Of a stretch of 49,955 nucleotides of DNA, positions 1 to 49,955 are shown in pieces. Location: positions 1 to 49,955 of the forward strand of contig JAFUUL010000112.1 in NCBI GenBank assembly GCA_017483805.1, written 5' to 3'. Made by a program: the position numbers and the translations under genes. Origin of the DNA: Prevotella sp. (GTDB taxonomy: Bacteria > Bacteroidota > Bacteroidia > Bacteroidales > Bacteroidaceae). Positions within the stretch are counted from its first letter, which is position 1, and every line of letters begins with the position of its first letter. Under the pieces are notes generated by a model. That model was not told the origin of the DNA. It was given only the letters and a program-made list of their open reading frames with translations, and made no database searches.

Positions 1-95
1 AAAACGTCCTTTCGAGACTGGGCGTACAACTGCCCTCGGGTCTCGTTCCATCGATGTTGTTTTAACGTGCCCACCCTCTCATGAGCAGGCATTTC
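1..95 (-). other. Start of an unidentified leftward transcript: structured RNA or partial gene
   Basis: This is the region downstream of the leftward promoter. On the minus strand it holds a hairpin with a 6-bp outer stem (CGAGAC/GTCTCG) and a 4-bp inner stem (GGGC/GCCC), between about 47 and 15. AAAAC and GTTTT segments flank the hairpin and could pair. Such nested pairing suggests a structured RNA or leader. However, an ATG at 92..90 also opens a frame that stays open to the window edge (30 codons), starting MPAHERVGTLKQHRW. I do not recognise that peptide. The choice between RNA gene, leader and coding start is unresolved because the transcript is cut by the window. Confidence 0.35.
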
Positions 96-100
96 GGGTG

Positions 101-131
101 CAAAGATAAACATAATTTCTGAATCGCCAAA
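101..131 (-). promoter_or_regulatory. Promoter pointing off the left edge
   Basis: On the minus strand TTTG (131..128), a 19-nt spacer and TATCTTTG (108..101) match the Bacteroidota sigma-ABfr consensus (TTTG, 19-21 nt, TAnnTTTG). It is divergent from the promoter of the M20 gene, whose -33 element begins 29 bp away. Transcription would start near 95 and run off the window. Confidence 0.7.
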
Positions 132-159
132 GAATTTTAAGAAAAAATGCGCAATTTTT

Positions 160-190
160 TTTGTGAATCACCCTTTTTTGCTTACTTTTG
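160..190 (+). promoter_or_regulatory. Promoter of the M20 deacylase gene
   Basis: TTTG (160-163), a 19-nt spacer, then TACTTTTG (183-190). The start codon at 200 lies only 9 nt after the -7 box, so the mRNA would have almost no 5' leader. Confidence 0.75.
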
Positions 191-199
191 CAAGTAGTT

Positions 200-1255
200 A
201 TGGAACGGAAACAATATCTTGACGATGCAGTGGAACTGCTGAAGGCCCTGATAGCCACGCCACGCGTGAGCAGGGACGAGACGCTGGCCGCCGACCTGAT
301 GGAGAGGCGGATGGCAGAGTGGGGACTGGACCCGAAGAGGGACGCCAACAACCTCTGGGCTGTGGCTCCCGGCTACGACGAGGGAAGGCAGACCATCCTG
401 CTGAATGCCCACATCGACACGGTGAAGCCGGTGAAGACGTGGACGCGCGACCCGCACCTGCCGACGGTGGAGCAGGGGAGGCTCTACGGTCTGGGCTCCA
501 ACGACTGTGGCGGCGGACTGGTGTCGCTGCTCCAGGTGTTCAGAATCCTGAGGGAGCAGCCGCTGCCGTTCAACCTGGTCTATCTGGCTTCGGCTGAGGA
601 GGAGGTGTCGGGCCGTGACGGCATTGAGCGGGTGCTGCCGCTGCTTCCGAGGATAGACGTGGCCATCGTGGGTGAACCCACGGGGATGCAGCCTGCCGTG
701 GCAGAGAAGGGACTGATGGTGATAGACGGCTACGCCAAAGGCGTGAGCGGTCATGCGGCCCGCAACGAAGGGGTGAATGCCATCTATGAGGCACTGGACG
801 ACCTGGTGTGGCTGCGCGACTATCGGTTCAGGAAGGAGAGCCCGCTGCTGGGGCCGACGAAGATGACGGTGACGCAGGTGGAAGCAGGCACACAGCACAA
901 CGTGATACCCGACTCGCTGCACTTCGTCATCGACGTTCGCACGAATGAATACTATCAGAATGAGTTTCTGTTTGCGTTTCTGCAGAAACGGATGAAGCGC
1001 TGCACGCTGCAGGCGCGGTCGTTCAGGCTGCACTCGTCGAGCATCGCGCTGGAGCATCCGCTGGTGAAACGCTGTGTGGAGATGGGACTGAAGCCCTTCG
1101 GATCGCCTACGCTGTCTGATCAGGCGCTGATGTCATTCCCCTCGCTGAAACTGGGGCCGGGAGAGTCGGCACGGTCGCACAGCGCCGATGAATTCATCGG
1201 GCTGGACGAGATAGAACAAGCCATTGACACTTATCTGACGCTGCTCAGCGCCTGA
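200..1255 (+). CDS. M20 family metallo-deacylase, probably ArgE-type (N-acyl-ornithine/citrulline deacylase)
   Basis: A 351-residue zinc peptidase/deacylase of the M20 (ArgE/DapE) family. The metal and catalytic residues are visible in order: H71 and D73 in AHIDTVK, D102 in GSNDCGGG, the E133-E135 run in SAEEEV, E159 in VGEPTGM, and H327 in the terminal HSADEF. The lid/dimerisation domain lies between about 165 and 285. In Bacteroidota, short M20 proteins of this type act in arginine synthesis, removing an acetyl or succinyl group from citrulline or ornithine. That substrate is inferred from the family, and no other arg gene is nearby. ATG 200 was chosen because the TTG at 188 overlaps the -7 promoter box. 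The gene converges with the EnvC-like gene, and the two overlap by 11 bp at their 3' ends. A general M20 peptidase remains possible. Confidence 0.8.
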   Translation: MERKQYLDDAVELLKALIATPRVSRDETLAADLMERRMAEWGLDPKRDANNLWAVAPGYDEGRQTILLNAHIDTVKPVKTWTRDPHLPTVEQGRLYGLGSNDCGGGLVSLLQVFRILREQPLPFNLVYLASAEEEVSGRDGIERVLPLLPRIDVAIVGEPTGMQPAVAEKGLMVIDGYAKGVSGHAARNEGVNAIYEALDDLVWLRDYRFRKESPLLGPTKMTVTQVEAGTQHNVIPDSLHFVIDVRTNEYYQNEFLFAFLQKRMKRCTLQARSFRLHSSSIALEHPLVKRCVEMGLKPFGSPTLSDQALMSFPSLKLGPGESARSHSADEFIGLDEIEQAIDTYLTLLSA

Positions 1256-2768
1256 GCCACGGGCGAGGGTCGAGCAGGTCGGTCCAGTTGCGCAACTGGA
1301 ACTGCATGGTATGCGATGCGCCGAGGCTACCGAGGGTCTGGTTGGTGGACACCTTCTGTCCGGCCGCTACGCTGACGGAAGCCAGGTCGCAGTAGACAGA
1401 GATGTAGCGACCGTGGCGCACCATAACAATAAAACCGCTGCCTGTGGCAAAGATGCGACTCACCTCGCCGTCGAAGATACAACGGGCCTGGGCACCAGGC
1501 TGTCCCTTGAGGTGGATGCCCTTGCTGGCCAGATGGACACCACGGCCCACACCCTCTACGACATTTGAACCGAAGCCGCGCACAATCTGATAGTTTCCGG
1601 TGATAGGCATGGGCAGACGGCCCTTGTTGCTGGCGAACGAGCCGCTGAGCGCACGGTCGGGGTCGGCATTGGCATAGCGTTCGGCGTCGCGCTTGGCGGC
1701 CTTGTTGTCATCGGCCACGGCACGCTCCATCGACTTGCGCTCGGTCTCGGCCTGACGGGCACGCTGCTTGGCGGCCTTCTTCTCTTCGGCATTGCGGGCG
1801 GCACGGGCCTCCTCGCGGGCCTTCTGTTCGCGGGCCTTGGCCTCGGCCAGACGGCGTTCACGCTCGCGGCGCTCCCGCTCCTTGCGAGCCTTCTCTTCAG
1901 CCAGACGCTTCTTCTCGGCCTCGATGCGGGCTTTTTCGCGGGCTATCTCTTCGGCTATCAGCCGGTCTATCTTGGCATTCAGGTCGGCCTCCTGCTGCTG
2001 TTCTTTGACGATAAGGTCCTGCACGGTCTTCTGTTCCTTCTGCAGCCGGTCTACCAGCAGTTTCTGCTCCTGCTGCTTCTGCTCCATCTGGCGGCGTTCG
2101 GTCTCACCGCGGGTCAGCAGGGAGTTCATCTCGGTGCGGGCCTGCTCCAGTTCCTGCTGCTTGGCCTCCACCTGCTCCTGCTTCTGCTTGACGGCCTCGC
2201 CCTGGGCCCGCTGGTAGGTGGCATACTCGTTCATGAAGCGGGTGCGGCGGTACATCTGGTTGATGTTGCGGGCACTGAAGACGAACATGGCCTTGCTCTG
2301 CGACTTGCGGTTGCGGTGCATATAGCGCACGGACTGGCGGTAGTTCTCCTGACGTTCGGCCAGTTCGCGCCGGAGCACGGTCATCTCGGAGTCGAGCAGG
2401 GCGATATGGCCGTCGAGGGTGTCGATCTCCAGTTTGATGCTGTCGAGCAGCAGGCGCTTCATGTCGATCTCGTTGCCCAGCGAGAGCACGTCCTGCATCT
2501 GCTGGCGGACGCGGCGGTCGAGTTCGGCCTTCTGGCGCTTGTTCTTGGCAATGTTCTCCCTCACCTGACGGCGCTCGGCCTCGGCTTTTTCGCGCTGGGT
2601 GGGCTGGCGCTTCTTCTGCTGTGTGGCCGTGGACTTCTTCTGCTGGGTGGTGGCCTTCTTCTTGGTGGCGGTGGTGCCTTGCTTCGACGCACTGCCCTGC
2701 TTCGACCGCTGGGCCGAAGAGGTGAGGCAGCAGAGTGCCAGGAGCAGACAGATGAGGACTTGCTTCAT
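1245..2768 (-). CDS. EnvC-like murein hydrolase activator with degenerate LytM (M23) domain
   Basis: A 507-residue exported protein. It has a signal peptide (about 1-19, ending SSAQ), a basic Lys/Thr/Gln-rich segment, a long coiled coil (about 60-260), a second Glu/Arg/Ala-rich helical stretch (about 270-370) and a C-terminal LytM/M23-like domain (about 385-507). Coiled coil plus LytM is the EnvC layout; EnvC proteins activate septal amidases. The zinc ligands of active M23 enzymes are not intact: the GID motif reads GIHLKG, and the usual HxHFELR strand reads MQFQLR. This fits an activator rather than an endopeptidase. It is the last gene of dut-TPR-DUF4292-EnvC, starting 5 nt after the DUF4292 stop. 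An active M23 peptidase is unlikely. Confidence 0.85.
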   Translation of the reverse strand: MKQVLICLLLALCCLTSSAQRSKQGSASKQGTTATKKKATTQQKKSTATQQKKRQPTQREKAEAERRQVRENIAKNKRQKAELDRRVRQQMQDVLSLGNEIDMKRLLLDSIKLEIDTLDGHIALLDSEMTVLRRELAERQENYRQSVRYMHRNRKSQSKAMFVFSARNINQMYRRTRFMNEYATYQRAQGEAVKQKQEQVEAKQQELEQARTEMNSLLTRGETERRQMEQKQQEQKLLVDRLQKEQKTVQDLIVKEQQQEADLNAKIDRLIAEEIAREKARIEAEKKRLAEEKARKERERRERERRLAEAKAREQKAREEARAARNAEEKKAAKQRARQAETERKSMERAVADDNKAAKRDAERYANADPDRALSGSFASNKGRLPMPITGNYQIVRGFGSNVVEGVGRGVHLASKGIHLKGQPGAQARCIFDGEVSRIFATGSGFIVMVRHGRYISVYCDLASVSVAAGQKVSTNQTLGSLGASHTMQFQLRNWTDLLDPRPWLRR

Positions 2769-2772
2769 GTGG

Positions 2773-3621
2773 TTACAGGGCCATGAAACGGCGAAGGATC
2801 TCGTCGACGGTCACCTCGCGATACTTGTCGGAGACGGTGGTGCGGGTCTCCCACTCACTCTCGTTGCCCATGTAGGTCAGTTTGACGCCCAACTTGACTT
2901 CCTTCTCAGGTGTGGTCAGGGTGATGCCCATGTCGCTGGGGAAGGGCTTTGCACCGAGTTTTGTGAAGGCCCGGTAGTCCCAGTTCAGTTGGGTGTTGCC
3001 CTTGAACTGGTCGCGATAGGCGATGTTGGCCATGTTGATGCGACCCGTCTTCTCGTTGGCCAGCCAACTGTAGTTCATCTTGCCCTCCTCAAGACTGATG
3101 ACCACCTCCTCGTCGCCGAGGCTGGCGGTGAACCTGTTGAGGGCATTCTGGTCGACACTCTGGCGGCCGGGCACAAAGAGTTCGTTCCAGAATAGGGCCT
3201 GGAGAGTGTAGAAGTTGATGCCACTGTTGCGCAGGAACGAGATGTGGCTGTAGGGGGCCTTGAGGTACTGCTTGTTGATGCGGTCCATGATGAGCACGTA
3301 GTCCTTGGTGAACTCGATGCGGCCGGCCTCTACGAAGCCGAAGGCCATCAGTTGCAGACGAATCACGTCGTCGCGCTTCATCTTGAGGTTGCCCGTCAGC
3401 GACACTTGCTGGGGGCCATACTCAACGGTGAACTTCAGTTTCGAGGTGACGAACTGCGACTTCGAGACATTCTCGTTCACTTTCTGCAGGAAGGCAACCT
3501 GCTCCATGGAGTCGGCAGGGGCGGGTTTCGTGTCCTTCGTGACCTGCTTCTTGGGGTGGCACGATGCCAGCAGCAGGGGGATGGCGACGAGGGCCATCAT
3601 CAATACCTTTACGTTCTTCAT
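2773..3621 (-). CDS. DUF4292 family outer-membrane lipoprotein
   Basis: A 282-residue lipoprotein. The N-terminus has Lys, a hydrophobic run and a lipobox (LLLASC), so the mature protein should begin at Cys of CHPKK and be anchored to a membrane. The body matches the DUF4292 type of Bacteroidota: a beta-rich domain with FEVEYGP-like and GFVEAGRIEFT stretches, reminiscent of LolB/LolA half-barrels. The role is unproven. A link to lipoprotein or envelope assembly is inference from its neighbours, the EnvC-like and TPR proteins. ATG 3621 is chosen because it overlaps the TPR stop as ATGA (4-nt overlap) and gives a proper lipoprotein signal; the frame is open further upstream but only inside the TPR gene. 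Confidence 0.8.
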   Translation of the reverse strand: MKNVKVLMMALVAIPLLLASCHPKKQVTKDTKPAPADSMEQVAFLQKVNENVSKSQFVTSKLKFTVEYGPQQVSLTGNLKMKRDDVIRLQLMAFGFVEAGRIEFTKDYVLIMDRINKQYLKAPYSHISFLRNSGINFYTLQALFWNELFVPGRQSVDQNALNRFTASLGDEEVVISLEEGKMNYSWLANEKTGRINMANIAYRDQFKGNTQLNWDYRAFTKLGAKPFPSDMGITLTTPEKEVKLGVKLTYMGNESEWETRTTVSDKYREVTVDEILRRFMAL

Positions 3622-5321
3622 TTCCTTAAGTATTTTTTCTTTTTCAGTTTTCTTGCCAACAGTTTGTTGTGCGGATCCATCTCCAAGGCCTGCTGCCACA
3701 GGGCAGTGGCTCCCTCCATGTCGCCGGACAGGGCATAGATGTCGCCGGCATGCTCGGTGACGACGGCGCCCACGGCAGAGTCGTTCTGCAGGGCCTGGTC
3801 GATGTAGATGCGGGCCTCGGCATAGCGACCTTCCATGAAGAGGATCCAGGCGTAGGTGTCGAGATAGGTGGAGTTCTTAGGCTCGGCCTTGATGGTCTTG
3901 TAACTCATCAGTTCGGCCTGGTCGAGGTTCTCGCCCTCCAGGCTGAGGTAGTAGGCGTAGTTGTTCAGACAGCCAATGTTGTCGGGCTTCCACTGCAGGC
4001 AGGAGTCGTAGGCCTCGTAGGCCTCGCGCTTGCGTTCCTTTTGGAAGAGCAGGTCGCCCATCACGGCGTAGAAGTCGGAGACAATCTCGGGCGAACTCTC
4101 CTCGTTGATGACGCTGATGCCGTTTTGGAAAGCCTCCAGGGCGTGGTCGGTGTCCTCCTGCCGATAGTAGGCCATGCCCTGATAGTAGTAGAAGGCCATC
4201 TCCTCGGGGTTGTACTGGCGGGCGGCCTGACAGAGACTGATGATGCTGTCGTTGTCGTCGGCCTCCCAGGCGTACTGCACCAGTTGCAGACGGGGCGAAG
4301 TGCGCTCAGGGGCCAGTGCCAGCACCAGTTCGAGGGCCCGGGCAATGCTGTCGCGCGGCATCTTCTTCAGATCCATGTAGGCCGCGGTGAGTTCGGCGAT
4401 GTCAGGGTCGGGCTCCGGTTGGTCAAGCATCTCGCGGAAGAGGTTGAGGATGACTGTGCTGTCGCCGCCCTCATCCTCGTTTTGGGCAATGAGCAGGCGC
4501 ATCTGGTAGACCTTGTCTTCGGTGGTGGCCTGCGGGTTGAGCAGGATGCGGCGCGTCATCTGCATGACGGCGGCCGAATCTTCCTCGGAGTTGTAGTAGC
4601 CCCTCAGTGCCATCTGGGCGCGGATGTTGTTGGGCTCCTCGTCCAGCACCTGATTCAACAGCCTCACCGCCTCGTCGTGTTCGCCGTTGAGCATCAGCGA
4701 GTTGGCATAGAGCGTCTTGTAGTTCAGATCGTTGGGGTGCTGCTCCATCAGGCCCTTCATCTCCTCGGCCGACTTCTCGTTGTCGCCCAGTTGGATGTAG
4801 AGGCGGCTCTTCGACAGGGCGATGCGCTCCGTCTTGCCGTTGTTCTGCTCCAGTAGGTCGAGCACGGCGATGGCCTCCTCGTAGTTTTCCTGACGGTTGT
4901 ATAAGTTGTAGAGCGTCTCGAGCAGTTCCTCGCGGCTCTTGTCTGCCTCGTAGAGTTTCTTCACCACGCGAATGGCATCGTCGTAACGCTGCTGCATGAT
5001 GTAGGCATCAGAGAGGGTCTCCATGTAGGTGGCGTTGGAAGGCTCCAATTCGGCAGCCTTCTCGAAGGCTGCCAGTGCCTGGTCGTTCTGCTTCATGGCC
5101 GAGTAGTACTGAGCCAGGAAGAAGTAGGTTTCAGAAGCATCGGGACGCAGTTCCTGACAGCGCATCAGCAAGTCGAAGGCCGCATCGTGATGCCCCTTTT
5201 GTCGCTGGAGCATCGCCTCGTGGAAGAGCACGTCGTATTCGCGAGACGAGTCAGTGGTCTGGGCAATTATGTCCAAACAACAGACCAGCGCAATTGAAAT
5301 CAGGATCAGCCTCTTCGTCAT
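3618..5321 (-). CDS. Secreted tetratricopeptide-repeat protein
   Basis: A 567-residue protein with an N-terminal signal peptide (to about residue 20, ending DIIAQ), then successive TPR units along its whole length. Typical signatures such as FLAQYY, AFEKAAELEPSNATYMETLSDAY and LNNYAYYLS (the last near 460) are visible. TPR solenoids are protein-binding scaffolds, and no catalytic domain is seen. It lies between dut and the DUF4292 lipoprotein gene with a 4-nt ATGA overlap downstream, so it is translated in the same operon. The order dut-TPR-DUF4292-EnvC suggests an envelope role. ATG 5321 is preferred; the TTG at 5324 lies inside a 7-bp tandem array. C-terminus is Lys-rich (KKKKYLRK). Confidence 0.85.
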   Translation of the reverse strand: MTKRLILISIALVCCLDIIAQTTDSSREYDVLFHEAMLQRQKGHHDAAFDLLMRCQELRPDASETYFFLAQYYSAMKQNDQALAAFEKAAELEPSNATYMETLSDAYIMQQRYDDAIRVVKKLYEADKSREELLETLYNLYNRQENYEEAIAVLDLLEQNNGKTERIALSKSRLYIQLGDNEKSAEEMKGLMEQHPNDLNYKTLYANSLMLNGEHDEAVRLLNQVLDEEPNNIRAQMALRGYYNSEEDSAAVMQMTRRILLNPQATTEDKVYQMRLLIAQNEDEGGDSTVILNLFREMLDQPEPDPDIAELTAAYMDLKKMPRDSIARALELVLALAPERTSPRLQLVQYAWEADDNDSIISLCQAARQYNPEEMAFYYYQGMAYYRQEDTDHALEAFQNGISVINEESSPEIVSDFYAVMGDLLFQKERKREAYEAYDSCLQWKPDNIGCLNNYAYYLSLEGENLDQAELMSYKTIKAEPKNSTYLDTYAWILFMEGRYAEARIYIDQALQNDSAVGAVVTEHAGDIYALSGDMEGATALWQQALEMDPHNKLLARKLKKKKYLRK

Positions 5322-5362
5322 CAATCTTCAATCTTCAATTCTCAATTTTCAATCTTCAATCT
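5321..5362 (-). repeat. 7-bp-period tandem array between dut and the TPR gene
   Basis: Six consecutive 7-bp units of the TCAATCT type (AGATTGA on the coding strand), two of them degenerate (TCAATTC, TCAATTT). The array begins in the last codons and stop of dut and ends at the first base of the TPR start codon, so the whole gap between the genes is repeat. Confidence 0.9.
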
Positions 5363-5790
5363 TTCCCCGTGTGTCCATATCCTCCGGCCCCGCGCTCAGT
5401 CTCGTCGAGTGTTTCCACCTCGATGAAATCGGCCGTTTCGTGCCGGGCAATGACCATCTGGGCGATGCGCTCGCCATCATTGACGGTGAAGTCTTCCGTT
5501 GACAGGTTAATGAGCACCACGCCGATTTCGCCGCGATAGTCGGCATCGATGGTGCCGGGCGCATTGAGTACGGTGATGCCCTTCTTCAGGGCTAGTCCGC
5601 TGCGGGGTCGCACCTGTGCCTCGTAGCCCTGTGGCAGGGCGATGTAGAGACCTGTGGGAATCAGCCGGCGCTCCATCGGCTTGAGCACGATGGGGGCATC
5701 GATGTTGGCACGCAAGTCCATGCCAGCACTCTGCGGTGTGGCGTAGGCGGGAAGTGGCTGGTGCCCCTTATTGATGACTTCTATTTTCAT
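5356..5790 (-). CDS. dut: Deoxyuridine 5'-triphosphate nucleotidohydrolase (dUTPase)
   Basis: A 144-residue trimeric dUTPase that hydrolyses dUTP to dUMP and pyrophosphate, keeping uracil out of DNA and feeding dTMP synthesis. The five family motifs are present: AGMDLRA (about 23-29), PRSGLA (about 62-67), [16 protein letters not shown] (about 76-91), GERIAQMV (about 107-114) and the C-terminal [10 protein letters not shown]. The last is a variant of the usual RGxGGFGSTG with Tyr for Phe and His for Ser. It is the first gene of the leftward operon and is divergent from dgt. Length is normal for the family. Confidence 0.95.
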
Positions 5791-5811
5791 GTTGCCTTAT
5801 AATTTAAGGTG

Positions 5812-5819
5812 CAAAGTTA
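5812..5819 (-). promoter_or_regulatory. Probable -7 box for the dut operon
   Basis: TAACTTTG on the minus strand, 21 nt before the dut ATG. No good TTTG -33 element is seen at the expected distance, so only half of the promoter is supported. Confidence 0.45.
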
Positions 5820-5890
5820 GCGATTTCCCTCGAAACTGCCATACTTTTTTTGCTAAAATGTGTTGTAGCGGTCGTAATTTCATGAAAAGA

Positions 5891-5923
5891 TTGCAGCAGA
5901 CTCGATTTTTTTGATTACCTTTG
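5891..5923 (+). promoter_or_regulatory. dgt promoter
   Basis: TTG (5891-5893), a 22-nt spacer and TACCTTTG (5916-5923). The ATG at 5929 is 5 nt after the -7 box and a second in-frame ATG at 5941 is 17 nt after it, so the transcript is leaderless or has a leader of about a dozen bases. Confidence 0.65.
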
Positions 5924-5928
5924 CAACG

Positions 5929-7275
5929 ATGAACAAGACTATGGACTGGCAACAATTGATTTCCAACTGCCGGCTGGGACAGGAGCACCGGCACCTGGAG
6001 CGGCACGATGACCGCACGGAGTTTAAGCGCGACTACGACCGGCTGATTTTCTCGGCTCCCTTCCGTCGCCTGCAGAACAAGACACAGGTGTTTCCCCTGC
6101 CGGGCAGCATCTTCGTGCACAACCGGCTGACCCACTCGCTCGAGGTGGCCAGTGTGGGGATGTCGCTCGGTAACGACATTGCGCGGCATCTCTGTACAAG
6201 AAACCGCGATTTCATCGATACGCTGATTCCCGAAATCGGCCAGATTGTGGCCACTGCCTGTCTGGCCCACGACCTGGGCAACCCGCCCTTCGGCCATTCA
6301 GGCGAGAAGGCTATCCAGACCTTTTTCACCGAGGGCAAGGGCGCATATCTGAAAGAACAGGTGTCGCCGGAATTCTGGAGCGACATCACCTGCTTTGATG
6401 GTAATGCCAACGCCTTCCGTCTGCTGACCCATAGTTTCAAGGGGCGGCGGCAGGGTGGCTTCGCCATGACCTACAGCACGCTGGCCAGCATCGTGAAGTA
6501 TCCTTTCCCCTCGTATGCTTCTACCAAGAAAAAGTTCGGATTCTTCGCCACTGAGCGTACCCACTATGAGGCTGTGGCGGCCCAACTGGGCATCCCCCAA
6601 CTGTCGGCTGAGCCGGGCCAGGAGCGATGGGCCCGCTACCCGCTGGTCTATCTGGTGGAGGCAGCCGATGACATCTGCTACGAGATTATGGACCTGGAGG
6701 ATGCCTACAAACTGAAGATACTGACCTACGACGAAACAATGGAACTGATGCTGTCTTTCTTCGATGAAACCGGGCAAAAACGTATCACTGGGCGCATCAG
6801 CGATGAACAACTGACCGACCCCAACGAGAAGATACAGTACCTGCGGGCCTGCGTCATCGGTAAGTTGGAAAACGAATGCGTGCGTACCTTTATAGACCAC
6901 GAGGCGGAGATACTGGCAGGCACTTTCCAAGGTGCGCTCATAGATAATATCGCTGAGCAGCAGCGCGAGGCCTATCGGCGGTGCACCCAGATTTCGCGGG
7001 CACGCATCTATCGCAGTCAGCCCGTGCTCGACGTGGAACTGTCGGGTTATCGCATCATGGCCACGCTGATGGAACTGATGGTGGAAGCCATCGAGCACCC
7101 CGAGCGTTACTACTCGCAGCAACTCATCGGTCGCGTCAGCAGCCAGTATGACATAGAGAGCCCCAGTCTGGAGACTCGCCTGATGGCCGTCATCGACTAC
7201 ATCAGCGGCATGACCGACGTCTATGCCCTCGATGTCTACCAGAAGATTTGCGGCATATCGCTGCCCATCATATAA
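5929..7275 (+). CDS. dgt: Deoxyguanosinetriphosphate triphosphohydrolase (dGTPase)
   Basis: A 448-residue HD-superfamily dNTP triphosphohydrolase, converting dGTP to deoxyguanosine plus triphosphate. Visible motifs are the RRLQNKTQVFPLP segment, the first metal His H69 in THSLEV, the H114-D115 pair in LAHDLGNPPFGHSGE, and the central YLVEAADDICYEIMDLEDAY helix. The Bacteroidota enzymes usually start near MDWQQLI, so the ATG at 5941 (444 residues) is an equally good start. ung follows 10 nt downstream, and dut is divergent upstream, giving a small cluster controlling dUTP, dGTP and uracil in DNA. Confidence 0.92.
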   Translation: MNKTMDWQQLISNCRLGQEHRHLERHDDRTEFKRDYDRLIFSAPFRRLQNKTQVFPLPGSIFVHNRLTHSLEVASVGMSLGNDIARHLCTRNRDFIDTLIPEIGQIVATACLAHDLGNPPFGHSGEKAIQTFFTEGKGAYLKEQVSPEFWSDITCFDGNANAFRLLTHSFKGRRQGGFAMTYSTLASIVKYPFPSYASTKKKFGFFATERTHYEAVAAQLGIPQLSAEPGQERWARYPLVYLVEAADDICYEIMDLEDAYKLKILTYDETMELMLSFFDETGQKRITGRISDEQLTDPNEKIQYLRACVIGKLENECVRTFIDHEAEILAGTFQGALIDNIAEQQREAYRRCTQISRARIYRSQPVLDVELSGYRIMATLMELMVEAIEHPERYYSQQLIGRVSSQYDIESPSLETRLMAVIDYISGMTDVYALDVYQKICGISLPII

Positions 7276-7285
7276 CCGAGATGCT

Positions 7286-7951
7286 ATGAACGTACAGATA
7301 GAAGAGTCGTGGAAACGACATTTGCGGGGAGAGTTTGAGAAACCTTACTTCGCCGCGCTGACAGAGCAGGTGAGGCAGGAGTACACACGAGGTGCCTGCT
7401 ACCCGCCAGGGCGCTTCATCTTCAATGCCTTCAACCTGTGTCCCTTCGACCAGGTGAAGGTGGTTATCATCGGGCAGGATCCCTATCACGAGCCGGGACA
7501 GGCCCACGGGCTGAGTTTCTCCGTACAGGATGGGGTGCAGTTTCCGCCCTCGTTGCAAAACATATTCAAGGAGATAGAGATGGATCTGGGCACACCAGTG
7601 CCGCAGACGGGCGACCTGACGCGTTGGGCGAAGCAGGGCGTGCTGCTGCTCAACGCCACGCTGACCGTTAGGGCCCATCAGGCCAACAGTCATGCCACGC
7701 TGGGCTGGCAGACCTTCACCGATGCCGCCATTCAGGCGCTGGCCACCCATCGGGAGCATCTGGTCTATATGCTGTGGGGCGGCTTTGCCCGCAGCAAGTC
7801 CTATATGATAGACAAGACCCGCAACCTCGTGCTGGAGTCGGTGCATCCGTCGCCGCTATCGGCCAATCGTGGCGGCTGGTTCGGTCAGCACCAGTTTTCG
7901 CGCTGCAACCAGTATCTGGAGGAGAACGGTGAGAAAGGAATTGTGTGGTGA
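7286..7951 (+). CDS. ung: Uracil-DNA glycosylase, family 1
   Basis: A 221-residue enzyme that excises uracil from DNA to begin base excision repair. The family 1 motifs are intact: the water-activating loop GQDPYH with D65 and H68, the AHGLSFSV segment after it, LLNATLTV, and the DNA-intercalating HPSPLSA loop with H187. The ATG at 7286 follows dgt by 10 nt, and the stop overlaps the next start by one base (TGATG), so dgt-ung-DUF3109 are likely co-transcribed. Confidence 0.96.
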   Translation: MNVQIEESWKRHLRGEFEKPYFAALTEQVRQEYTRGACYPPGRFIFNAFNLCPFDQVKVVIIGQDPYHEPGQAHGLSFSVQDGVQFPPSLQNIFKEIEMDLGTPVPQTGDLTRWAKQGVLLLNATLTVRAHQANSHATLGWQTFTDAAIQALATHREHLVYMLWGGFARSKSYMIDKTRNLVLESVHPSPLSANRGGWFGQHQFSRCNQYLEENGEKGIVW

Positions 7952-8613
7952 TGGCAGGAGTGGAAGAGAAGTTGCCTCCGATATTGCAGATTGAAAATGT
8001 GCTGATTTCATCGGAGATTCTCACGGCAGAGTTCTGCTGTGACTTGGAAGTGTGCAAGGGTGCCTGCTGCGTGGAGGGCGATGCCGGCGCTCCGGTGACG
8101 CTCGACGAAGTGATGCAGATAGAGGATCGGGTGGACGAGGTGTGGAACGACCTCTCGGCTTCGGCTCAGGCAGTCATCGACCGCCAGGGCGTGGCTTATA
8201 CCGACGAGGAGGGCGACCTTGTGACGAGCATCGTAGGTGGCAAGGATTGCGTCTTTACCTGCTATGATGACATCAGTGTGGACGGCAGAACCGTCCACAA
8301 TTGTTGCCTCTGTGCCTTGGAACGGGCGATTCGAAGGAAAAACTCATCACTTGCCACTCATCACTCTTCACTCTTTGTCAAGCCCATCAGTTGCGCCCTC
8401 TATCCCATTCGTGAAAAGACCTTCAGTGACGGTACCGCGGCCCTGAACTACCACCAATGGAGTGTCTGCCAGTGTGCCCGCGACAAAGGGAAGGCTCTCC
8501 ATCTGCCTGTCTACCAGTTCCTGAAGGAACCGCTCATTCGCCGCTTTGGCGAGGCTTGGTATCAGGAACTCTGCGATGTGGCGGATGACCTGCGGCGCCA
8601 AGGCTATCTGTAA
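7951..8613 (+). CDS. DUF3109 family cysteine-rich protein with an in-frame repeat insertion
   Basis: A 220-residue member of the DUF3109 family. Its conserved cysteines (FCCDLEVCKGACCVEGDAG near the N-terminus, NCCLCALERA, then KPISCALYPIR and SVCQCARDKGK) suggest a metal or Fe-S site; biochemical function is not established. Between ALERA and FVKPISC the protein has IRRKNSSLATHHSSL, encoded by a 7-bp-period tandem array (8343-8377). From memory, family members have only a short unrelated linker here, so this looks like an in-frame repeat expansion. Start ATG 7951 is coupled to the ung stop; GTG codons at 7945 and 7948 lie within ung and are less likely. Confidence 0.8.
   Translation: MAGVEEKLPPILQIENVLISSEILTAEFCCDLEVCKGACCVEGDAGAPVTLDEVMQIEDRVDEVWNDLSASAQAVIDRQGVAYTDEEGDLVTSIVGGKDCVFTCYDDISVDGRTVHNCCLCALERAIRRKNSSLATHHSSLFVKPISCALYPIREKTFSDGTAALNYHQWSVCQCARDKGKALHLPVYQFLKEPLIRRFGEAWYQELCDVADDLRRQGYL
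8343..8377 (+). repeat. 7-bp-period tandem array inside the DUF3109 gene
   Basis: Five consecutive 7-bp units: CTCATCA, CTTGCCA, CTCATCA, CTCTTCA, CTCTTTG. It is read in frame as part of DUF3109, encoding a Ser/His/Thr-rich loop. Its style matches the intergenic 7- and 8-bp arrays elsewhere in this window. Confidence 0.85.
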
Positions 8614-8635
8614 AAACATAACAAACTAACCTGAT

Positions 8636-10087
8636 ATGAAGCAAATCATTCTTTTCTTCTTCTTGTTCTGGTCGGTCTGCTGTAGTGCTGCCACGGCCCA
8701 GAAGCCTTGGGCGCACGGACGACTGATGGTGTCCGACAACCACCGCTTTCTGATGCACCAGGACGGCACCCCCTTCTTCTGGCAGGGCGAGACGGCGTGG
8801 CTGATGCCGCAGAAACTGGACCGACAGGAGGTGCAGTACTATCTGAACAGATGTCGCGAGGCCGGCTACAATATAGCTCAGGTGCAGGTGCTCAACGATG
8901 TGCCGAGCGTGAATGTCTATGGACAGTTGTCGCACGTCGACGGTTGGAATATGGAGGCAATCGAGCAGAAGGGCGTCTATGGCTATTGGGATCATCTGGA
9001 CTTCATCATCGACCAGGCCGAGCGACAGGGCATCTACATCGGCATGGTGACCATCTGGGGCTCGCAGATCAAGGCAGGCCACATCAACGAAGCCGAGGCC
9101 AAGGCCTACGGCACATTTCTGGCCAACCGCTACAAGAATCGTCCTAACATCATCTGGATTATGGGCGGCGACATCCAGGGCGACATCCATCCTGAGGTGT
9201 GGGAGACGCTGGCCACGACCATCAGGTCCATAGACAAGAACCATCTGATGACCTATCATCCCCGTGGCCGCTACACGTCGGCACAGTTCTGGCCCAAGGC
9301 CGACTGGCTGGACTTTCATACCTTCCAGAGCGGGCACCGTCGCTACGGACAGCGTATGGGCAACAAGGTCTATTCTATACCTGACAATACCGAGGAGGAT
9401 AACTGGATGTACGTGGACTCCACTTGGGTGCACGATGCCACGAAGCCCGTGCTCGACGATGAGCCTATCTATGAGGACATCCCCCAGGGACTGCACGACA
9501 CGAAGGAGCCGCTGTGGCAGGCACCCGACGTGCGCCGCTATGCCTACTGGAGCGTCTTTGCCGGCTCGTGCGGCCATACCTACGGCCACAACAGCATCAT
9601 GCAGTTCTTCAAGCCCGGCCAGAACAGCGGCTATGGAGACCCTCGGATGATGAAGCCGTGGTATGTGGCGATGGAGGATCCGGGCTTCAACCAGATGAAG
9701 ATCGTTCGCCAACTGATGCTCTCGTTCCCCTATTTCGAGCGGGTGCCCGATCAGACAATCATCGTGGACAACGGCAAGCAGTATGAACGGCTCATTGCCA
9801 CCCGTGGCAATGACTACCTGCTGGTCTATAACTTCACGGGGCGCGACATGAAACTGGACCTGACGAAGATTTCGGGCGATAAGAAGCAGGTGTGGTGGCT
9901 CGACGCTGCAACAGGCCGACTGACCTGGCTTGGTGAGCACCGTTCGCGCATCGTCACCTTCCGCCCACAGACCCAGAGCGACGGCGTGCTCATCGCCGTC
10001 GATGCCTCGAAGAACTATCTCAGCAAAAGCCAGACAGAGATCTCCGACATGACCCTCTCTGGACAGGTCCGCGACTTAAACGAATAA
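8636..10087 (+). CDS. GH140 apiosidase-like glycoside hydrolase (DUF4038)
   Basis: A 483-residue exported enzyme with signal peptide (about 1-22, ending ATAQ), a (beta/alpha)8 DUF4038 catalytic domain and a C-terminal beta domain (about 390-470) resembling a putative collagen-binding domain. The family founder (Bacteroides BT1012) cleaves the apiose-galacturonic acid bond at the base of rhamnogalacturonan II side chains. Candidate catalytic residues are D179 in MGGDIQGD and E276 in LDDEPIYED; their 97-residue spacing equals that of the pair I recall for BT1012. The next gene starts 5 nt downstream, so the two form an operon. Specificity for RG-II is inferred from the family. Confidence 0.82.
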   Translation: MKQIILFFFLFWSVCCSAATAQKPWAHGRLMVSDNHRFLMHQDGTPFFWQGETAWLMPQKLDRQEVQYYLNRCREAGYNIAQVQVLNDVPSVNVYGQLSHVDGWNMEAIEQKGVYGYWDHLDFIIDQAERQGIYIGMVTIWGSQIKAGHINEAEAKAYGTFLANRYKNRPNIIWIMGGDIQGDIHPEVWETLATTIRSIDKNHLMTYHPRGRYTSAQFWPKADWLDFHTFQSGHRRYGQRMGNKVYSIPDNTEEDNWMYVDSTWVHDATKPVLDDEPIYEDIPQGLHDTKEPLWQAPDVRRYAYWSVFAGSCGHTYGHNSIMQFFKPGQNSGYGDPRMMKPWYVAMEDPGFNQMKIVRQLMLSFPYFERVPDQTIIVDNGKQYERLIATRGNDYLLVYNFTGRDMKLDLTKISGDKKQVWWLDAATGRLTWLGEHRSRIVTFRPQTQSDGVLIAVDASKNYLSKSQTEISDMTLSGQVRDLNE

Positions 10088-10092
10088 GGAAT

Positions 10093-13000
10093 ATGCCGAT
10101 GAAATCGCATAAAATGATGGCCACGATGCTACTGCTGTGCTTTGCTCTCGTGGCACAGGCCAAGGTCTCGGTGACGGGCTTGAAGGTGGAGAACATGGTG
10201 GAGCCGATGGGGCTGGGAACGGCGGAGCCGAGATTCTCGTGGCAGACGGAAAGCGACGAGCAGGGAGTGGTGCAGACGGGTTATGAACTGGTGGTGGAGT
10301 CGGACGGTAAGACGCTGTGGAACACAGGGCGCATTGCCTCCGGCGAACAATTGTGGATTGCCTATAGGGGCAAACCGCTCAAGAGCAACCAGCACTGCAC
10401 GTGGCGGGTGAAGGTCTACACCAACCGCGGAGCGACGGAGTGGAGTGGGGCAGAGCGGTTCAGCATCGGCCTGCTTGGGGAGACCAACTGGGGCGGCCGA
10501 TGGATCGGCCTGGAGCGGCTGATGCCGGGCGAAGCGGCCAGCACCACCCACTCGCGACTGGCGGCCCGCTATCTGCGGAAGACCTTTGCCGTGAATAAGC
10601 CCGTGCGCAGGGGCACAGCCTATGTTGCCGGACTGGGACTCTACCGCTTCTACGTCAACGGTACGGAGGTGGGGGGCACCGACGTGCTGAAGCCCGTGCC
10701 ATCGGACTATCGCAAGACTATTTACTACAATACCTACGACATCACATCCCTCTGTTCCGTAGCCGACAGTATGACTGTCGGCATCACCCTCGGCAACGGC
10801 AAATACTTTGCCCCGCGTCAGGATAAGCCCTACAAGAATGCGGTCTTCGGCCTGCCTAAGTGCCGCATGAACATCATTGTGGAGTATGCGGACGGCACCA
10901 GTCAGCGACTCGTGACCGACGAAACCTGGCAGGTGAGTGCCGACGGTCCTATCCGTGCCAACAACGAGTATGACGGCGAGGAGTATGATGCCCGCTTGGA
11001 GCCCTCCAACTGGCAGCCTGCCCAGCGCACCTCTATACCTCAGGGCACGCTGCGCGCCCAGCCCATGCCCTGCATGACTTCCAGGGACGCTACCCCCTAT
11101 CGTAAGGTTAGTCCGACTGGAGAGACCACTACCTTCGACTTCGGCCAGAATATGGCTGGTTGGGTGTCGTTCCTGCCTCAAGGGCAGGCTGGCGACACCA
11201 TCCGCGTGCGCTATGCTGAGCGGCTGAATGCTGACGGCTCGCTCTATGTGGATAATCTGCGCGATGCCCGCTCAGAGGACATTTATATCTGCAATGGTCA
11301 CGACACAGAGTGGCACCCCTCTTTTGTCTATCATGGCTTCCGATATGTAGAGATCACGGGGCCTGCTGTCAACGTGAAAGCCTGGCCCATACAGGACATG
11401 ATGGAAGAGACGGGCCGCTTCGAGTGCTCTGACACTAAATTAAATAAGGTGGTGACCAATGCCCGCTGGGGCATCCGCTCCAACTACAAGGGGCTGCCCG
11501 TGGACTGTCCGCAGCGCAACGAGCGACAGCCTTGGCTGGGCGACCGGACGATGGGGGCGCTGGGCGAGTCGTTCCTCTTTGGCAACGAGAGGCTCTACAC
11601 CAAGTGGATGCGCGACATCTGCGAGGCCCAGCGCGAAGACGGCTGCATACCCGATGTGGCGCCCGCTTTCTGGAACTACTATACCGACGATGTGACCTGG
11701 CCCGCCGCCCTGCCTTTCATCTGCGATATGCTGTGGCAGCAGTACGGCAACGACGAGGCCCTGCGCCTCTGGTATCCCAACATCCGGCGTTGGCTGCACC
11801 ACATCATGGATACCTATACCTCGAAGGACGGACTCATCACGAAGGATAAGTATGGCGACTGGTGTATGCCGCCCGAACGCCTGAACCTGATACACAGCGA
11901 GGATCCCGCTCGCAAGACCGACGGTACCCTCATCGCCACGGCCTACACCATCCGCTGCCTGCAGTTGGCGGAGCAGTTTGCCCGCCAGCAGGACCTTCCC
12001 GACGATGCCGGCTACTGGCAGAAGCGGCGCGAGATTATGACCGCCGACTTCAATCGCCGCTTCCTGCACGTGAGCATGAACAGCAGTCAGCGACCTGGGC
12101 ATCCTCTCTATCCCGACAGCACTTTCTACGACAATAATACGGCGACGGCCAACCTGTTGCCCCTGGCCTTCGGCATCGTGCCCGACACGCTGCGCCAAGA
12201 GGTGGCCAAGCAGGTGGTGGAGAACATCATCGTCGGGAACAAGGGGCACGTGTCGAGCGGCGTCATCGGCATCTCGTGGCTCATGCGCACCCTCTCCGAC
12301 TGCGGCTACCCTGAGGTGGCTTGGCTGCTGGCCACGCAGAAGACCTATCCCTCGTGGGGCTATATGGCCGAGCAAGGGGCCACCACCATCTGGGAACTGT
12401 GGAACGGCGACCATGCCAATCCGGCCATGAACAGTGCCAACCACGTGATGCTGCTGGGCGACCTGCTCACCTGGTGCTACCAGTATCTGGCGGGCATACG
12501 GCTCCCTGGTTCCGTTTGCTGCGATAGTATCGCAGCATACAGGACGATTACCCTTGCCCCTGCCTTCGCCATCGACGGCTGCGACTGGGTGAAGGCCGAC
12601 TACGACACACCCTATGGCCACATGAAGAGCCATTGGCGGAAGACGCTGCAGCATCTGGACTGGCAAGTGACCATACCCTGCAACACCACGGCCGAACTCC
12701 ACTTCCCTGATGGTTCTGTCAAGACCGTCGGCTCCGGCTCCTACGACTTCTCCGTCGATATCCCCACTGCCGATCCGCGCATCGTGAAGGACGAGTTCCT
12801 CTACGAAGACGCTCCCTTTGCCTCTCCCCATGCCTCTACCATCGTAGAGACCAGGAAGGGCGAACTGGTGGCTGCCTATTTCGGCGGCACCTACGAGCGC
12901 AATCCCGACTGCAACATCTGGGTGAACATCAAGGGGCGCGACGGCCGCTGGAGTGCGCCCATCCTGGCAGCCGACGGCGACGGGGTGGCCTGCTGGAATC

Positions 13001-13761
13001 CTGTGCTGACGGAGATGCCCGACGGTGAACTGTGGCTCTTCTATAAGGTGGGCGTGAACGTGGCCGGCTGGACGGGCTGGCTCACGAAGTCGAAGGACGG
13101 CGGCCGCACCTGGGGCAAGCCCGAACGGCTGCCCGAAGGCTTCCTCGGTCCCATCAAGAACAAGCCGCTCCTGCTGGGCGACCGGCTGCTCTGCGGCTCC
13201 AGCACCGAGGGCCACGGCTGGCGCTTCCATGTGGAGATCTACAACCTGAAGACGAAGGAATGGAAGTACATAGGGCCCATCGAGTCGACACTCGCTCCAC
13301 CCACGCTGACGCCCGACACGCTGACCCCCATCGACTGCATACAGCCCTCGTTCCTGCAACTGAAGGACGGCCGACTGCAGGTGCTGATGCGCTCGCGCAA
13401 CGGCTTCCTGGCCACCAGCACCAGCAGCGATCAGGGCGAGACCTGGACCCCCGTCACGCTGACCGACATCCCCAACAACCAGTCGGGCACCGATGCGCTG
13501 ACCCTGCGTGACGGTCGCCACGTGCTCATCTACAACAACTTCCAGACGATAGCAGGCACCAAGAAGGGCCCGCGCTCGCCGCTGAGCATCGCCGTCAGCG
13601 AGGACGATGGCCGTTCGTGGCAGCACGTGCTGACGCTGGAGGATAGTCCGGTAGGCGAGTTCTCCTATCCCGCCATCATCCAAGGCCGCGACGGCACGCT
13701 GCATTGCACCTATACCTGGCAGCGCAAGCGAGTGGCCTACAAGCAAGTGAGATTGCCGTAA
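10093..13761 (+). CDS. GH78 alpha-L-rhamnosidase fused to a C-terminal sialidase-fold (BNR/Asp-box) domain
   Basis: A 1222-residue exported protein (signal peptide about 1-23, ending VAQA). Residues about 25-890 have the GH78 architecture: N-terminal beta domains, an ETTTFDFGQNMAGWVS region near 345, then the six-hairpin barrel. The barrel has DCPQRNERQPWLGD (471-484) with E477 as candidate acid and ATTIWELWNGD with E768 as candidate base. Residues about 894-1222 form a second domain like predicted neuraminidases (COG4692), with three Asp boxes: SKDGGRTW (1000), SSDQGETW (1111) and SEDDGRSW (1169). It also has RSRNG and GEFSYPAI, which could supply sialidase-type Arg and Tyr/Glu residues. GH78 domains release alpha-L-rhamnose. 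Sialidase-fold enzymes release ulosonic acids such as Neu5Ac, Kdo or Dha. In RG-II side chain C rhamnose is linked to Kdo, so one protein could strip both; that is inference. The ATG at 10099 is an alternative start. Confidence 0.85.
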   Translation: MPMKSHKMMATMLLLCFALVAQAKVSVTGLKVENMVEPMGLGTAEPRFSWQTESDEQGVVQTGYELVVESDGKTLWNTGRIASGEQLWIAYRGKPLKSNQHCTWRVKVYTNRGATEWSGAERFSIGLLGETNWGGRWIGLERLMPGEAASTTHSRLAARYLRKTFAVNKPVRRGTAYVAGLGLYRFYVNGTEVGGTDVLKPVPSDYRKTIYYNTYDITSLCSVADSMTVGITLGNGKYFAPRQDKPYKNAVFGLPKCRMNIIVEYADGTSQRLVTDETWQVSADGPIRANNEYDGEEYDARLEPSNWQPAQRTSIPQGTLRAQPMPCMTSRDATPYRKVSPTGETTTFDFGQNMAGWVSFLPQGQAGDTIRVRYAERLNADGSLYVDNLRDARSEDIYICNGHDTEWHPSFVYHGFRYVEITGPAVNVKAWPIQDMMEETGRFECSDTKLNKVVTNARWGIRSNYKGLPVDCPQRNERQPWLGDRTMGALGESFLFGNERLYTKWMRDICEAQREDGCIPDVAPAFWNYYTDDVTWPAALPFICDMLWQQYGNDEALRLWYPNIRRWLHHIMDTYTSKDGLITKDKYGDWCMPPERLNLIHSEDPARKTDGTLIATAYTIRCLQLAEQFARQQDLPDDAGYWQKRREIMTADFNRRFLHVSMNSSQRPGHPLYPDSTFYDNNTATANLLPLAFGIVPDTLRQEVAKQVVENIIVGNKGHVSSGVIGISWLMRTLSDCGYPEVAWLLATQKTYPSWGYMAEQGATTIWELWNGDHANPAMNSANHVMLLGDLLTWCYQYLAGIRLPGSVCCDSIAAYRTITLAPAFAIDGCDWVKADYDTPYGHMKSHWRKTLQHLDWQVTIPCNTTAELHFPDGSVKTVGSGSYDFSVDIPTADPRIVKDEFLYEDAPFASPHASTIVETRKGELVAAYFGGTYERNPDCNIWVNIKGRDGRWSAPILAADGDGVACWNPVLTEMPDGELWLFYKVGVNVAGWTGWLTKSKDGGRTWGKPERLPEGFLGPIKNKPLLLGDRLLCGSSTEGHGWRFHVEIYNLKTKEWKYIGPIESTLAPPTLTPDTLTPIDCIQPSFLQLKDGRLQVLMRSRNGFLATSTSSDQGETWTPVTLTDIPNNQSGTDALTLRDGRHVLIYNNFQTIAGTKKGPRSPLSIAVSEDDGRSWQHVLTLEDSPVGEFSYPAIIQGRDGTLHCTYTWQRKRVAYKQVRLP

Positions 13762-13831
13762 GCAAACCCCGAGTTTCCTCCGTGGAAACTCGGGGTTTGC
13801 TTCGTCCAAACTACCAGTTTGCTTACGGCAA
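13753..13831. terminator. Bidirectional terminator with two competing inverted repeats
   Basis: Between two convergent genes lies a perfect 17-bp stem (13762-13778 with 13784-13800, 5-nt loop). An outer perfect 15-bp inverted repeat (TTGCCGTAAGCAAAC at 13753-13767, its complement at 13817-13831) shares GCAAAC with the inner stem, so both cannot form fully at once. No long T-run follows on either strand, but position and stem strength support termination or 3'-end protection for both genes. Confidence 0.75.
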
Positions 13832-13832
13832 A

Positions 13833-16196
13833 CTAATAGACATAAATCTTGAAGTCTTTCACAGAGCCCGGGGCACCCTGCTCAGCGCGGGGCAGATACT
13901 CCAGGGCGCTGATGGTCTGCTCGCTGCCCAGGTCGATGACGAGGAGGTGAGGCATGGATGCGCCCTTCTCCGTCTGCCAGTAGGTAGACTCCTGCAGGTC
14001 GAAGACCTTGTCGCCGGTGTGGTTGCCGTTCTCTTCCTCGCTGTTGGCGTACTTCGTCGTCCACGGCTCGCGGGAGATGCGCTGGCCCTTTTCGTTCTGC
14101 AGGTAGAGTTCGGCGATGGCCACGCGGTCGTTGGGCTTCTGTGTCGAGAGGCACTCGATGGCGAGGTAGCGGCCTTTGGCTGGTGCAGCAAACTTGAAAG
14201 TCTGCCAACCGTTGCCGGGGACGGCTGTAGTACAGCCGTTTACGGAACCTGCTACGGCGATGGGGGTAGCCGAGTTGAGGTCGGGCTTGTCGCCGATGTT
14301 GTTGTGCTTGTTGCTCTTCTCCAGTTGCAGTTTGTTCAGTTCAGGCTCAGCCTGGCCCCAGACCACAGCCTCCTTCGGGCCGACCACATCGAGCACGATA
14401 ACCTCGTTCTTGCCCTTCTTCAGCCAGCAGCCGGGCACATAGAGCGTCTGCTGCGGGCCGATGCTCCAGATGCGGCCCATGGCGTGGCCGTTCACCCAGA
14501 CCTGCCCCTTGCCCCATGTCTCGAAGTTGAGGAAGGTGTCGCCCACCTTTTTTAGGTTGAAGTAGCCACGATAATAACCGGCCTTCTCGCCGCACATAAT
14601 TCTGGGGTCTATCTTCTTCTGGATGCTGAGCGCTTTTTGGGCGTGCTCGTAACTATCGGGGATAAGCGATATCTGCCACTGCTTCAAATCGTAGGTCAGT
14701 TCATGGCCCTGACTCTCAGTCTGGAGCGTCACGCGGTCGGTAATGCCCTTGAAGTCTTTGATGGCGCGTCCGAAGTTAATGCGACCCATAGCCTCGATGA
14801 GGATGGACAGTTGCTGGCCTTCATGGGTGGCGGGCAGCGTGAGGCTCTTCTCGTTTTTCACTCGGTCTATCTTGCCTATATATTTGCCGTCGATATATAC
14901 CTGAGCGAAGTCGTGACAATCGTTGATGGTAAGTAGCGAGGGACCATCGGTCTGAGGCAGTGTGGTGCGGTAAATGGCTGACCCCCAACCCATATCGCGC
15001 TCTTCAAAGGTCTTCACATCGCGGCTCCATTCCGTTTGTGATGCACCGCAGAGGATATTGTGGAACTCCGTGAGTTCAAACTTCGGCACGGTGATGATGG
15101 GCATTGGAGCCTTGGGAACGGCGGGCATCTTCTTGCCGTCGTTGTATTTCGCCATCATCTCGCGCAGTTCCCAGAACTTCGGGGTGGCCTGGCCGTACTC
15201 GTTGATGGGGGCATCGTAGTCATAGGAGGTAACGTCGGGCGCAAAGCCGGGGCTGTTGGCGCCAGCCCAGTGGCCGAACGACGTGCCGCCGTGGGTCATG
15301 TAGAGCGAGAAGGAGATGCCCTTCGAGAGCATTTCGTCCATACCGGCCACCATATCCTTGGCGGGACGCGTCTCGTGGCGGGCGCCCCACTTGTCGAACC
15401 AGCCGCTCCAGAACTCCGAGCACATCTTCGGAGCGTTGGGGCGCAGTTCACCAAGGCGACGGAACTGCTGGTCGATGTTGGCGCCCGTACCGAAGTTCAT
15501 CGTCCACGTCAGGTCGTCGAGGCCGTTCTTCGTGAAGTTAGAAGACCAGTCGCATTGGAACAAACTAACCTCCTTGCCATAAATGGAACGGAGGCAATCG
15601 CGGATTTCGCTGACGTAGGGCTTATCCTCGCCATACGAGCCATACTCGTTCTCCACCTGAATCATGATGATGGGGCCGCCGTTCTGGATGGTCAGCGGGG
15701 CCAACTGCTCGCCTACCTTCTCCTCGAAAATCTTCACACGCTCCATGAAGTAAGGATCGCGCTCGCGCAGACGGATGTCTTTCTTCTTCAGCAGCCACCA
15801 AGGCAGACCGCCCATTTCCCACTCGGCACAGACGTAGGGACCGGGGCGCACGATGACGTACATACCGTTCTTCTGCGCCAGTCGGCAGAACTCGGCCACG
15901 TCGTTGTTGCCCGTGAAGTCGAACTGGCCCTCACGCTGCTCGTGGATGTTCCAGAAAATGTAGATGCACACGGCATTCATGCCCAGCGCACGGCACATCT
16001 GGATGCGGTGCTCCCAATAGGGGCGCGGGATGCGGGGATAGTGCACTTCGGCGGCTTTCACCACAAAGGGCTCACCGTTCAGCAGGAATGTCTTGTCGCC
16101 CGTTGTAAAGGTTCCGGGCTTCGTGGCCGCCTGCATGAGGGCAGGCACCATCAGCAGCAGGGCTGTCAGGGTCAGGTTTTTCAGTAGTTTCTTCAT
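13833..16196 (-). CDS. GH35 beta-galactosidase with C-terminal discoidin-like domain
   Basis: A 787-residue exported enzyme; signal peptide about 1-22 (MKKLLKNLTLTALLLMVPAL start). The GH35 barrel carries the Tyr/Trp-rich GMNAVCIYIFWNIHE, acid/base E184 in VENEYGSYG and nucleophile E261 in CSEFWSGWFDKWG. Jelly-roll domains follow, with GKGQVWVNGHAMGRIWSIGPQ near 575. The last about 140 residues (SATPIAVAGS onward, with LLVIDLGSEQTISALEYLPR) form an F5/8-type C carbohydrate-binding fold. The enzyme would remove terminal beta-galactose from pectin or arabinogalactan fragments in the periplasm; the exact glycan is inferred. ATG 16196 is chosen because longer starts lie inside the GH30 gene and lack a signal peptide. 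It starts 5 nt after the GH30 stop, so the two form an operon. Confidence 0.92.
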   Translation of the reverse strand: MKKLLKNLTLTALLLMVPALMQAATKPGTFTTGDKTFLLNGEPFVVKAAEVHYPRIPRPYWEHRIQMCRALGMNAVCIYIFWNIHEQREGQFDFTGNNDVAEFCRLAQKNGMYVIVRPGPYVCAEWEMGGLPWWLLKKKDIRLRERDPYFMERVKIFEEKVGEQLAPLTIQNGGPIIMIQVENEYGSYGEDKPYVSEIRDCLRSIYGKEVSLFQCDWSSNFTKNGLDDLTWTMNFGTGANIDQQFRRLGELRPNAPKMCSEFWSGWFDKWGARHETRPAKDMVAGMDEMLSKGISFSLYMTHGGTSFGHWAGANSPGFAPDVTSYDYDAPINEYGQATPKFWELREMMAKYNDGKKMPAVPKAPMPIITVPKFELTEFHNILCGASQTEWSRDVKTFEERDMGWGSAIYRTTLPQTDGPSLLTINDCHDFAQVYIDGKYIGKIDRVKNEKSLTLPATHEGQQLSILIEAMGRINFGRAIKDFKGITDRVTLQTESQGHELTYDLKQWQISLIPDSYEHAQKALSIQKKIDPRIMCGEKAGYYRGYFNLKKVGDTFLNFETWGKGQVWVNGHAMGRIWSIGPQQTLYVPGCWLKKGKNEVIVLDVVGPKEAVVWGQAEPELNKLQLEKSNKHNNIGDKPDLNSATPIAVAGSVNGCTTAVPGNGWQTFKFAAPAKGRYLAIECLSTQKPNDRVAIAELYLQNEKGQRISREPWTTKYANSEEENGNHTGDKVFDLQESTYWQTEKGASMPHLLVIDLGSEQTISALEYLPRAEQGAPGSVKDFKIYVY

Positions 16197-16201
16197 ATTG
16201 T

Positions 16202-17725
16202 TTAGGGTTTTGATGATACAAAGGTGGTGATGCTGCGGGGAGCCAGCGTGGCCTGCCCGCCGCATGGGCCGATGGGCTTGAGGGTCTCGCCTTCAGCATC
16301 GCTGGTGCGGTATTGCTGCCATTGGCGGGTTGCGATGGAATCGCGACTTATCGTGAAGGATACGGGGGCGGGGGCGTCGCTGTAGTTGATGGCAACGACG
16401 ATCCACGAGCCGTCCTGGTTCCGGTAGGCCGAGACCATCGTGCCATAGGGGTTCTCCTTCTCCGGGCTGCTCACCTCGTAGCGCACGGCTCCTGGACGGA
16501 TGAAGCGGCTGTAGTTGCCCAGCGCCCAGAGCAGGCGACTGTCTCTGGCCTGTTGTCTGCGGTCGAAGACGCGGATGAGGCCGTCCTTGTAGTTGCCGCC
16601 GCAGGCGCGCCACCACGACCAACTCTCGGCATCGGCATAGACAAGGTCGTGATGGATGATGCGAGCCACGTAGAGGGCCGTATTCATCGAGAAGTCATAG
16701 CCACCGCCTCCGCCTATCTCCTGGTCGTTCTCCATGATGCATATCTCCGACTGCCAGAAGCCGACGCCGTGCTGCTTCAGGAGGTCGCGCAGTTGCAGGC
16801 GGACGCTCTTCATATACTTCACGGGTGTGTTTGTCCAGTAACTGTGGGCCAGCATCAGGTGGGGCACCAGTGGCGTGTCGCCCACGTAGGTCTGTGTGCT
16901 GTCCTTCGACCAGAACGAGGCGATGGCGTTGCCGCGTTCCCACGATGTCTTGTAGACGCCCAGCAGACAACGCAGGTCGCTCGATTCGTTGAGCATGATC
17001 TGTGTGGTCAGCCCCTTCGCCAGAAATGCCTTGCTGGTCTGTCGGGCCACTTGGGCTATCTCCGCATTGGTGGCTGGCGAGCCCTCTTGCTTCGGGCCCA
17101 GCCAGTTCCAGTGACCGTCGGGTTCGTTGACGGGCGAGATGTAGTCGATGCGGATGCCATGCTCGCGCTCCAGTCCGCTGACGGCTTCAGCCATGAACTG
17201 TGCAAAGCGGTCGTAGCAGTCAGGACGCAGGTTCAGCGTGCCGTCGCGTCCCGTGTTGGTGGCCAGTCCGTTCTGGGTGAAGTAGACGGGCGGCGAGTTG
17301 AGGAAGGCCAGCACCTTGGGCACGCCCCGCTCGCGGGCCATCCTTAGGAACTTCACCTGCCCGGCCTGTCGGCTCCAGTCGTAGGTGCCGTCAGGCTGGA
17401 GGAAGCACTCCGTTCGCGTATCTTTATTAATATATGAGGAGTCGCCCTGTTCCGCACTGCCTGCTCCCAGATTGAAGCGCCACAGCGAGAGGCCGATGCC
17501 GCGAGGCTGTCCGCTCTCGTCGTTCTCGGTGGAGAAGAGCCAGTCGGCAATCTGTCGTTGCTTCTCTTCGTCCGGCCACAATCCGATGGGCTGCATCGAC
17601 CATGCATCGGAAGCCCCGAAGTGCTCGATGGTCTGCCGAGGCTGCTCTGCCTCGATGGTGTAGGTCTGCGCCAGTGCCGCGATAGACACGGAAAAAAGCA
17701 ATGCGGTCGTCAGTAGTTTCTTCAT
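16202..17725 (-). CDS. GH30 glycoside hydrolase, endo-beta-1,6-galactanase-like
   Basis: A 507-residue exported GH30 (O-glycosyl hydrolase) enzyme. It has a signal peptide (about 1-20, ending ALAQ), a TIM barrel with the family start QTIEHFGASDAW, acid/base E201 in SPVNEPDGHW and nucleophile E327 in WQSEICIM. The C-terminal beta-sandwich ends TLAPRSITTFV. The overall look resembles Bacteroidota enzymes annotated as endo-beta-1,6-galactanases, which cut arabinogalactan side chains. Glucosylceramidase- or xylanase-type GH30 activity cannot be excluded from sequence alone. It is the first gene of a leftward pair with the GH35 beta-galactosidase, which could finish the galactose-containing products. 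ATG 17725 gives a clean signal peptide. Confidence 0.87.
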   Translation of the reverse strand: MKKLLTTALLFSVSIAALAQTYTIEAEQPRQTIEHFGASDAWSMQPIGLWPDEEKQRQIADWLFSTENDESGQPRGIGLSLWRFNLGAGSAEQGDSSYINKDTRTECFLQPDGTYDWSRQAGQVKFLRMARERGVPKVLAFLNSPPVYFTQNGLATNTGRDGTLNLRPDCYDRFAQFMAEAVSGLEREHGIRIDYISPVNEPDGHWNWLGPKQEGSPATNAEIAQVARQTSKAFLAKGLTTQIMLNESSDLRCLLGVYKTSWERGNAIASFWSKDSTQTYVGDTPLVPHLMLAHSYWTNTPVKYMKSVRLQLRDLLKQHGVGFWQSEICIMENDQEIGGGGGYDFSMNTALYVARIIHHDLVYADAESWSWWRACGGNYKDGLIRVFDRRQQARDSRLLWALGNYSRFIRPGAVRYEVSSPEKENPYGTMVSAYRNQDGSWIVVAINYSDAPAPVSFTISRDSIATRQWQQYRTSDAEGETLKPIGPCGGQATLAPRSITTFVSSKP

Positions 17726-17746
17726 ATTTGCTGCGATTGTAGATTG

Positions 17747-17754
17747 CAAAGATA
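17747..17754 (-). promoter_or_regulatory. -7 box of the GH30-GH35 operon
   Basis: TATCTTTG on the minus strand, 21 nt before the GH30 ATG. A convincing -33 TTTG is not seen at the normal spacing. Confidence 0.5.
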
Positions 17755-17829
17755 CTACTTTTGTCGGGAAACTACCGCCCTTTAACTCCTTTTAACTCCC
17801 GCAGGCTCTCTTTGCTGCCGAAAATTTCG

Positions 17830-17837
17830 TATCTTTG
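17830..17837 (+). promoter_or_regulatory. -7 box of ptb
   Basis: TATCTTTG ends 21 nt before the ptb ATG. The nearest TTTG (17811-17814) leaves only a 15-nt spacer, so the -33 element is weak or absent. Confidence 0.5.
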
Positions 17838-17858
17838 CCGAAAACAACGAAAAGAGTT

Positions 17859-18692
17859 ATGAAAGCAATACAGTGTTTCGATGAGTTGGTGGACCACCTG
17901 AGCCAGAGCGGCGTGTGCCGTCGGGTGGCCGTGGTGTGTCCTGATGAGAGTACGAGAGGGGCCGTGGAGCGAGCCGCCAAGGCAGGCTTCGCCGAGCCCA
18001 TCTGGGTGGAGAACGACGATGTGGATGTGGCGGCCGCCGAGGCTGTGGCCCTGGTGCGTGAGGGTAAGGCCGACGTGATACAGAAAGGCCTGCTCAACAC
18101 CGACAACCTGCTGAAGGCCATCCTCAACAAGGAGACTGGCATTCTGCCCAAAGGACAGGTGCTCACCCATCTGACCTGTGCCAAACTGCCCATGTACGAC
18201 AAACTGCTCTTCATGACCGACGTGGCCGTCATCCCTTATCCCACCAAGGAGCAGCGCGAACAGCAACTGCGCTATCTGCTCGCCCTGTGCCGCAAGATGG
18301 GTGTCGAAGAGCCGCGTGTGGCCCTGATTAACTGCTCTGAGAAGGTCAACGCCAAGCACTTCCCCTGCACCGTGGAGTATCAGGAACTGGTGGAGCAGAC
18401 GCGCCAGGGCCTCTTCGGCCCCTGCATCGTCGACGGCCCGCTCGACCTGAAGACCTCGCTCTCGCCGGCCGCCCTGCACAAGAAGGGACTCCAGTCGCCG
18501 CTTGAGGGGCGGTCAGACGGGCTCATCTTCCCCGACATTCAGGCCGGCAATGTGTTCTACAAGACCATCACCCTCTTCTGTCAGGCCCAGACGGCAGCCA
18601 TCCTGCAGGGCCCGCAGGTGCCGGTGGTGCTCACCTCGCGTGCCGACTCTGCCGACAATAAGTTCTACTCGCTGGCCCTTGCCTGTGTGTGA
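17859..18692 (+). CDS. ptb: Phosphate butyryltransferase (phosphate acyltransferase)
   Basis: A 277-residue member of the phosphate acetyl/butyryltransferase family, exchanging CoA for phosphate on butyryl-CoA or a branched short-chain acyl-CoA. Recognisable segments are RRVAVVCPDESTRGAVERA, the conserved ADVIQKGLLNTDNLLKAIL (about 68-86), ALINCSEKVNA and the C-terminal ADSADNKFYSLALA. It is followed after 55 bp by buk, whose product makes acid and ATP from the acyl phosphate, so substrate-level phosphorylation is the likely role. No crotonyl-CoA or butyryl-CoA dehydrogenase genes are nearby. The acyl-CoA may be isobutyryl- or isovaleryl-CoA from amino-acid breakdown (inference). ATG 17859 is used; the TTG at 17835 is inside the promoter. 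Confidence 0.88.
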   Translation: MKAIQCFDELVDHLSQSGVCRRVAVVCPDESTRGAVERAAKAGFAEPIWVENDDVDVAAAEAVALVREGKADVIQKGLLNTDNLLKAILNKETGILPKGQVLTHLTCAKLPMYDKLLFMTDVAVIPYPTKEQREQQLRYLLALCRKMGVEEPRVALINCSEKVNAKHFPCTVEYQELVEQTRQGLFGPCIVDGPLDLKTSLSPAALHKKGLQSPLEGRSDGLIFPDIQAGNVFYKTITLFCQAQTAAILQGPQVPVVLTSRADSADNKFYSLALACV

Positions 18693-18703
18693 TGCTTGAT
18701 TTT

Positions 18704-18743
18704 CGTTATCACGTTATCACGATATTACGTTATTTCGATTATT
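18704..18743 (+). repeat. 8-bp-period tandem array between ptb and buk
   Basis: Five 8-bp units, each starting with CG: CGTTATCA, CGTTATCA, CGATATTA, CGTTATTT, CGATTATT. It fills most of the ptb-buk gap and ends 4 nt before the buk ATG. It is related in unit length and pattern (CGnnATnA) to the array between murE and mraY. Confidence 0.85.
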
Positions 18744-18747
18744 GCCT

Positions 18748-19818
18748 ATGTATATCCTTGTCATTAATCCCGGTTCTACTTCCACGAAGATGGCCGTCTT
18801 CGAGGACGAGAAACCGATGATCCTGCGTGGCATCAGTCATACCAACGAAGAGTTGGCGCCGTTTGGCGATGACGTGCTGAACCAACTGGAATACCGCAAG
18901 CAACTGGTGCTGGACGAACTGGAGCGCATGAACGTGCCCTTGCAGTTTGAGGCTGTCATCGGGCGCGGCGGACTGGTCAAGCCCATCTCGGGCGGTGTCT
19001 ACGAGATCAACCAGCGTATGCTGGACGATACCCACAACGGCATAGCCATGCACAACCATGCCTGCAACCTGGGCTGTCTGATTGCCCACGACATTGCCAG
19101 TCAGATTCCCGGCTGCCGGGCCTTCATCGCTGACCCGGGCGTGGTAGACGAACTGAACGACTATGCCCGCATCAGCGGCTCGCCCCTGATGAACCGCATC
19201 TGCATCTGGCACGCCCTGAACCAGCGTGCCATCGCCCGTCGCTTTGCCAACGAGATAGGCCGTCGCTACGAAGACCTGAACCTCATCATCTGCCATCTGG
19301 GAGGCGGCATCTCTGTGGCTGCCCACGAGCATGGGCGGGCCGTGGATGCCAACAATGCCCTCGACGGCGAGGGCCCCTTCTCGCCGGAGCGTGCCGGCTC
19401 GCTGCCCGCCTCCGACCTCATCCGCCTATCGTTCAGCGGCAAGTACACCGAGAAGCAACTGCTCAAGCGACTGGCCGGCAAGGCCGGGCTCAATGCCCAC
19501 CTGGGCACCAGCAACGTGAAGGAGATAGAACAGCGCATTGCCGCCGGCGACAAACATGCCGAGACCGTGCTCAACGCCATGATCTACCACGTGGCCAAGA
19601 ATATCTGCGGTCTCGGTGCCGTCTTCTGCGGCAAGGTCGATGCCATCCTGCTCACGGGCGGACTGGCCCGCTCGGAGTATGTCATCAGCCGCCTGCGCCG
19701 TAGAATAGAGTTCCTCGCGCCCACTTATTGCTTCCCGGGCGAAGACGAGATGGAGGCTCTTGCACTCAATGCGCTCGCCGTGATGCGCGGCCAGCGGGAA
19801 GTGTTGGAATACGCCTAA
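18748..19818 (+). CDS. buk: Butyrate kinase
   Basis: A 356-residue acetate/butyrate kinase (ASKHA fold) that transfers phosphate from butyryl phosphate to ADP. Visible features are the N-terminal phosphate loop NPGSTSTK (7-14), GRGGLVKPISGGVYEIN near 74-90, the RISGSPLMNRICIWHALNQ region, ICHLGGGISVAAHEHGRAVDANNALDGEGPF (split by family convention into the adenosine and phosphate motifs) and the C-terminal LTGGLARSEYV. ATG 48 of the 18700 block (18748) is preferred over the upstream TTG because it gives the standard MYILVINPGST start. It is downstream of ptb in a two-gene operon. Length is normal. Confidence 0.92.
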   Translation: MYILVINPGSTSTKMAVFEDEKPMILRGISHTNEELAPFGDDVLNQLEYRKQLVLDELERMNVPLQFEAVIGRGGLVKPISGGVYEINQRMLDDTHNGIAMHNHACNLGCLIAHDIASQIPGCRAFIADPGVVDELNDYARISGSPLMNRICIWHALNQRAIARRFANEIGRRYEDLNLIICHLGGGISVAAHEHGRAVDANNALDGEGPFSPERAGSLPASDLIRLSFSGKYTEKQLLKRLAGKAGLNAHLGTSNVKEIEQRIAAGDKHAETVLNAMIYHVAKNICGLGAVFCGKVDAILLTGGLARSEYVISRLRRRIEFLAPTYCFPGEDEMEALALNALAVMRGQREVLEYA

Positions 19819-19838
19819 GAAACTGTTCAATATCACTA

Positions 19839-19884
19839 AATTGTTGTCGGATAACGGAATTAGTAGTAAAAGTCGACAGCAATT
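19839..19884. promoter_or_regulatory. Inverted repeat upstream of the AraC-type gene
   Basis: AATTGTTGTCG (19839-19849) and CGACAGCAATT (19874-19884) form an 11-bp inverted repeat with one G:U-type mismatch and a 24-nt loop, 20 bp after the buk stop. It could be a 3' hairpin of buk or an operator of the next gene. No T-run follows and no TAnnTTTG promoter box was found before 19949. Confidence 0.4.
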
Positions 19885-19948
19885 ATCTCTATTTGTGCAT
19901 CGTTATCTGAAAAAAAATAGTGAAATTTGCGGCAAATAACTAGCGTGT

Positions 19949-20845
19949 ATGGCCAACGTATCTAAGAACACTCAACATGGCTACCTAGACTTCACCAACC
20001 TGGTCGTTCAGTATAACGATGGTGATGTGCGGGTGCTCGACAGTATTAGGGACATCTCTCAGTTGTACCCCCTCAAGCCGATGACCAATATCATCGCCAT
20101 TTGCTGTTCAGGTCATACGAAACTGGCATCCGGCGGACGGACCATCGACTTCGGACGGGGCGACCTGCTCATCTGTCCGCCCAACATCCGGCTGGACAGT
20201 GGCGAGCAGACTGCAGACTTCGAGTGCCGCGTCCTGTGCCTGACTGACCACATTATCAGCGAACTCCTGCGCGACAAAATCGATGTGTGGCATCAGGCTG
20301 TCTATGTGAACCAACTCAATATCGTCTCTATATCAGAAGTGTGCAACGAGGAGTTCATGCTCTATCTCTCGCTCATCCGCTCCAAGGTGAACAATCGTCA
20401 GGAGCAGTCGCCGCGCGAGATTCTGCTGGCCTTGGTGCGCATCCAGTTGCTCGAACTCTGCTGGATCCTGGCCAATCGGCCGGAGACGGAGAGCAACCTG
20501 AAACTGTCGCAGGGCAAGATTCTCTTCAACCGCTTCCTGGGGCTCGTGTCCAACAACCCCGTGAAGCGTAGGCCCATTGCAGAATATGCCTCACAACTGG
20601 CCATCACGCCTAAGTACCTGACGATGCTCTGTCTGAAATACAGCAATAAGACTGCCTCCGACTGGGTCATCCAGTACACCATCGAGGAGATCCGGTTCTA
20701 TCTGCGCAGCAGCAATCTGAGCATCAAGGAGATCTCGGCCAAACTCGGCTTCTCCAATATGTCGCACTTCGGCTCTTACGTGCGCAAGCACTTGGGCGTC
20801 TCGCCCAGCGACTTCAGGCACGGGAAAGAGGCCACCACCCGTTAG
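19949..20845 (+). CDS. AraC-family transcriptional regulator
   Basis: A 298-residue cytoplasmic regulator. The N-terminal half is a cupin-like sensing domain (GHTKLASGGRTIDFGRGDLLICPP around 53-77). The C-terminal about 95 residues are the AraC double helix-turn-helix, with RPIAEYASQLAITPKYLTML for the first HTH and LSIKEISAKLGFSNMSHFGSYVRKHLGVSPSDFR across the second. Ligand and targets are unknown. It follows buk by 130 bp on the same strand and is convergent with recO, overlapping it by 4 bp at the 3' end. It could control ptb-buk or the glycan genes, but nothing in the sequence decides this. Confidence 0.88.
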   Translation: MANVSKNTQHGYLDFTNLVVQYNDGDVRVLDSIRDISQLYPLKPMTNIIAICCSGHTKLASGGRTIDFGRGDLLICPPNIRLDSGEQTADFECRVLCLTDHIISELLRDKIDVWHQAVYVNQLNIVSISEVCNEEFMLYLSLIRSKVNNRQEQSPREILLALVRIQLLELCWILANRPETESNLKLSQGKILFNRFLGLVSNNPVKRRPIAEYASQLAITPKYLTMLCLKYSNKTASDWVIQYTIEEIRFYLRSSNLSIKEISAKLGFSNMSHFGSYVRKHLGVSPSDFRHGKEATTR

Positions 20846-21564
20846 AACAATTCTTTTAGTACAGGCAGCGACCGCAGTTCGGGGAACTGGGGCAGGTGCA
20901 GCCTGTAGTACAGCGTCAGCACCTCCACGATGCGGTTGCGGTCGGCCCGGCTCAGGCGGAAGAGGTGCATCGTGGCGTAGTTCATGCGCATCATCAGTTG
21001 GATGCGGGCGGCTTCCTGTGGCATCAGAAAGTCGCGGTGCGTGGGTGGATTCACGCAGAACGAGGCCGCGCGCAGGTCGAAGTAGCAGCCTTCGCGGTAG
21101 TCGTCCAGATTAGGATAGAAGCCCAGGAATCGGCTCAGGTGCATCAGGAACACCAGATGGAAGTTGGCATAGTCGGCCTCGCGCTGGTCCAGCCACTCAA
21201 TGCTGTTTCTCACGTAGTCGAACAGCGGTTCGTTCTGCTGTTCGTCTCTCAGGGCATGGTAGAGAAACTCGCTGACAAACAGGCCGATGGCCAGTTTGCT
21301 CGGGTCGGCCAGCAGCGAAGGCAGGGGCGTGAGCAGCGAGGCATCGTGCAGTTTCTGGAACTGCATCTGCTGGCGCACGTCGGCCTCTATATATAATAAG
21401 GTGAGGGGCTGGAAGTACTGCTTCTTCAGTTTCGCCTTGGGCGACTTTGGTAGGGGCACCATGAAGGTCAGCCGGCCATGCCGTCGGCTGAACAGGTCGG
21501 CTATGATTTTCGTGTCGCCATACCTCAGAGTGTGAAGCACAAGAGCCTCCGTTTTCTCTAACAT
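20842..21564 (-). CDS. recO: DNA repair protein RecO
   Basis: A 240-residue RecO, which binds SSB and single-stranded DNA and loads RecA with RecR. The N-terminal OB fold starts EKTEALVLHTLRYGDTKIIADLFSR, followed by GRLTFMVPLPKS and the helical C-terminal domain containing RFLGFYPNLDD. The zinc-type CxxC...C motif of many RecO proteins is not apparent; a single Cys stretch EGCYFDL...SFCV remains. ATG 21564 was chosen because a TACTTTTG box ends 6 nt upstream; a longer frame to 21603 would begin inside the promoter. Confidence 0.9.
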   Translation of the reverse strand: MLEKTEALVLHTLRYGDTKIIADLFSRRHGRLTFMVPLPKSPKAKLKKQYFQPLTLLYIEADVRQQMQFQKLHDASLLTPLPSLLADPSKLAIGLFVSEFLYHALRDEQQNEPLFDYVRNSIEWLDQREADYANFHLVFLMHLSRFLGFYPNLDDYREGCYFDLRAASFCVNPPTHRDFLMPQEAARIQLMMRMNYATMHLFRLSRADRNRIVEVLTLYYRLHLPQFPELRSLPVLKELF

Positions 21565-21570
21565 CGAGGG

Positions 21571-21599
21571 CAAAAGTACACAAAAATCGGCAATAACAA
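21571..21599 (-). promoter_or_regulatory. recO promoter
   Basis: Minus strand TTG (21599..21597), an 18-nt spacer and TACTTTTG (21578..21571). The ATG follows the -7 box by 6 nt, implying a leaderless or near-leaderless transcript. Confidence 0.6.
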
Positions 21600-21618
21600 G
21601 CATTTTTCTTTAAGAAAA

Positions 21619-21650
21619 TTTGGTCAGACCAGAAAAAAGCAGTACCTTTG
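21619..21650 (+). promoter_or_regulatory. Promoter of tRNA-Glu (and probably rpsT)
   Basis: TTTG (21619-21622), a 20-nt spacer and TACCTTTG (21643-21650). The tRNA begins 21 nt after the -7 box. No second promoter is visible before rpsT, so the two may be co-transcribed. Confidence 0.8.
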
Positions 21651-21670
21651 CACCCGCTTAAAGCGTCGAT

Positions 21671-21742
21671 GGTCCCTTCGTCTATCGGTTAGGACGAGAG
21701 ATTTTCATTCTCTAAAGAGGAGTTCGACTCTCCTAGGGACTA
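21671..21742 (+). tRNA. tRNA-Glu (anticodon TTC)
   Basis: A 72-nt cloverleaf. The acceptor stem is GGTCCCT paired with AGGGACT (ending in a G:U pair). The anticodon stem AGAGA/TCTCT carries loop TTTTCAT with anticodon TTC. The T stem is AGGAG/CTCCT with loop TTCGACT, and the discriminator is A. The 3' CCA is not encoded. It has its own upstream promoter. Confidence 0.95.
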
Positions 21743-21751
21743 CAAGCATAA

Positions 21752-21872
21752 ATCCGCCATCTGCGTAGCGATGCGCTACCAGCCGCAGGCTGGGAAGGGG
21801 TGACGGAGGGCTTCCGAAAGGAGTCCGCCAGGGCAGCGGCAAAAGGCATAAGACCCAAGGCTTTATGGAAAA
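21752..21872 (+). other. Hairpin-rich leader between tRNA-Glu and rpsT
   Basis: A string of small stem-loops: GTAGCG-atg-CGCTAC (21765-21779), CAGCC-gca-GGCTG (21780-21792) and a TCC-gaaa-GGA tetraloop hairpin near 21813-21822. GC-rich, with no plausible ORF. It could be a processed spacer after the tRNA, or an S20 autoregulatory leader. No known riboswitch was recognised. Confidence 0.4.
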
Positions 21873-21904
21873 GTAAAAAAGTAAAAAAGTAAAAAAGTAA
21901 AAAG
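21873..21904 (+). repeat. 8-bp-period A-rich array just before rpsT
   Basis: Four 8-bp units, three GTAAAAAA and one GTAAAAAG, ending 2 nt before the rpsT ATG. It occupies the translation initiation region, where Bacteroidota favour A-rich sequence instead of Shine-Dalgarno sites. Confidence 0.9.
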
Positions 21905-21906
21905 AA

Positions 21907-22161
21907 ATGGCAAACCACAAATCATCGGTGAAGAGAATTCGCCAGGACAAGAAAAAGGCACTGCACAACAAGTACTATGCCAAGACCATGCGTAACGCCG
22001 TTCGCAAGTTGCGCGCAATGACCAACAAGGACGAGGCCGCTAAACTCTATCCCAGCGTGCAGAAGATGCTGGACAAACTGGCCAAGACCAACATTATCCA
22101 CAAGAACAAGGCTGCCAACCTGAAGTCGAGCCTTGCCAAGCATATCAACAAACTCGGATAA
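21907..22161 (+). CDS. rpsT: 30S ribosomal protein S20
   Basis: An 84-residue, highly basic S20 that binds 16S rRNA in the body of the small subunit. The standard start [16 protein letters not shown] and the helical [19 protein letters not shown] end are present. It is preceded by tRNA-Glu on the same strand and followed by a strong terminator, so it is probably in a tRNA-rpsT unit. Confidence 0.98.
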
Positions 22162-22182
22162 GATCATAACAGAATAAGTCAG

Positions 22183-22217
22183 ACGACCGTGCAAGCACTC
22201 ACTTGTGCGGTCGTTTT
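22183..22217 (+). terminator. Rho-independent terminator after rpsT
   Basis: ACGACCG and CAAG pair with CTTG and CGGTCGT, leaving a 2-nt internal mismatch and a short loop, followed by TTTT. It lies 21 bp beyond the rpsT stop. Confidence 0.85.
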
Positions 22218-22229
22218 CGTTAAAAGGCT

Positions 22230-23027
22230 ATGACAGACATCATCTCCAGTGCACAGAACCCACGGGTCAAGCGCCTGCTGACCCTTCAGCAGAAGTCTTC
22301 CGAGCGGCGGAAGACGGGCCTCTTTGTGGTTGAGGGCCGGCGCGAACTGGAGCATTGTCTGGCGGCCGGCTATGAGGCCGACACCATCTTTGTCAGCGAA
22401 GAGCGCTTCGACGAGCAGAGTCCTGCCTTGCGGGAAGCCTTTGCTGGCACTCCGCTTGTCACGCTCCATCCGTCGCTCTATGAGCGCGTGGCCTATCGTG
22501 GCGGCACCGAAGGCGTCATCGCCATCGTCAGGGCCCGCCCGCTGACGCTCGCCGATCTCCGCCTGCCGGAGCATCCTCTCATCGTCGTGCTCGAGAGCGT
22601 CGAGAAGCCCGGCAACCTGGGGGCCATCCTCCGTTCGGCCGATGCCGCACGTGCCGATGCCGTCATCGTCTGCGATCCCCTGACCGACCTCTACAACCCC
22701 AACCTCATCCGCAGCAGCATCGGTGCCATCTTCACCGTGCCCTGCGTGGCCTGCACCTCTGCTGAGTGCATCGCTTTCCTGCAGCAGCGTGGCATCCGCA
22801 TCCTCACGGCCCAGTTGCAGGACTCCCATCTCTACTACGACATCGACATGACTCTCGGCACCGCCCTCGTCATGGGCACCGAGTCCACGGGTCTCACCCC
22901 CCAATGGCGCCAGGCCGCCGATGCCCATATCCGCATCCCCATGCTTGGTCGCCTCGATTCCCTCAACGTCTCCGTCAGCACCGCCATCCTCCTCTTCGAG
23001 GCCGTCCGCCAGCGTCATGCTGAGTGA
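22230..23027 (+). CDS. SpoU/TrmH-family RNA 2'-O-methyltransferase
   Basis: A 265-residue SPOUT methyltransferase using S-adenosylmethionine. The N-terminal substrate-binding domain begins SSAQNPRVKRLLTLQ and contains TGLFVVEGRRELEHCL. The knotted catalytic domain has the three SpoU motifs: EKPGNLGAILRSADA, then NPNLIRSSIGAIFTVP, then MGTESTGLT followed by IRIPMLGRLDSLNVSVSTAI. The target (rRNA or tRNA, RlmB- or TrmH-like) cannot be assigned from sequence. It starts 13 bp after the rpsT terminator, and its own terminator overlaps its stop codon. Confidence 0.9.
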   Translation: MTDIISSAQNPRVKRLLTLQQKSSERRKTGLFVVEGRRELEHCLAAGYEADTIFVSEERFDEQSPALREAFAGTPLVTLHPSLYERVAYRGGTEGVIAIVRARPLTLADLRLPEHPLIVVLESVEKPGNLGAILRSADAARADAVIVCDPLTDLYNPNLIRSSIGAIFTVPCVACTSAECIAFLQQRGIRILTAQLQDSHLYYDIDMTLGTALVMGTESTGLTPQWRQAADAHIRIPMLGRLDSLNVSVSTAILLFEAVRQRHAE

Positions 23028-23047
23028 CGCTCAGAATAGCATTTTTT
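23017..23047 (+). terminator. Terminator overlapping the stop of the SpoU methyltransferase
   Basis: CTGAG-tgacg-CTCAG (23020-23034), enclosed by ATGCT/AGCAT (23017-23021, 23038-23042), followed by six T. The stop codon TGA (23025-23027) sits in the loop. Confidence 0.7.
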
Positions 23048-23078
23048 GCCCGGCGATGAAAAATTGTCGGCCAAAAAC

Positions 23079-23109
23079 TTGCATTTGCCTTCATTTTTTT
23101 GTATCTTTG
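23079..23109 (+). promoter_or_regulatory. Complete promoter in the gap upstream of gyrB
   Basis: TTG (23079-23081), a 20-nt spacer and TATCTTTG (23102-23109). Transcription would begin near 23115 and enter a 16-residue ORF and a large inverted repeat. It lies about 400 bp before the gyrB promoter. Confidence 0.65.
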
Positions 23110-23128
23110 CAGTGTGAAAGGTGAGGAG

Positions 23129-23179
23129 ATGATAGCCATGCGGCTCATAGCGACAAAAAAGACCATGAAGAAGCGATGA
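23129..23179 (+). CDS. Possible 16-residue basic peptide (small ORF)
   Basis: ATG to TGA, MIAMRLIATKKTMKKR. It begins about 14 nt after the expected transcript start from the 23079-23109 promoter. GAGGAG directly precedes the ATG, which is unusual in an organism that mostly lacks Shine-Dalgarno sites. Its stop abuts the inverted-repeat element. It could be a leader peptide, part of a mobile element, or chance. No homology is recognised. Confidence 0.3.
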   Translation: MIAMRLIATKKTMKKR

Positions 23180-23290
23180 CAGGTGACAGATGACAGATGT
23201 ATTCTGAAAAAGTGCTCGCGTACCGCGCGCGCACGCGGTACGCGCGTAAGATATTTTAAAAAACATCTGTCATCTGTCACATCTGTCATC
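23175..23290. repeat. 116-bp inverted-repeat element with GC-only inner palindrome
   Basis: The outer arms (23175-23200 and 23263-23290) are reverse complements except for one 2-nt indel. Each arm is built from about 7-bp steps (GATGACA on the left, CATCTGT on the right). In the middle is a perfect 11-bp palindrome CGCGTACCGCG/CGCGGTACGCG (23217-23227, 23234-23244) with loop CGCGCA. No transposase gene or obvious target-site duplication is present. The design suggests a MITE- or REP-like non-autonomous element, or an unusual structured transcript. Confidence 0.75.
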
Positions 23291-23326
23291 TAAGGGTGCT
23301 CCGAACGTCATCTTCGACACTAAACG

Positions 23327-23458
23327 ATGGTACTTTAGGGAGTAAGGTATGGCACTTTACCAGGGTAAAGTCCTATCGGAACGAGTCCGACTTCCCATCG
23401 GAACGGGCCTTACTCCCCATCGGAACGACCCCTATTTCCCATCGGAACGACCCAAAAG
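23327..23458 (+). repeat. Six-unit array with exact 22-bp period upstream of gyrB
   Basis: Units start at 23327, 23349, 23371, 23393, 23415 and 23437. Units 1-2 share ATGGyACTTTA; units 3-6 share yCCyATCGGAACG. The conserved core ATCGGAACG recurs at 23375, 23397, 23419 and 23441 in strict 22-bp phase. Two internal symmetries are also present: CTTTACC-ag-GGTAAAG in unit 2, and GGGAGTAAGG (23338-23347) complementary to 23408-23417. The array ends 20 bp before the gyrB -33 element. The 22-bp phase places the cores on the same face of the helix. Confidence 0.85.
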
Positions 23459-23477
23459 AAAAAATAACCTTTTTTCT

Positions 23478-23508
23478 TTTGCTTTTTGCTCTTTTTTTTG
23501 TACCTTTG
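23478..23508 (+). promoter_or_regulatory. gyrB promoter
   Basis: TTTG (23478-23481), a 19-nt spacer and TACCTTTG (23501-23508). The gyrB ATG at 23567 leaves a leader of about 50 nt. Confidence 0.8.
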
Positions 23509-23566
23509 CCGCTCGAAACGGTGTTTCGCTTGCAAAAGGCAAGAACCTATTTAGGACATTAACAAA

Positions 23567-25540
23567 ATGGCAGAAGATTTACAGCAAGAACAACAAAACT
23601 ATTCCGCGAGTAACATTCAGGTGCTCGAGGGACTGGAGGCCGTGCGTAAGCGCCCGGCTATGTACATCGGCGATATCAGTGAGAAGGGTTTGCACCACCT
23701 GGTGAACGAGACCGTCGACAACTCGATTGACGAGGCGATGGCCGGCTTTTGCACGCACATCGAGGTGACCATCAACGAAGATAATTCCATCACCGTGCAG
23801 GACAACGGTCGCGGTATTCCCGTAGACGAGCACGAGAAGATGCACAAGAGTGCCCTGGAGGTGGTGATGACCGTGCTGCACGCCGGCGGTAAGTTCGACA
23901 AGGGCTCCTATAAGGTGTCTGGCGGTCTGCACGGCGTGGGCGTCTCGTGCGTCAACGCCCTGTCTACCCATATGCTGTCGCAGGTGTTCCGCGATGGCAA
24001 GATCTACCAGCAGGAGTACGAGAAAGGCAAGCCCCTCTACCCCGTCAAGGTGGTGGGCGAGACCGATCTGCGCGGCACGCGCCAGCAGTTCTGGCCCGAC
24101 GGCACCATCTTTACCACTACAGAATATAAGTATGACATCATAGCCAAGCGTATGCGCGAACTGGCCTACCTGAATGCCGGCATCACCATCACGCTGAAGG
24201 ATATGCGTCCCGACGAGGAGGGCAACCTGCGCGAAGAGGTGTTCCACGCCAAGGAGGGCCTGAAGGAGTTCGTGCGCTACGTGGACCGCCACCGCACCCA
24301 TCTGTTCGACGACGTGATCTATCTGAAGACCGAGAAGCAGGGCGTGCCCATCGAGGTGGCCGTGATGTACAACACGGACTACACGGAGAATATCCACTCC
24401 TATGTGAACAATATCAACACCATCGAGGGCGGCACCCATCTGGTGGGCTTCCGCATGGCACTGACGCGTACCCTGAAGAAGTATGCCGATGCCGACCCGC
24501 AGATATCGAAGCAGATTGAGAAGGCCAAGATAGAGATTGCCGGCGAGGATTTCCGCGAGGGCTTGACAGCCGTCATCTCCATCAAGGTGGCTGAGCCGCA
24601 GTTTGAGGGCCAGACGAAGACCAAGTTGGGCAACTCGGAGGTGGCCGGTGCCGTGCAGCAAGCCGTGGGCGAAGCGCTGACCAACTATCTGGAGGAGCAC
24701 CCGAAGGAGGCCAAACTGATCTGCGACAAGGTGGTGCTGGCTGCCACGGCGCGTATCGCCGCCCGCAAGGCCCGCGAGAGCGTGCAGCGCAAGAACCCCA
24801 TGAGTGGCGGCGGTCTGCCCGGCAAGTTGGCTGACTGCTCCAACAAGGATCCGAAGAACTGCGAGATATTCCTCGTCGAGGGTGACTCGGCAGGCGGCAG
24901 CGCCAAGCAGGGCCGCGACCGCCACTTCCAGGCCATCCTGCCCTTGCGCGGAAAGATTCTGAACGTGGAGAAGGTACAGTGGCACCGTGTGTTCGAGGCT
25001 GAGTCGGTGATGAATATCATCCAATCCATCGGCGTGCGCTTCGGCGTGGAAGGCGAGGGCGACCGCGAGGCCAATATCGACAAGTTGCGCTACGACAAGA
25101 TTATCATCATGACCGATGCCGACGTCGATGGCTCTCACATCGACACGCTCATCATGACGCTCTTCTATCGCTTCATGCCCCAGGTCATCCAGGGCGGGCA
25201 CCTCTACATTGCCACGCCGCCGCTCTACAAGTGCACCTATAAGAAGGTCTCAGAGTACTGCTACACCGAGCAGCAGCGCCAGATGTTCATCGACAAGTAT
25301 GTGGCTGGCGACGAGAACAGCAGCGCCCTGCACACGCAGCGCTACAAAGGTCTGGGTGAGATGAACCCCGAGCAACTCTGGGAGACGACCATGAATCCCG
25401 AGAACCGTCTGCTGAAGCAGGTGACCATTGAGAATGCCGCTGAGGCTGACGAGATATTCTCGATGCTGATGGGCGACGACGTGGAGCCCCGCCGTGAGTT
25501 CATCGAGAAGAACGCCACCTACGCCAATATCGACGCATAA
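23567..25540 (+). CDS. gyrB: DNA gyrase subunit B
   Basis: A 657-residue GyrB, the ATPase half of the A2B2 gyrase that introduces negative supercoils. The GHKL ATPase domain has NETVDNSIDEA (Mg-binding Asn and Glu), VQDNGRGIPV and GGLHGVGVSCVNAL. The transducer domain follows, then the TOPRIM domain with EGDSAGGSAKQGRDR, DADVDGSHI and the QRYKGLGEMNPEQLW region. Length fits the short Bacteroidota form without the proteobacterial insertion. gyrA is not in the window. A 22-bp phased array and a promoter lie upstream, and a bidirectional terminator follows the stop by 20 bp. Confidence 0.97.
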   Translation: MAEDLQQEQQNYSASNIQVLEGLEAVRKRPAMYIGDISEKGLHHLVNETVDNSIDEAMAGFCTHIEVTINEDNSITVQDNGRGIPVDEHEKMHKSALEVVMTVLHAGGKFDKGSYKVSGGLHGVGVSCVNALSTHMLSQVFRDGKIYQQEYEKGKPLYPVKVVGETDLRGTRQQFWPDGTIFTTTEYKYDIIAKRMRELAYLNAGITITLKDMRPDEEGNLREEVFHAKEGLKEFVRYVDRHRTHLFDDVIYLKTEKQGVPIEVAVMYNTDYTENIHSYVNNINTIEGGTHLVGFRMALTRTLKKYADADPQISKQIEKAKIEIAGEDFREGLTAVISIKVAEPQFEGQTKTKLGNSEVAGAVQQAVGEALTNYLEEHPKEAKLICDKVVLAATARIAARKARESVQRKNPMSGGGLPGKLADCSNKDPKNCEIFLVEGDSAGGSAKQGRDRHFQAILPLRGKILNVEKVQWHRVFEAESVMNIIQSIGVRFGVEGEGDREANIDKLRYDKIIIMTDADVDGSHIDTLIMTLFYRFMPQVIQGGHLYIATPPLYKCTYKKVSEYCYTEQQRQMFIDKYVAGDENSSALHTQRYKGLGEMNPEQLWETTMNPENRLLKQVTIENAAEADEIFSMLMGDDVEPRREFIEKNATYANIDA

Positions 25541-25560
25541 AGTGCGGGTGAAAGATAAAG

Positions 25561-25592
25561 AAAAGCGCTGAAGATCGGTCTTCAGCGCTTTT
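25561..25592. terminator. Bidirectional terminator between gyrB and the GNAT gene
   Basis: A perfect 14-bp stem, AAAAGCGCTGAAGA and TCTTCAGCGCTTTT, with TCGG loop. A/T runs on both sides serve both convergent genes. It contains the last codons and the stop of the minus-strand gene. Confidence 0.92.
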
Positions 25593-26574
25593 CTTTGTAG
25601 ATGACATTATTGGCACCGCTGGTGATCTTCAGGGCTTCGGGGTGCTCCTTGATGTAGGAGTCGATGTGGCGCACGCGCTTGTCCTCCAGAATCTCGTCCA
25701 TCGCAATGAGAATGCCCGTCTCCTCCACGTCGCCAAAGCCGTAGTTGATGGCAGTGCCGAAGAGTTTCATGGTGGGCGAGAGGCTCATGTAGGCATTCAC
25801 CAGCGGGGGGATGTTGTAGCCCAGGGCACGCACTTCGCGGTTCAGTATCTTATAGTCCTCCTTGAAGTCCGCCTCGCAGAACAACTTGGCCAAATCTTCC
25901 TCGGGTGTCTCGATTTTCAGCGGTTTCATCGGAATAACCAGGCCCTCCTTGTCGCCGAAATGCTTCTTCAGGAAATAGAGAATCATGTCGCGCCCCTCGC
26001 GGATGTAACTGGGGTACATGGTCATCTTTCCGAAGAAATACTTCACGTTGGGCATGATCACCGTCAGGGCTCCCAGACCGTCCCACAGGTTGTCGAGCGC
26101 AAAGAGACTCTTCGACCCCATCTTCGAACTCTGGTAGGGCAGGCTGACAAACGAGCGGCCCAGTTCGATGGTGTAAGGCATATACTCCTTGAGGAATTTC
26201 TCAGAGAAGTGGAACATATGGCTGGTGGCCAGGATGGGCTGTCCGTTGGCATCGAGTTCCCATTTCGTGCCCTCCAGATAGCGGTAGCCGCCGATGATCT
26301 CTTCAGCCTCGGGATTCCACACGATGAGTTGCTTGTAGCAGTTGTCGCAGGTGTCGAACTCGTCAATGTCTACTTCCTTGCCTGTGCCGCCGCCGGCCTC
26401 GCGGAAGGCAATCTCGCGCAACCGGCCAATTTCGCGCATCACGTTGGGCGCATTGTGCGCCGTGATGATGAAGATCTGGTTGTTGCTCTTGTTGGTCATT
26501 CGCAACTGTAGGTCGGGCGTCAGTTCTTTCTTGAGTAACTCAACGGGTACGGGATCGATGATAGGGAGTTCCAT
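25582..26574 (-). CDS. GNAT-type N-acyltransferase, glycine-lipid synthesis GlsB-like
   Basis: A 330-residue cytoplasmic acyltransferase of the OlsB/hemolysin-like GNAT group. Characteristic stretches are REIAFREAGGGTGKEVDIDEFD (read in two parts around residues 53-74), IGGYRYLEGTKWE, MPYTIELGRSFVSLPYQ and ALTVIMPNVKYFFGKMTMYPSY. In Bacteroides, the GlsB homologue acylates glycine with a 3-hydroxy fatty acid, and GlsA then esterifies the product to give glycine lipids. The PlsC-like gene lies 21 bp upstream in the same operon, supporting that pair. Ornithine lipid synthesis is an alternative. Confidence 0.75.
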   Translation of the reverse strand: MELPIIDPVPVELLKKELTPDLQLRMTNKSNNQIFIITAHNAPNVMREIGRLREIAFREAGGGTGKEVDIDEFDTCDNCYKQLIVWNPEAEEIIGGYRYLEGTKWELDANGQPILATSHMFHFSEKFLKEYMPYTIELGRSFVSLPYQSSKMGSKSLFALDNLWDGLGALTVIMPNVKYFFGKMTMYPSYIREGRDMILYFLKKHFGDKEGLVIPMKPLKIETPEEDLAKLFCEADFKEDYKILNREVRALGYNIPPLVNAYMSLSPTMKLFGTAINYGFGDVEETGILIAMDEILEDKRVRHIDSYIKEHPEALKITSGANNVIYKEKR

Positions 26575-26595
26575 GATTACTGTTTATCTTTGCTT

Positions 26596-27426
26596 TTAGT
26601 CTTGGGTCTTTGGGAGTTTATAGACTTCTTCCTTGACAAAATTTGCCCATTCCATCGGAGATTTCTCGCTGGTGAAGGTCTGCCAGGGGATGGGCTTGCC
26701 AAAGGTGATGGTAAAAGTCTTGCCAGTGTTCTTGAACATCTCGTCGGCCAGGAAGAGCATGGCTATGTTGACCTTCTTCACGTAGCGGTCGCTGATGTTG
26801 GACAGGCGGTAGAAGAAGTTGCTGTTGCGGCCCTCGAAATAGATGGGCACCACATCGCGCTGACACTCCACACTCTTGGCGACGAAGGTCTTCTTCCATT
26901 CCAGGTCGCGTATGATGCCGTTTCTCCTTCTGGAGCAGAGACCAGCCGGAAACATCAGAATGTGGGTGTCGCCCTTGAAGCCAGCCTCCACCATAGCGGG
27001 GAAGTTGCGCCCCTGCTTGCCGGTCTTGTTGATGGGGATGCAGAGTGGAGCCAGTCCGGGCAGGTTCATCAGCAGGTCGTTGACCAGATAGCGGAAGTCG
27101 CCGTCGTAGTGCTCGCCAATCACCGAACCGATGGCCACACCGTCGATGCCGCCCAGCGGGTGGTTGCTCACAAAGGTGTATCGCCTGGGATCATCCTTGG
27201 CGGGCAGGTTCTCCGTTCCTTTCACCACCACCTTGACGTTCAGGTAGTCCAGACAGTCTTTCAGCCATTCGGTGCCCCTGAGGTCGCGGGCTCGCCACAG
27301 GAATTCGTTCACCTGGTCTTCGTGTACGATGTGCCTGAGCCACCACACAACCGGGCGCGGAACCCACCGTGCCTTCTTTCCCATCTTTGACTTGAGAATC
27401 TGGTCTATGTCAATCGTCTTTTCCAC
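26596..27426 (-). CDS. PlsC-like O-acyltransferase, glycine-lipid synthesis GlsA-like
   Basis: A 276-residue membrane-associated 1-acylglycerol-phosphate-type acyltransferase. The catalytic motif is FVSNHPLGGIDG with H89 and D95, an HX5D spacing instead of the classical HX4D; from memory this spacing is usual in this Bacteroidota subfamily. Later motifs include LMFPAGLCSRRR (substrate-binding) and VPIYFEGRNSNFF. The start is GTG at 27426; the next ATG (27384) would remove 14 conserved-looking residues. It is the first gene of the leftward pair with the GNAT gene. The likely role is to add the second fatty acid to N-acyl glycine, with phosphatidic acid synthesis as the alternative. Confidence 0.78.
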   Translation of the reverse strand: MEKTIDIDQILKSKMGKKARWVPRPVVWWLRHIVHEDQVNEFLWRARDLRGTEWLKDCLDYLNVKVVVKGTENLPAKDDPRRYTFVSNHPLGGIDGVAIGSVIGEHYDGDFRYLVNDLLMNLPGLAPLCIPINKTGKQGRNFPAMVEAGFKGDTHILMFPAGLCSRRRNGIIRDLEWKKTFVAKSVECQRDVVPIYFEGRNSNFFYRLSNISDRYVKKVNIAMLFLADEMFKNTGKTFTITFGKPIPWQTFTSEKSPMEWANFVKEEVYKLPKTQD

Positions 27427-27666
27427 TGTTCCTCCGCCCTCTTTGGGCCGTTTTCAGGTACTGACGTGCAAAATTACGAAAAAACTTTCACTTACCACAC
27501 TTTCTTTCGACGAAAAAACTCATTTTCACACTTATTTAGTTCTTTTGCTTTTTCGTCAGACCTCATTTTGGGGATGAAAATGCGTTGCACAAATGGAGTC
27601 AAATGTGTAAAAAGCAACCTCGGAGAGTTAAAAAGTGAAAAAAAGAGGCCTTTTATGAAAATATCG
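27427..27666. other. AT-rich intergenic gap before the mraZ control region
   Basis: The gap between two divergent genes is 311 bp long. Apart from the -7 box at 27469-27476 and the mraZ operator and promoter from 27667, I see only T- and A-rich sequence and no plausible gene. Confidence 0.6.
27469..27476 (-). promoter_or_regulatory. -7 box upstream of the acyltransferase pair
   Basis: TAATTTTG on the minus strand, 42 nt before the GTG start. No clear TTTG -33 element is seen. Confidence 0.45.
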
Positions 27667-27691
27667 TGGGGATTTGTGGGGGATTGTGGAG
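27667..27691 (+). promoter_or_regulatory. Probable MraZ operator (three 10-bp direct repeats)
   Basis: TGGGG (27667-27671), TGGGG (27677-27681) and TGGAG (27687-27691), each separated by 5 nt (ATTTG, GATTG). MraZ of other bacteria binds TGGGN repeats with 5-nt spacers at its own promoter, so this is a likely autoregulatory site. It lies upstream of and adjacent to the -7 box. Confidence 0.75.
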
Positions 27692-27708
27692 GAAAATGCT
27701 TAACTTTG
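27673..27708 (+). promoter_or_regulatory. dcw operon promoter
   Basis: TAACTTTG (27701-27708) is a good -7 box, 29 nt before the mraZ ATG. The -33 element is uncertain: TTTG at 27673-27676 gives a 24-nt spacer. It overlaps the TGGGG repeats, so MraZ binding could block polymerase. Confidence 0.6.
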
Positions 27709-27737
27709 CATCCGAAGTTTCATTTATTAATGTTCGT

Positions 27738-28187
27738 ATGCGATTTTTAGGTAACATAGAAGCCAAGACCGACTCGAAAGGCCGCGTTTTCCTGCCAGCC
27801 ACCTTCCGCAAGGTGCTGCAGGGGGCCAGCGAAGAGGTGCTGGTCCTGCGCAAGGATGTGCATCAGCGTTGTCTGGTGCTCTATCCGGAGAGTACCTGGA
27901 ACCGCAAGATGGATGCCCTTCTGGCGAAGATCAATGAGTGGGACGACGTGGGTCAGCAGGTACTGCGGCAATACGTGTCGGAGGTGGAGGTGCTGACGCT
28001 CGACGGCAATGGGCGTTTCCTGATACCGAAACGCTATTTGCAGATGGCGGACATCAACCAGACAGTACGTTTCATAGGCGTCAACGACGCCATAGAGATA
28101 TGGGCGGCGGAAAAGACCGCAGAACCGTTCCTCTCAGCCGAGGAATTTGCGGCGAAACTGAAGGAGTTGATGACCACCAGCCTCTAA
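27738..28187 (+). CDS. mraZ: Transcriptional regulator MraZ
   Basis: A 149-residue protein with two AbrB-like MraZ halves. The first carries RFLGNIEAKTDSKGRVFLPA, the second VLTLDGNGRFLIPKRY (DSKGR and DGNGR are the paired family signatures). MraZ forms rings that bind repeated operators and represses the dcw operon. A three-repeat candidate operator lies directly upstream. First gene of the operon, 5 bp before rsmH. ATG 27738 gives the standard MRFLGN start; longer frames run into the operator. Confidence 0.95.
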   Translation: MRFLGNIEAKTDSKGRVFLPATFRKVLQGASEEVLVLRKDVHQRCLVLYPESTWNRKMDALLAKINEWDDVGQQVLRQYVSEVEVLTLDGNGRFLIPKRYLQMADINQTVRFIGVNDAIEIWAAEKTAEPFLSAEEFAAKLKELMTTSL

Positions 28188-28192
28188 CGAGA

Positions 28193-29107
28193 ATGATCAA
28201 AACAGCAGAGACATATCACGTATCTGTCCTTTTGAAGGAAAGCGTTGACGGGCTGGCTATCCAGCCCGATGGCATCTATGTTGACGTCACCTTTGGCGGT
28301 GGCGGACACTCGCGGGAGATTCTCTCCCGGCTGGGTGAACAGGGGCATCTGTATGGTTTCGACCAGGATGCCGATGCCGAGTTGAATATCGTGAACGATG
28401 ACCGTTTCACGTTCGTGCGCAGCAACTTCAGGTATCTCAAGCAGTGGATGCGCTACTATGGGGTGGAAGGCATCGATGGCCTGTTGGCCGATCTGGGCGT
28501 TTCGTCGCACCATTTCGATGATGAGTCGCGCGGATTCTCGTTCAGGTATGATGCGCCCCTCGATATGCGAATGAACAAGCGGGCGGGAATGACGGCTGCA
28601 GAAGTGGTCAATGAATACTCGGAGGAGCAACTGGCCGACGTGTTCTATCTCTACGGCGAACTGAAGAATGCCCGCAGGCTGGCGGCGACGCTGGTCAAGG
28701 CCCGCCAGCAGGCGCCCATCAAGACGACGGCACAGTTGCTGGCGGTGACAGAGAAACTCTTTGCCCGGGAGCGGGAGAAAAAAGAGATAACCAAGATGTT
28801 TCAGGCCCTGCGCATCGAGGTGAACCACGAGATGGATGCCCTGCGTGAGTTGCTGTCGGGGGCCTGTCAGGTGCTCAAGCCGGGAGGCCGGTTGAGCGTC
28901 ATCACCTACCACTCGCTGGAGGATCGCATCGTGAAGAACGTGATGCGTGCCGGCAATGCCGAGGGAAAGGTCGACCAGGACTTTTTCGGTCGTGTGAAGT
29001 CGCCCTTACACCTTATTAATAATAGGGTCATCGCCCCCTCGGAAGAGGAACTGGAGCGGAATCCGAGGAGCCGCAGCGCAAAGTTGAGAATAGCAGAAAA
29101 GATATAG
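28193..29107 (+). CDS. rsmH: 16S rRNA (cytosine(1402)-N(4))-methyltransferase RsmH
   Basis: A 304-residue RsmH (MraW), which methylates N4 of C1402 in 16S rRNA at the P site using S-adenosylmethionine. Motifs: HVSVLLKESVDGL, the SAM loop VDVTFGGGGHSREIL, LADLGVSSHHFDDESRGFSF, and LSVITYHSLEDRIVKN near the end. It is 5 nt after mraZ and 10 nt before ftsL. ATG 28193 is preferred because a longer frame overlaps mraZ. Confidence 0.96.
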   Translation: MIKTAETYHVSVLLKESVDGLAIQPDGIYVDVTFGGGGHSREILSRLGEQGHLYGFDQDADAELNIVNDDRFTFVRSNFRYLKQWMRYYGVEGIDGLLADLGVSSHHFDDESRGFSFRYDAPLDMRMNKRAGMTAAEVVNEYSEEQLADVFYLYGELKNARRLAATLVKARQQAPIKTTAQLLAVTEKLFAREREKKEITKMFQALRIEVNHEMDALRELLSGACQVLKPGGRLSVITYHSLEDRIVKNVMRAGNAEGKVDQDFFGRVKSPLHLINNRVIAPSEEELERNPRSRSAKLRIAEKI

Positions 29108-29117
29108 CACAAGGAAT

Positions 29118-29618
29118 ATGGCAGACGAAGAGAAAGACCTAAAGCCGGAACTGGAACTGGAGATTTCGGCCGCTGAGGAACCTGAGGAGCAGCCTCAGGA
29201 AGAGGAAGTGCAGCCCCAGAAGGAGGAGCAGCAGCCGAAGGCCAAGGAGCCGTCGGCCCTGCAGCAGATGAAGGAGCAGGTCAGCGAGGACGATGACGCC
29301 CCCGTTGGTTCGCTCACCTTGCGCCAGATTGTGGGTGGTGACTATCTCTTCACGCTCGTTCGCCATCACGTGCTGCTCATCCTGCTCATCGTGCTCATCA
29401 CGACCGTCTATATCGGTTTCCGCTATCAGTGCCAGCAGGATGTCATCGAGATTGATCGGCTGGAGGGTGAACTGCAGAAGGCCAAATACAAGGCCCTGTC
29501 CAGTTCGAGCAACCTGACTGAGATGTGCAGGCAGAGCAATGTGCTGCGCCAGAACCAGGACACCCTGCTGCAAGTCAGCGACCAGCCGCCGTTTATCATA
29601 GAAGTACCCGAAGAATAA
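29118..29618 (+). CDS. ftsL: FtsL-like division protein with acidic N-terminal tail
   Basis: A 166-residue single-pass protein in the standard ftsL position between rsmH and ftsI. It has a long, very acidic Glu/Gln/Pro-rich cytoplasmic tail (about 1-65), one transmembrane helix (HHVLLILLIVLITTVYIGF, about 93-111), then a periplasmic coiled coil (DVIEIDRLEGELQKAKYKAL). FtsL links early and late divisome proteins with FtsB and FtsQ and activates FtsWI. Sequence identity to proteobacterial FtsL is low; the call rests on topology and position. The acidic tail is longer than in classical FtsL. Confidence 0.8.
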   Translation: MADEEKDLKPELELEISAAEEPEEQPQEEEVQPQKEEQQPKAKEPSALQQMKEQVSEDDDAPVGSLTLRQIVGGDYLFTLVRHHVLLILLIVLITTVYIGFRYQCQQDVIEIDRLEGELQKAKYKALSSSSNLTEMCRQSNVLRQNQDTLLQVSDQPPFIIEVPEE

Positions 29619-29636
29619 GAAGTGGGAGGATAGAGC

Positions 29637-31766
29637 ATGAGTAAGTTCAACAAAGACAAAGTGATGCAGCGCTACTTGATCGTCGCTGTGGCCTTGACGC
29701 TGGTGGGCGTGGCAGTGATTGCCAAGGCCGGGTACACTATGACCGCCAAGAAGAGTTACTGGGAGACCGTGGCGAACGGCTTGAAGAGCGACAGCGACAG
29801 CGTGCGCCCCAATCGAGGCAACATCCTGAGTTGCGACGGCCAGTTGCTGGCCAGCAGCATCCCGGAGTACAAGATATTCATGGACTATCAGGCCGGCGGC
29901 AATGCCGATACGGCGTGGAACCGCAAGCGCGACAGCATCTGGAATGCTGAACTCGACAGCCTGTGCCGTGGGTTGAACAATATCTTCCCAGAGCGGTCGG
30001 CAGAAGAGTTCAAGGCACGTCTGCAGGAAGGCAAGGCCAAGGTGCTGAAGAATGGTACCGTGGGTGCCCGTCACTGGGCTGTCTGGCCACGGCGCATCAG
30101 TTACAGCACCTATTGTGAGGTGGCTGAACTGCCCTATTTCAATCTGCCCGCCAACAGGGGCGGTTTCCATGCAGAGAAGTTTGAGGCCCGTCGCCGTCCA
30201 TTCGGTTCGCTGGCCGAGCGCACCATTGGCGACATCCGCAGTTTCGAGGGTGGCAAGGATACGGCCCGTTTCGGTCTGGAACTCTACTACGACTCTGTCC
30301 TGCGCGGCAAGACGGGCATCCAGCATAAGCAGAAGGTGCTCAACAAGACGGTGCCCTTTGTCATCACGCCGCCTGTTGACGGTGCCGACATCGTGACGAC
30401 CATCGACGTGGGTATGCAGGACCTGGCCGAGCAGTCGCTGATAGAAGAACTCAAGAAGTGGAATGCCTCGATGGGCGTCACCATCCTGATGGAGGTGAAG
30501 ACCGGCGACGTGAAGGCCATCGTCAATATGCGCCGGGGGTCTGATGGTGAATACCACGAGATGTATAACGATGCCATCAGTTATCGGTGTGAGCCCGGTT
30601 CGGTGTTCAAGACAGCCTCGTTCCTGGTGGCCCTTGACGACGGTGTGGTAGACACCAGTTACATCATCCATACAGGCAATGGCCAGATGAGGATGCATGG
30701 TGCCAACATGAAAGACCACAACTGGCATCGCGGTGGCTATGGCGACATCAACGTGGCCCGTACGCTGGAGGTCAGTAGCAACATCGGCGTGAGTTATGTC
30801 ATCGACCACTTCTACGGCTCCAACCCCACGAAATATGTGGAGGGCCTCTATCGGGTGGGCATCGGCGAAGACCTGAAACTCTCCATCAACGGCTATCTGG
30901 CCCCCAACATCCGTATGCCGAACACCACGACCACCAACAGGGCCGAATACTGGAGTAAGACCACGCTGCCCTGGATGAGCATCGGCTACGAGACCCAGAT
31001 TGCACCGATCAATACGGTGACATTCTATAACGCTATTGCCAACAACGGCAAGATGATGCGTCCGCGCTTCGTGAAGGAGTTTGTCAAGGATGGCGAGGTC
31101 ATCAAGACCGTGGAGCCCGAGGTCATCAAGGACCAGATAGCCAGGCCCCAGGCCATCCAGACCATGCAGACCATTCTGCGCCACGTGGTCAGTCAGGGCC
31201 TCGGTAAGAAGGCTGGCTCACATTCCTTCCAGGTTGCCGGTAAGACGGGTACGGCCCAGGTGGCCAAGGCCGGCGGCTACAAGAGCGGCACGGTGGAGTA
31301 CTGGCTGAGTTTCTGTGGCTATTTCCCTGCCGACAATCCCCAGTACACCTGTATCGTCTGTCTGAAGAAGGCAGGCCTGCCAGCATCAGGTGGTGCAATG
31401 TCGGGTGCCGTGTTCCATAAGATATCCGAGGGTGTGATGGCCAAGAACCTGAAACTGCGTGTGGAGGATGCCCGCGATTCGCTGTCAGTCTTTGTGCCTG
31501 ACGTGAAGGGGGGCGACGTGACTGCTGCCAACTATGTGTTGAGCAATCTGAACGTCAACACGAGCGACATCCGTCTGGAGACGCCGGAGATTCAGCAGCA
31601 TATGATGCCCAATACCGTAGGTATGGGAGCCCGCGATGCCGTCTATCAGATAGAGCGTCAGGGGGTGAAGGTCAGCCTCGTTGGAACCGGCAGCGTGAAG
31701 CGCCAGAGCATCGCGCCGGGAACGGCCCTCAAGCCGGGTATGACCTGTACGTTGGAACTGAAATAA
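29637..31766 (+). CDS. ftsI: Division transpeptidase FtsI (PBP3-type) with C-terminal PASTA domain
   Basis: A 709-residue class B penicillin-binding protein that cross-links septal peptidoglycan. A single N-terminal membrane helix (about 12-32) precedes the pedestal domain and the transpeptidase. The active-site motifs are intact: S322-V-F-K325, S380-S381-N382 and K536-T-G. A PASTA-like domain (about 620-709) starts near VPDVKGGDVTAANYVL. GGAGGA-like GGGAGG/GGAGGA sequence precedes the ATG at 29637 by about 7 nt, an unusual Shine-Dalgarno-like site here. It is 18 bp after ftsL and 12 bp before murE. Confidence 0.95.
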   Translation: MSKFNKDKVMQRYLIVAVALTLVGVAVIAKAGYTMTAKKSYWETVANGLKSDSDSVRPNRGNILSCDGQLLASSIPEYKIFMDYQAGGNADTAWNRKRDSIWNAELDSLCRGLNNIFPERSAEEFKARLQEGKAKVLKNGTVGARHWAVWPRRISYSTYCEVAELPYFNLPANRGGFHAEKFEARRRPFGSLAERTIGDIRSFEGGKDTARFGLELYYDSVLRGKTGIQHKQKVLNKTVPFVITPPVDGADIVTTIDVGMQDLAEQSLIEELKKWNASMGVTILMEVKTGDVKAIVNMRRGSDGEYHEMYNDAISYRCEPGSVFKTASFLVALDDGVVDTSYIIHTGNGQMRMHGANMKDHNWHRGGYGDINVARTLEVSSNIGVSYVIDHFYGSNPTKYVEGLYRVGIGEDLKLSINGYLAPNIRMPNTTTTNRAEYWSKTTLPWMSIGYETQIAPINTVTFYNAIANNGKMMRPRFVKEFVKDGEVIKTVEPEVIKDQIARPQAIQTMQTILRHVVSQGLGKKAGSHSFQVAGKTGTAQVAKAGGYKSGTVEYWLSFCGYFPADNPQYTCIVCLKKAGLPASGGAMSGAVFHKISEGVMAKNLKLRVEDARDSLSVFVPDVKGGDVTAANYVLSNLNVNTSDIRLETPEIQQHMMPNTVGMGARDAVYQIERQGVKVSLVGTGSVKRQSIAPGTALKPGMTCTLELK

Positions 31767-31778
31767 AAGATACAAGAT

Positions 31779-33236
31779 ATGAAACTGAGCGAACTGATTA
31801 AGAATCTGGCCGTCAAGGCCATTGAAGGCTCGACCGACATTGAGATTGCTGATGTCGACATCGACTCCCGTCAGGTTGGTCCTGGCCATTTGTTCGTGGC
31901 TATCAGGGGCACCCAGACCGATGGTCACCAGTATATAGCAAAGGCCATCGGGCAGGGGGCAGCCGCCATCCTGTGTGAGGATATGCCCGAAGAGCGCAAG
32001 TCGGGTGTGACCTATGTGCAGGTGGCCTCGACAGAGGCTGTTGTGGGTCAGACGGCCACCACCTTCCAGGGCGACCCCACATCGCAGTTGAAGTTGGTGG
32101 GCGTGACAGGCACCAATGGCAAGACCACCATCGCCACCTTATTATATAATATGTTCAGGAAACTGGGCTACAAGTGCGGTCTGCTCTCCACAGTGTGCAA
32201 CTACATAGAGAGCGAGCCAGTGCCGGCCAGCCACACTACGCCCGACCCCATCGAACTGAACCGGCTGCTCCGTCGGATGGCGGATGCCGGTTGTCAGTAT
32301 GTGTTCATGGAGTGCTCCAGCCACGCCATCGCCCAGAAGCGCATCGGCGGACTGAAGTTCGCTGGTGGCATCTTTACCAATCTGACGCGCGACCATCTGG
32401 ACTATCACAAGACGGTGGAGAACTACCGCGATGCCAAGAAGGCCTTCTTTGATATGCTGCCCAAGGGCTCCTTTGCCATCACCAATGCCGATGACAAGAA
32501 TGGTATGTATATGGTGCAGAACACGAAGGCAACGGTGAAGACCTATTCCACGCGGACGATGGCCGACTTCAAGGCCCGTCTCATCGAGTGCCACTTCGAG
32601 GGTATGTATCTCGACATCGACGGTCATGAGGTGGGCGTTCAGTTCATTGGCAAGTTCAATGTGAGCAACCTGCTGGCCGTCTATGGTGCAGCCGTGATGC
32701 TGGGTCAGAAGCCAGAGGATATCCTCGTGGTGCTGAGCACCCTGAAGAGCGTGGCCGGCCGACTGGAACCCATCCACTCGCCTGAGGGCTTTACCGCCGT
32801 GGTCGACTATGCTCACACGCCCGACGCCCTGGAGAATGTGCTGAAGGCCATCCACGAGGTGCTCGACGGCAGGGAGGGCAAGATCATCACCGTGTGCGGT
32901 GCCGGCGGCAACCGCGACAAGGGTAAGCGTCCGCTGATGGCCCAGGAGGCAGTGAAGCAGAGCGACCGCGTGATCATCACGAGCGACAATCCCCGCTTCG
33001 AGGAGCCTCAGGACATCATCAACGATATGCTGGCTGGCCTCGACCAGAAGCAGATGAAGAAGGTCATCAGCATTGTGGACCGTCGTGAGGCCATCAAGAC
33101 TGCCGTCATGCTGGCCCAGAAGGGCGACGTCATCCTCATTGCCGGCAAGGGCCACGAGGACTATCAGGAGGTCAAGGGCGTGAAGCACCACTTCGATGAC
33201 CGCGAGGTGGTCAGAGAGATATTTGGTGCAGAATAA
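31779..33236 (+). CDS. murE: UDP-MurNAc-tripeptide synthetase MurE
   Basis: A 485-residue Mur ligase adding the third residue to UDP-MurNAc-L-Ala-D-Glu with ATP. The ATP loop [10 protein letters not shown] (about 107-116), [23 protein letters not shown] and [15 protein letters not shown] are visible. SDNPRFEEP near 406 contains DNPR, the signature of enzymes that add meso-diaminopimelate. Hence DAP-type peptidoglycan is expected. mraY follows across a 46-bp gap made mostly of an 8-bp-period repeat. Confidence 0.95.
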
Positions 33237-33276
33237 CGTCATCACGATATAACGATAAAACGACATAACGAAACAC
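33237..33276 (+). repeat. 8-bp-period tandem array between murE and mraY
   Basis: Five 8-bp units starting with CG: CGTCATCA, CGATATAA, CGATAAAA, CGACATAA, CGAAACAC. It starts directly after the murE stop and ends 6 nt before the mraY ATG. It follows the same CGnnATnA pattern as the ptb-buk array. Confidence 0.85.
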
Positions 33277-33282
33277 AAAGCG

Positions 33283-34554
33283 ATGCTATACTATCTCTTC
33301 AGATTCTTAGAGCAGTTCAACATCCCGGGCAGCCACCTGTGGAGTTACATCTCGTTCCGAGCCCTGCTGGCCCTGATCCTGTCGCTCATGATTTCAGCCT
33401 GGTTCGGCGAACGCTTCATCAAGTTCATGAAGCGCAGGAAGATTTTTGAGACGGAGCGCGATCCGGCCATCGACCCGTTTGGCGTGGAGAAGAAGGGTGT
33501 GCCCACGATGGGCGGCATCATCATCATCGTGTCCATCCTGGTACCCGTGCTGTTGCTGGGCCGCATCCGCAATGTCTATCTCATCCTGATGGTCATCACG
33601 ACGCTGTGGCTGGGCTTCCTCGGCTTCATGGACGACTATATCAAGATATTCCGTCGCAATAAAGAAGGTCTCAAAGGTAAATATAAGATTGTTGGACAGG
33701 TCTCCATTGGCTTCATCGTGGGCTTGGTGCTTTATCTGAGCCCCGATGTGGTCATGCGAGAGAACATCAGCGACCCGCAGCAGCCTCGCACCGAGGTGGT
33801 CAAGCATGAGGCGGAGGCGCACAAGTCGCTGAAGACGACCATTCCGTTTACGAAGCACCACAATCTGAGTTACTCTGAGATCATGTCGTTCGTAGGCGAG
33901 CACAAGGTGGCCGCTGGTTGGATCGTCTTTGTCGCGATGACCATCCTGGTGGTGACTGCCGTTTCGAATGGCGCCAACCTGAATGACGGTATGGACGGTA
34001 TGTGTGCAGGCAACTCAGCCATCATCGGTGTGGCCCTCGGCATCTTTGCCTATGTGTCGTCGCACATCGGGTATGCCTCCTATTTCGACATCATGTACAT
34101 TCCCCATAGCGAAGAGTTGGTGGTCTTCCTCAGTGCCTTCGTGGGAGCCATGATCGGCTTCCTGTGGTACAACGCCTTCCCTGCCCAGATCTTCATGGGC
34201 GACACGGGCTCGCTGACCATTGGCGGCATCATTGGCGTTTGTGCAGTCATCATTCACAAGGAACTGCTGTTGCCCATCCTCTGTGGTATCTTCTTCGTGG
34301 AGAGCCTGAGCGTCATCATACAGACGCAGTGGTTCAAGTTGATGAAGAAGAAGGGGCAGCGCGTCCGCGTGTTCCGTGCCACGCCTATCCACGATAACTT
34401 CCGCAAACTCGACTCGCAACTCGACCAGACGTCGCGCTATATCTTGAAGGGATGGCCCCATCGTCCGTTCCATGAGTCAAAGATAACCATCCGCTTCTGG
34501 ATTGTCACGATTATCCTGGCGGCATTAACCATCATAACACTGAAGATAAGATGA
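33283..34554 (+). CDS. mraY: Phospho-MurNAc-pentapeptide transferase MraY
   Basis: A 423-residue polytopic membrane enzyme making lipid I from UDP-MurNAc-pentapeptide and undecaprenyl phosphate. Conserved parts: KKGVPTMGGIIII, the catalytic LGFMDDYIKIFRRNKEGL, NGANLNDGMDGMC and PAQIFMGDTGSLTIGG, plus the cytoplasmic HDNFRK-type region (ATPIHDNFRK). It is about 60 residues longer than typical MraY because of a hydrophilic insertion (about 150-205, SPDVVMRENISD onward), which is usual in Bacteroidota. The stop overlaps the murD start by 4 nt (ATGA). Confidence 0.95.
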   Translation: MLYYLFRFLEQFNIPGSHLWSYISFRALLALILSLMISAWFGERFIKFMKRRKIFETERDPAIDPFGVEKKGVPTMGGIIIIVSILVPVLLLGRIRNVYLILMVITTLWLGFLGFMDDYIKIFRRNKEGLKGKYKIVGQVSIGFIVGLVLYLSPDVVMRENISDPQQPRTEVVKHEAEAHKSLKTTIPFTKHHNLSYSEIMSFVGEHKVAAGWIVFVAMTILVVTAVSNGANLNDGMDGMCAGNSAIIGVALGIFAYVSSHIGYASYFDIMYIPHSEELVVFLSAFVGAMIGFLWYNAFPAQIFMGDTGSLTIGGIIGVCAVIIHKELLLPILCGIFFVESLSVIIQTQWFKLMKKKGQRVRVFRATPIHDNFRKLDSQLDQTSRYILKGWPHRPFHESKITIRFWIVTIILAALTIITLKIR

Positions 34555-35885
34555 AAAAGAGAATCGTTATACTGGGTGCCGGCGAGAGTGGAGCCGGTGC
34601 CGCCGTACTGGCCAAGAAAGAGGGCTTCGATGTGTTCGTGTCGGATATGTCGAAGATTGCCCCGCGCTACAAGCAGATGCTCGACGAGCGTCACATCGAG
34701 TGGGAAGAGGGACAGCACACCGAGTCGCTCATCCTCAATGCCGACGAGATTATCAAGAGCCCCGGCATCCCCGAGACGGCTCCTATGGTGCTGAAAGCCA
34801 AGGAGCAGGGCATCGGTATCATCAGCGAGATTGAGTTCGCCGGTCGCTACACCAACTCGAAGATGATTTGCATCACGGGTTCCAACGGCAAGACCACGAC
34901 GACCTCGCTCATCTATCACATCTTCAAGAAGGCCGGCTACGACGCAGGTCTGGCCGGCAACATCGGCAACTCGCTGGCACTGCAGGTGGCCGAGGAGCCT
35001 CATGCCTACTATATTATCGAGTTGTCTTCGTTCCAACTCGACAATATGTACGACTTCCGTGCCAATATCGCCATCCTGCTCAACATCACGCCCGACCATC
35101 TGGACCGCTATAACTTCGAGATGCAGAACTATGTGGACGCCAAGATGCGCATCATACAGAACCAGACGCCGCAGGATGCCTTCATCTATTGGAACGATGA
35201 TCCCATCATCCAGCGCGAACTGAAGAAGTATGACATCAAGGCCATCCAGTACCCCTTCTCGGAACTGAAGGAGAAGGGCTCCATCGGCTACATCGAAGAG
35301 GGACAGTACACCATCGAGCAGCCCGAGCCGTTCAATATGGAGCAGGAGGCCCTGAGCCTGACGGGCCGCCACAATATCTATAACTCGCTGGCCGCTGGCA
35401 TCGCCGGCAACATCGCCGGCATCAAGAAGGACGTCATCCGCGAGTCGTTGGGCGACTTCCCCGGCGTGGAGCATCGTCTGGAGAAGGTGGCGACGGTGCG
35501 TGGCGTCCACTATGTGAACGACTCGAAGGCCACCAACGTGGATGCCTGCTGGTATGCCCTCGACTCGATGAAGACCCGCGTGGTGCTCATCGTGGGCGGC
35601 AAGGACAAGGGCAACGACTATGAGCCCATCAAACCGCTCATCCGCGAGAAGTGTTCGGCCCTGGTCTATCTGGGAGCCGACAATCAGAAGTTGCACGATA
35701 ATTTCGATGGAATGGGCATTCCTGTTCGCGATACCCACTCGATGCGTGAGTGCGTGGAGGCCTGCTACGCCCTGGCCAAGCCAGGCGAGACGGTGCTGCT
35801 CTCACCCTGCTGCGCCTCGTTCGATCTCTTCAAGAACATGGAGGATCGTGGCGAGCAATTCAAGGAACTGGTAAGAAATCTGTAA
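34551..35885 (+). CDS. murD: UDP-MurNAc-L-alanine--D-glutamate ligase MurD
   Basis: A 444-residue Mur ligase adding D-glutamate. An N-terminal Rossmann start (RIVILGAGESGAGAAVLA) precedes the ATP loop ITGSNGKTTTTSL (about 106-118), NIGNSLALQ, ELSSFQLDNM and the C-terminal VNDSKATNVDACWYAL and IVGGKDKG. The ATG overlaps mraY by 4 nt, suggesting translational coupling. ftsW follows 6 bp later. Confidence 0.96.
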   Translation: MKKRIVILGAGESGAGAAVLAKKEGFDVFVSDMSKIAPRYKQMLDERHIEWEEGQHTESLILNADEIIKSPGIPETAPMVLKAKEQGIGIISEIEFAGRYTNSKMICITGSNGKTTTTSLIYHIFKKAGYDAGLAGNIGNSLALQVAEEPHAYYIIELSSFQLDNMYDFRANIAILLNITPDHLDRYNFEMQNYVDAKMRIIQNQTPQDAFIYWNDDPIIQRELKKYDIKAIQYPFSELKEKGSIGYIEEGQYTIEQPEPFNMEQEALSLTGRHNIYNSLAAGIAGNIAGIKKDVIRESLGDFPGVEHRLEKVATVRGVHYVNDSKATNVDACWYALDSMKTRVVLIVGGKDKGNDYEPIKPLIREKCSALVYLGADNQKLHDNFDGMGIPVRDTHSMRECVEACYALAKPGETVLLSPCCASFDLFKNMEDRGEQFKELVRNL

Positions 35886-35891
35886 AGGCGA

Positions 35892-37169
35892 ATGGAAAAG
35901 AAAATTGGCAATCTCTTCAAGGGCGACAAAGGCATCTGGACGGTGTTCCTCTTCCTTTGTGTCATCAGCATCATCGAGGTCTTCTCGGCTTCGAGCACGC
36001 TGACCTACAAGTCCCATAACTATATGGGCCCCTTGATTTATCATACCACCATGATACTGGTGGGCGTGGTGGTGGCCATCATCACGCTCAACATTCCGTG
36101 TCGCTACTTCAAGTTGATGACGCCCATCATGCTGATTGTCACCTATGCCACCCTGCTCTGGGTGCTTGTTGGCGGCGAGAGTATCAACGGTGCCAACCGC
36201 GTCATCCAGTTGCCAGGCTTCACCTTCCAACCCTCCGAGATTGCCAAGGGTACGATGGTGCTGGCCACGGCACAGGTGATGAGTGCCATGCAGCGCGAGG
36301 ATGGTAGCGGTGCCGATCCGCTGGCCATGAAGTATGTACTTTTCCTCGTGGTACCAGCCGTTGTGTTGATAGGTATGGAAAACCTGTCTACGGCCCTGCT
36401 GCTCTTTGCGGTCGTGTTCATCATGATGTTCATCGGTCGCGTGCCCCTGAAACAGATGGGCAAGTTGACGGGCGTCTGTGTCCTGTTGGGTGCCCTCTTC
36501 CTGGTGCTGGTGTTCTCAGTGGCTTCGCTCGACAGGGAAGGTAAGCAGTTGGACGAGGCCAAGGCAGCAGGTGTGGAGATGAAGGCTAAGACCAACAAGA
36601 GCGACCGCACGCTGTGGGATACCTTCACCCATCGCTTCTGGACCTGGAAAAACAGAATTGCAGGAAAGAAGGATACCAAGAAGAATGTGCCCGCTGAAGA
36701 GTATAAGGTGACTGACGACAACTTCCAGGTGACGCATGCCAACCTGGCCATTGCTTCGTCGGGCATCGTCGGCAAGGGACCGGGCAACTCGCTGGAGCGA
36801 GACTATCTGCCGCAGGCGTTCTCCGATTTTATCTTTGCCATCATCATCGAGGAGATGGGTCTCATCGGTGCCATCGCCGTGGTGTTCCTCTATGTCATCC
36901 TCCTATTCCGGGGAGCGCGCATAGCGGGCCGCTGTGAGAACAACTTCCCCGCCTTTCTCGTGATGGGACTCGTCCTGTTGCTGGTCTTCCAGGCTGCCAT
37001 CAATATGTGCGTGGCCGTCGACTTCGGCATTGTGACGGGTCAGCCTCTCCCGCTCATCTCGAAGGGCGGAACCTCTACCATCGTCAATTGTGCCTATATC
37101 GGTGTCATCCTGAGCGTCAGCCGTAGTGCCAAGCGCAAGGAGGTGGCTGTTGAATCAGTTAAAAAGTAA
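35892..37169 (+). CDS. ftsW: Septal peptidoglycan polymerase FtsW
   Basis: A 425-residue SEDS-family glycosyltransferase that polymerises lipid II at the septum with FtsI. About ten membrane helices are visible. Family segments include WVLVGGESINGANRVIQLPGFTFQPSE (two parts near 90-116), IGMENLSTALL, LPQAFSDFIFAIIIEEMG (about 305-322) with the conserved Asp, and GIVTGQPLPLISKGGTS. A hydrophilic loop of about 65 residues (SLDREGKQLDEAKAAG onward, about 212-280) interrupts the middle. A similar insert is common in Bacteroidota. murG starts 5 bp later. Confidence 0.95.
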   Translation: MEKKIGNLFKGDKGIWTVFLFLCVISIIEVFSASSTLTYKSHNYMGPLIYHTTMILVGVVVAIITLNIPCRYFKLMTPIMLIVTYATLLWVLVGGESINGANRVIQLPGFTFQPSEIAKGTMVLATAQVMSAMQREDGSGADPLAMKYVLFLVVPAVVLIGMENLSTALLLFAVVFIMMFIGRVPLKQMGKLTGVCVLLGALFLVLVFSVASLDREGKQLDEAKAAGVEMKAKTNKSDRTLWDTFTHRFWTWKNRIAGKKDTKKNVPAEEYKVTDDNFQVTHANLAIASSGIVGKGPGNSLERDYLPQAFSDFIFAIIIEEMGLIGAIAVVFLYVILLFRGARIAGRCENNFPAFLVMGLVLLLVFQAAINMCVAVDFGIVTGQPLPLISKGGTSTIVNCAYIGVILSVSRSAKRKEVAVESVKK

Positions 37170-37174
37170 GAGAA

Positions 37175-38296
37175 ATGAAAGAAGAGTTGCGAGTCATCAT
37201 CAGTGGAGGCGGCACCGGAGGCCATATCTTCCCCGCCGTCTCAATAGCCAATGCCATCCGTGAGTTGCGCCCCGAAGCCAAGATCCTGTTTGTCGGTGCC
37301 GAGGGCCGTATGGAAATGCAGCGCGTGCCCCAGGCCGGCTACGACATCAAAGGCCTGCCCATTCGCGGATTCTTTCGTCCTCTGTGGAAACCCGCCAATA
37401 TCGGCGTGGCACTTGACTATCTGAAGAGCAAGCGTATGGCCAAGAAGATTCTGCGTGAGTTCAAGCCGCAGGTGGCCGTAGGCGTGGGCGGCTATGCCAG
37501 CAGTGCTGCCCTGGGAGCAGCCAACAGTCTGGGCATCCCCACGCTGATTCAGGAACAAAACAGTTATGCCGGTCTGGCCAACAAGAACCTGGCCAAGCAG
37601 GCATCGAAGATATGTGTGGCTTATGAGGGCATGGAGCGTTTCTTCCCCAAGGAGAAGATCATGATGACGGGCAATCCTGTTCGTCAGGCCCTGCTTCAGT
37701 CGAAGGTGACCCGTGAGGAAGCCCTCGCCGCCTTTGGCTTGTCACCCGACAAGAAGACTATCCTGCTGGTGGGCGGCAGCCTGGGGGCCCGCACCATCAA
37801 TGAGAGCGTGCTCCAGCATCTGGACGAGATAGAGAGTTCTGGTCTCCAGTTTATCTGGCAGACCGGCAAGTACTACAGCGAGCAGATTGCTGCCGACCTG
37901 AAGCAGAAAGGCAAGCCTCAGTGTCTGGTAGTGTGCGATTTCATCGCCGACATGGCCGCTGCCTATCGGGCTGCTGACCTCGTCATCAGCCGTGCCGGTG
38001 CCAGTAGCATCAGCGAGTTCTGCCTCATCGGCAAACCTGTCATCTTGGTGCCCAGTCCCAATGTGGCTGAGGACCATCAGACGAAGAACGCCCTGGCCCT
38101 GGTCAACCGCGATGCCGCCCTCTACGTGAAGGATGCCGAGGCCAAGGATAAACTCATTCCCCTGGCTATCCAGACCGTCGGCGATGAGGCCAAGTTGGAG
38201 TCGTTGAGCGAGAACGTGCTGAAGATGGGGTTGCCCGATTCTGCCCGCATCATCGCCGAAGAAGTATTGAAATTAGCAGAAGCATCAGATAAATAA
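37175..38296 (+). CDS. murG: UDP-GlcNAc:lipid I GlcNAc-transferase MurG
   Basis: A 373-residue peripheral membrane GT28 enzyme forming lipid II. The donor-side loop SGGGTGGHIFPAVSIA (about 10-25), GVGGYASSAALGAA, LIQEQNSYAGLANK, LLVGGSLGARTIN and the UDP-GlcNAc site SRAGASSISEFCLIGKPVILVPSP are all present. The murC start overlaps its stop by one base (TAATG), so the two are likely translationally coupled. Confidence 0.96.
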   Translation: MKEELRVIISGGGTGGHIFPAVSIANAIRELRPEAKILFVGAEGRMEMQRVPQAGYDIKGLPIRGFFRPLWKPANIGVALDYLKSKRMAKKILREFKPQVAVGVGGYASSAALGAANSLGIPTLIQEQNSYAGLANKNLAKQASKICVAYEGMERFFPKEKIMMTGNPVRQALLQSKVTREEALAAFGLSPDKKTILLVGGSLGARTINESVLQHLDEIESSGLQFIWQTGKYYSEQIAADLKQKGKPQCLVVCDFIADMAAAYRAADLVISRAGASSISEFCLIGKPVILVPSPNVAEDHQTKNALALVNRDAALYVKDAEAKDKLIPLAIQTVGDEAKLESLSENVLKMGLPDSARIIAEEVLKLAEASDK

Positions 38297-39672
38297 TGGA
38301 AGCAAAGAATATCAGAGCCGTCTATTTCGTCGGTGCCGGAGGCATCGGTATGAGCGCATTGGTGCGCTACTTCATTCATTGTGGCCTTGTGGTGGCAGGC
38401 TACGACAAGACCCCCTCGGAGTTGACTCGCCGTCTGGAGAAGGAGGGCGCACTCATCCACTATGAGGAAAATGTCGATGAGATTCCCCATGCCTGCAAGA
38501 ACCCTGAGCAGTGTCTGGTGGTCTATACGCCGGCCATTCCCGAGAACCACAAGGAGATGCAGTATTTCCGTGAGCATGGCTTCGAGATACAGAAGCGTGC
38601 ACAGGTGCTTGGCACCTTGACCCGCCAGATGAAGGGGCTCTGCGTGGCTGGTACCCACGGCAAGACCACCACGTCGAGCATGTGTGCCCACATCATGCAC
38701 CAGAGCCATCTGGACTGCAATGCCTTCCTGGGCGGCATCACCAAGAACTACGGCACCAACTATATAGTCTCCGACTCCGACTTCGTGGTCATCGAGGCTG
38801 ATGAGTTCGACCGTTCCTTCCATTGGCTCACGCCCTATATGACGGTCATCACGTCGACCGACCCTGACCATCTGGACATCTATGGTACGAAGGAAGCCTA
38901 TCTGGAGAGTTTCCGCCACTACACAGAACTCATCCAGCCCGATGGTGCCCTGATCATCCATCGTGATCTTGAGATGAAGGAACACCTGCAGGACGGCGTG
39001 CGCCGCTATGACTATGCACTGAATGAGGGCGACTTTCATGCAGAGAACATCCGGATAGAGAATGGTGAGATCACCTTCGACTTTGTGTCGCCCATCGAGT
39101 CTGTCAAGAATGTCCAGTTGGGACAGCCTGTGCCCATCAACATCGAGAATGCCGTCGCCGCAATGGCTATGGCCCAGTTGGCAGGCTGTACTGCCGAGGA
39201 ACTGCGCTATGGCATCCAGACCTATGGAGGCGTAGACCGCCGTTTCGACTTCAAGATCAAGACACCTCAGTTGGTGTTCCTCAGCGACTATGCCCATCAC
39301 CCGAAGGAGATCTATCAGAGTGCGCGCAGCATCCGCCAACTCTACAAGGACCGTCACATCACGGCCATCTTCCAGCCACACCTCTACACCCGCACCCGCG
39401 ACTTCTATTCCGACTTCGCCGATGCGCTGAGTCAGTTGGACGAGGTCATCCTGACGGAGATATATCCTGCCCGCGAACAACCCATCGAGGGCGTGACCTC
39501 TCAACTCATCTACGACCGTCTGGCCCCTGGCGTCGAGAAACAGATGATCAGCAAGGACAACGTGCTCCCGCTGATAAAGAGCCGCTCGTTTGATGTGCTC
39601 ATCGTGCTGGGAGCAGGCGACTTGGACAACCAGGTGCCCCAGATGACGAAGATTCTGAAAGAACGAATGTAA
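38296..39672 (+). CDS. murC: UDP-MurNAc--L-alanine ligase MurC
   Basis: A 458-residue Mur ligase adding L-alanine to UDP-MurNAc. It starts with a Rossmann-like YFVGAGGIGMSALVRYF; the ATP loop is VAGTHGKTTTSSM (about 117-129). VIEADEFDRSFHWLTP, STDPDHLDIYG, YGGVDRRFDFK and DYAHHPKEIYQ follow. Length is normal. It is 1 bp overlapped with murG and 22 bp before ftsQ. Confidence 0.96.
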   Translation: MEAKNIRAVYFVGAGGIGMSALVRYFIHCGLVVAGYDKTPSELTRRLEKEGALIHYEENVDEIPHACKNPEQCLVVYTPAIPENHKEMQYFREHGFEIQKRAQVLGTLTRQMKGLCVAGTHGKTTTSSMCAHIMHQSHLDCNAFLGGITKNYGTNYIVSDSDFVVIEADEFDRSFHWLTPYMTVITSTDPDHLDIYGTKEAYLESFRHYTELIQPDGALIIHRDLEMKEHLQDGVRRYDYALNEGDFHAENIRIENGEITFDFVSPIESVKNVQLGQPVPINIENAVAAMAMAQLAGCTAEELRYGIQTYGGVDRRFDFKIKTPQLVFLSDYAHHPKEIYQSARSIRQLYKDRHITAIFQPHLYTRTRDFYSDFADALSQLDEVILTEIYPAREQPIEGVTSQLIYDRLAPGVEKQMISKDNVLPLIKSRSFDVLIVLGAGDLDNQVPQMTKILKERM

Positions 39673-39694
39673 CCCCTAATTGTAGACGAGCCGA

Positions 39695-40435
39695 ATGAAC
39701 TGGAAGACGATACTCACCACCCTGTGCACACTGGCACTGGCAGCCTATCTGGTGTTTGCCTTTGTGTCACTCTCAAAACCTGCCGAGAGCAAGGTGTGCC
39801 GCGAACTCCGCGTCAGCATCGAGGAGACTTCGCTGGGCGGATTCCTGAGCCCGGCGGAGGTGCGCACCATGCTGGCCGCCGACAATCTGAGCCCGGAGGG
39901 CCTTGCGATGGACCGCATTGACCTTGGGCAGATAGAGCGTGCACTGGAGAGCAAGGAACTCATCGAGAAGGCCGAGTGCTACACGATGCTCGACAGTGTG
40001 GTGATGGTCGAGGTCAAACAGCGCGTCCCCGTGGTTCATGTCATCAACGATCGGGGCGAGAACTACTATGTGGACAGTCATGGCGACCCCATGCCCGTCG
40101 GCATCTACACCCGCGACTTGCTGGTGGCTACCGGCCACGTCAGCCGTGCCTATGCTAAGAACTCGCTGGCTCCGATGGCCAATCAGATACAGGCCGATCC
40201 CTTCTGGCGCAGCGAGATTGTGCAGTTGAACATCCTAAGCGACGGCTCGGTAGAACTGGTGCCCCGTGTAGGCGACCATATCGCCTATCTGGGCCAGCCC
40301 ACGCGCATCGGCAAGAAACTGGAGCGGCTCCGCAAGTTCTACCTCTATGGCCTGAACGTGGCCGGATGGAACAAGTACTCGCGGGTCAGCGTAGAATTCG
40401 ATAACCAGATTATATGCAAGCGAAACAAAAAATAA
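39695..40435 (+). CDS. ftsQ: Cell division protein FtsQ
   Basis: A 246-residue type II membrane protein. A short cytoplasmic N-terminus and one helix (TILTTLCTLALAAYLVFAFV, about 4-23) precede a POTRA-like domain (LRVSIEETSLGGFLSPAEVRTML region) and a beta domain with VEVKQRVPVVHVINDRGENYYVD (two parts near 105-127). FtsQ recruits FtsL and FtsB to the divisome. The protein is short and divergent, as usual for Bacteroidota; position between murC and ftsA supports the call. Confidence 0.88.
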   Translation: MNWKTILTTLCTLALAAYLVFAFVSLSKPAESKVCRELRVSIEETSLGGFLSPAEVRTMLAADNLSPEGLAMDRIDLGQIERALESKELIEKAECYTMLDSVVMVEVKQRVPVVHVINDRGENYYVDSHGDPMPVGIYTRDLLVATGHVSRAYAKNSLAPMANQIQADPFWRSEIVQLNILSDGSVELVPRVGDHIAYLGQPTRIGKKLERLRKFYLYGLNVAGWNKYSRVSVEFDNQIICKRNKK

Positions 40436-40445
40436 CAACAGATAT

Positions 40446-41915
40446 ATGGCAGAAGTAAAAGACTTTATCGTAGCGATTGAACTCGGTTCATCGAAAGTGA
40501 CGGGCATTGCCGGGCAGAAGAGGCCCGACGGCAGCATCAGTGTGCTGGCGCTGGTCAGGGAAGACTCGTCCTCGTTCATCCGCAAGGGTGTGGTGTACAA
40601 CATTGACAAGACGGCCCAGTGCCTGACGAGCATCGTCAAGAAACTGGAGGCACAGTTGAAGACCCGTATCACGCAGGTCTTCGTCGGTGTGGGCGGACAG
40701 TCCATCCGTAGTGTCAAGAACTCTATTGTCAAAGACCTGCCTGCCGATAGCATCATCACGCAGGAGATGGTCGTGGAACTGATGGACGCCAACTGGAACC
40801 TTGATTACCCCGACCAGAAGATTCTCGACGTGGCTGAGCAGGAGTATCGGGTTGACTCGCAACTGCAGATGGACCCCGTGGGCATTCGCGCATCGCGGTT
40901 GGAGGGCAACTTCCTCAACATCCTGGAGCGAACCAGTTTCTTCCAGAACCTCAACAAGTGCTTCGAGACGGCCAACATCAAAGTGGCCGATATGTATCTG
41001 GCTCCCCTCGCACTGGCCAACGCCGTGCTGACCGAGGCGGAGAAACGCTCTGGCTGCGCCCTGGTCGACATTGGAGCCGACACCACTACCGTGTCGGTCT
41101 TCTGGAAGAACGTGCTGCGCCACTTGGCTGTTATCCCCTTGGGCTCCAACAATGTGACCAAGGACATTGCCTCGCTGCAGATGGAAGAGAACGAGGCCGA
41201 GCAGATGAAGTTGAAGTATGCCTCGGCCTATACCGACAACAACGACATCGACCCCAACCTGAAGTACTCCATCGATCCGGAGCGTCAGGTGGAGAGCCGC
41301 AAGTTCATCGAGATTGTCGAGGGCCGCATGGAGGAGATTATCGAGAACGTGCGCTATCAGATTCCTGCCGACTACTACGACAAGTTGCTGGGCGGACTGA
41401 TCATCACTGGTGGCGGCTCGAACATGAAGAACATCGAACAGGCCTTCATCACCCATACACATATAGATAAGGTACGCGTGGCCAAGTTCGTCAACACCAC
41501 CATCAACTCCAGCAACGATCAGGTGAAGGCCCGTAACGGTATGCTCAACACCGTGCTGGGACTGCTGGCCAAGGGCGACATCAACTGCGCCGGCAACTAT
41601 ATCGACCCCAACGGCAACCTCTTTGAGAATGAGGAGCAGAACACCGCGCAGACCCCTGACCGCAAGCCGCGTCAGGCCTACGAGAAGGAGACGGGCACCA
41701 TCCGCACCGCTCAGGAGGAAGAACTGGCTGCCGAGGCTCAGCGCAAGCAGAAGGAAGAGGAAGAGCGTCTGCGCCAGGAACAGGAGCGCCTGCTCAAGGA
41801 AGAGGAGGAACGCTTGGCCGAAGAGGAGCGTCAGCGCAAGCGTGAGAATAGTTGGTGGAATAAGGCCAAACGGGCTATCTCTCAGATAGGCAAGGATATC
41901 GTCAGCGAAGAGTAG
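40446..41915 (+). CDS. ftsA: Cell division protein FtsA with extended charged C-terminus
   Basis: A 489-residue actin-like protein tethering FtsZ to the membrane. Recognisable: FIVAIELGSSKVTGIAG, GVGGQSIRSVKNS, LVDIGADTTTVSVFWKN (about 202-218) and LLGGLIITGGGSNMKNIEQAF. After about residue 395 there is a Glu/Arg/Lys-rich segment predicted to be a long helix (EEEERLRQEQERLLKEEEER, about 440-460). It ends in an amphipathic SWWNKAKRAISQIGKDIV that should bind the membrane. Classical FtsA is about 420 residues, so the charged linker is an addition. It sits directly before ftsZ (25 bp gap). Confidence 0.95.
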   Translation: MAEVKDFIVAIELGSSKVTGIAGQKRPDGSISVLALVREDSSSFIRKGVVYNIDKTAQCLTSIVKKLEAQLKTRITQVFVGVGGQSIRSVKNSIVKDLPADSIITQEMVVELMDANWNLDYPDQKILDVAEQEYRVDSQLQMDPVGIRASRLEGNFLNILERTSFFQNLNKCFETANIKVADMYLAPLALANAVLTEAEKRSGCALVDIGADTTTVSVFWKNVLRHLAVIPLGSNNVTKDIASLQMEENEAEQMKLKYASAYTDNNDIDPNLKYSIDPERQVESRKFIEIVEGRMEEIIENVRYQIPADYYDKLLGGLIITGGGSNMKNIEQAFITHTHIDKVRVAKFVNTTINSSNDQVKARNGMLNTVLGLLAKGDINCAGNYIDPNGNLFENEEQNTAQTPDRKPRQAYEKETGTIRTAQEEELAAEAQRKQKEEEERLRQEQERLLKEEEERLAEEERQRKRENSWWNKAKRAISQIGKDIVSEE

Positions 41916-41940
41916 TAACAATCAAAAAACGTAGAAGAAT

Positions 41941-43257
41941 ATGTTGGACAATAACGAAATACTAGACTTCGGTGTACCCGAAGAGCACCACAGCATCATC
42001 AAGGTCATCGGCGTGGGCGGTGGCGGTGGCAATGCCGTAAACCATATGTACCGTGAAGGCATCCACGATGTGACCTTCGTAGTCTGCAATACTGATAACC
42101 AGGCACTCAACGACTCGCCCGTGCCCATCAAACTCCAGTTGGGCAGTGAGGGCCTCGGTGCCGGCAACCGTCCGGCCAAGGCCCGTGCAGCCGCCGAGGA
42201 GAGCATCGAAGATATCAAGCGAATGTTCAACGACGGCACCCGCATGGCCTTCATCACTGCCGGTATGGGCGGTGGAACAGGCACTGGTGCTGCCCCCGTC
42301 ATCGCCCGTGTATCGAAGGATATGGGCATCCTGACCGTGGGTATCGTCACCATTCCTTTCCGCTTCGAGGGTAACAAGAAGATCGACCAGGCCCTTGACG
42401 GCGTTGAGGAGATGGGCAAGCACGTCGACGCCCTGCTCGTCATCAACAACGAGCGTCTGCGTGAGATCTATCCCGACCTGTCCTTCCTCGATGCCTTCGG
42501 CAAGGCCGACGACACGCTGTCGGTAGCCGCCAAGTCGATTGCTGAGATCATCACCCTCCACGGCACGATGAACCTCGACTTCAACGATGTGAAGACGGTG
42601 CTGCAGGACGGCGGTGTGGCCATCATGTCGACCGGCTATGGCGAGGGCGAGGACCGCGTGAAAAAGGCTATTGAGGATGCCCTCAACTCGCCGCTGCTCA
42701 ACGACAACGACATCTTCAACTCGAAGAAGATCCTGCTCAACATCTCGTTCTCTCACCAGAAGGACTCGAAGGACAACTTCATGATGGAGGAGATGAACTA
42801 CGTCCACGAGTTCATGGACAAGTTCGGCGACTTCGAAATCAAGTGGGGTGTCGCCATCGACCCCGAACTGGGCAAGAAGGTGAAGGTCACCATCCTGGCC
42901 ACTGGCTTCGGCATGCAGAATGTGGATGGTATGGAGGAGCGCATGGCCATGCAGCAGACCCGCGAGGAGCAGAACCGGCTGGCCGAGGAGCAGGAGCGTG
43001 CCGCCAAGCGCGAGGAGCGTCGTGGCCACTACTACGGCGAGGGCGATACGGCCAAGCGCTACAAGCGCCGCCCCAACATCTATATCTTCAGCCCGGAGGA
43101 TCTGGACAACGACGATGTCATCTCTGCAGTCGAGTCGACGCCCACCTACAAGCGAACCCGAGAGATACTTTCCAGTATTGGAGGACAGAACGAACCCGCT
43201 GAGCCCCAGCGTCAGGAGACCCCCGATGCGCAACAGGGAGTTATCAGTTTCGTATAG
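41941..43257 (+). CDS. ftsZ: Cell division GTPase FtsZ
   Basis: A 438-residue tubulin homologue forming the Z-ring. GTP binding: GVGGGGGNAVNHM near 23-35 and the signature GGGTGTG at 110-116. The T7 catalytic loop region is LNFDVK-like (MNLDFNDVKTVLQDGG, about 214-229). A long Arg/Glu-rich stretch (about 330-365) leads to the linker. STPTYKRTREIL (about 399-410) resembles the conserved C-terminal peptide that binds FtsA. About 28 further residues (ending GVISFV) follow it. It is the last gene of the dcw operon, with a strong terminator 12 bp after the stop. Confidence 0.96.
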   Translation: MLDNNEILDFGVPEEHHSIIKVIGVGGGGGNAVNHMYREGIHDVTFVVCNTDNQALNDSPVPIKLQLGSEGLGAGNRPAKARAAAEESIEDIKRMFNDGTRMAFITAGMGGGTGTGAAPVIARVSKDMGILTVGIVTIPFRFEGNKKIDQALDGVEEMGKHVDALLVINNERLREIYPDLSFLDAFGKADDTLSVAAKSIAEIITLHGTMNLDFNDVKTVLQDGGVAIMSTGYGEGEDRVKKAIEDALNSPLLNDNDIFNSKKILLNISFSHQKDSKDNFMMEEMNYVHEFMDKFGDFEIKWGVAIDPELGKKVKVTILATGFGMQNVDGMEERMAMQQTREEQNRLAEEQERAAKREERRGHYYGEGDTAKRYKRRPNIYIFSPEDLDNDDVISAVESTPTYKRTREILSSIGGQNEPAEPQRQETPDAQQGVISFV

Positions 43258-43268
43258 TAAACAAGAAA

Positions 43269-43303
43269 TAATGGCCGAGAGATTTGGCCATTATTTTTTT
43301 TTT
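43269..43303 (+). terminator. dcw operon terminator after ftsZ
   Basis: A perfect 8-bp stem TAATGGCC/GGCCATTA (43269-43276, 43286-43293) with loop GAGAGATTT, followed by ten T. It is the clearest intrinsic terminator of the dcw operon and overlaps the next promoter. Confidence 0.92.
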
Positions 43304-43314
43304 GAGTACTTTTG
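43283..43314 (+). promoter_or_regulatory. Promoter of the acyl-CoA synthetase gene, embedded in the ftsZ terminator
   Basis: TTTG (43283-43286), a 20-nt spacer and TACTTTTG (43307-43314). The -33 element lies in the loop and 3' arm of the terminator hairpin. The ATG is 29 nt after the -7 box. Confidence 0.8.
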
Positions 43315-43343
43315 CAACATCAATCAGAAAAAGGGGTACTACT

Positions 43344-45152
43344 ATGCAGATTAATAGCCATCTTTCCCGACTGGTGCAGGATGTGGCCGCCCATTATGGC
43401 GACCGCGAGGCACTCATCTACAAGAACTTCGGCGGCAAGCAGTGGAAATCGTGTACGTGGAACCAGTTCTCAGGCATTGTCAGTCAGGTGTCCAACGCTA
43501 TGTTGGCCTTGGGCATCAAGGTGCAGGAGAACGTGGGCATCTTCTCGCAGAACTCGGTGCAGTATCTGTTTACCGACTTCGGCGCATGGGGCATCCGTGC
43601 AGTCACCATCCCCTTCTATGCCACCAGCAGCGAACAGCAGATTCAGTTCATGATTGGCGATGCCAAGATTCGCTTCCTCTTCGTGGGCGAGCAGGATCAG
43701 TATGAGAAGGCCCGCCGCGTGTTCCCCACCTGTCAGTCGCTGGAGCGCATCATCGTCTTCGACCCGGCGGTGCAGTTGCCCGAGGGCGACCCGACTGTCA
43801 TGTCGTTCACCAACTTCCTGAAACTGGGCGAGGGCCTGACCCGCCAGCAGGAGGTGGAGCGTCGGCAGCAGGAGGCCACGATGGACGATATAGCCAATAT
43901 CCTCTACACCAGCGGCACCACGGGCGACTCGAAGGGCGTCATCCTCTCGATGGGACAGTTCCATGCAGCCATGGAGGCCAACCACCAGGATGTGCCGGTG
44001 GGCGAGAAGGACCGCGTGATGAACTTCCTGCCCTTCACCCATATCTTCGAGCGTGGCTGGGCCTTGCTGTGCATCACGGTGGGCGCCCGCCTGATTGTGA
44101 ACACCTATCCGCAGGAAGTGCAGAAGTCGATGCGCGAACAGCACCCCACATGTATGTCCAGCGTGCCCCGCTTCTGGGAGAAGGTCTATCAGGGCGTACA
44201 GGAAAAGATAGAAAGCAGCGGCTCTGTGCAGCGCTCCGTGTTCCGTCATGCGCTGGAGGTAGGCCGCAAGCATAACATTGAATATGTGGCAGCCGGCAAG
44301 CAGCCGCCCATGGCCTTGCATCTGGAGTACGAACTGCTCAACAAGACCGTCTTCTCGCTGGTGCGCAAGGAACTGGGTCTTGAGAGTGCCCACTTCTTCC
44401 CCACGGCCGGTGCCACGGTGTCGGCCCATGTCGAAGAATTTGTCCATTCCATCGGGTTGAACATGGTCGTGGGATATGGCCTCACCGAGAGTCTGGCCAC
44501 CGTCACTTGTGACCATCTGGGGCAGCCCTATCAGGTCGGTTCTGTGGGTCATCCCATTCAGGGCATCGACATCAAGATCAGCGAGGAAGGCGAAATCCTG
44601 CTGAAAGGCCCCACCATCACGCGTGGCTACTATAACCGTGACGACATCACCCGCCAGTCGTTCACCGACGATGGCTACTTCCGCACGGGCGACTCCGGCT
44701 ACATCAAGGACGGCGAACTCTTCCTGAAGGACCGCATCAAGGACCTCTTCAAGACCAGCAACGGCAAGTATATCGCCCCGCAGATGATCGAGTCGAAACT
44801 GCTGGTCGACAAGTATATCGACCAGATAGCCGTCATTGCCGACCAGCGCAAGTTCGTCTCGGCCCTCATCGTGCCTGAATATAAACTGCTGGAAGCCTAT
44901 GCCCGTCAGCACGACATCGCCTTTAACAACCGCGAAGACCTGTGCAAGGACAAGCGCATCGTCCAGATGTTGATGGACCGCATCGAGACCCTCCAGCAGC
45001 AACTGGCCCACTACGAGCAGGTGAAGCGCTTCACCCTGCTGCCCCGTCCGTTCTCGATGGACCGTGGCGAACTGACCAACACCCTGAAGATCAAGCGCCG
45101 CGTGCTCAACGAGAACTACAAGGCCGAAATTGACAAGATGTACCAAGAGTAA
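43344..45152 (+). CDS. Long-chain fatty acid--CoA ligase (AMP-binding)
   Basis: A 602-residue ANL-family enzyme activating long-chain fatty acids to acyl-AMP, then acyl-CoA. The AMP/phosphate loop YTSGTTGDSKGV lies near 191-202. Others: NFLPFTHIFERGW, VGYGLTESLATVTCD, the YFRTGDSGYIKDGELFLKDR stretch (in two parts near 448-467), and the C-terminal PFSMDRGELTNTLKIKRR. Length and the VGYGLTES motif fit FadD/eukaryotic ACSL-like Bacteroidota enzymes. ATG 43344 is used; an upstream frame to 43284 lies inside terminator and promoter. prfB starts 3 bp after its stop. Confidence 0.9.
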   Translation: MQINSHLSRLVQDVAAHYGDREALIYKNFGGKQWKSCTWNQFSGIVSQVSNAMLALGIKVQENVGIFSQNSVQYLFTDFGAWGIRAVTIPFYATSSEQQIQFMIGDAKIRFLFVGEQDQYEKARRVFPTCQSLERIIVFDPAVQLPEGDPTVMSFTNFLKLGEGLTRQQEVERRQQEATMDDIANILYTSGTTGDSKGVILSMGQFHAAMEANHQDVPVGEKDRVMNFLPFTHIFERGWALLCITVGARLIVNTYPQEVQKSMREQHPTCMSSVPRFWEKVYQGVQEKIESSGSVQRSVFRHALEVGRKHNIEYVAAGKQPPMALHLEYELLNKTVFSLVRKELGLESAHFFPTAGATVSAHVEEFVHSIGLNMVVGYGLTESLATVTCDHLGQPYQVGSVGHPIQGIDIKISEEGEILLKGPTITRGYYNRDDITRQSFTDDGYFRTGDSGYIKDGELFLKDRIKDLFKTSNGKYIAPQMIESKLLVDKYIDQIAVIADQRKFVSALIVPEYKLLEAYARQHDIAFNNREDLCKDKRIVQMLMDRIETLQQQLAHYEQVKRFTLLPRPFSMDRGELTNTLKIKRRVLNENYKAEIDKMYQE

Positions 45153-45155
45153 ATT

Positions 45156-46277
45156 ATGATAACGCAAGACCAATTAAAAGACGTACAGGAAAGAGCCGAT
45201 AAACTGTTTCACTATCTGAAGATAGACCAGAAGCAGATGGAATACGAGGAGGAGGAACTGCGCACGCAGGCTCCCGACTTCTGGGAAGACGCCAAGCGCG
45301 CCGAGGAGCAGATGAAGAAGGTGAAAGGCATCAAGAAATGGATTGATGGCTACAACGACGTGCGAACCAAGGCCGACGAACTGCAACTGGCCTTCGACTT
45401 CTACAAGGACGAGATGGTCACCGAGGAGGAGGTCGACGAGGACTATCGTCTGGCCGTTGAGGCCATCGAGGCCCTGGAACTGATGAATATGCTGCGCCAG
45501 AAGGAAGACCCGATGGACTGTGTGCTGAAGATCAACAGCGGCGCCGGCGGTACCGAGGCACAGGACTGGGCCTCGATGCTGATGCGTATGTATATGCGCT
45601 GGGCTGAGGCGCACGGCTACAAGGTCACCATCGCCAACCTGCTTGACGGCGACGAGGCTGGCATCAAGAGCGTGACGATGCAGATAGAGGGCGGCGAGTA
45701 TGCCTACGGCTATCTGAAGAGCGAGAACGGCGTACACCGTCTGGTGCGCGTCAGCCCCTTCAACGCCCAGGGCAAGCGAATGACGTCCTTTGCCTCGGTC
45801 TTCGTCAGCCCCTTGGTTGACGATACCATCGAGGTCTATGTCGATCCCGCCAAACTCTCGTGGGACACCTTCCGAAGCAGTGGTGCCGGCGGTCAGAACG
45901 TCAACAAGGTGGAGTCGGGCGTCCGTCTGCGCTACTGGTACACCGACCCCGATACGGGCGAGGAAGAGGAGATCCTCATCGAAAACACCGAGACGCGTGA
46001 CCAGCCGAAGAACAAGGAGCGCGCCATGGCGTTGCTGCGCTCGCAACTCTACGACCGCGCCATGAAGAAGCGCCTGGAGGCACAAGCCAAGATTGAGGCT
46101 GGCAAGAAGAAGATAGAGTGGGGCAGCCAGATACGCTCGTATGTCTTCGACGACAAGCGTGTGAAAGACCACCGCACCAACTTTCAGACTTCCGATGTCG
46201 ATGGCGTGATGAACGGCAAAATCGACGGTTTCATCAAGGCTTACCTCATGGAGTTCCCGTCGGAAGGTGAAGATTAA
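45156..46277 (+). CDS. prfB: Peptide chain release factor 2
   Basis: A 373-residue class I release factor for UGA and UAA stop codons. RF2 identity comes from S200-P-F202 in RVSPFNAQGKRMTSFASVFV (the codon-recognition tripeptide); the peptidyl hydrolysis motif is G245-G246-Q247 in SGAGGQNVNKVESG. The gene is a single open frame. No in-frame TGA or CTTTGAC slippery site occurs near codon 25, so the autoregulatory +1 frameshift common in prfB is absent. Domain 1 coiled coil occupies about 1-110. It is 3 bp after the ligase gene. Confidence 0.96.
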   Translation: MITQDQLKDVQERADKLFHYLKIDQKQMEYEEEELRTQAPDFWEDAKRAEEQMKKVKGIKKWIDGYNDVRTKADELQLAFDFYKDEMVTEEEVDEDYRLAVEAIEALELMNMLRQKEDPMDCVLKINSGAGGTEAQDWASMLMRMYMRWAEAHGYKVTIANLLDGDEAGIKSVTMQIEGGEYAYGYLKSENGVHRLVRVSPFNAQGKRMTSFASVFVSPLVDDTIEVYVDPAKLSWDTFRSSGAGGQNVNKVESGVRLRYWYTDPDTGEEEEILIENTETRDQPKNKERAMALLRSQLYDRAMKKRLEAQAKIEAGKKKIEWGSQIRSYVFDDKRVKDHRTNFQTSDVDGVMNGKIDGFIKAYLMEFPSEGED

Positions 46278-46311
46278 TCGAATCATCATTCATTAAAAAA
46301 CAGATACAACT

Positions 46312-46467
46312 ATGGCAAAGAAAGAAAAAGAGAAGAAACTCAACGCCAAGCAGAAGGCGTATGCAGAGAAGGAAGAACAGAAGGGACGCAACGTGGTGAA
46401 CTGGATCTTCGGCGTGCTCATCCTTCTGGGCGTGCTCTATCTGGTGTACTCCATCTACAACGGCTAA
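46312..46467 (+). CDS. Small single-pass membrane protein, 51 residues
   Basis: ATG to TAA coding 51 residues: a very basic Lys/Glu N-terminus (MAKKEKEKKLNAKQKAYAEK), then one hydrophobic helix (VVNWIFGVLILLGVLYLVYS, about 28-47) and the end IYNG. It is placed between prfB (34 bp) and the CYTH gene (5 bp) on the same strand, so it is likely part of the operon. I do not recognise the family. The clean hydrophobic segment, basic cytoplasmic side and spacing support a real gene. Confidence 0.7.
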   Translation: MAKKEKEKKLNAKQKAYAEKEEQKGRNVVNWIFGVLILLGVLYLVYSIYNG

Positions 46468-46472
46468 GCCCC

Positions 46473-46958
46473 ATGAGTGGCATGGAGATTGAGCGGAAAT
46501 TCTTGGTGCGCGGCGATGACTACAAGCGTCGCGCACACAAGAGTTACCGCATCAAGCAAGGCTACATCTGCAGCGGACAGGGTCGCACGGTGCGAGTGCG
46601 CATCCGCGACGAGCAGGCTTTCCTGACCATCAAGGGCCCGTCGGCCGACGGAGGCCTGAGCCGCTACGAGTTTGAGAAGGAGATTACGCTTGTCGAAGCC
46701 GCCCACCTGTTTCAGTTGTGCGAACCGGGTGTTATCGACAAGACCCGCTATCTTGTCACCAGCGGGCCGCATACCTTTGAGGTCGACGAGTTCTATGGCG
46801 ACAACGAAGGTCTGGTGATGGCCGAAGTAGAACTCTCCTCACCCGATGAACCCTACGAAAAGCCCGATTTCATCGATAAGGAGGTGACCGGCGACCACCG
46901 CTATTACAATAGTCATCTCAGGAAGAATCCCTATAAATTGTGGAAGAGCGAAGCCTAA
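46473..46958 (+). CDS. CYTH domain protein (triphosphatase-like)
   Basis: A 161-residue CYTH (CyaB/thiamine-triphosphatase) tunnel protein. The defining EXEXK is EIERK near the N-terminus; basic and acidic strand residues follow (RTVRVRIRDEQAFLTIKGP, FEVDEFYGDNEGLVMAEVEL, DHRYYN). Members hydrolyse triphosphates such as inorganic triphosphate; the substrate here is unknown. Start ATG 46473 gives MSGMEIERKF; the internal ATG 46482 gives MEIERKF and is equally plausible. Overlaps the convergent VanZ-like gene by 4 bp at the stop. Confidence 0.9.
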   Translation: MSGMEIERKFLVRGDDYKRRAHKSYRIKQGYICSGQGRTVRVRIRDEQAFLTIKGPSADGGLSRYEFEKEITLVEAAHLFQLCEPGVIDKTRYLVTSGPHTFEVDEFYGDNEGLVMAEVELSSPDEPYEKPDFIDKEVTGDHRYYNSHLRKNPYKLWKSEA

Positions 46959-47350
46959 CGCCTCTTCCACAGTTTGTGTATCGTCAGTCCAATCCCCACG
47001 GCCAGCGTCACGCCCACGCCGTCGGCCAGCCAGTCGAGCCATTCGCCCGAACGCGTCGCCGTGCAGTAAGCCTGCACCAGTTCTATCAGTCCCCCCATCA
47101 GCATCGGCATCAGCCACGCCCAGAAAAGCAGTTTCTCGCCGTCCAGCGTCTTGTGCTGCCGCAGATACTCTATCCAGATGACCGAGCAGGTGCCGCCGTA
47201 CATCACCAGGTGAGTCCATTTGTCCAGGAAGTTGATGCTGGGCAGTTCCATCTCCTCGGGCGGCATAAACCAGATGCTGAGATACCATACCAGGGCGATG
47301 CAAAGCAGCGAAAAGGGGTATTTCTTGATGAAATGTAAGGCAAATCTCAT
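46955..47350 (-). CDS. VanZ-like family membrane protein
   Basis: A 131-residue polytopic protein with about four membrane helices (FSLLCIALVWYLSIWF; THLVMYGGTCSVIWIEYL; LLFWAWLMPMLMGGLIELVQ; WLDWLADGVGVTLAVGIGL). The D(K)WTHLVMYGG, GLIELVQ and EWLDWLADGVG segments are typical of VanZ-like proteins. Such proteins can give teicoplanin resistance, but most are uncharacterised. Start ATG 47350 (MRFALHFIKK) is chosen over 47374, because the latter lies inside the -7 box. Confidence 0.85.
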   Translation of the reverse strand: MRFALHFIKKYPFSLLCIALVWYLSIWFMPPEEMELPSINFLDKWTHLVMYGGTCSVIWIEYLRQHKTLDGEKLLFWAWLMPMLMGGLIELVQAYCTATRSGEWLDWLADGVGVTLAVGIGLTIHKLWKRR

Positions 47351-47363
47351 AATTCTTTCACAA

Positions 47364-47399
47364 TTTGCATGCAAAAGTACGAAATATTTTATAATTTTG
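47364..47399 (+). promoter_or_regulatory. Promoter of the symporter gene
   Basis: TAATTTTG (47392-47399) is the -7 box, 38 nt before the ATG. The best upstream TTTG (47364-47367) gives a long 24-nt spacer, so the -33 element is uncertain. Confidence 0.5.
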
Positions 47400-47402
47400 C
47401 AA
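47372..47402 (-). promoter_or_regulatory. Promoter of the VanZ-like gene
   Basis: Minus strand TTG (47402..47400), a 20-nt spacer and TACTTTTG (47379..47372); the ATG at 47350 follows by 21 nt. It overlaps the opposing symporter promoter and a 12-bp palindrome TTTGCATGCAAA (47364-47375). Confidence 0.7.
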
Positions 47403-47437
47403 GCGATTAGACAATAGATATCGAAAAACCATAGAAG

Positions 47438-48844
47438 ATGAGTCAGACAAAGAGAGCCAACTTCGGTAGCAAACTGGGCATCATCCTCGCCACGGCCGGC
47501 TCAGCCGTAGGACTGGGCAATGTGTGGCGCTTCCCCTATATGACGGGGCAGAACGGTGGTGCCGCCTTTATCCTTATTTATATTGCGTGCGTCGTCTTGC
47601 TGGGCATACCCTGCATGCTCAACGAGTTCATCATCGGCCGCCGGGCCCAGGCCAACACGGCGCGGGCCTACTCCAAGTTGGCTGGCGGCACGCCGTGGCG
47701 CCTCATTGGCTACTTCGGCGTCTTCACCGGCTTCCTCATCACCAGTTACTATGTGGTGGTTTCCGGCTGGTGCCTGCAGTACATCTACGCCTCGGTGGCC
47801 GGCCATCTGCAGGGCGATGCCGACTATGTGCGCACTTACTTCGAGACCTTCTCGTCGCATCCCTGGAAGCCCGTGGTGTGGATGCTATTGTTCATCCTCA
47901 TCTGCCACTTCATCATCTCGCGCGGTGTGGAGAAAGGCATCGAGCGCGGCTCCAAACTCATGATGCCCCTGCTCTTCGTCCTCCTCATCGTCATCGCCGT
48001 GGCCTCTTGCCTGCTGCCCAATGCCGGCAAGGGCATCAGTTTCCTGTTCAGCCCCGACTTCTCCAAGGTCAACAGCGATGTGCTTCTGGGCGCACTGGGG
48101 CAGGCTTTCTATTCGCTCAGCCTCGGCATGGGCTGTCTGTGCACCTACGCCAGTTACTTCAAGCGCGACACCCATCTCACCAAGTCGGCCGTGCAGATCG
48201 TCTCCATCGACACGCTCATTGCCATCCTGGCCGGCCTCATGATCTTCCCCGCCTTCTTCTCCATCTATCCGCAAGCCACCGAACTGCTGTCGAGCACCGA
48301 TCCCAGTGTCGTTCGCCAGTATTGCGGACCGGGCTTGGTGTTCATCACCCTGCCCAACGTGTTCCAGCAGGCCTTTGCCGGCATGCCGTGGCTCGGCGAG
48401 GTGGTGGCCCTGCTCTTCTACGCCCTGCTGTCGCTGGCAGCCCTCACGTCGCTCATGTCGCTCCACGAGGTCAGTACGGCCTTCTTCCACGAGGAGTTCC
48501 ATGTCTCGCGCAGCAAGGGTGCCGCATGGGTCACCGCGCTGTGCGCCTTCTTCGGCATCGGCTGTGCCCTGTCGTATGGCGATACCCGCTCGTGGCTGAT
48601 GTTTGGCGACACGTCGATGTTCAACTGGTTCGACTTCCTCACCGGTCAGATCTTCCTGCCCGTGGGCGGTTTCCTCACCTGTCTGTTCCTGGGGTGGTAT
48701 GTGCCGCGTTCCGTCGTCAAGGACGAGTTCACCAATGGCGGCACCCTGCGCGGCCGTCTGTTTGGCGTCTATCTCTTCGCCATCCGCTATGTCTGTCCGC
48801 TCTGCATCCTGCTCATCTTCCTTCATGAGTTTGGCGTGATATGA
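47438..48844 (+). CDS. Sodium-dependent neurotransmitter:sodium symporter family transporter
   Basis: A 468-residue polytopic inner-membrane transporter of the NSS/SLC6 (LeuT) family, importing an amino acid or similar substrate with Na+. The family N-terminal signature is clear: GSAVGLGNVWRFPYMTGQNG (about 22-41), followed by AFILIYIACVVLLGIP and EFIIGRRAQANT. TM6 (GQAFYSLSLGMGCLCTYASY, about 224-243) holds the unwound substrate site, and ALTSLMSLHEV is in TM8. The substrate is unknown. The ComEA-like gene overlaps its stop by 4 nt (ATGA). Confidence 0.93.
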   Translation: MSQTKRANFGSKLGIILATAGSAVGLGNVWRFPYMTGQNGGAAFILIYIACVVLLGIPCMLNEFIIGRRAQANTARAYSKLAGGTPWRLIGYFGVFTGFLITSYYVVVSGWCLQYIYASVAGHLQGDADYVRTYFETFSSHPWKPVVWMLLFILICHFIISRGVEKGIERGSKLMMPLLFVLLIVIAVASCLLPNAGKGISFLFSPDFSKVNSDVLLGALGQAFYSLSLGMGCLCTYASYFKRDTHLTKSAVQIVSIDTLIAILAGLMIFPAFFSIYPQATELLSSTDPSVVRQYCGPGLVFITLPNVFQQAFAGMPWLGEVVALLFYALLSLAALTSLMSLHEVSTAFFHEEFHVSRSKGAAWVTALCAFFGIGCALSYGDTRSWLMFGDTSMFNWFDFLTGQIFLPVGGFLTCLFLGWYVPRSVVKDEFTNGGTLRGRLFGVYLFAIRYVCPLCILLIFLHEFGVI

Positions 48845-49764
48845 ACTGGAGTTCGGCATTGAGTCTGCGCAAGAGCGACCGGCGGGTGTTGCTGGTATTG
48901 CTTGTGCTGCTGGTGGCTATCTTCGCAGCCCTGTTCTTCTTTGATGACCCCCAGCCTCAGAATGCCAGTATGCCGGCGCCCACGGATAGTGTCGCTGCGC
49001 AAACAACCGATACCCTCGGAGGTCGTTCTCCTCTCTATTATCAGACGCAGACCGCCGCGCCAGAGCGTTTCCCCTTCGATCCCAATACAGCCGACAGCAC
49101 CCAGTTGCTGCGCTTGGGGCTGCAACCTTGGCAGGTGCGCAACATCTATAAGTACAGGGCTGCCGGTGGTATCTATCGCAAGAAGGAGGATTTTGCCCGT
49201 CTCTATGGTCTCACCGTCAAGCAGTATCGGGAACTGGAACCCTATATCCATATCTCTGCCGACTATCTGCCGGCCGCCACGCTGGTTGAAAACAAACAGC
49301 AGCCAGAGCAGCAAGAGCCGGAGCCCGACACTCTGCGCCCTGCCCTGCGTTATCCTGGGAAGATAGCCCCTGGCGAGACGGTCGACCTGAATGCTGGCGA
49401 CACCACTGTCTACCGGACGGTGCCCGGCATCGGCAGTTACTTTGCCCGCCGCATTGCAGACTATCGAACGCGGCTGGGCGGCTATGTCAGCGTCGACCAA
49501 CTCGACGAGATAGAGGATTTCCCGCAGGAGTCCAAGCAGTACTTCACCGTCAGCGATGCTCATCCGCAGAAACTCCTTGTCAACCGCCTGTCGCTTAACC
49601 AACTGAAGCGTCACCCCTACATCAATTTCTATCAGGCGAAGGCCATCGTAGACCATCGCCGCCTGGACGGTCCACTGCACAGTCTCTCAGAACTCAAGAT
49701 GCTCCGCGATTTCCCTCCAGAGGCCATCAGCCGCCTGGAGCCGTATGTCGATTATACGGAATAA
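48841..49764 (+). CDS. Helix-hairpin-helix (ComEA-like) membrane-anchored protein
   Basis: A 307-residue protein with one N-terminal membrane helix (VLLVLLVLLVAIFAALFFF, about 17-35), a short Pro/Thr linker and then repeated HhH DNA-binding motifs. These include FDPNTADSTQLLRLGL (about 80-95), VDLNAGDTTVYRTVPGIGSYFARRIADYR (two parts near 181-209) and LSLNQLKRHPYINFYQAKAI near 251-270. ComEA binds DNA during natural transformation. Here a periplasmic or extracellular DNA-binding role is inferred from the family. No other com gene is nearby. It is translationally coupled to the symporter gene by an ATGA overlap. Confidence 0.87.
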   Translation: MNWSSALSLRKSDRRVLLVLLVLLVAIFAALFFFDDPQPQNASMPAPTDSVAAQTTDTLGGRSPLYYQTQTAAPERFPFDPNTADSTQLLRLGLQPWQVRNIYKYRAAGGIYRKKEDFARLYGLTVKQYRELEPYIHISADYLPAATLVENKQQPEQQEPEPDTLRPALRYPGKIAPGETVDLNAGDTTVYRTVPGIGSYFARRIADYRTRLGGYVSVDQLDEIEDFPQESKQYFTVSDAHPQKLLVNRLSLNQLKRHPYINFYQAKAIVDHRRLDGPLHSLSELKMLRDFPPEAISRLEPYVDYTE

Positions 49765-49773
49765 TGGTATCAA

Positions 49774-49811
49774 AGAAAAAAGCAACATCCGAAAAATCTC
49801 CGGCTGTCGCT
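49774..49811 (-). terminator. Terminator hairpin for a leftward transcript entering from the right
   Basis: AGCAACATCCG (49781-49791) pairs imperfectly with CGGCTGTCGCT (49801-49811). On the minus strand the stem is followed by TTTTTT, so it would stop a leftward gene lying beyond the window. On the plus strand the T-run is short but it may also end the ComEA-like gene. Confidence 0.65.
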
Positions 49812-49955
49812 TTCTGTCGGGATGAGGCGCCGACTTTATGTTATATCGTAATATACCAAAATTGATAATTATTTACTTAATGCTCTAAATTTCAACAGTT
49901 TAACAAACCAATCAATATGGGTATAAGTATAAATCAATAATGCTATATAAAAAAT
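49812..49955. other. AT-rich right edge without a recognisable gene
   Basis: 144 bp of AT-rich sequence with a weak symmetric TATATCGTAATATA (near 49842). No ORF or clear TAnnTTTG promoter is visible before the end. Confidence 0.5.

Follow-up and report, generated by a model that had tools for sequence, protein, structure and literature searches.

A mirror-symmetric array of 22-bp units upstream of gyrB in a Prevotella genome is one stand-alone copy of an array family dispersed over intergenic DNA, and it is probably no special gyrase switch. It belongs to a class of Prevotella arrays in which the period is fixed at 22 bp, corresponding to two DNA turns, and the unit sequences differ. Members of this class are linked to a gene for a small HTH-like protein. 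With moderate confidence, we predict from sequence comparisons that this HTH family binds to the arrays and that the copy upstream of gyrB is a dispersed, stand-alone representative.

An unbroken 22-bp phase in a mirror-symmetric array

The window, by which we mean the whole analysed stretch of 49,955 nucleotides, contains the array together with the features listed in Table 1. Reading of the sequence gave eight units on the forward strand with every spacing at 22 bp. A previous sequence-only reading had described six units of two types, with two and four copies, in strict 22-bp phase. The phase is exact, and the two types were recovered as ATGGNACTTTA, present without mismatch at 23327 and 23349, and ATCGGAACG, present without mismatch at 23375, 23397, 23419 and 23441; the six units are real, but the extent was underestimated by two further units to the left (starting at 23287 and 23309). 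ATCGGAACG has no further exact match in the window, and the nine matches obtained when one mismatch is allowed are not above chance. Since this 9-mer count is at chance level, the unusual feature is the spacing. Tandem Repeats Finder reported a period of 22 with a score of 104 and 0% indels for 23371-23450, and the pattern ATCGGAACG-N13-ATCGGAACG occurred four times in the whole genome, three times inside the window array, compared to no match of the reversed control. The left and right units are oppositely oriented, indicating a mirror array and not a plain tandem array; fuller copies read ...CATCTTCGG... in the left units and ...CCGAAGATG... in the right units.

Table 1. Position of the array, its parts and neighbouring features in the window
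Feature	Position	Strand	Basis or remark
Mirror-symmetric array	23287..23453	+	Unit starts 23287, 23309, 23331, 23353, 23375, 23397, 23419, 23441
Central dyad ACTTTACCAGGGTAAAGT, mirror centre of the array	23354..23371	.	Sequence; copies compared
Right arm, four units with core ATCGGAACG	23375..23453	+	The dnaA copy in the same genome has two
AGGTATGGCACTTTA, one mismatch from AAGTATGGCACTT	23345..23359	+	AAGTATGGCACTT is an element upstream of HTH genes in other Prevotella
gyrB	23567..25540	+	Annotation
TACCTTTG, which we presume to be the gyrB -7 box	23501..23508	+	Same letters in G142
SpoU-family RNA methylase gene, upstream of the array	22230..23027	+	Annotation
TATCTTTG, taken by us as a Bacteroidota-type -7 box, within a recurrent promoter-like stretch	23102..23109	+	Sequence, genome copies
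Inverted-repeat element, TGACAGATG-type arms around GTACCGCGCGCGCACGCGGTACGC	23175..23290	.	Genome comparison
Second array of 22-bp period, GTTTGCTTCGTCCAAAC-type unit	13744..13864	.	Between convergent alpha-L-rhamnosidase and GH35 beta-galactosidase genes

Two recurrent stretches lie between the methylase gene and the array. The promoter-like stretch at 23029-23170 combines the inverted repeat TTTTTGCCCGACAAT with the TATCTTTG box and a short open frame, and it is present in several copies in the source genome (C126:23669-23798, C101:19798 and C94:2950). The adjacent inverted-repeat element (23175-23290) is dispersed as well, with short direct repeats of the TGACAGATG type as arms and a GTACCGCG...CGCGGTACGC core; further copies were found at C40:11510-11623, at C27:44572-44771 and on C197 near 50799-50926. 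Elements resembling it accompany some other array copies and are located upstream of some HTH genes. At the gyrA locus, its arm repeats change jointly in both arms between the source genome and its nearest relative, G142.

The period is the constant feature

Arrays independent of the known family copies, which were excluded from the scanned stretches, were recorded by their best repeat lag between 10 and 60. A 66-bp window had to contain 38 or more matches and to pass a complexity filter, and genes were called by a simple codon-based method; the thresholds (38 of 66, and 27 of 44) were set by us. In 395 kb from the source genome, mostly on contigs with family copies elsewhere, 9 of 12 non-coding arrays had a lag of 22 or 44 (eight and one, respectively), and three had other lags. 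Among 85 non-coding arrays in 1.2 Mb from 27 other Prevotella genomes, 30 had a lag of 22 (25) or 44 (5), 19 a lag of 21, some of which may be missed genes, and 4 a lag of 42, with the rest spread over other values. Three of these genomes (G265, G213 and G269) had entered the scan because the CGGAACGA-pair pattern described below matched there, and without them 18 arrays with lag 22 are left. Four non-coding arrays were detected in 400 kb from 11 genomes of other Bacteroidales families, none of them at 21, 22, 42 or 44, and lags of 22 and 44 were absent from the coding arrays of all three sets. The unit sequences are mostly unrelated from array to array. Unit palindromy was on average 5.88 of 8 pairs compared to 4.81 after shuffling, and it was dropped as a defining feature because it was singly significant in 7 of 33 arrays. 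One species (G360) carries several 21- and 42-bp arrays of the TTACGAAATTATCTC type (L205-L209) and seemingly uses 21 instead of 22 bp.

Arrays adjoin genes for a small HTH-like protein

Several arrays of the family are directly preceded by a gene for an HTH-like protein of about 60 residues. In the source genome, two of three copies of this gene (L275 and L283) are followed by a family array directly after the stop codon, and the third has directly before it an array of TTTGAAGCCTCCAAAC, which is the other array type common in the source genome. The same arrangement as at L275 and L283 was found at one of two HTH loci in G142, where the other is cut by a contig end, and all five HTH matches in G213 were followed by a GGAACG array, two of the five being cut by contig ends. 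Searched with a profile built from three HTH sequences, 200 genus genomes gave 81 matches to the gene, spread over 48 genomes. The best-scoring part of these matches provided 30 HTH loci, 28 of them new. An array with lag 22 or 44 was present within 420 bp at 21 of the 28 new loci, eleven times upstream and ten times downstream, compared to 53 of 993 ordinary genes; near small genes the frequency was 3 of 94. The binomial p of 1.5e-21 for this linkage is too small because the HTH loci share descent. In the same scan, 10 of 18 earlier HTH loci from eight genomes had a 22/44 array, a count that misses the plain arrays at L275 and L283; no such array was registered at 7 of the 28 new and 8 of the 18 earlier loci. 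Among individual species, the scan returned 22/44 arrays at the HTH loci of G265 and G269 and at one of three in G198; it registered none at either locus of G298 or at that of G007. The unit sequences differ among HTH loci.

Searches with the HTH protein against Pfam, NCBIfam and PHROG yielded nothing above or near the cut-off. DUF4248 (PF14053) scored 13.2 and 13.6 bits, below the Pfam cut-off of 27, and a comparison with Xis-like excisionases gave a weak match to PHROG 1553 (E 0.12) and one PDB match (E 0.37) that is not credible. The HTH label itself is thus based on weak matches. None of 27 pattern stretches in viral contigs was confirmed as a relative, nor was any relative confirmed in plasmids. 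A role as defense system was rejected, given that PADLOC returned a weak match to mad1 (20 bits) and nothing more.

At the annotated loci, the HTH gene adjoins genes for primases or VapE-like helicases and often also HU-HIG and amidase genes. Seven loci were annotated, and seven proteins from four loci were scanned for domains: VapE-like helicase domains occur in the clusters at L275 and L309, a CHC2 zinc finger with DUF6371 at L314, DUF6371 at L288, HU-HIG at L309 and L288 and an amidase at L314. The locus L275 on contig C164 of the source genome combines VapE, HTH and array, and no HU-HIG or amidase ORF was present within its 1.5 kb flank. For the alternative that HU-HIG and not HTH is the gene linked to the arrays, the sampled stretches (1.6 Mb) offer a single HU-HIG-like gene, which has no 22/44 array beside it.

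A shared sequence element connects the HTH loci with the window family. AAGTATGGCACTT, which resembles the left-arm units of this family, has matches with no more than two mismatches at 8 of the 28 new loci, which come from eight other species. These matches lie upstream of the HTH gene, at 44-110 bp from its aligned start, and five of the eight loci have the exact sequence. The element is also found behind HTH genes in the source genome and in G142 (exact) as well as in G213 and G007 (two mismatches). In total, 17 of 45 HTH loci carry it with at most two mismatches, and its density amounts to 0.61 per kb in HTH flanks (21 matches) compared to 0.021 per kb in sampled stretches (34 matches). 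We also compared 21 sampled arrays with the arrays at the HTH loci read from their own genomes. Nine reached a local score of at least 40, a limit that we chose after the scores had been seen, and 12 had no such match. The clearest case is G050, with scores of 66 and 60 compared to at most 26 elsewhere. Some arrays match HTH loci of other species equally well or better: arrays of the TTTGGAGCC type match HTH loci of G298 and G117 too, and a G167 array matches G035 equally.

From the linkage, the shared units and the fixed period, we infer that each HTH protein probably binds the array adjoining its gene in the form of repeated dimers along one DNA face, cooperatively and with two turns per unit. 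The proposal of the sequence-only reading that one protein binds along one DNA face is supported indirectly by the persistence of the 22-bp period despite sequence change and by the linkage of the arrays to a small HTH-like gene. The array at an HTH gene would be an operator or an iteron of the cluster, with the control or start of its own cluster as original role, and stand-alone copies like the one upstream of gyrB would be by-products of copying, in which the array reached other intergenic sites either alone or together with the HTH gene. If this is true, the arrays represent an unusual case in which the ruler is conserved rather than the letters, tied to the gene of a DNA-binding-like protein. 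It would also provide a concrete protein-site pair for testing and a candidate function for the little-known VapE/HTH/HU-HIG/amidase cluster of Bacteroidota. No description of 22-bp arrays in Prevotella was found in the titles and abstract starts that searches of open-licence papers returned, which is weak evidence of absence.

Dispersal and turnover of the family

BLAST of window positions 23029-23470 against the source genome, a fragmented MAG with 7.2% contamination, gave 60 matches at E ≤ 1, of which about 20 were good on the array part. We tabulated 19 array loci, leaving out L027 and L037 as near-identical duplicates of L026 and L035. Two types can be distinguished by eye: type A includes the copies at gyrB, dnaA, gyrA and elsewhere, and several of its members follow an inverted-repeat element with a GTACGCG core, and type B copies are often followed by a second 22-bp array of the TTTGGAGCCTCCAAAC type. 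Among 150 genus genomes, the exact core TAAAGTSCYATCGGAACG is confined to two, with 18 copies in the source genome and 11 in G142; the remaining 148 have none. A genome collection contained 22 stretches matching TAAAGTSCYATCGGAACG, 17 of them titled Prevotella or Prevotellaceae; around the other five, no 22-bp units were seen by eye. The pattern CGGAACGA-N14-CGGAACGA matched at 22 places in 9 of 398 genus genomes, including the source genome, compared to 7 matches in 5 genomes for the reversed control; by eye, mirrored arrays are present at most of the places printed and absent from some, e.g. L155. A long array of about ten 22-bp units by eye with a different unit (CACGGAACGATTTTCGAGGCGG type) was observed at L152 (G300:C1).

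Flanking DNA on at least one side is common to array sites in the source genome and G142 for 10 of the 19 loci. The dnaA arrays of the two species differ by exactly one 22-bp unit, and in the gyrB arrays the last units differ in sequence with the phase kept. In several pairs, the array aligns and part of the flanking intergenic DNA does not. For six unshared copies, empty sites were sought in G142 (79% complete), where one flank was found, and by eye that site carries other 22-bp repeats; no clean empty site or target duplication was seen.

These observations bear on the alternative that the arrays are neutral or selfish minisatellites or MITEs, spread and altered by replication slippage, recombination and a transposase acting in trans, with the 22-bp step originating from the copying mechanism and HTH genes as frequent passengers. 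The many intergenic sites beside unrelated genes and the turnover of units at constant phase are in agreement with such an origin, as are the CGTCATCT...AGATGACG ends, which resemble inverted terminal repeats in some copies and are missing from others (by eye), and the position of several HTH cassettes at contig ends, which is expected for recent near-identical copies. However, ordinary slippage would not be expected to produce a fixed period with unrelated sequences, and a lag of 22, or of 21 in some species, is prominent; moreover, the HTH association is far over background, and no target duplication was seen. We regard this explanation as possible but rather unlikely, and prefer phased binding sites of the HTH family.

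Arrays at gyrB, gyrA and dnaA

Three of the 19 loci in the source genome adjoin gyrB, gyrA or dnaA: besides the window array, one copy is located 5' of a gyrase-A-like gene (PF00521) and one directly 3' of dnaA, which was recognized by its G142 ortholog with PF00308/PF08299. At the latter locus (L042, G000:C40), the dnaA frame of the source genome is broken near its end, around 11230, and open in G142; an assembly error is possible. In a speculative extension that we consider improbable, the arrays would form a diversifying address system, in which the HTH protein of a primase/VapE-HTH-HU-HIG-amidase element reads a private 22-bp-phased array, and array copies spread to host promoters, among them those of gyrA and gyrB, and next to dnaA might couple the selfish element to host supercoiling and replication or let it sense them; the period would be constrained and the sequence free to differ between systems.

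The sequence-only reading had offered three possibilities, namely a supercoiling- or replication-linked operator, an iteron-like site and a genome-wide intergenic repeat family. It had proposed to examine the conservation of the array upstream of gyrB and had regarded arrays scattered over random intergenic places with no promoter association as an argument for a selfish or neutral repeat and against an operator. The third possibility is supported by the many copies next to unrelated genes, an outcome that by this standard speaks against a dedicated operator. Among the 30 best gyrB-match loci, including that of the source genome, 29 had a readable upstream region, and an array was present in three of these (source genome, G142 and G298) and absent from 26, on which grounds a gyrB-specific operator was rejected; in G142 the scan reveals one core only, and the array is plain in the sequence comparison. 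The distance of about 20 bp between the array and the gyrB -33 element is correct for the source genome but not elsewhere, as it is about 60 bp longer in G142, so that both unit content and promoter distance at gyrB differ between the two nearest species.

In a broader version, a regulator would act through the arrays at gyrB, gyrA and dnaA and so keep gyrase in step with the initiation of replication. This version could invoke that all three sites are kept in G142 and the gyrB site also in G298. It is nevertheless highly improbable in view of the array-free gyrB regions and the variable promoter spacing, and because the selection of these genes was post hoc. In addition, at 12 loci of G213, G265, G269, G007 and G198, where some loci were readable on one side, none of gyrA, gyrB and dnaA was seen by eye among the flanking ORFs found; one of these ORFs is ribosomal protein S16-like. 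We make no claim of an association with replication or supercoiling, and the arrays serve as a warning that repeats adjoining gyrB, gyrA and dnaA are not necessarily host operators. Since the array abuts the promoter in the source genome, an effect on gyrB is possible.

Least probable of all is a structured RNA or bidirectional terminator, in which the mirrored arms would form a long hairpin in transcripts: of two copies folded, one of type B is far more stable than its shuffles (z -7.7, with none of 200 as good), and some arrays are located between a TAnnTTTG box and the gene that follows it, in what is presumed to be a leader. Structured RNA as main function was nevertheless rejected because the window copy reached a z of only -1.3 (19 of 200 shuffles as good) and Rfam returned no family at gathering score (the five matches with E ≤ 1 all stayed below it, with only ctRNA_p42d touching the array proper, at its end), and by eye the central stem is broken in several copies that keep the 22-bp phase.

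Comparison with known systems

Iterons and phased operators, with repeats about 22 bp apart, are among the known systems comparable to the Prevotella arrays. The Prevotella repeats have a similar spacing and lie beside genes for a DNA-binding-like protein and for primase-helicase domains; in contrast, they are chromosomal and have many stand-alone copies.

VirE/VapE proteins (PF05272) are described as putative helicases with a connection to the primases of mobile elements (PMC5862659). The annotated HTH clusters correspond to this description in having a VapE-like domain or a CHC2 zinc finger with DUF6371, whereas arrays, HTH genes and HU-HIG genes are not mentioned in the part of that source drawn on here.

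REPINs, which are associated with RAYT transposases, are likewise dispersed extragenic inverted repeats in the proximity of a specific gene (Bertels and Rainey, 2011; PMC3116915), and the repeats of the Prevotella family occur in inverted arrangement in extragenic space. As far as the part of that article used here goes, the differences are that the partner in Prevotella is a small HTH-like gene and not a Y1 transposase, and that the repeats form 22-bp phased arrays with many unrelated sequences. A Y1 transposase (Y1_Tnp, PF01797) is unlikely to be the general partner, since it has only two matches in the source genome; one abuts half an array copy, and the second locus contains a single TTTGAAGCC match. 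At L321 (G000:C106, about 1310-2290), a Y1-transposase element with the ends GGGGACGGTTCTC and GAGAACCGTCCCC starts, judged by eye, at the centre of a seeming family array; in G142, at L058 with a similar upstream flank, the array runs through (by eye).

BrickBuilt of Porphyromonas gingivalis consists of direct repeats of one sequence family, with the 23-nt unit AGAYCATARTATCCTCTCRTRTG, within terminal inverted repeats, and its promoter activity was demonstrated in E. coli (PMC4596501). The 23-nt consensus was not encountered in the Prevotella arrays, which have a period of 22 and another sequence, and the part of PMC4596501 consulted makes no mention of an HTH partner. As far as described there, both systems have in common that tandem repeats of about two DNA turns are part of a dispersed intergenic element of Bacteroidales.
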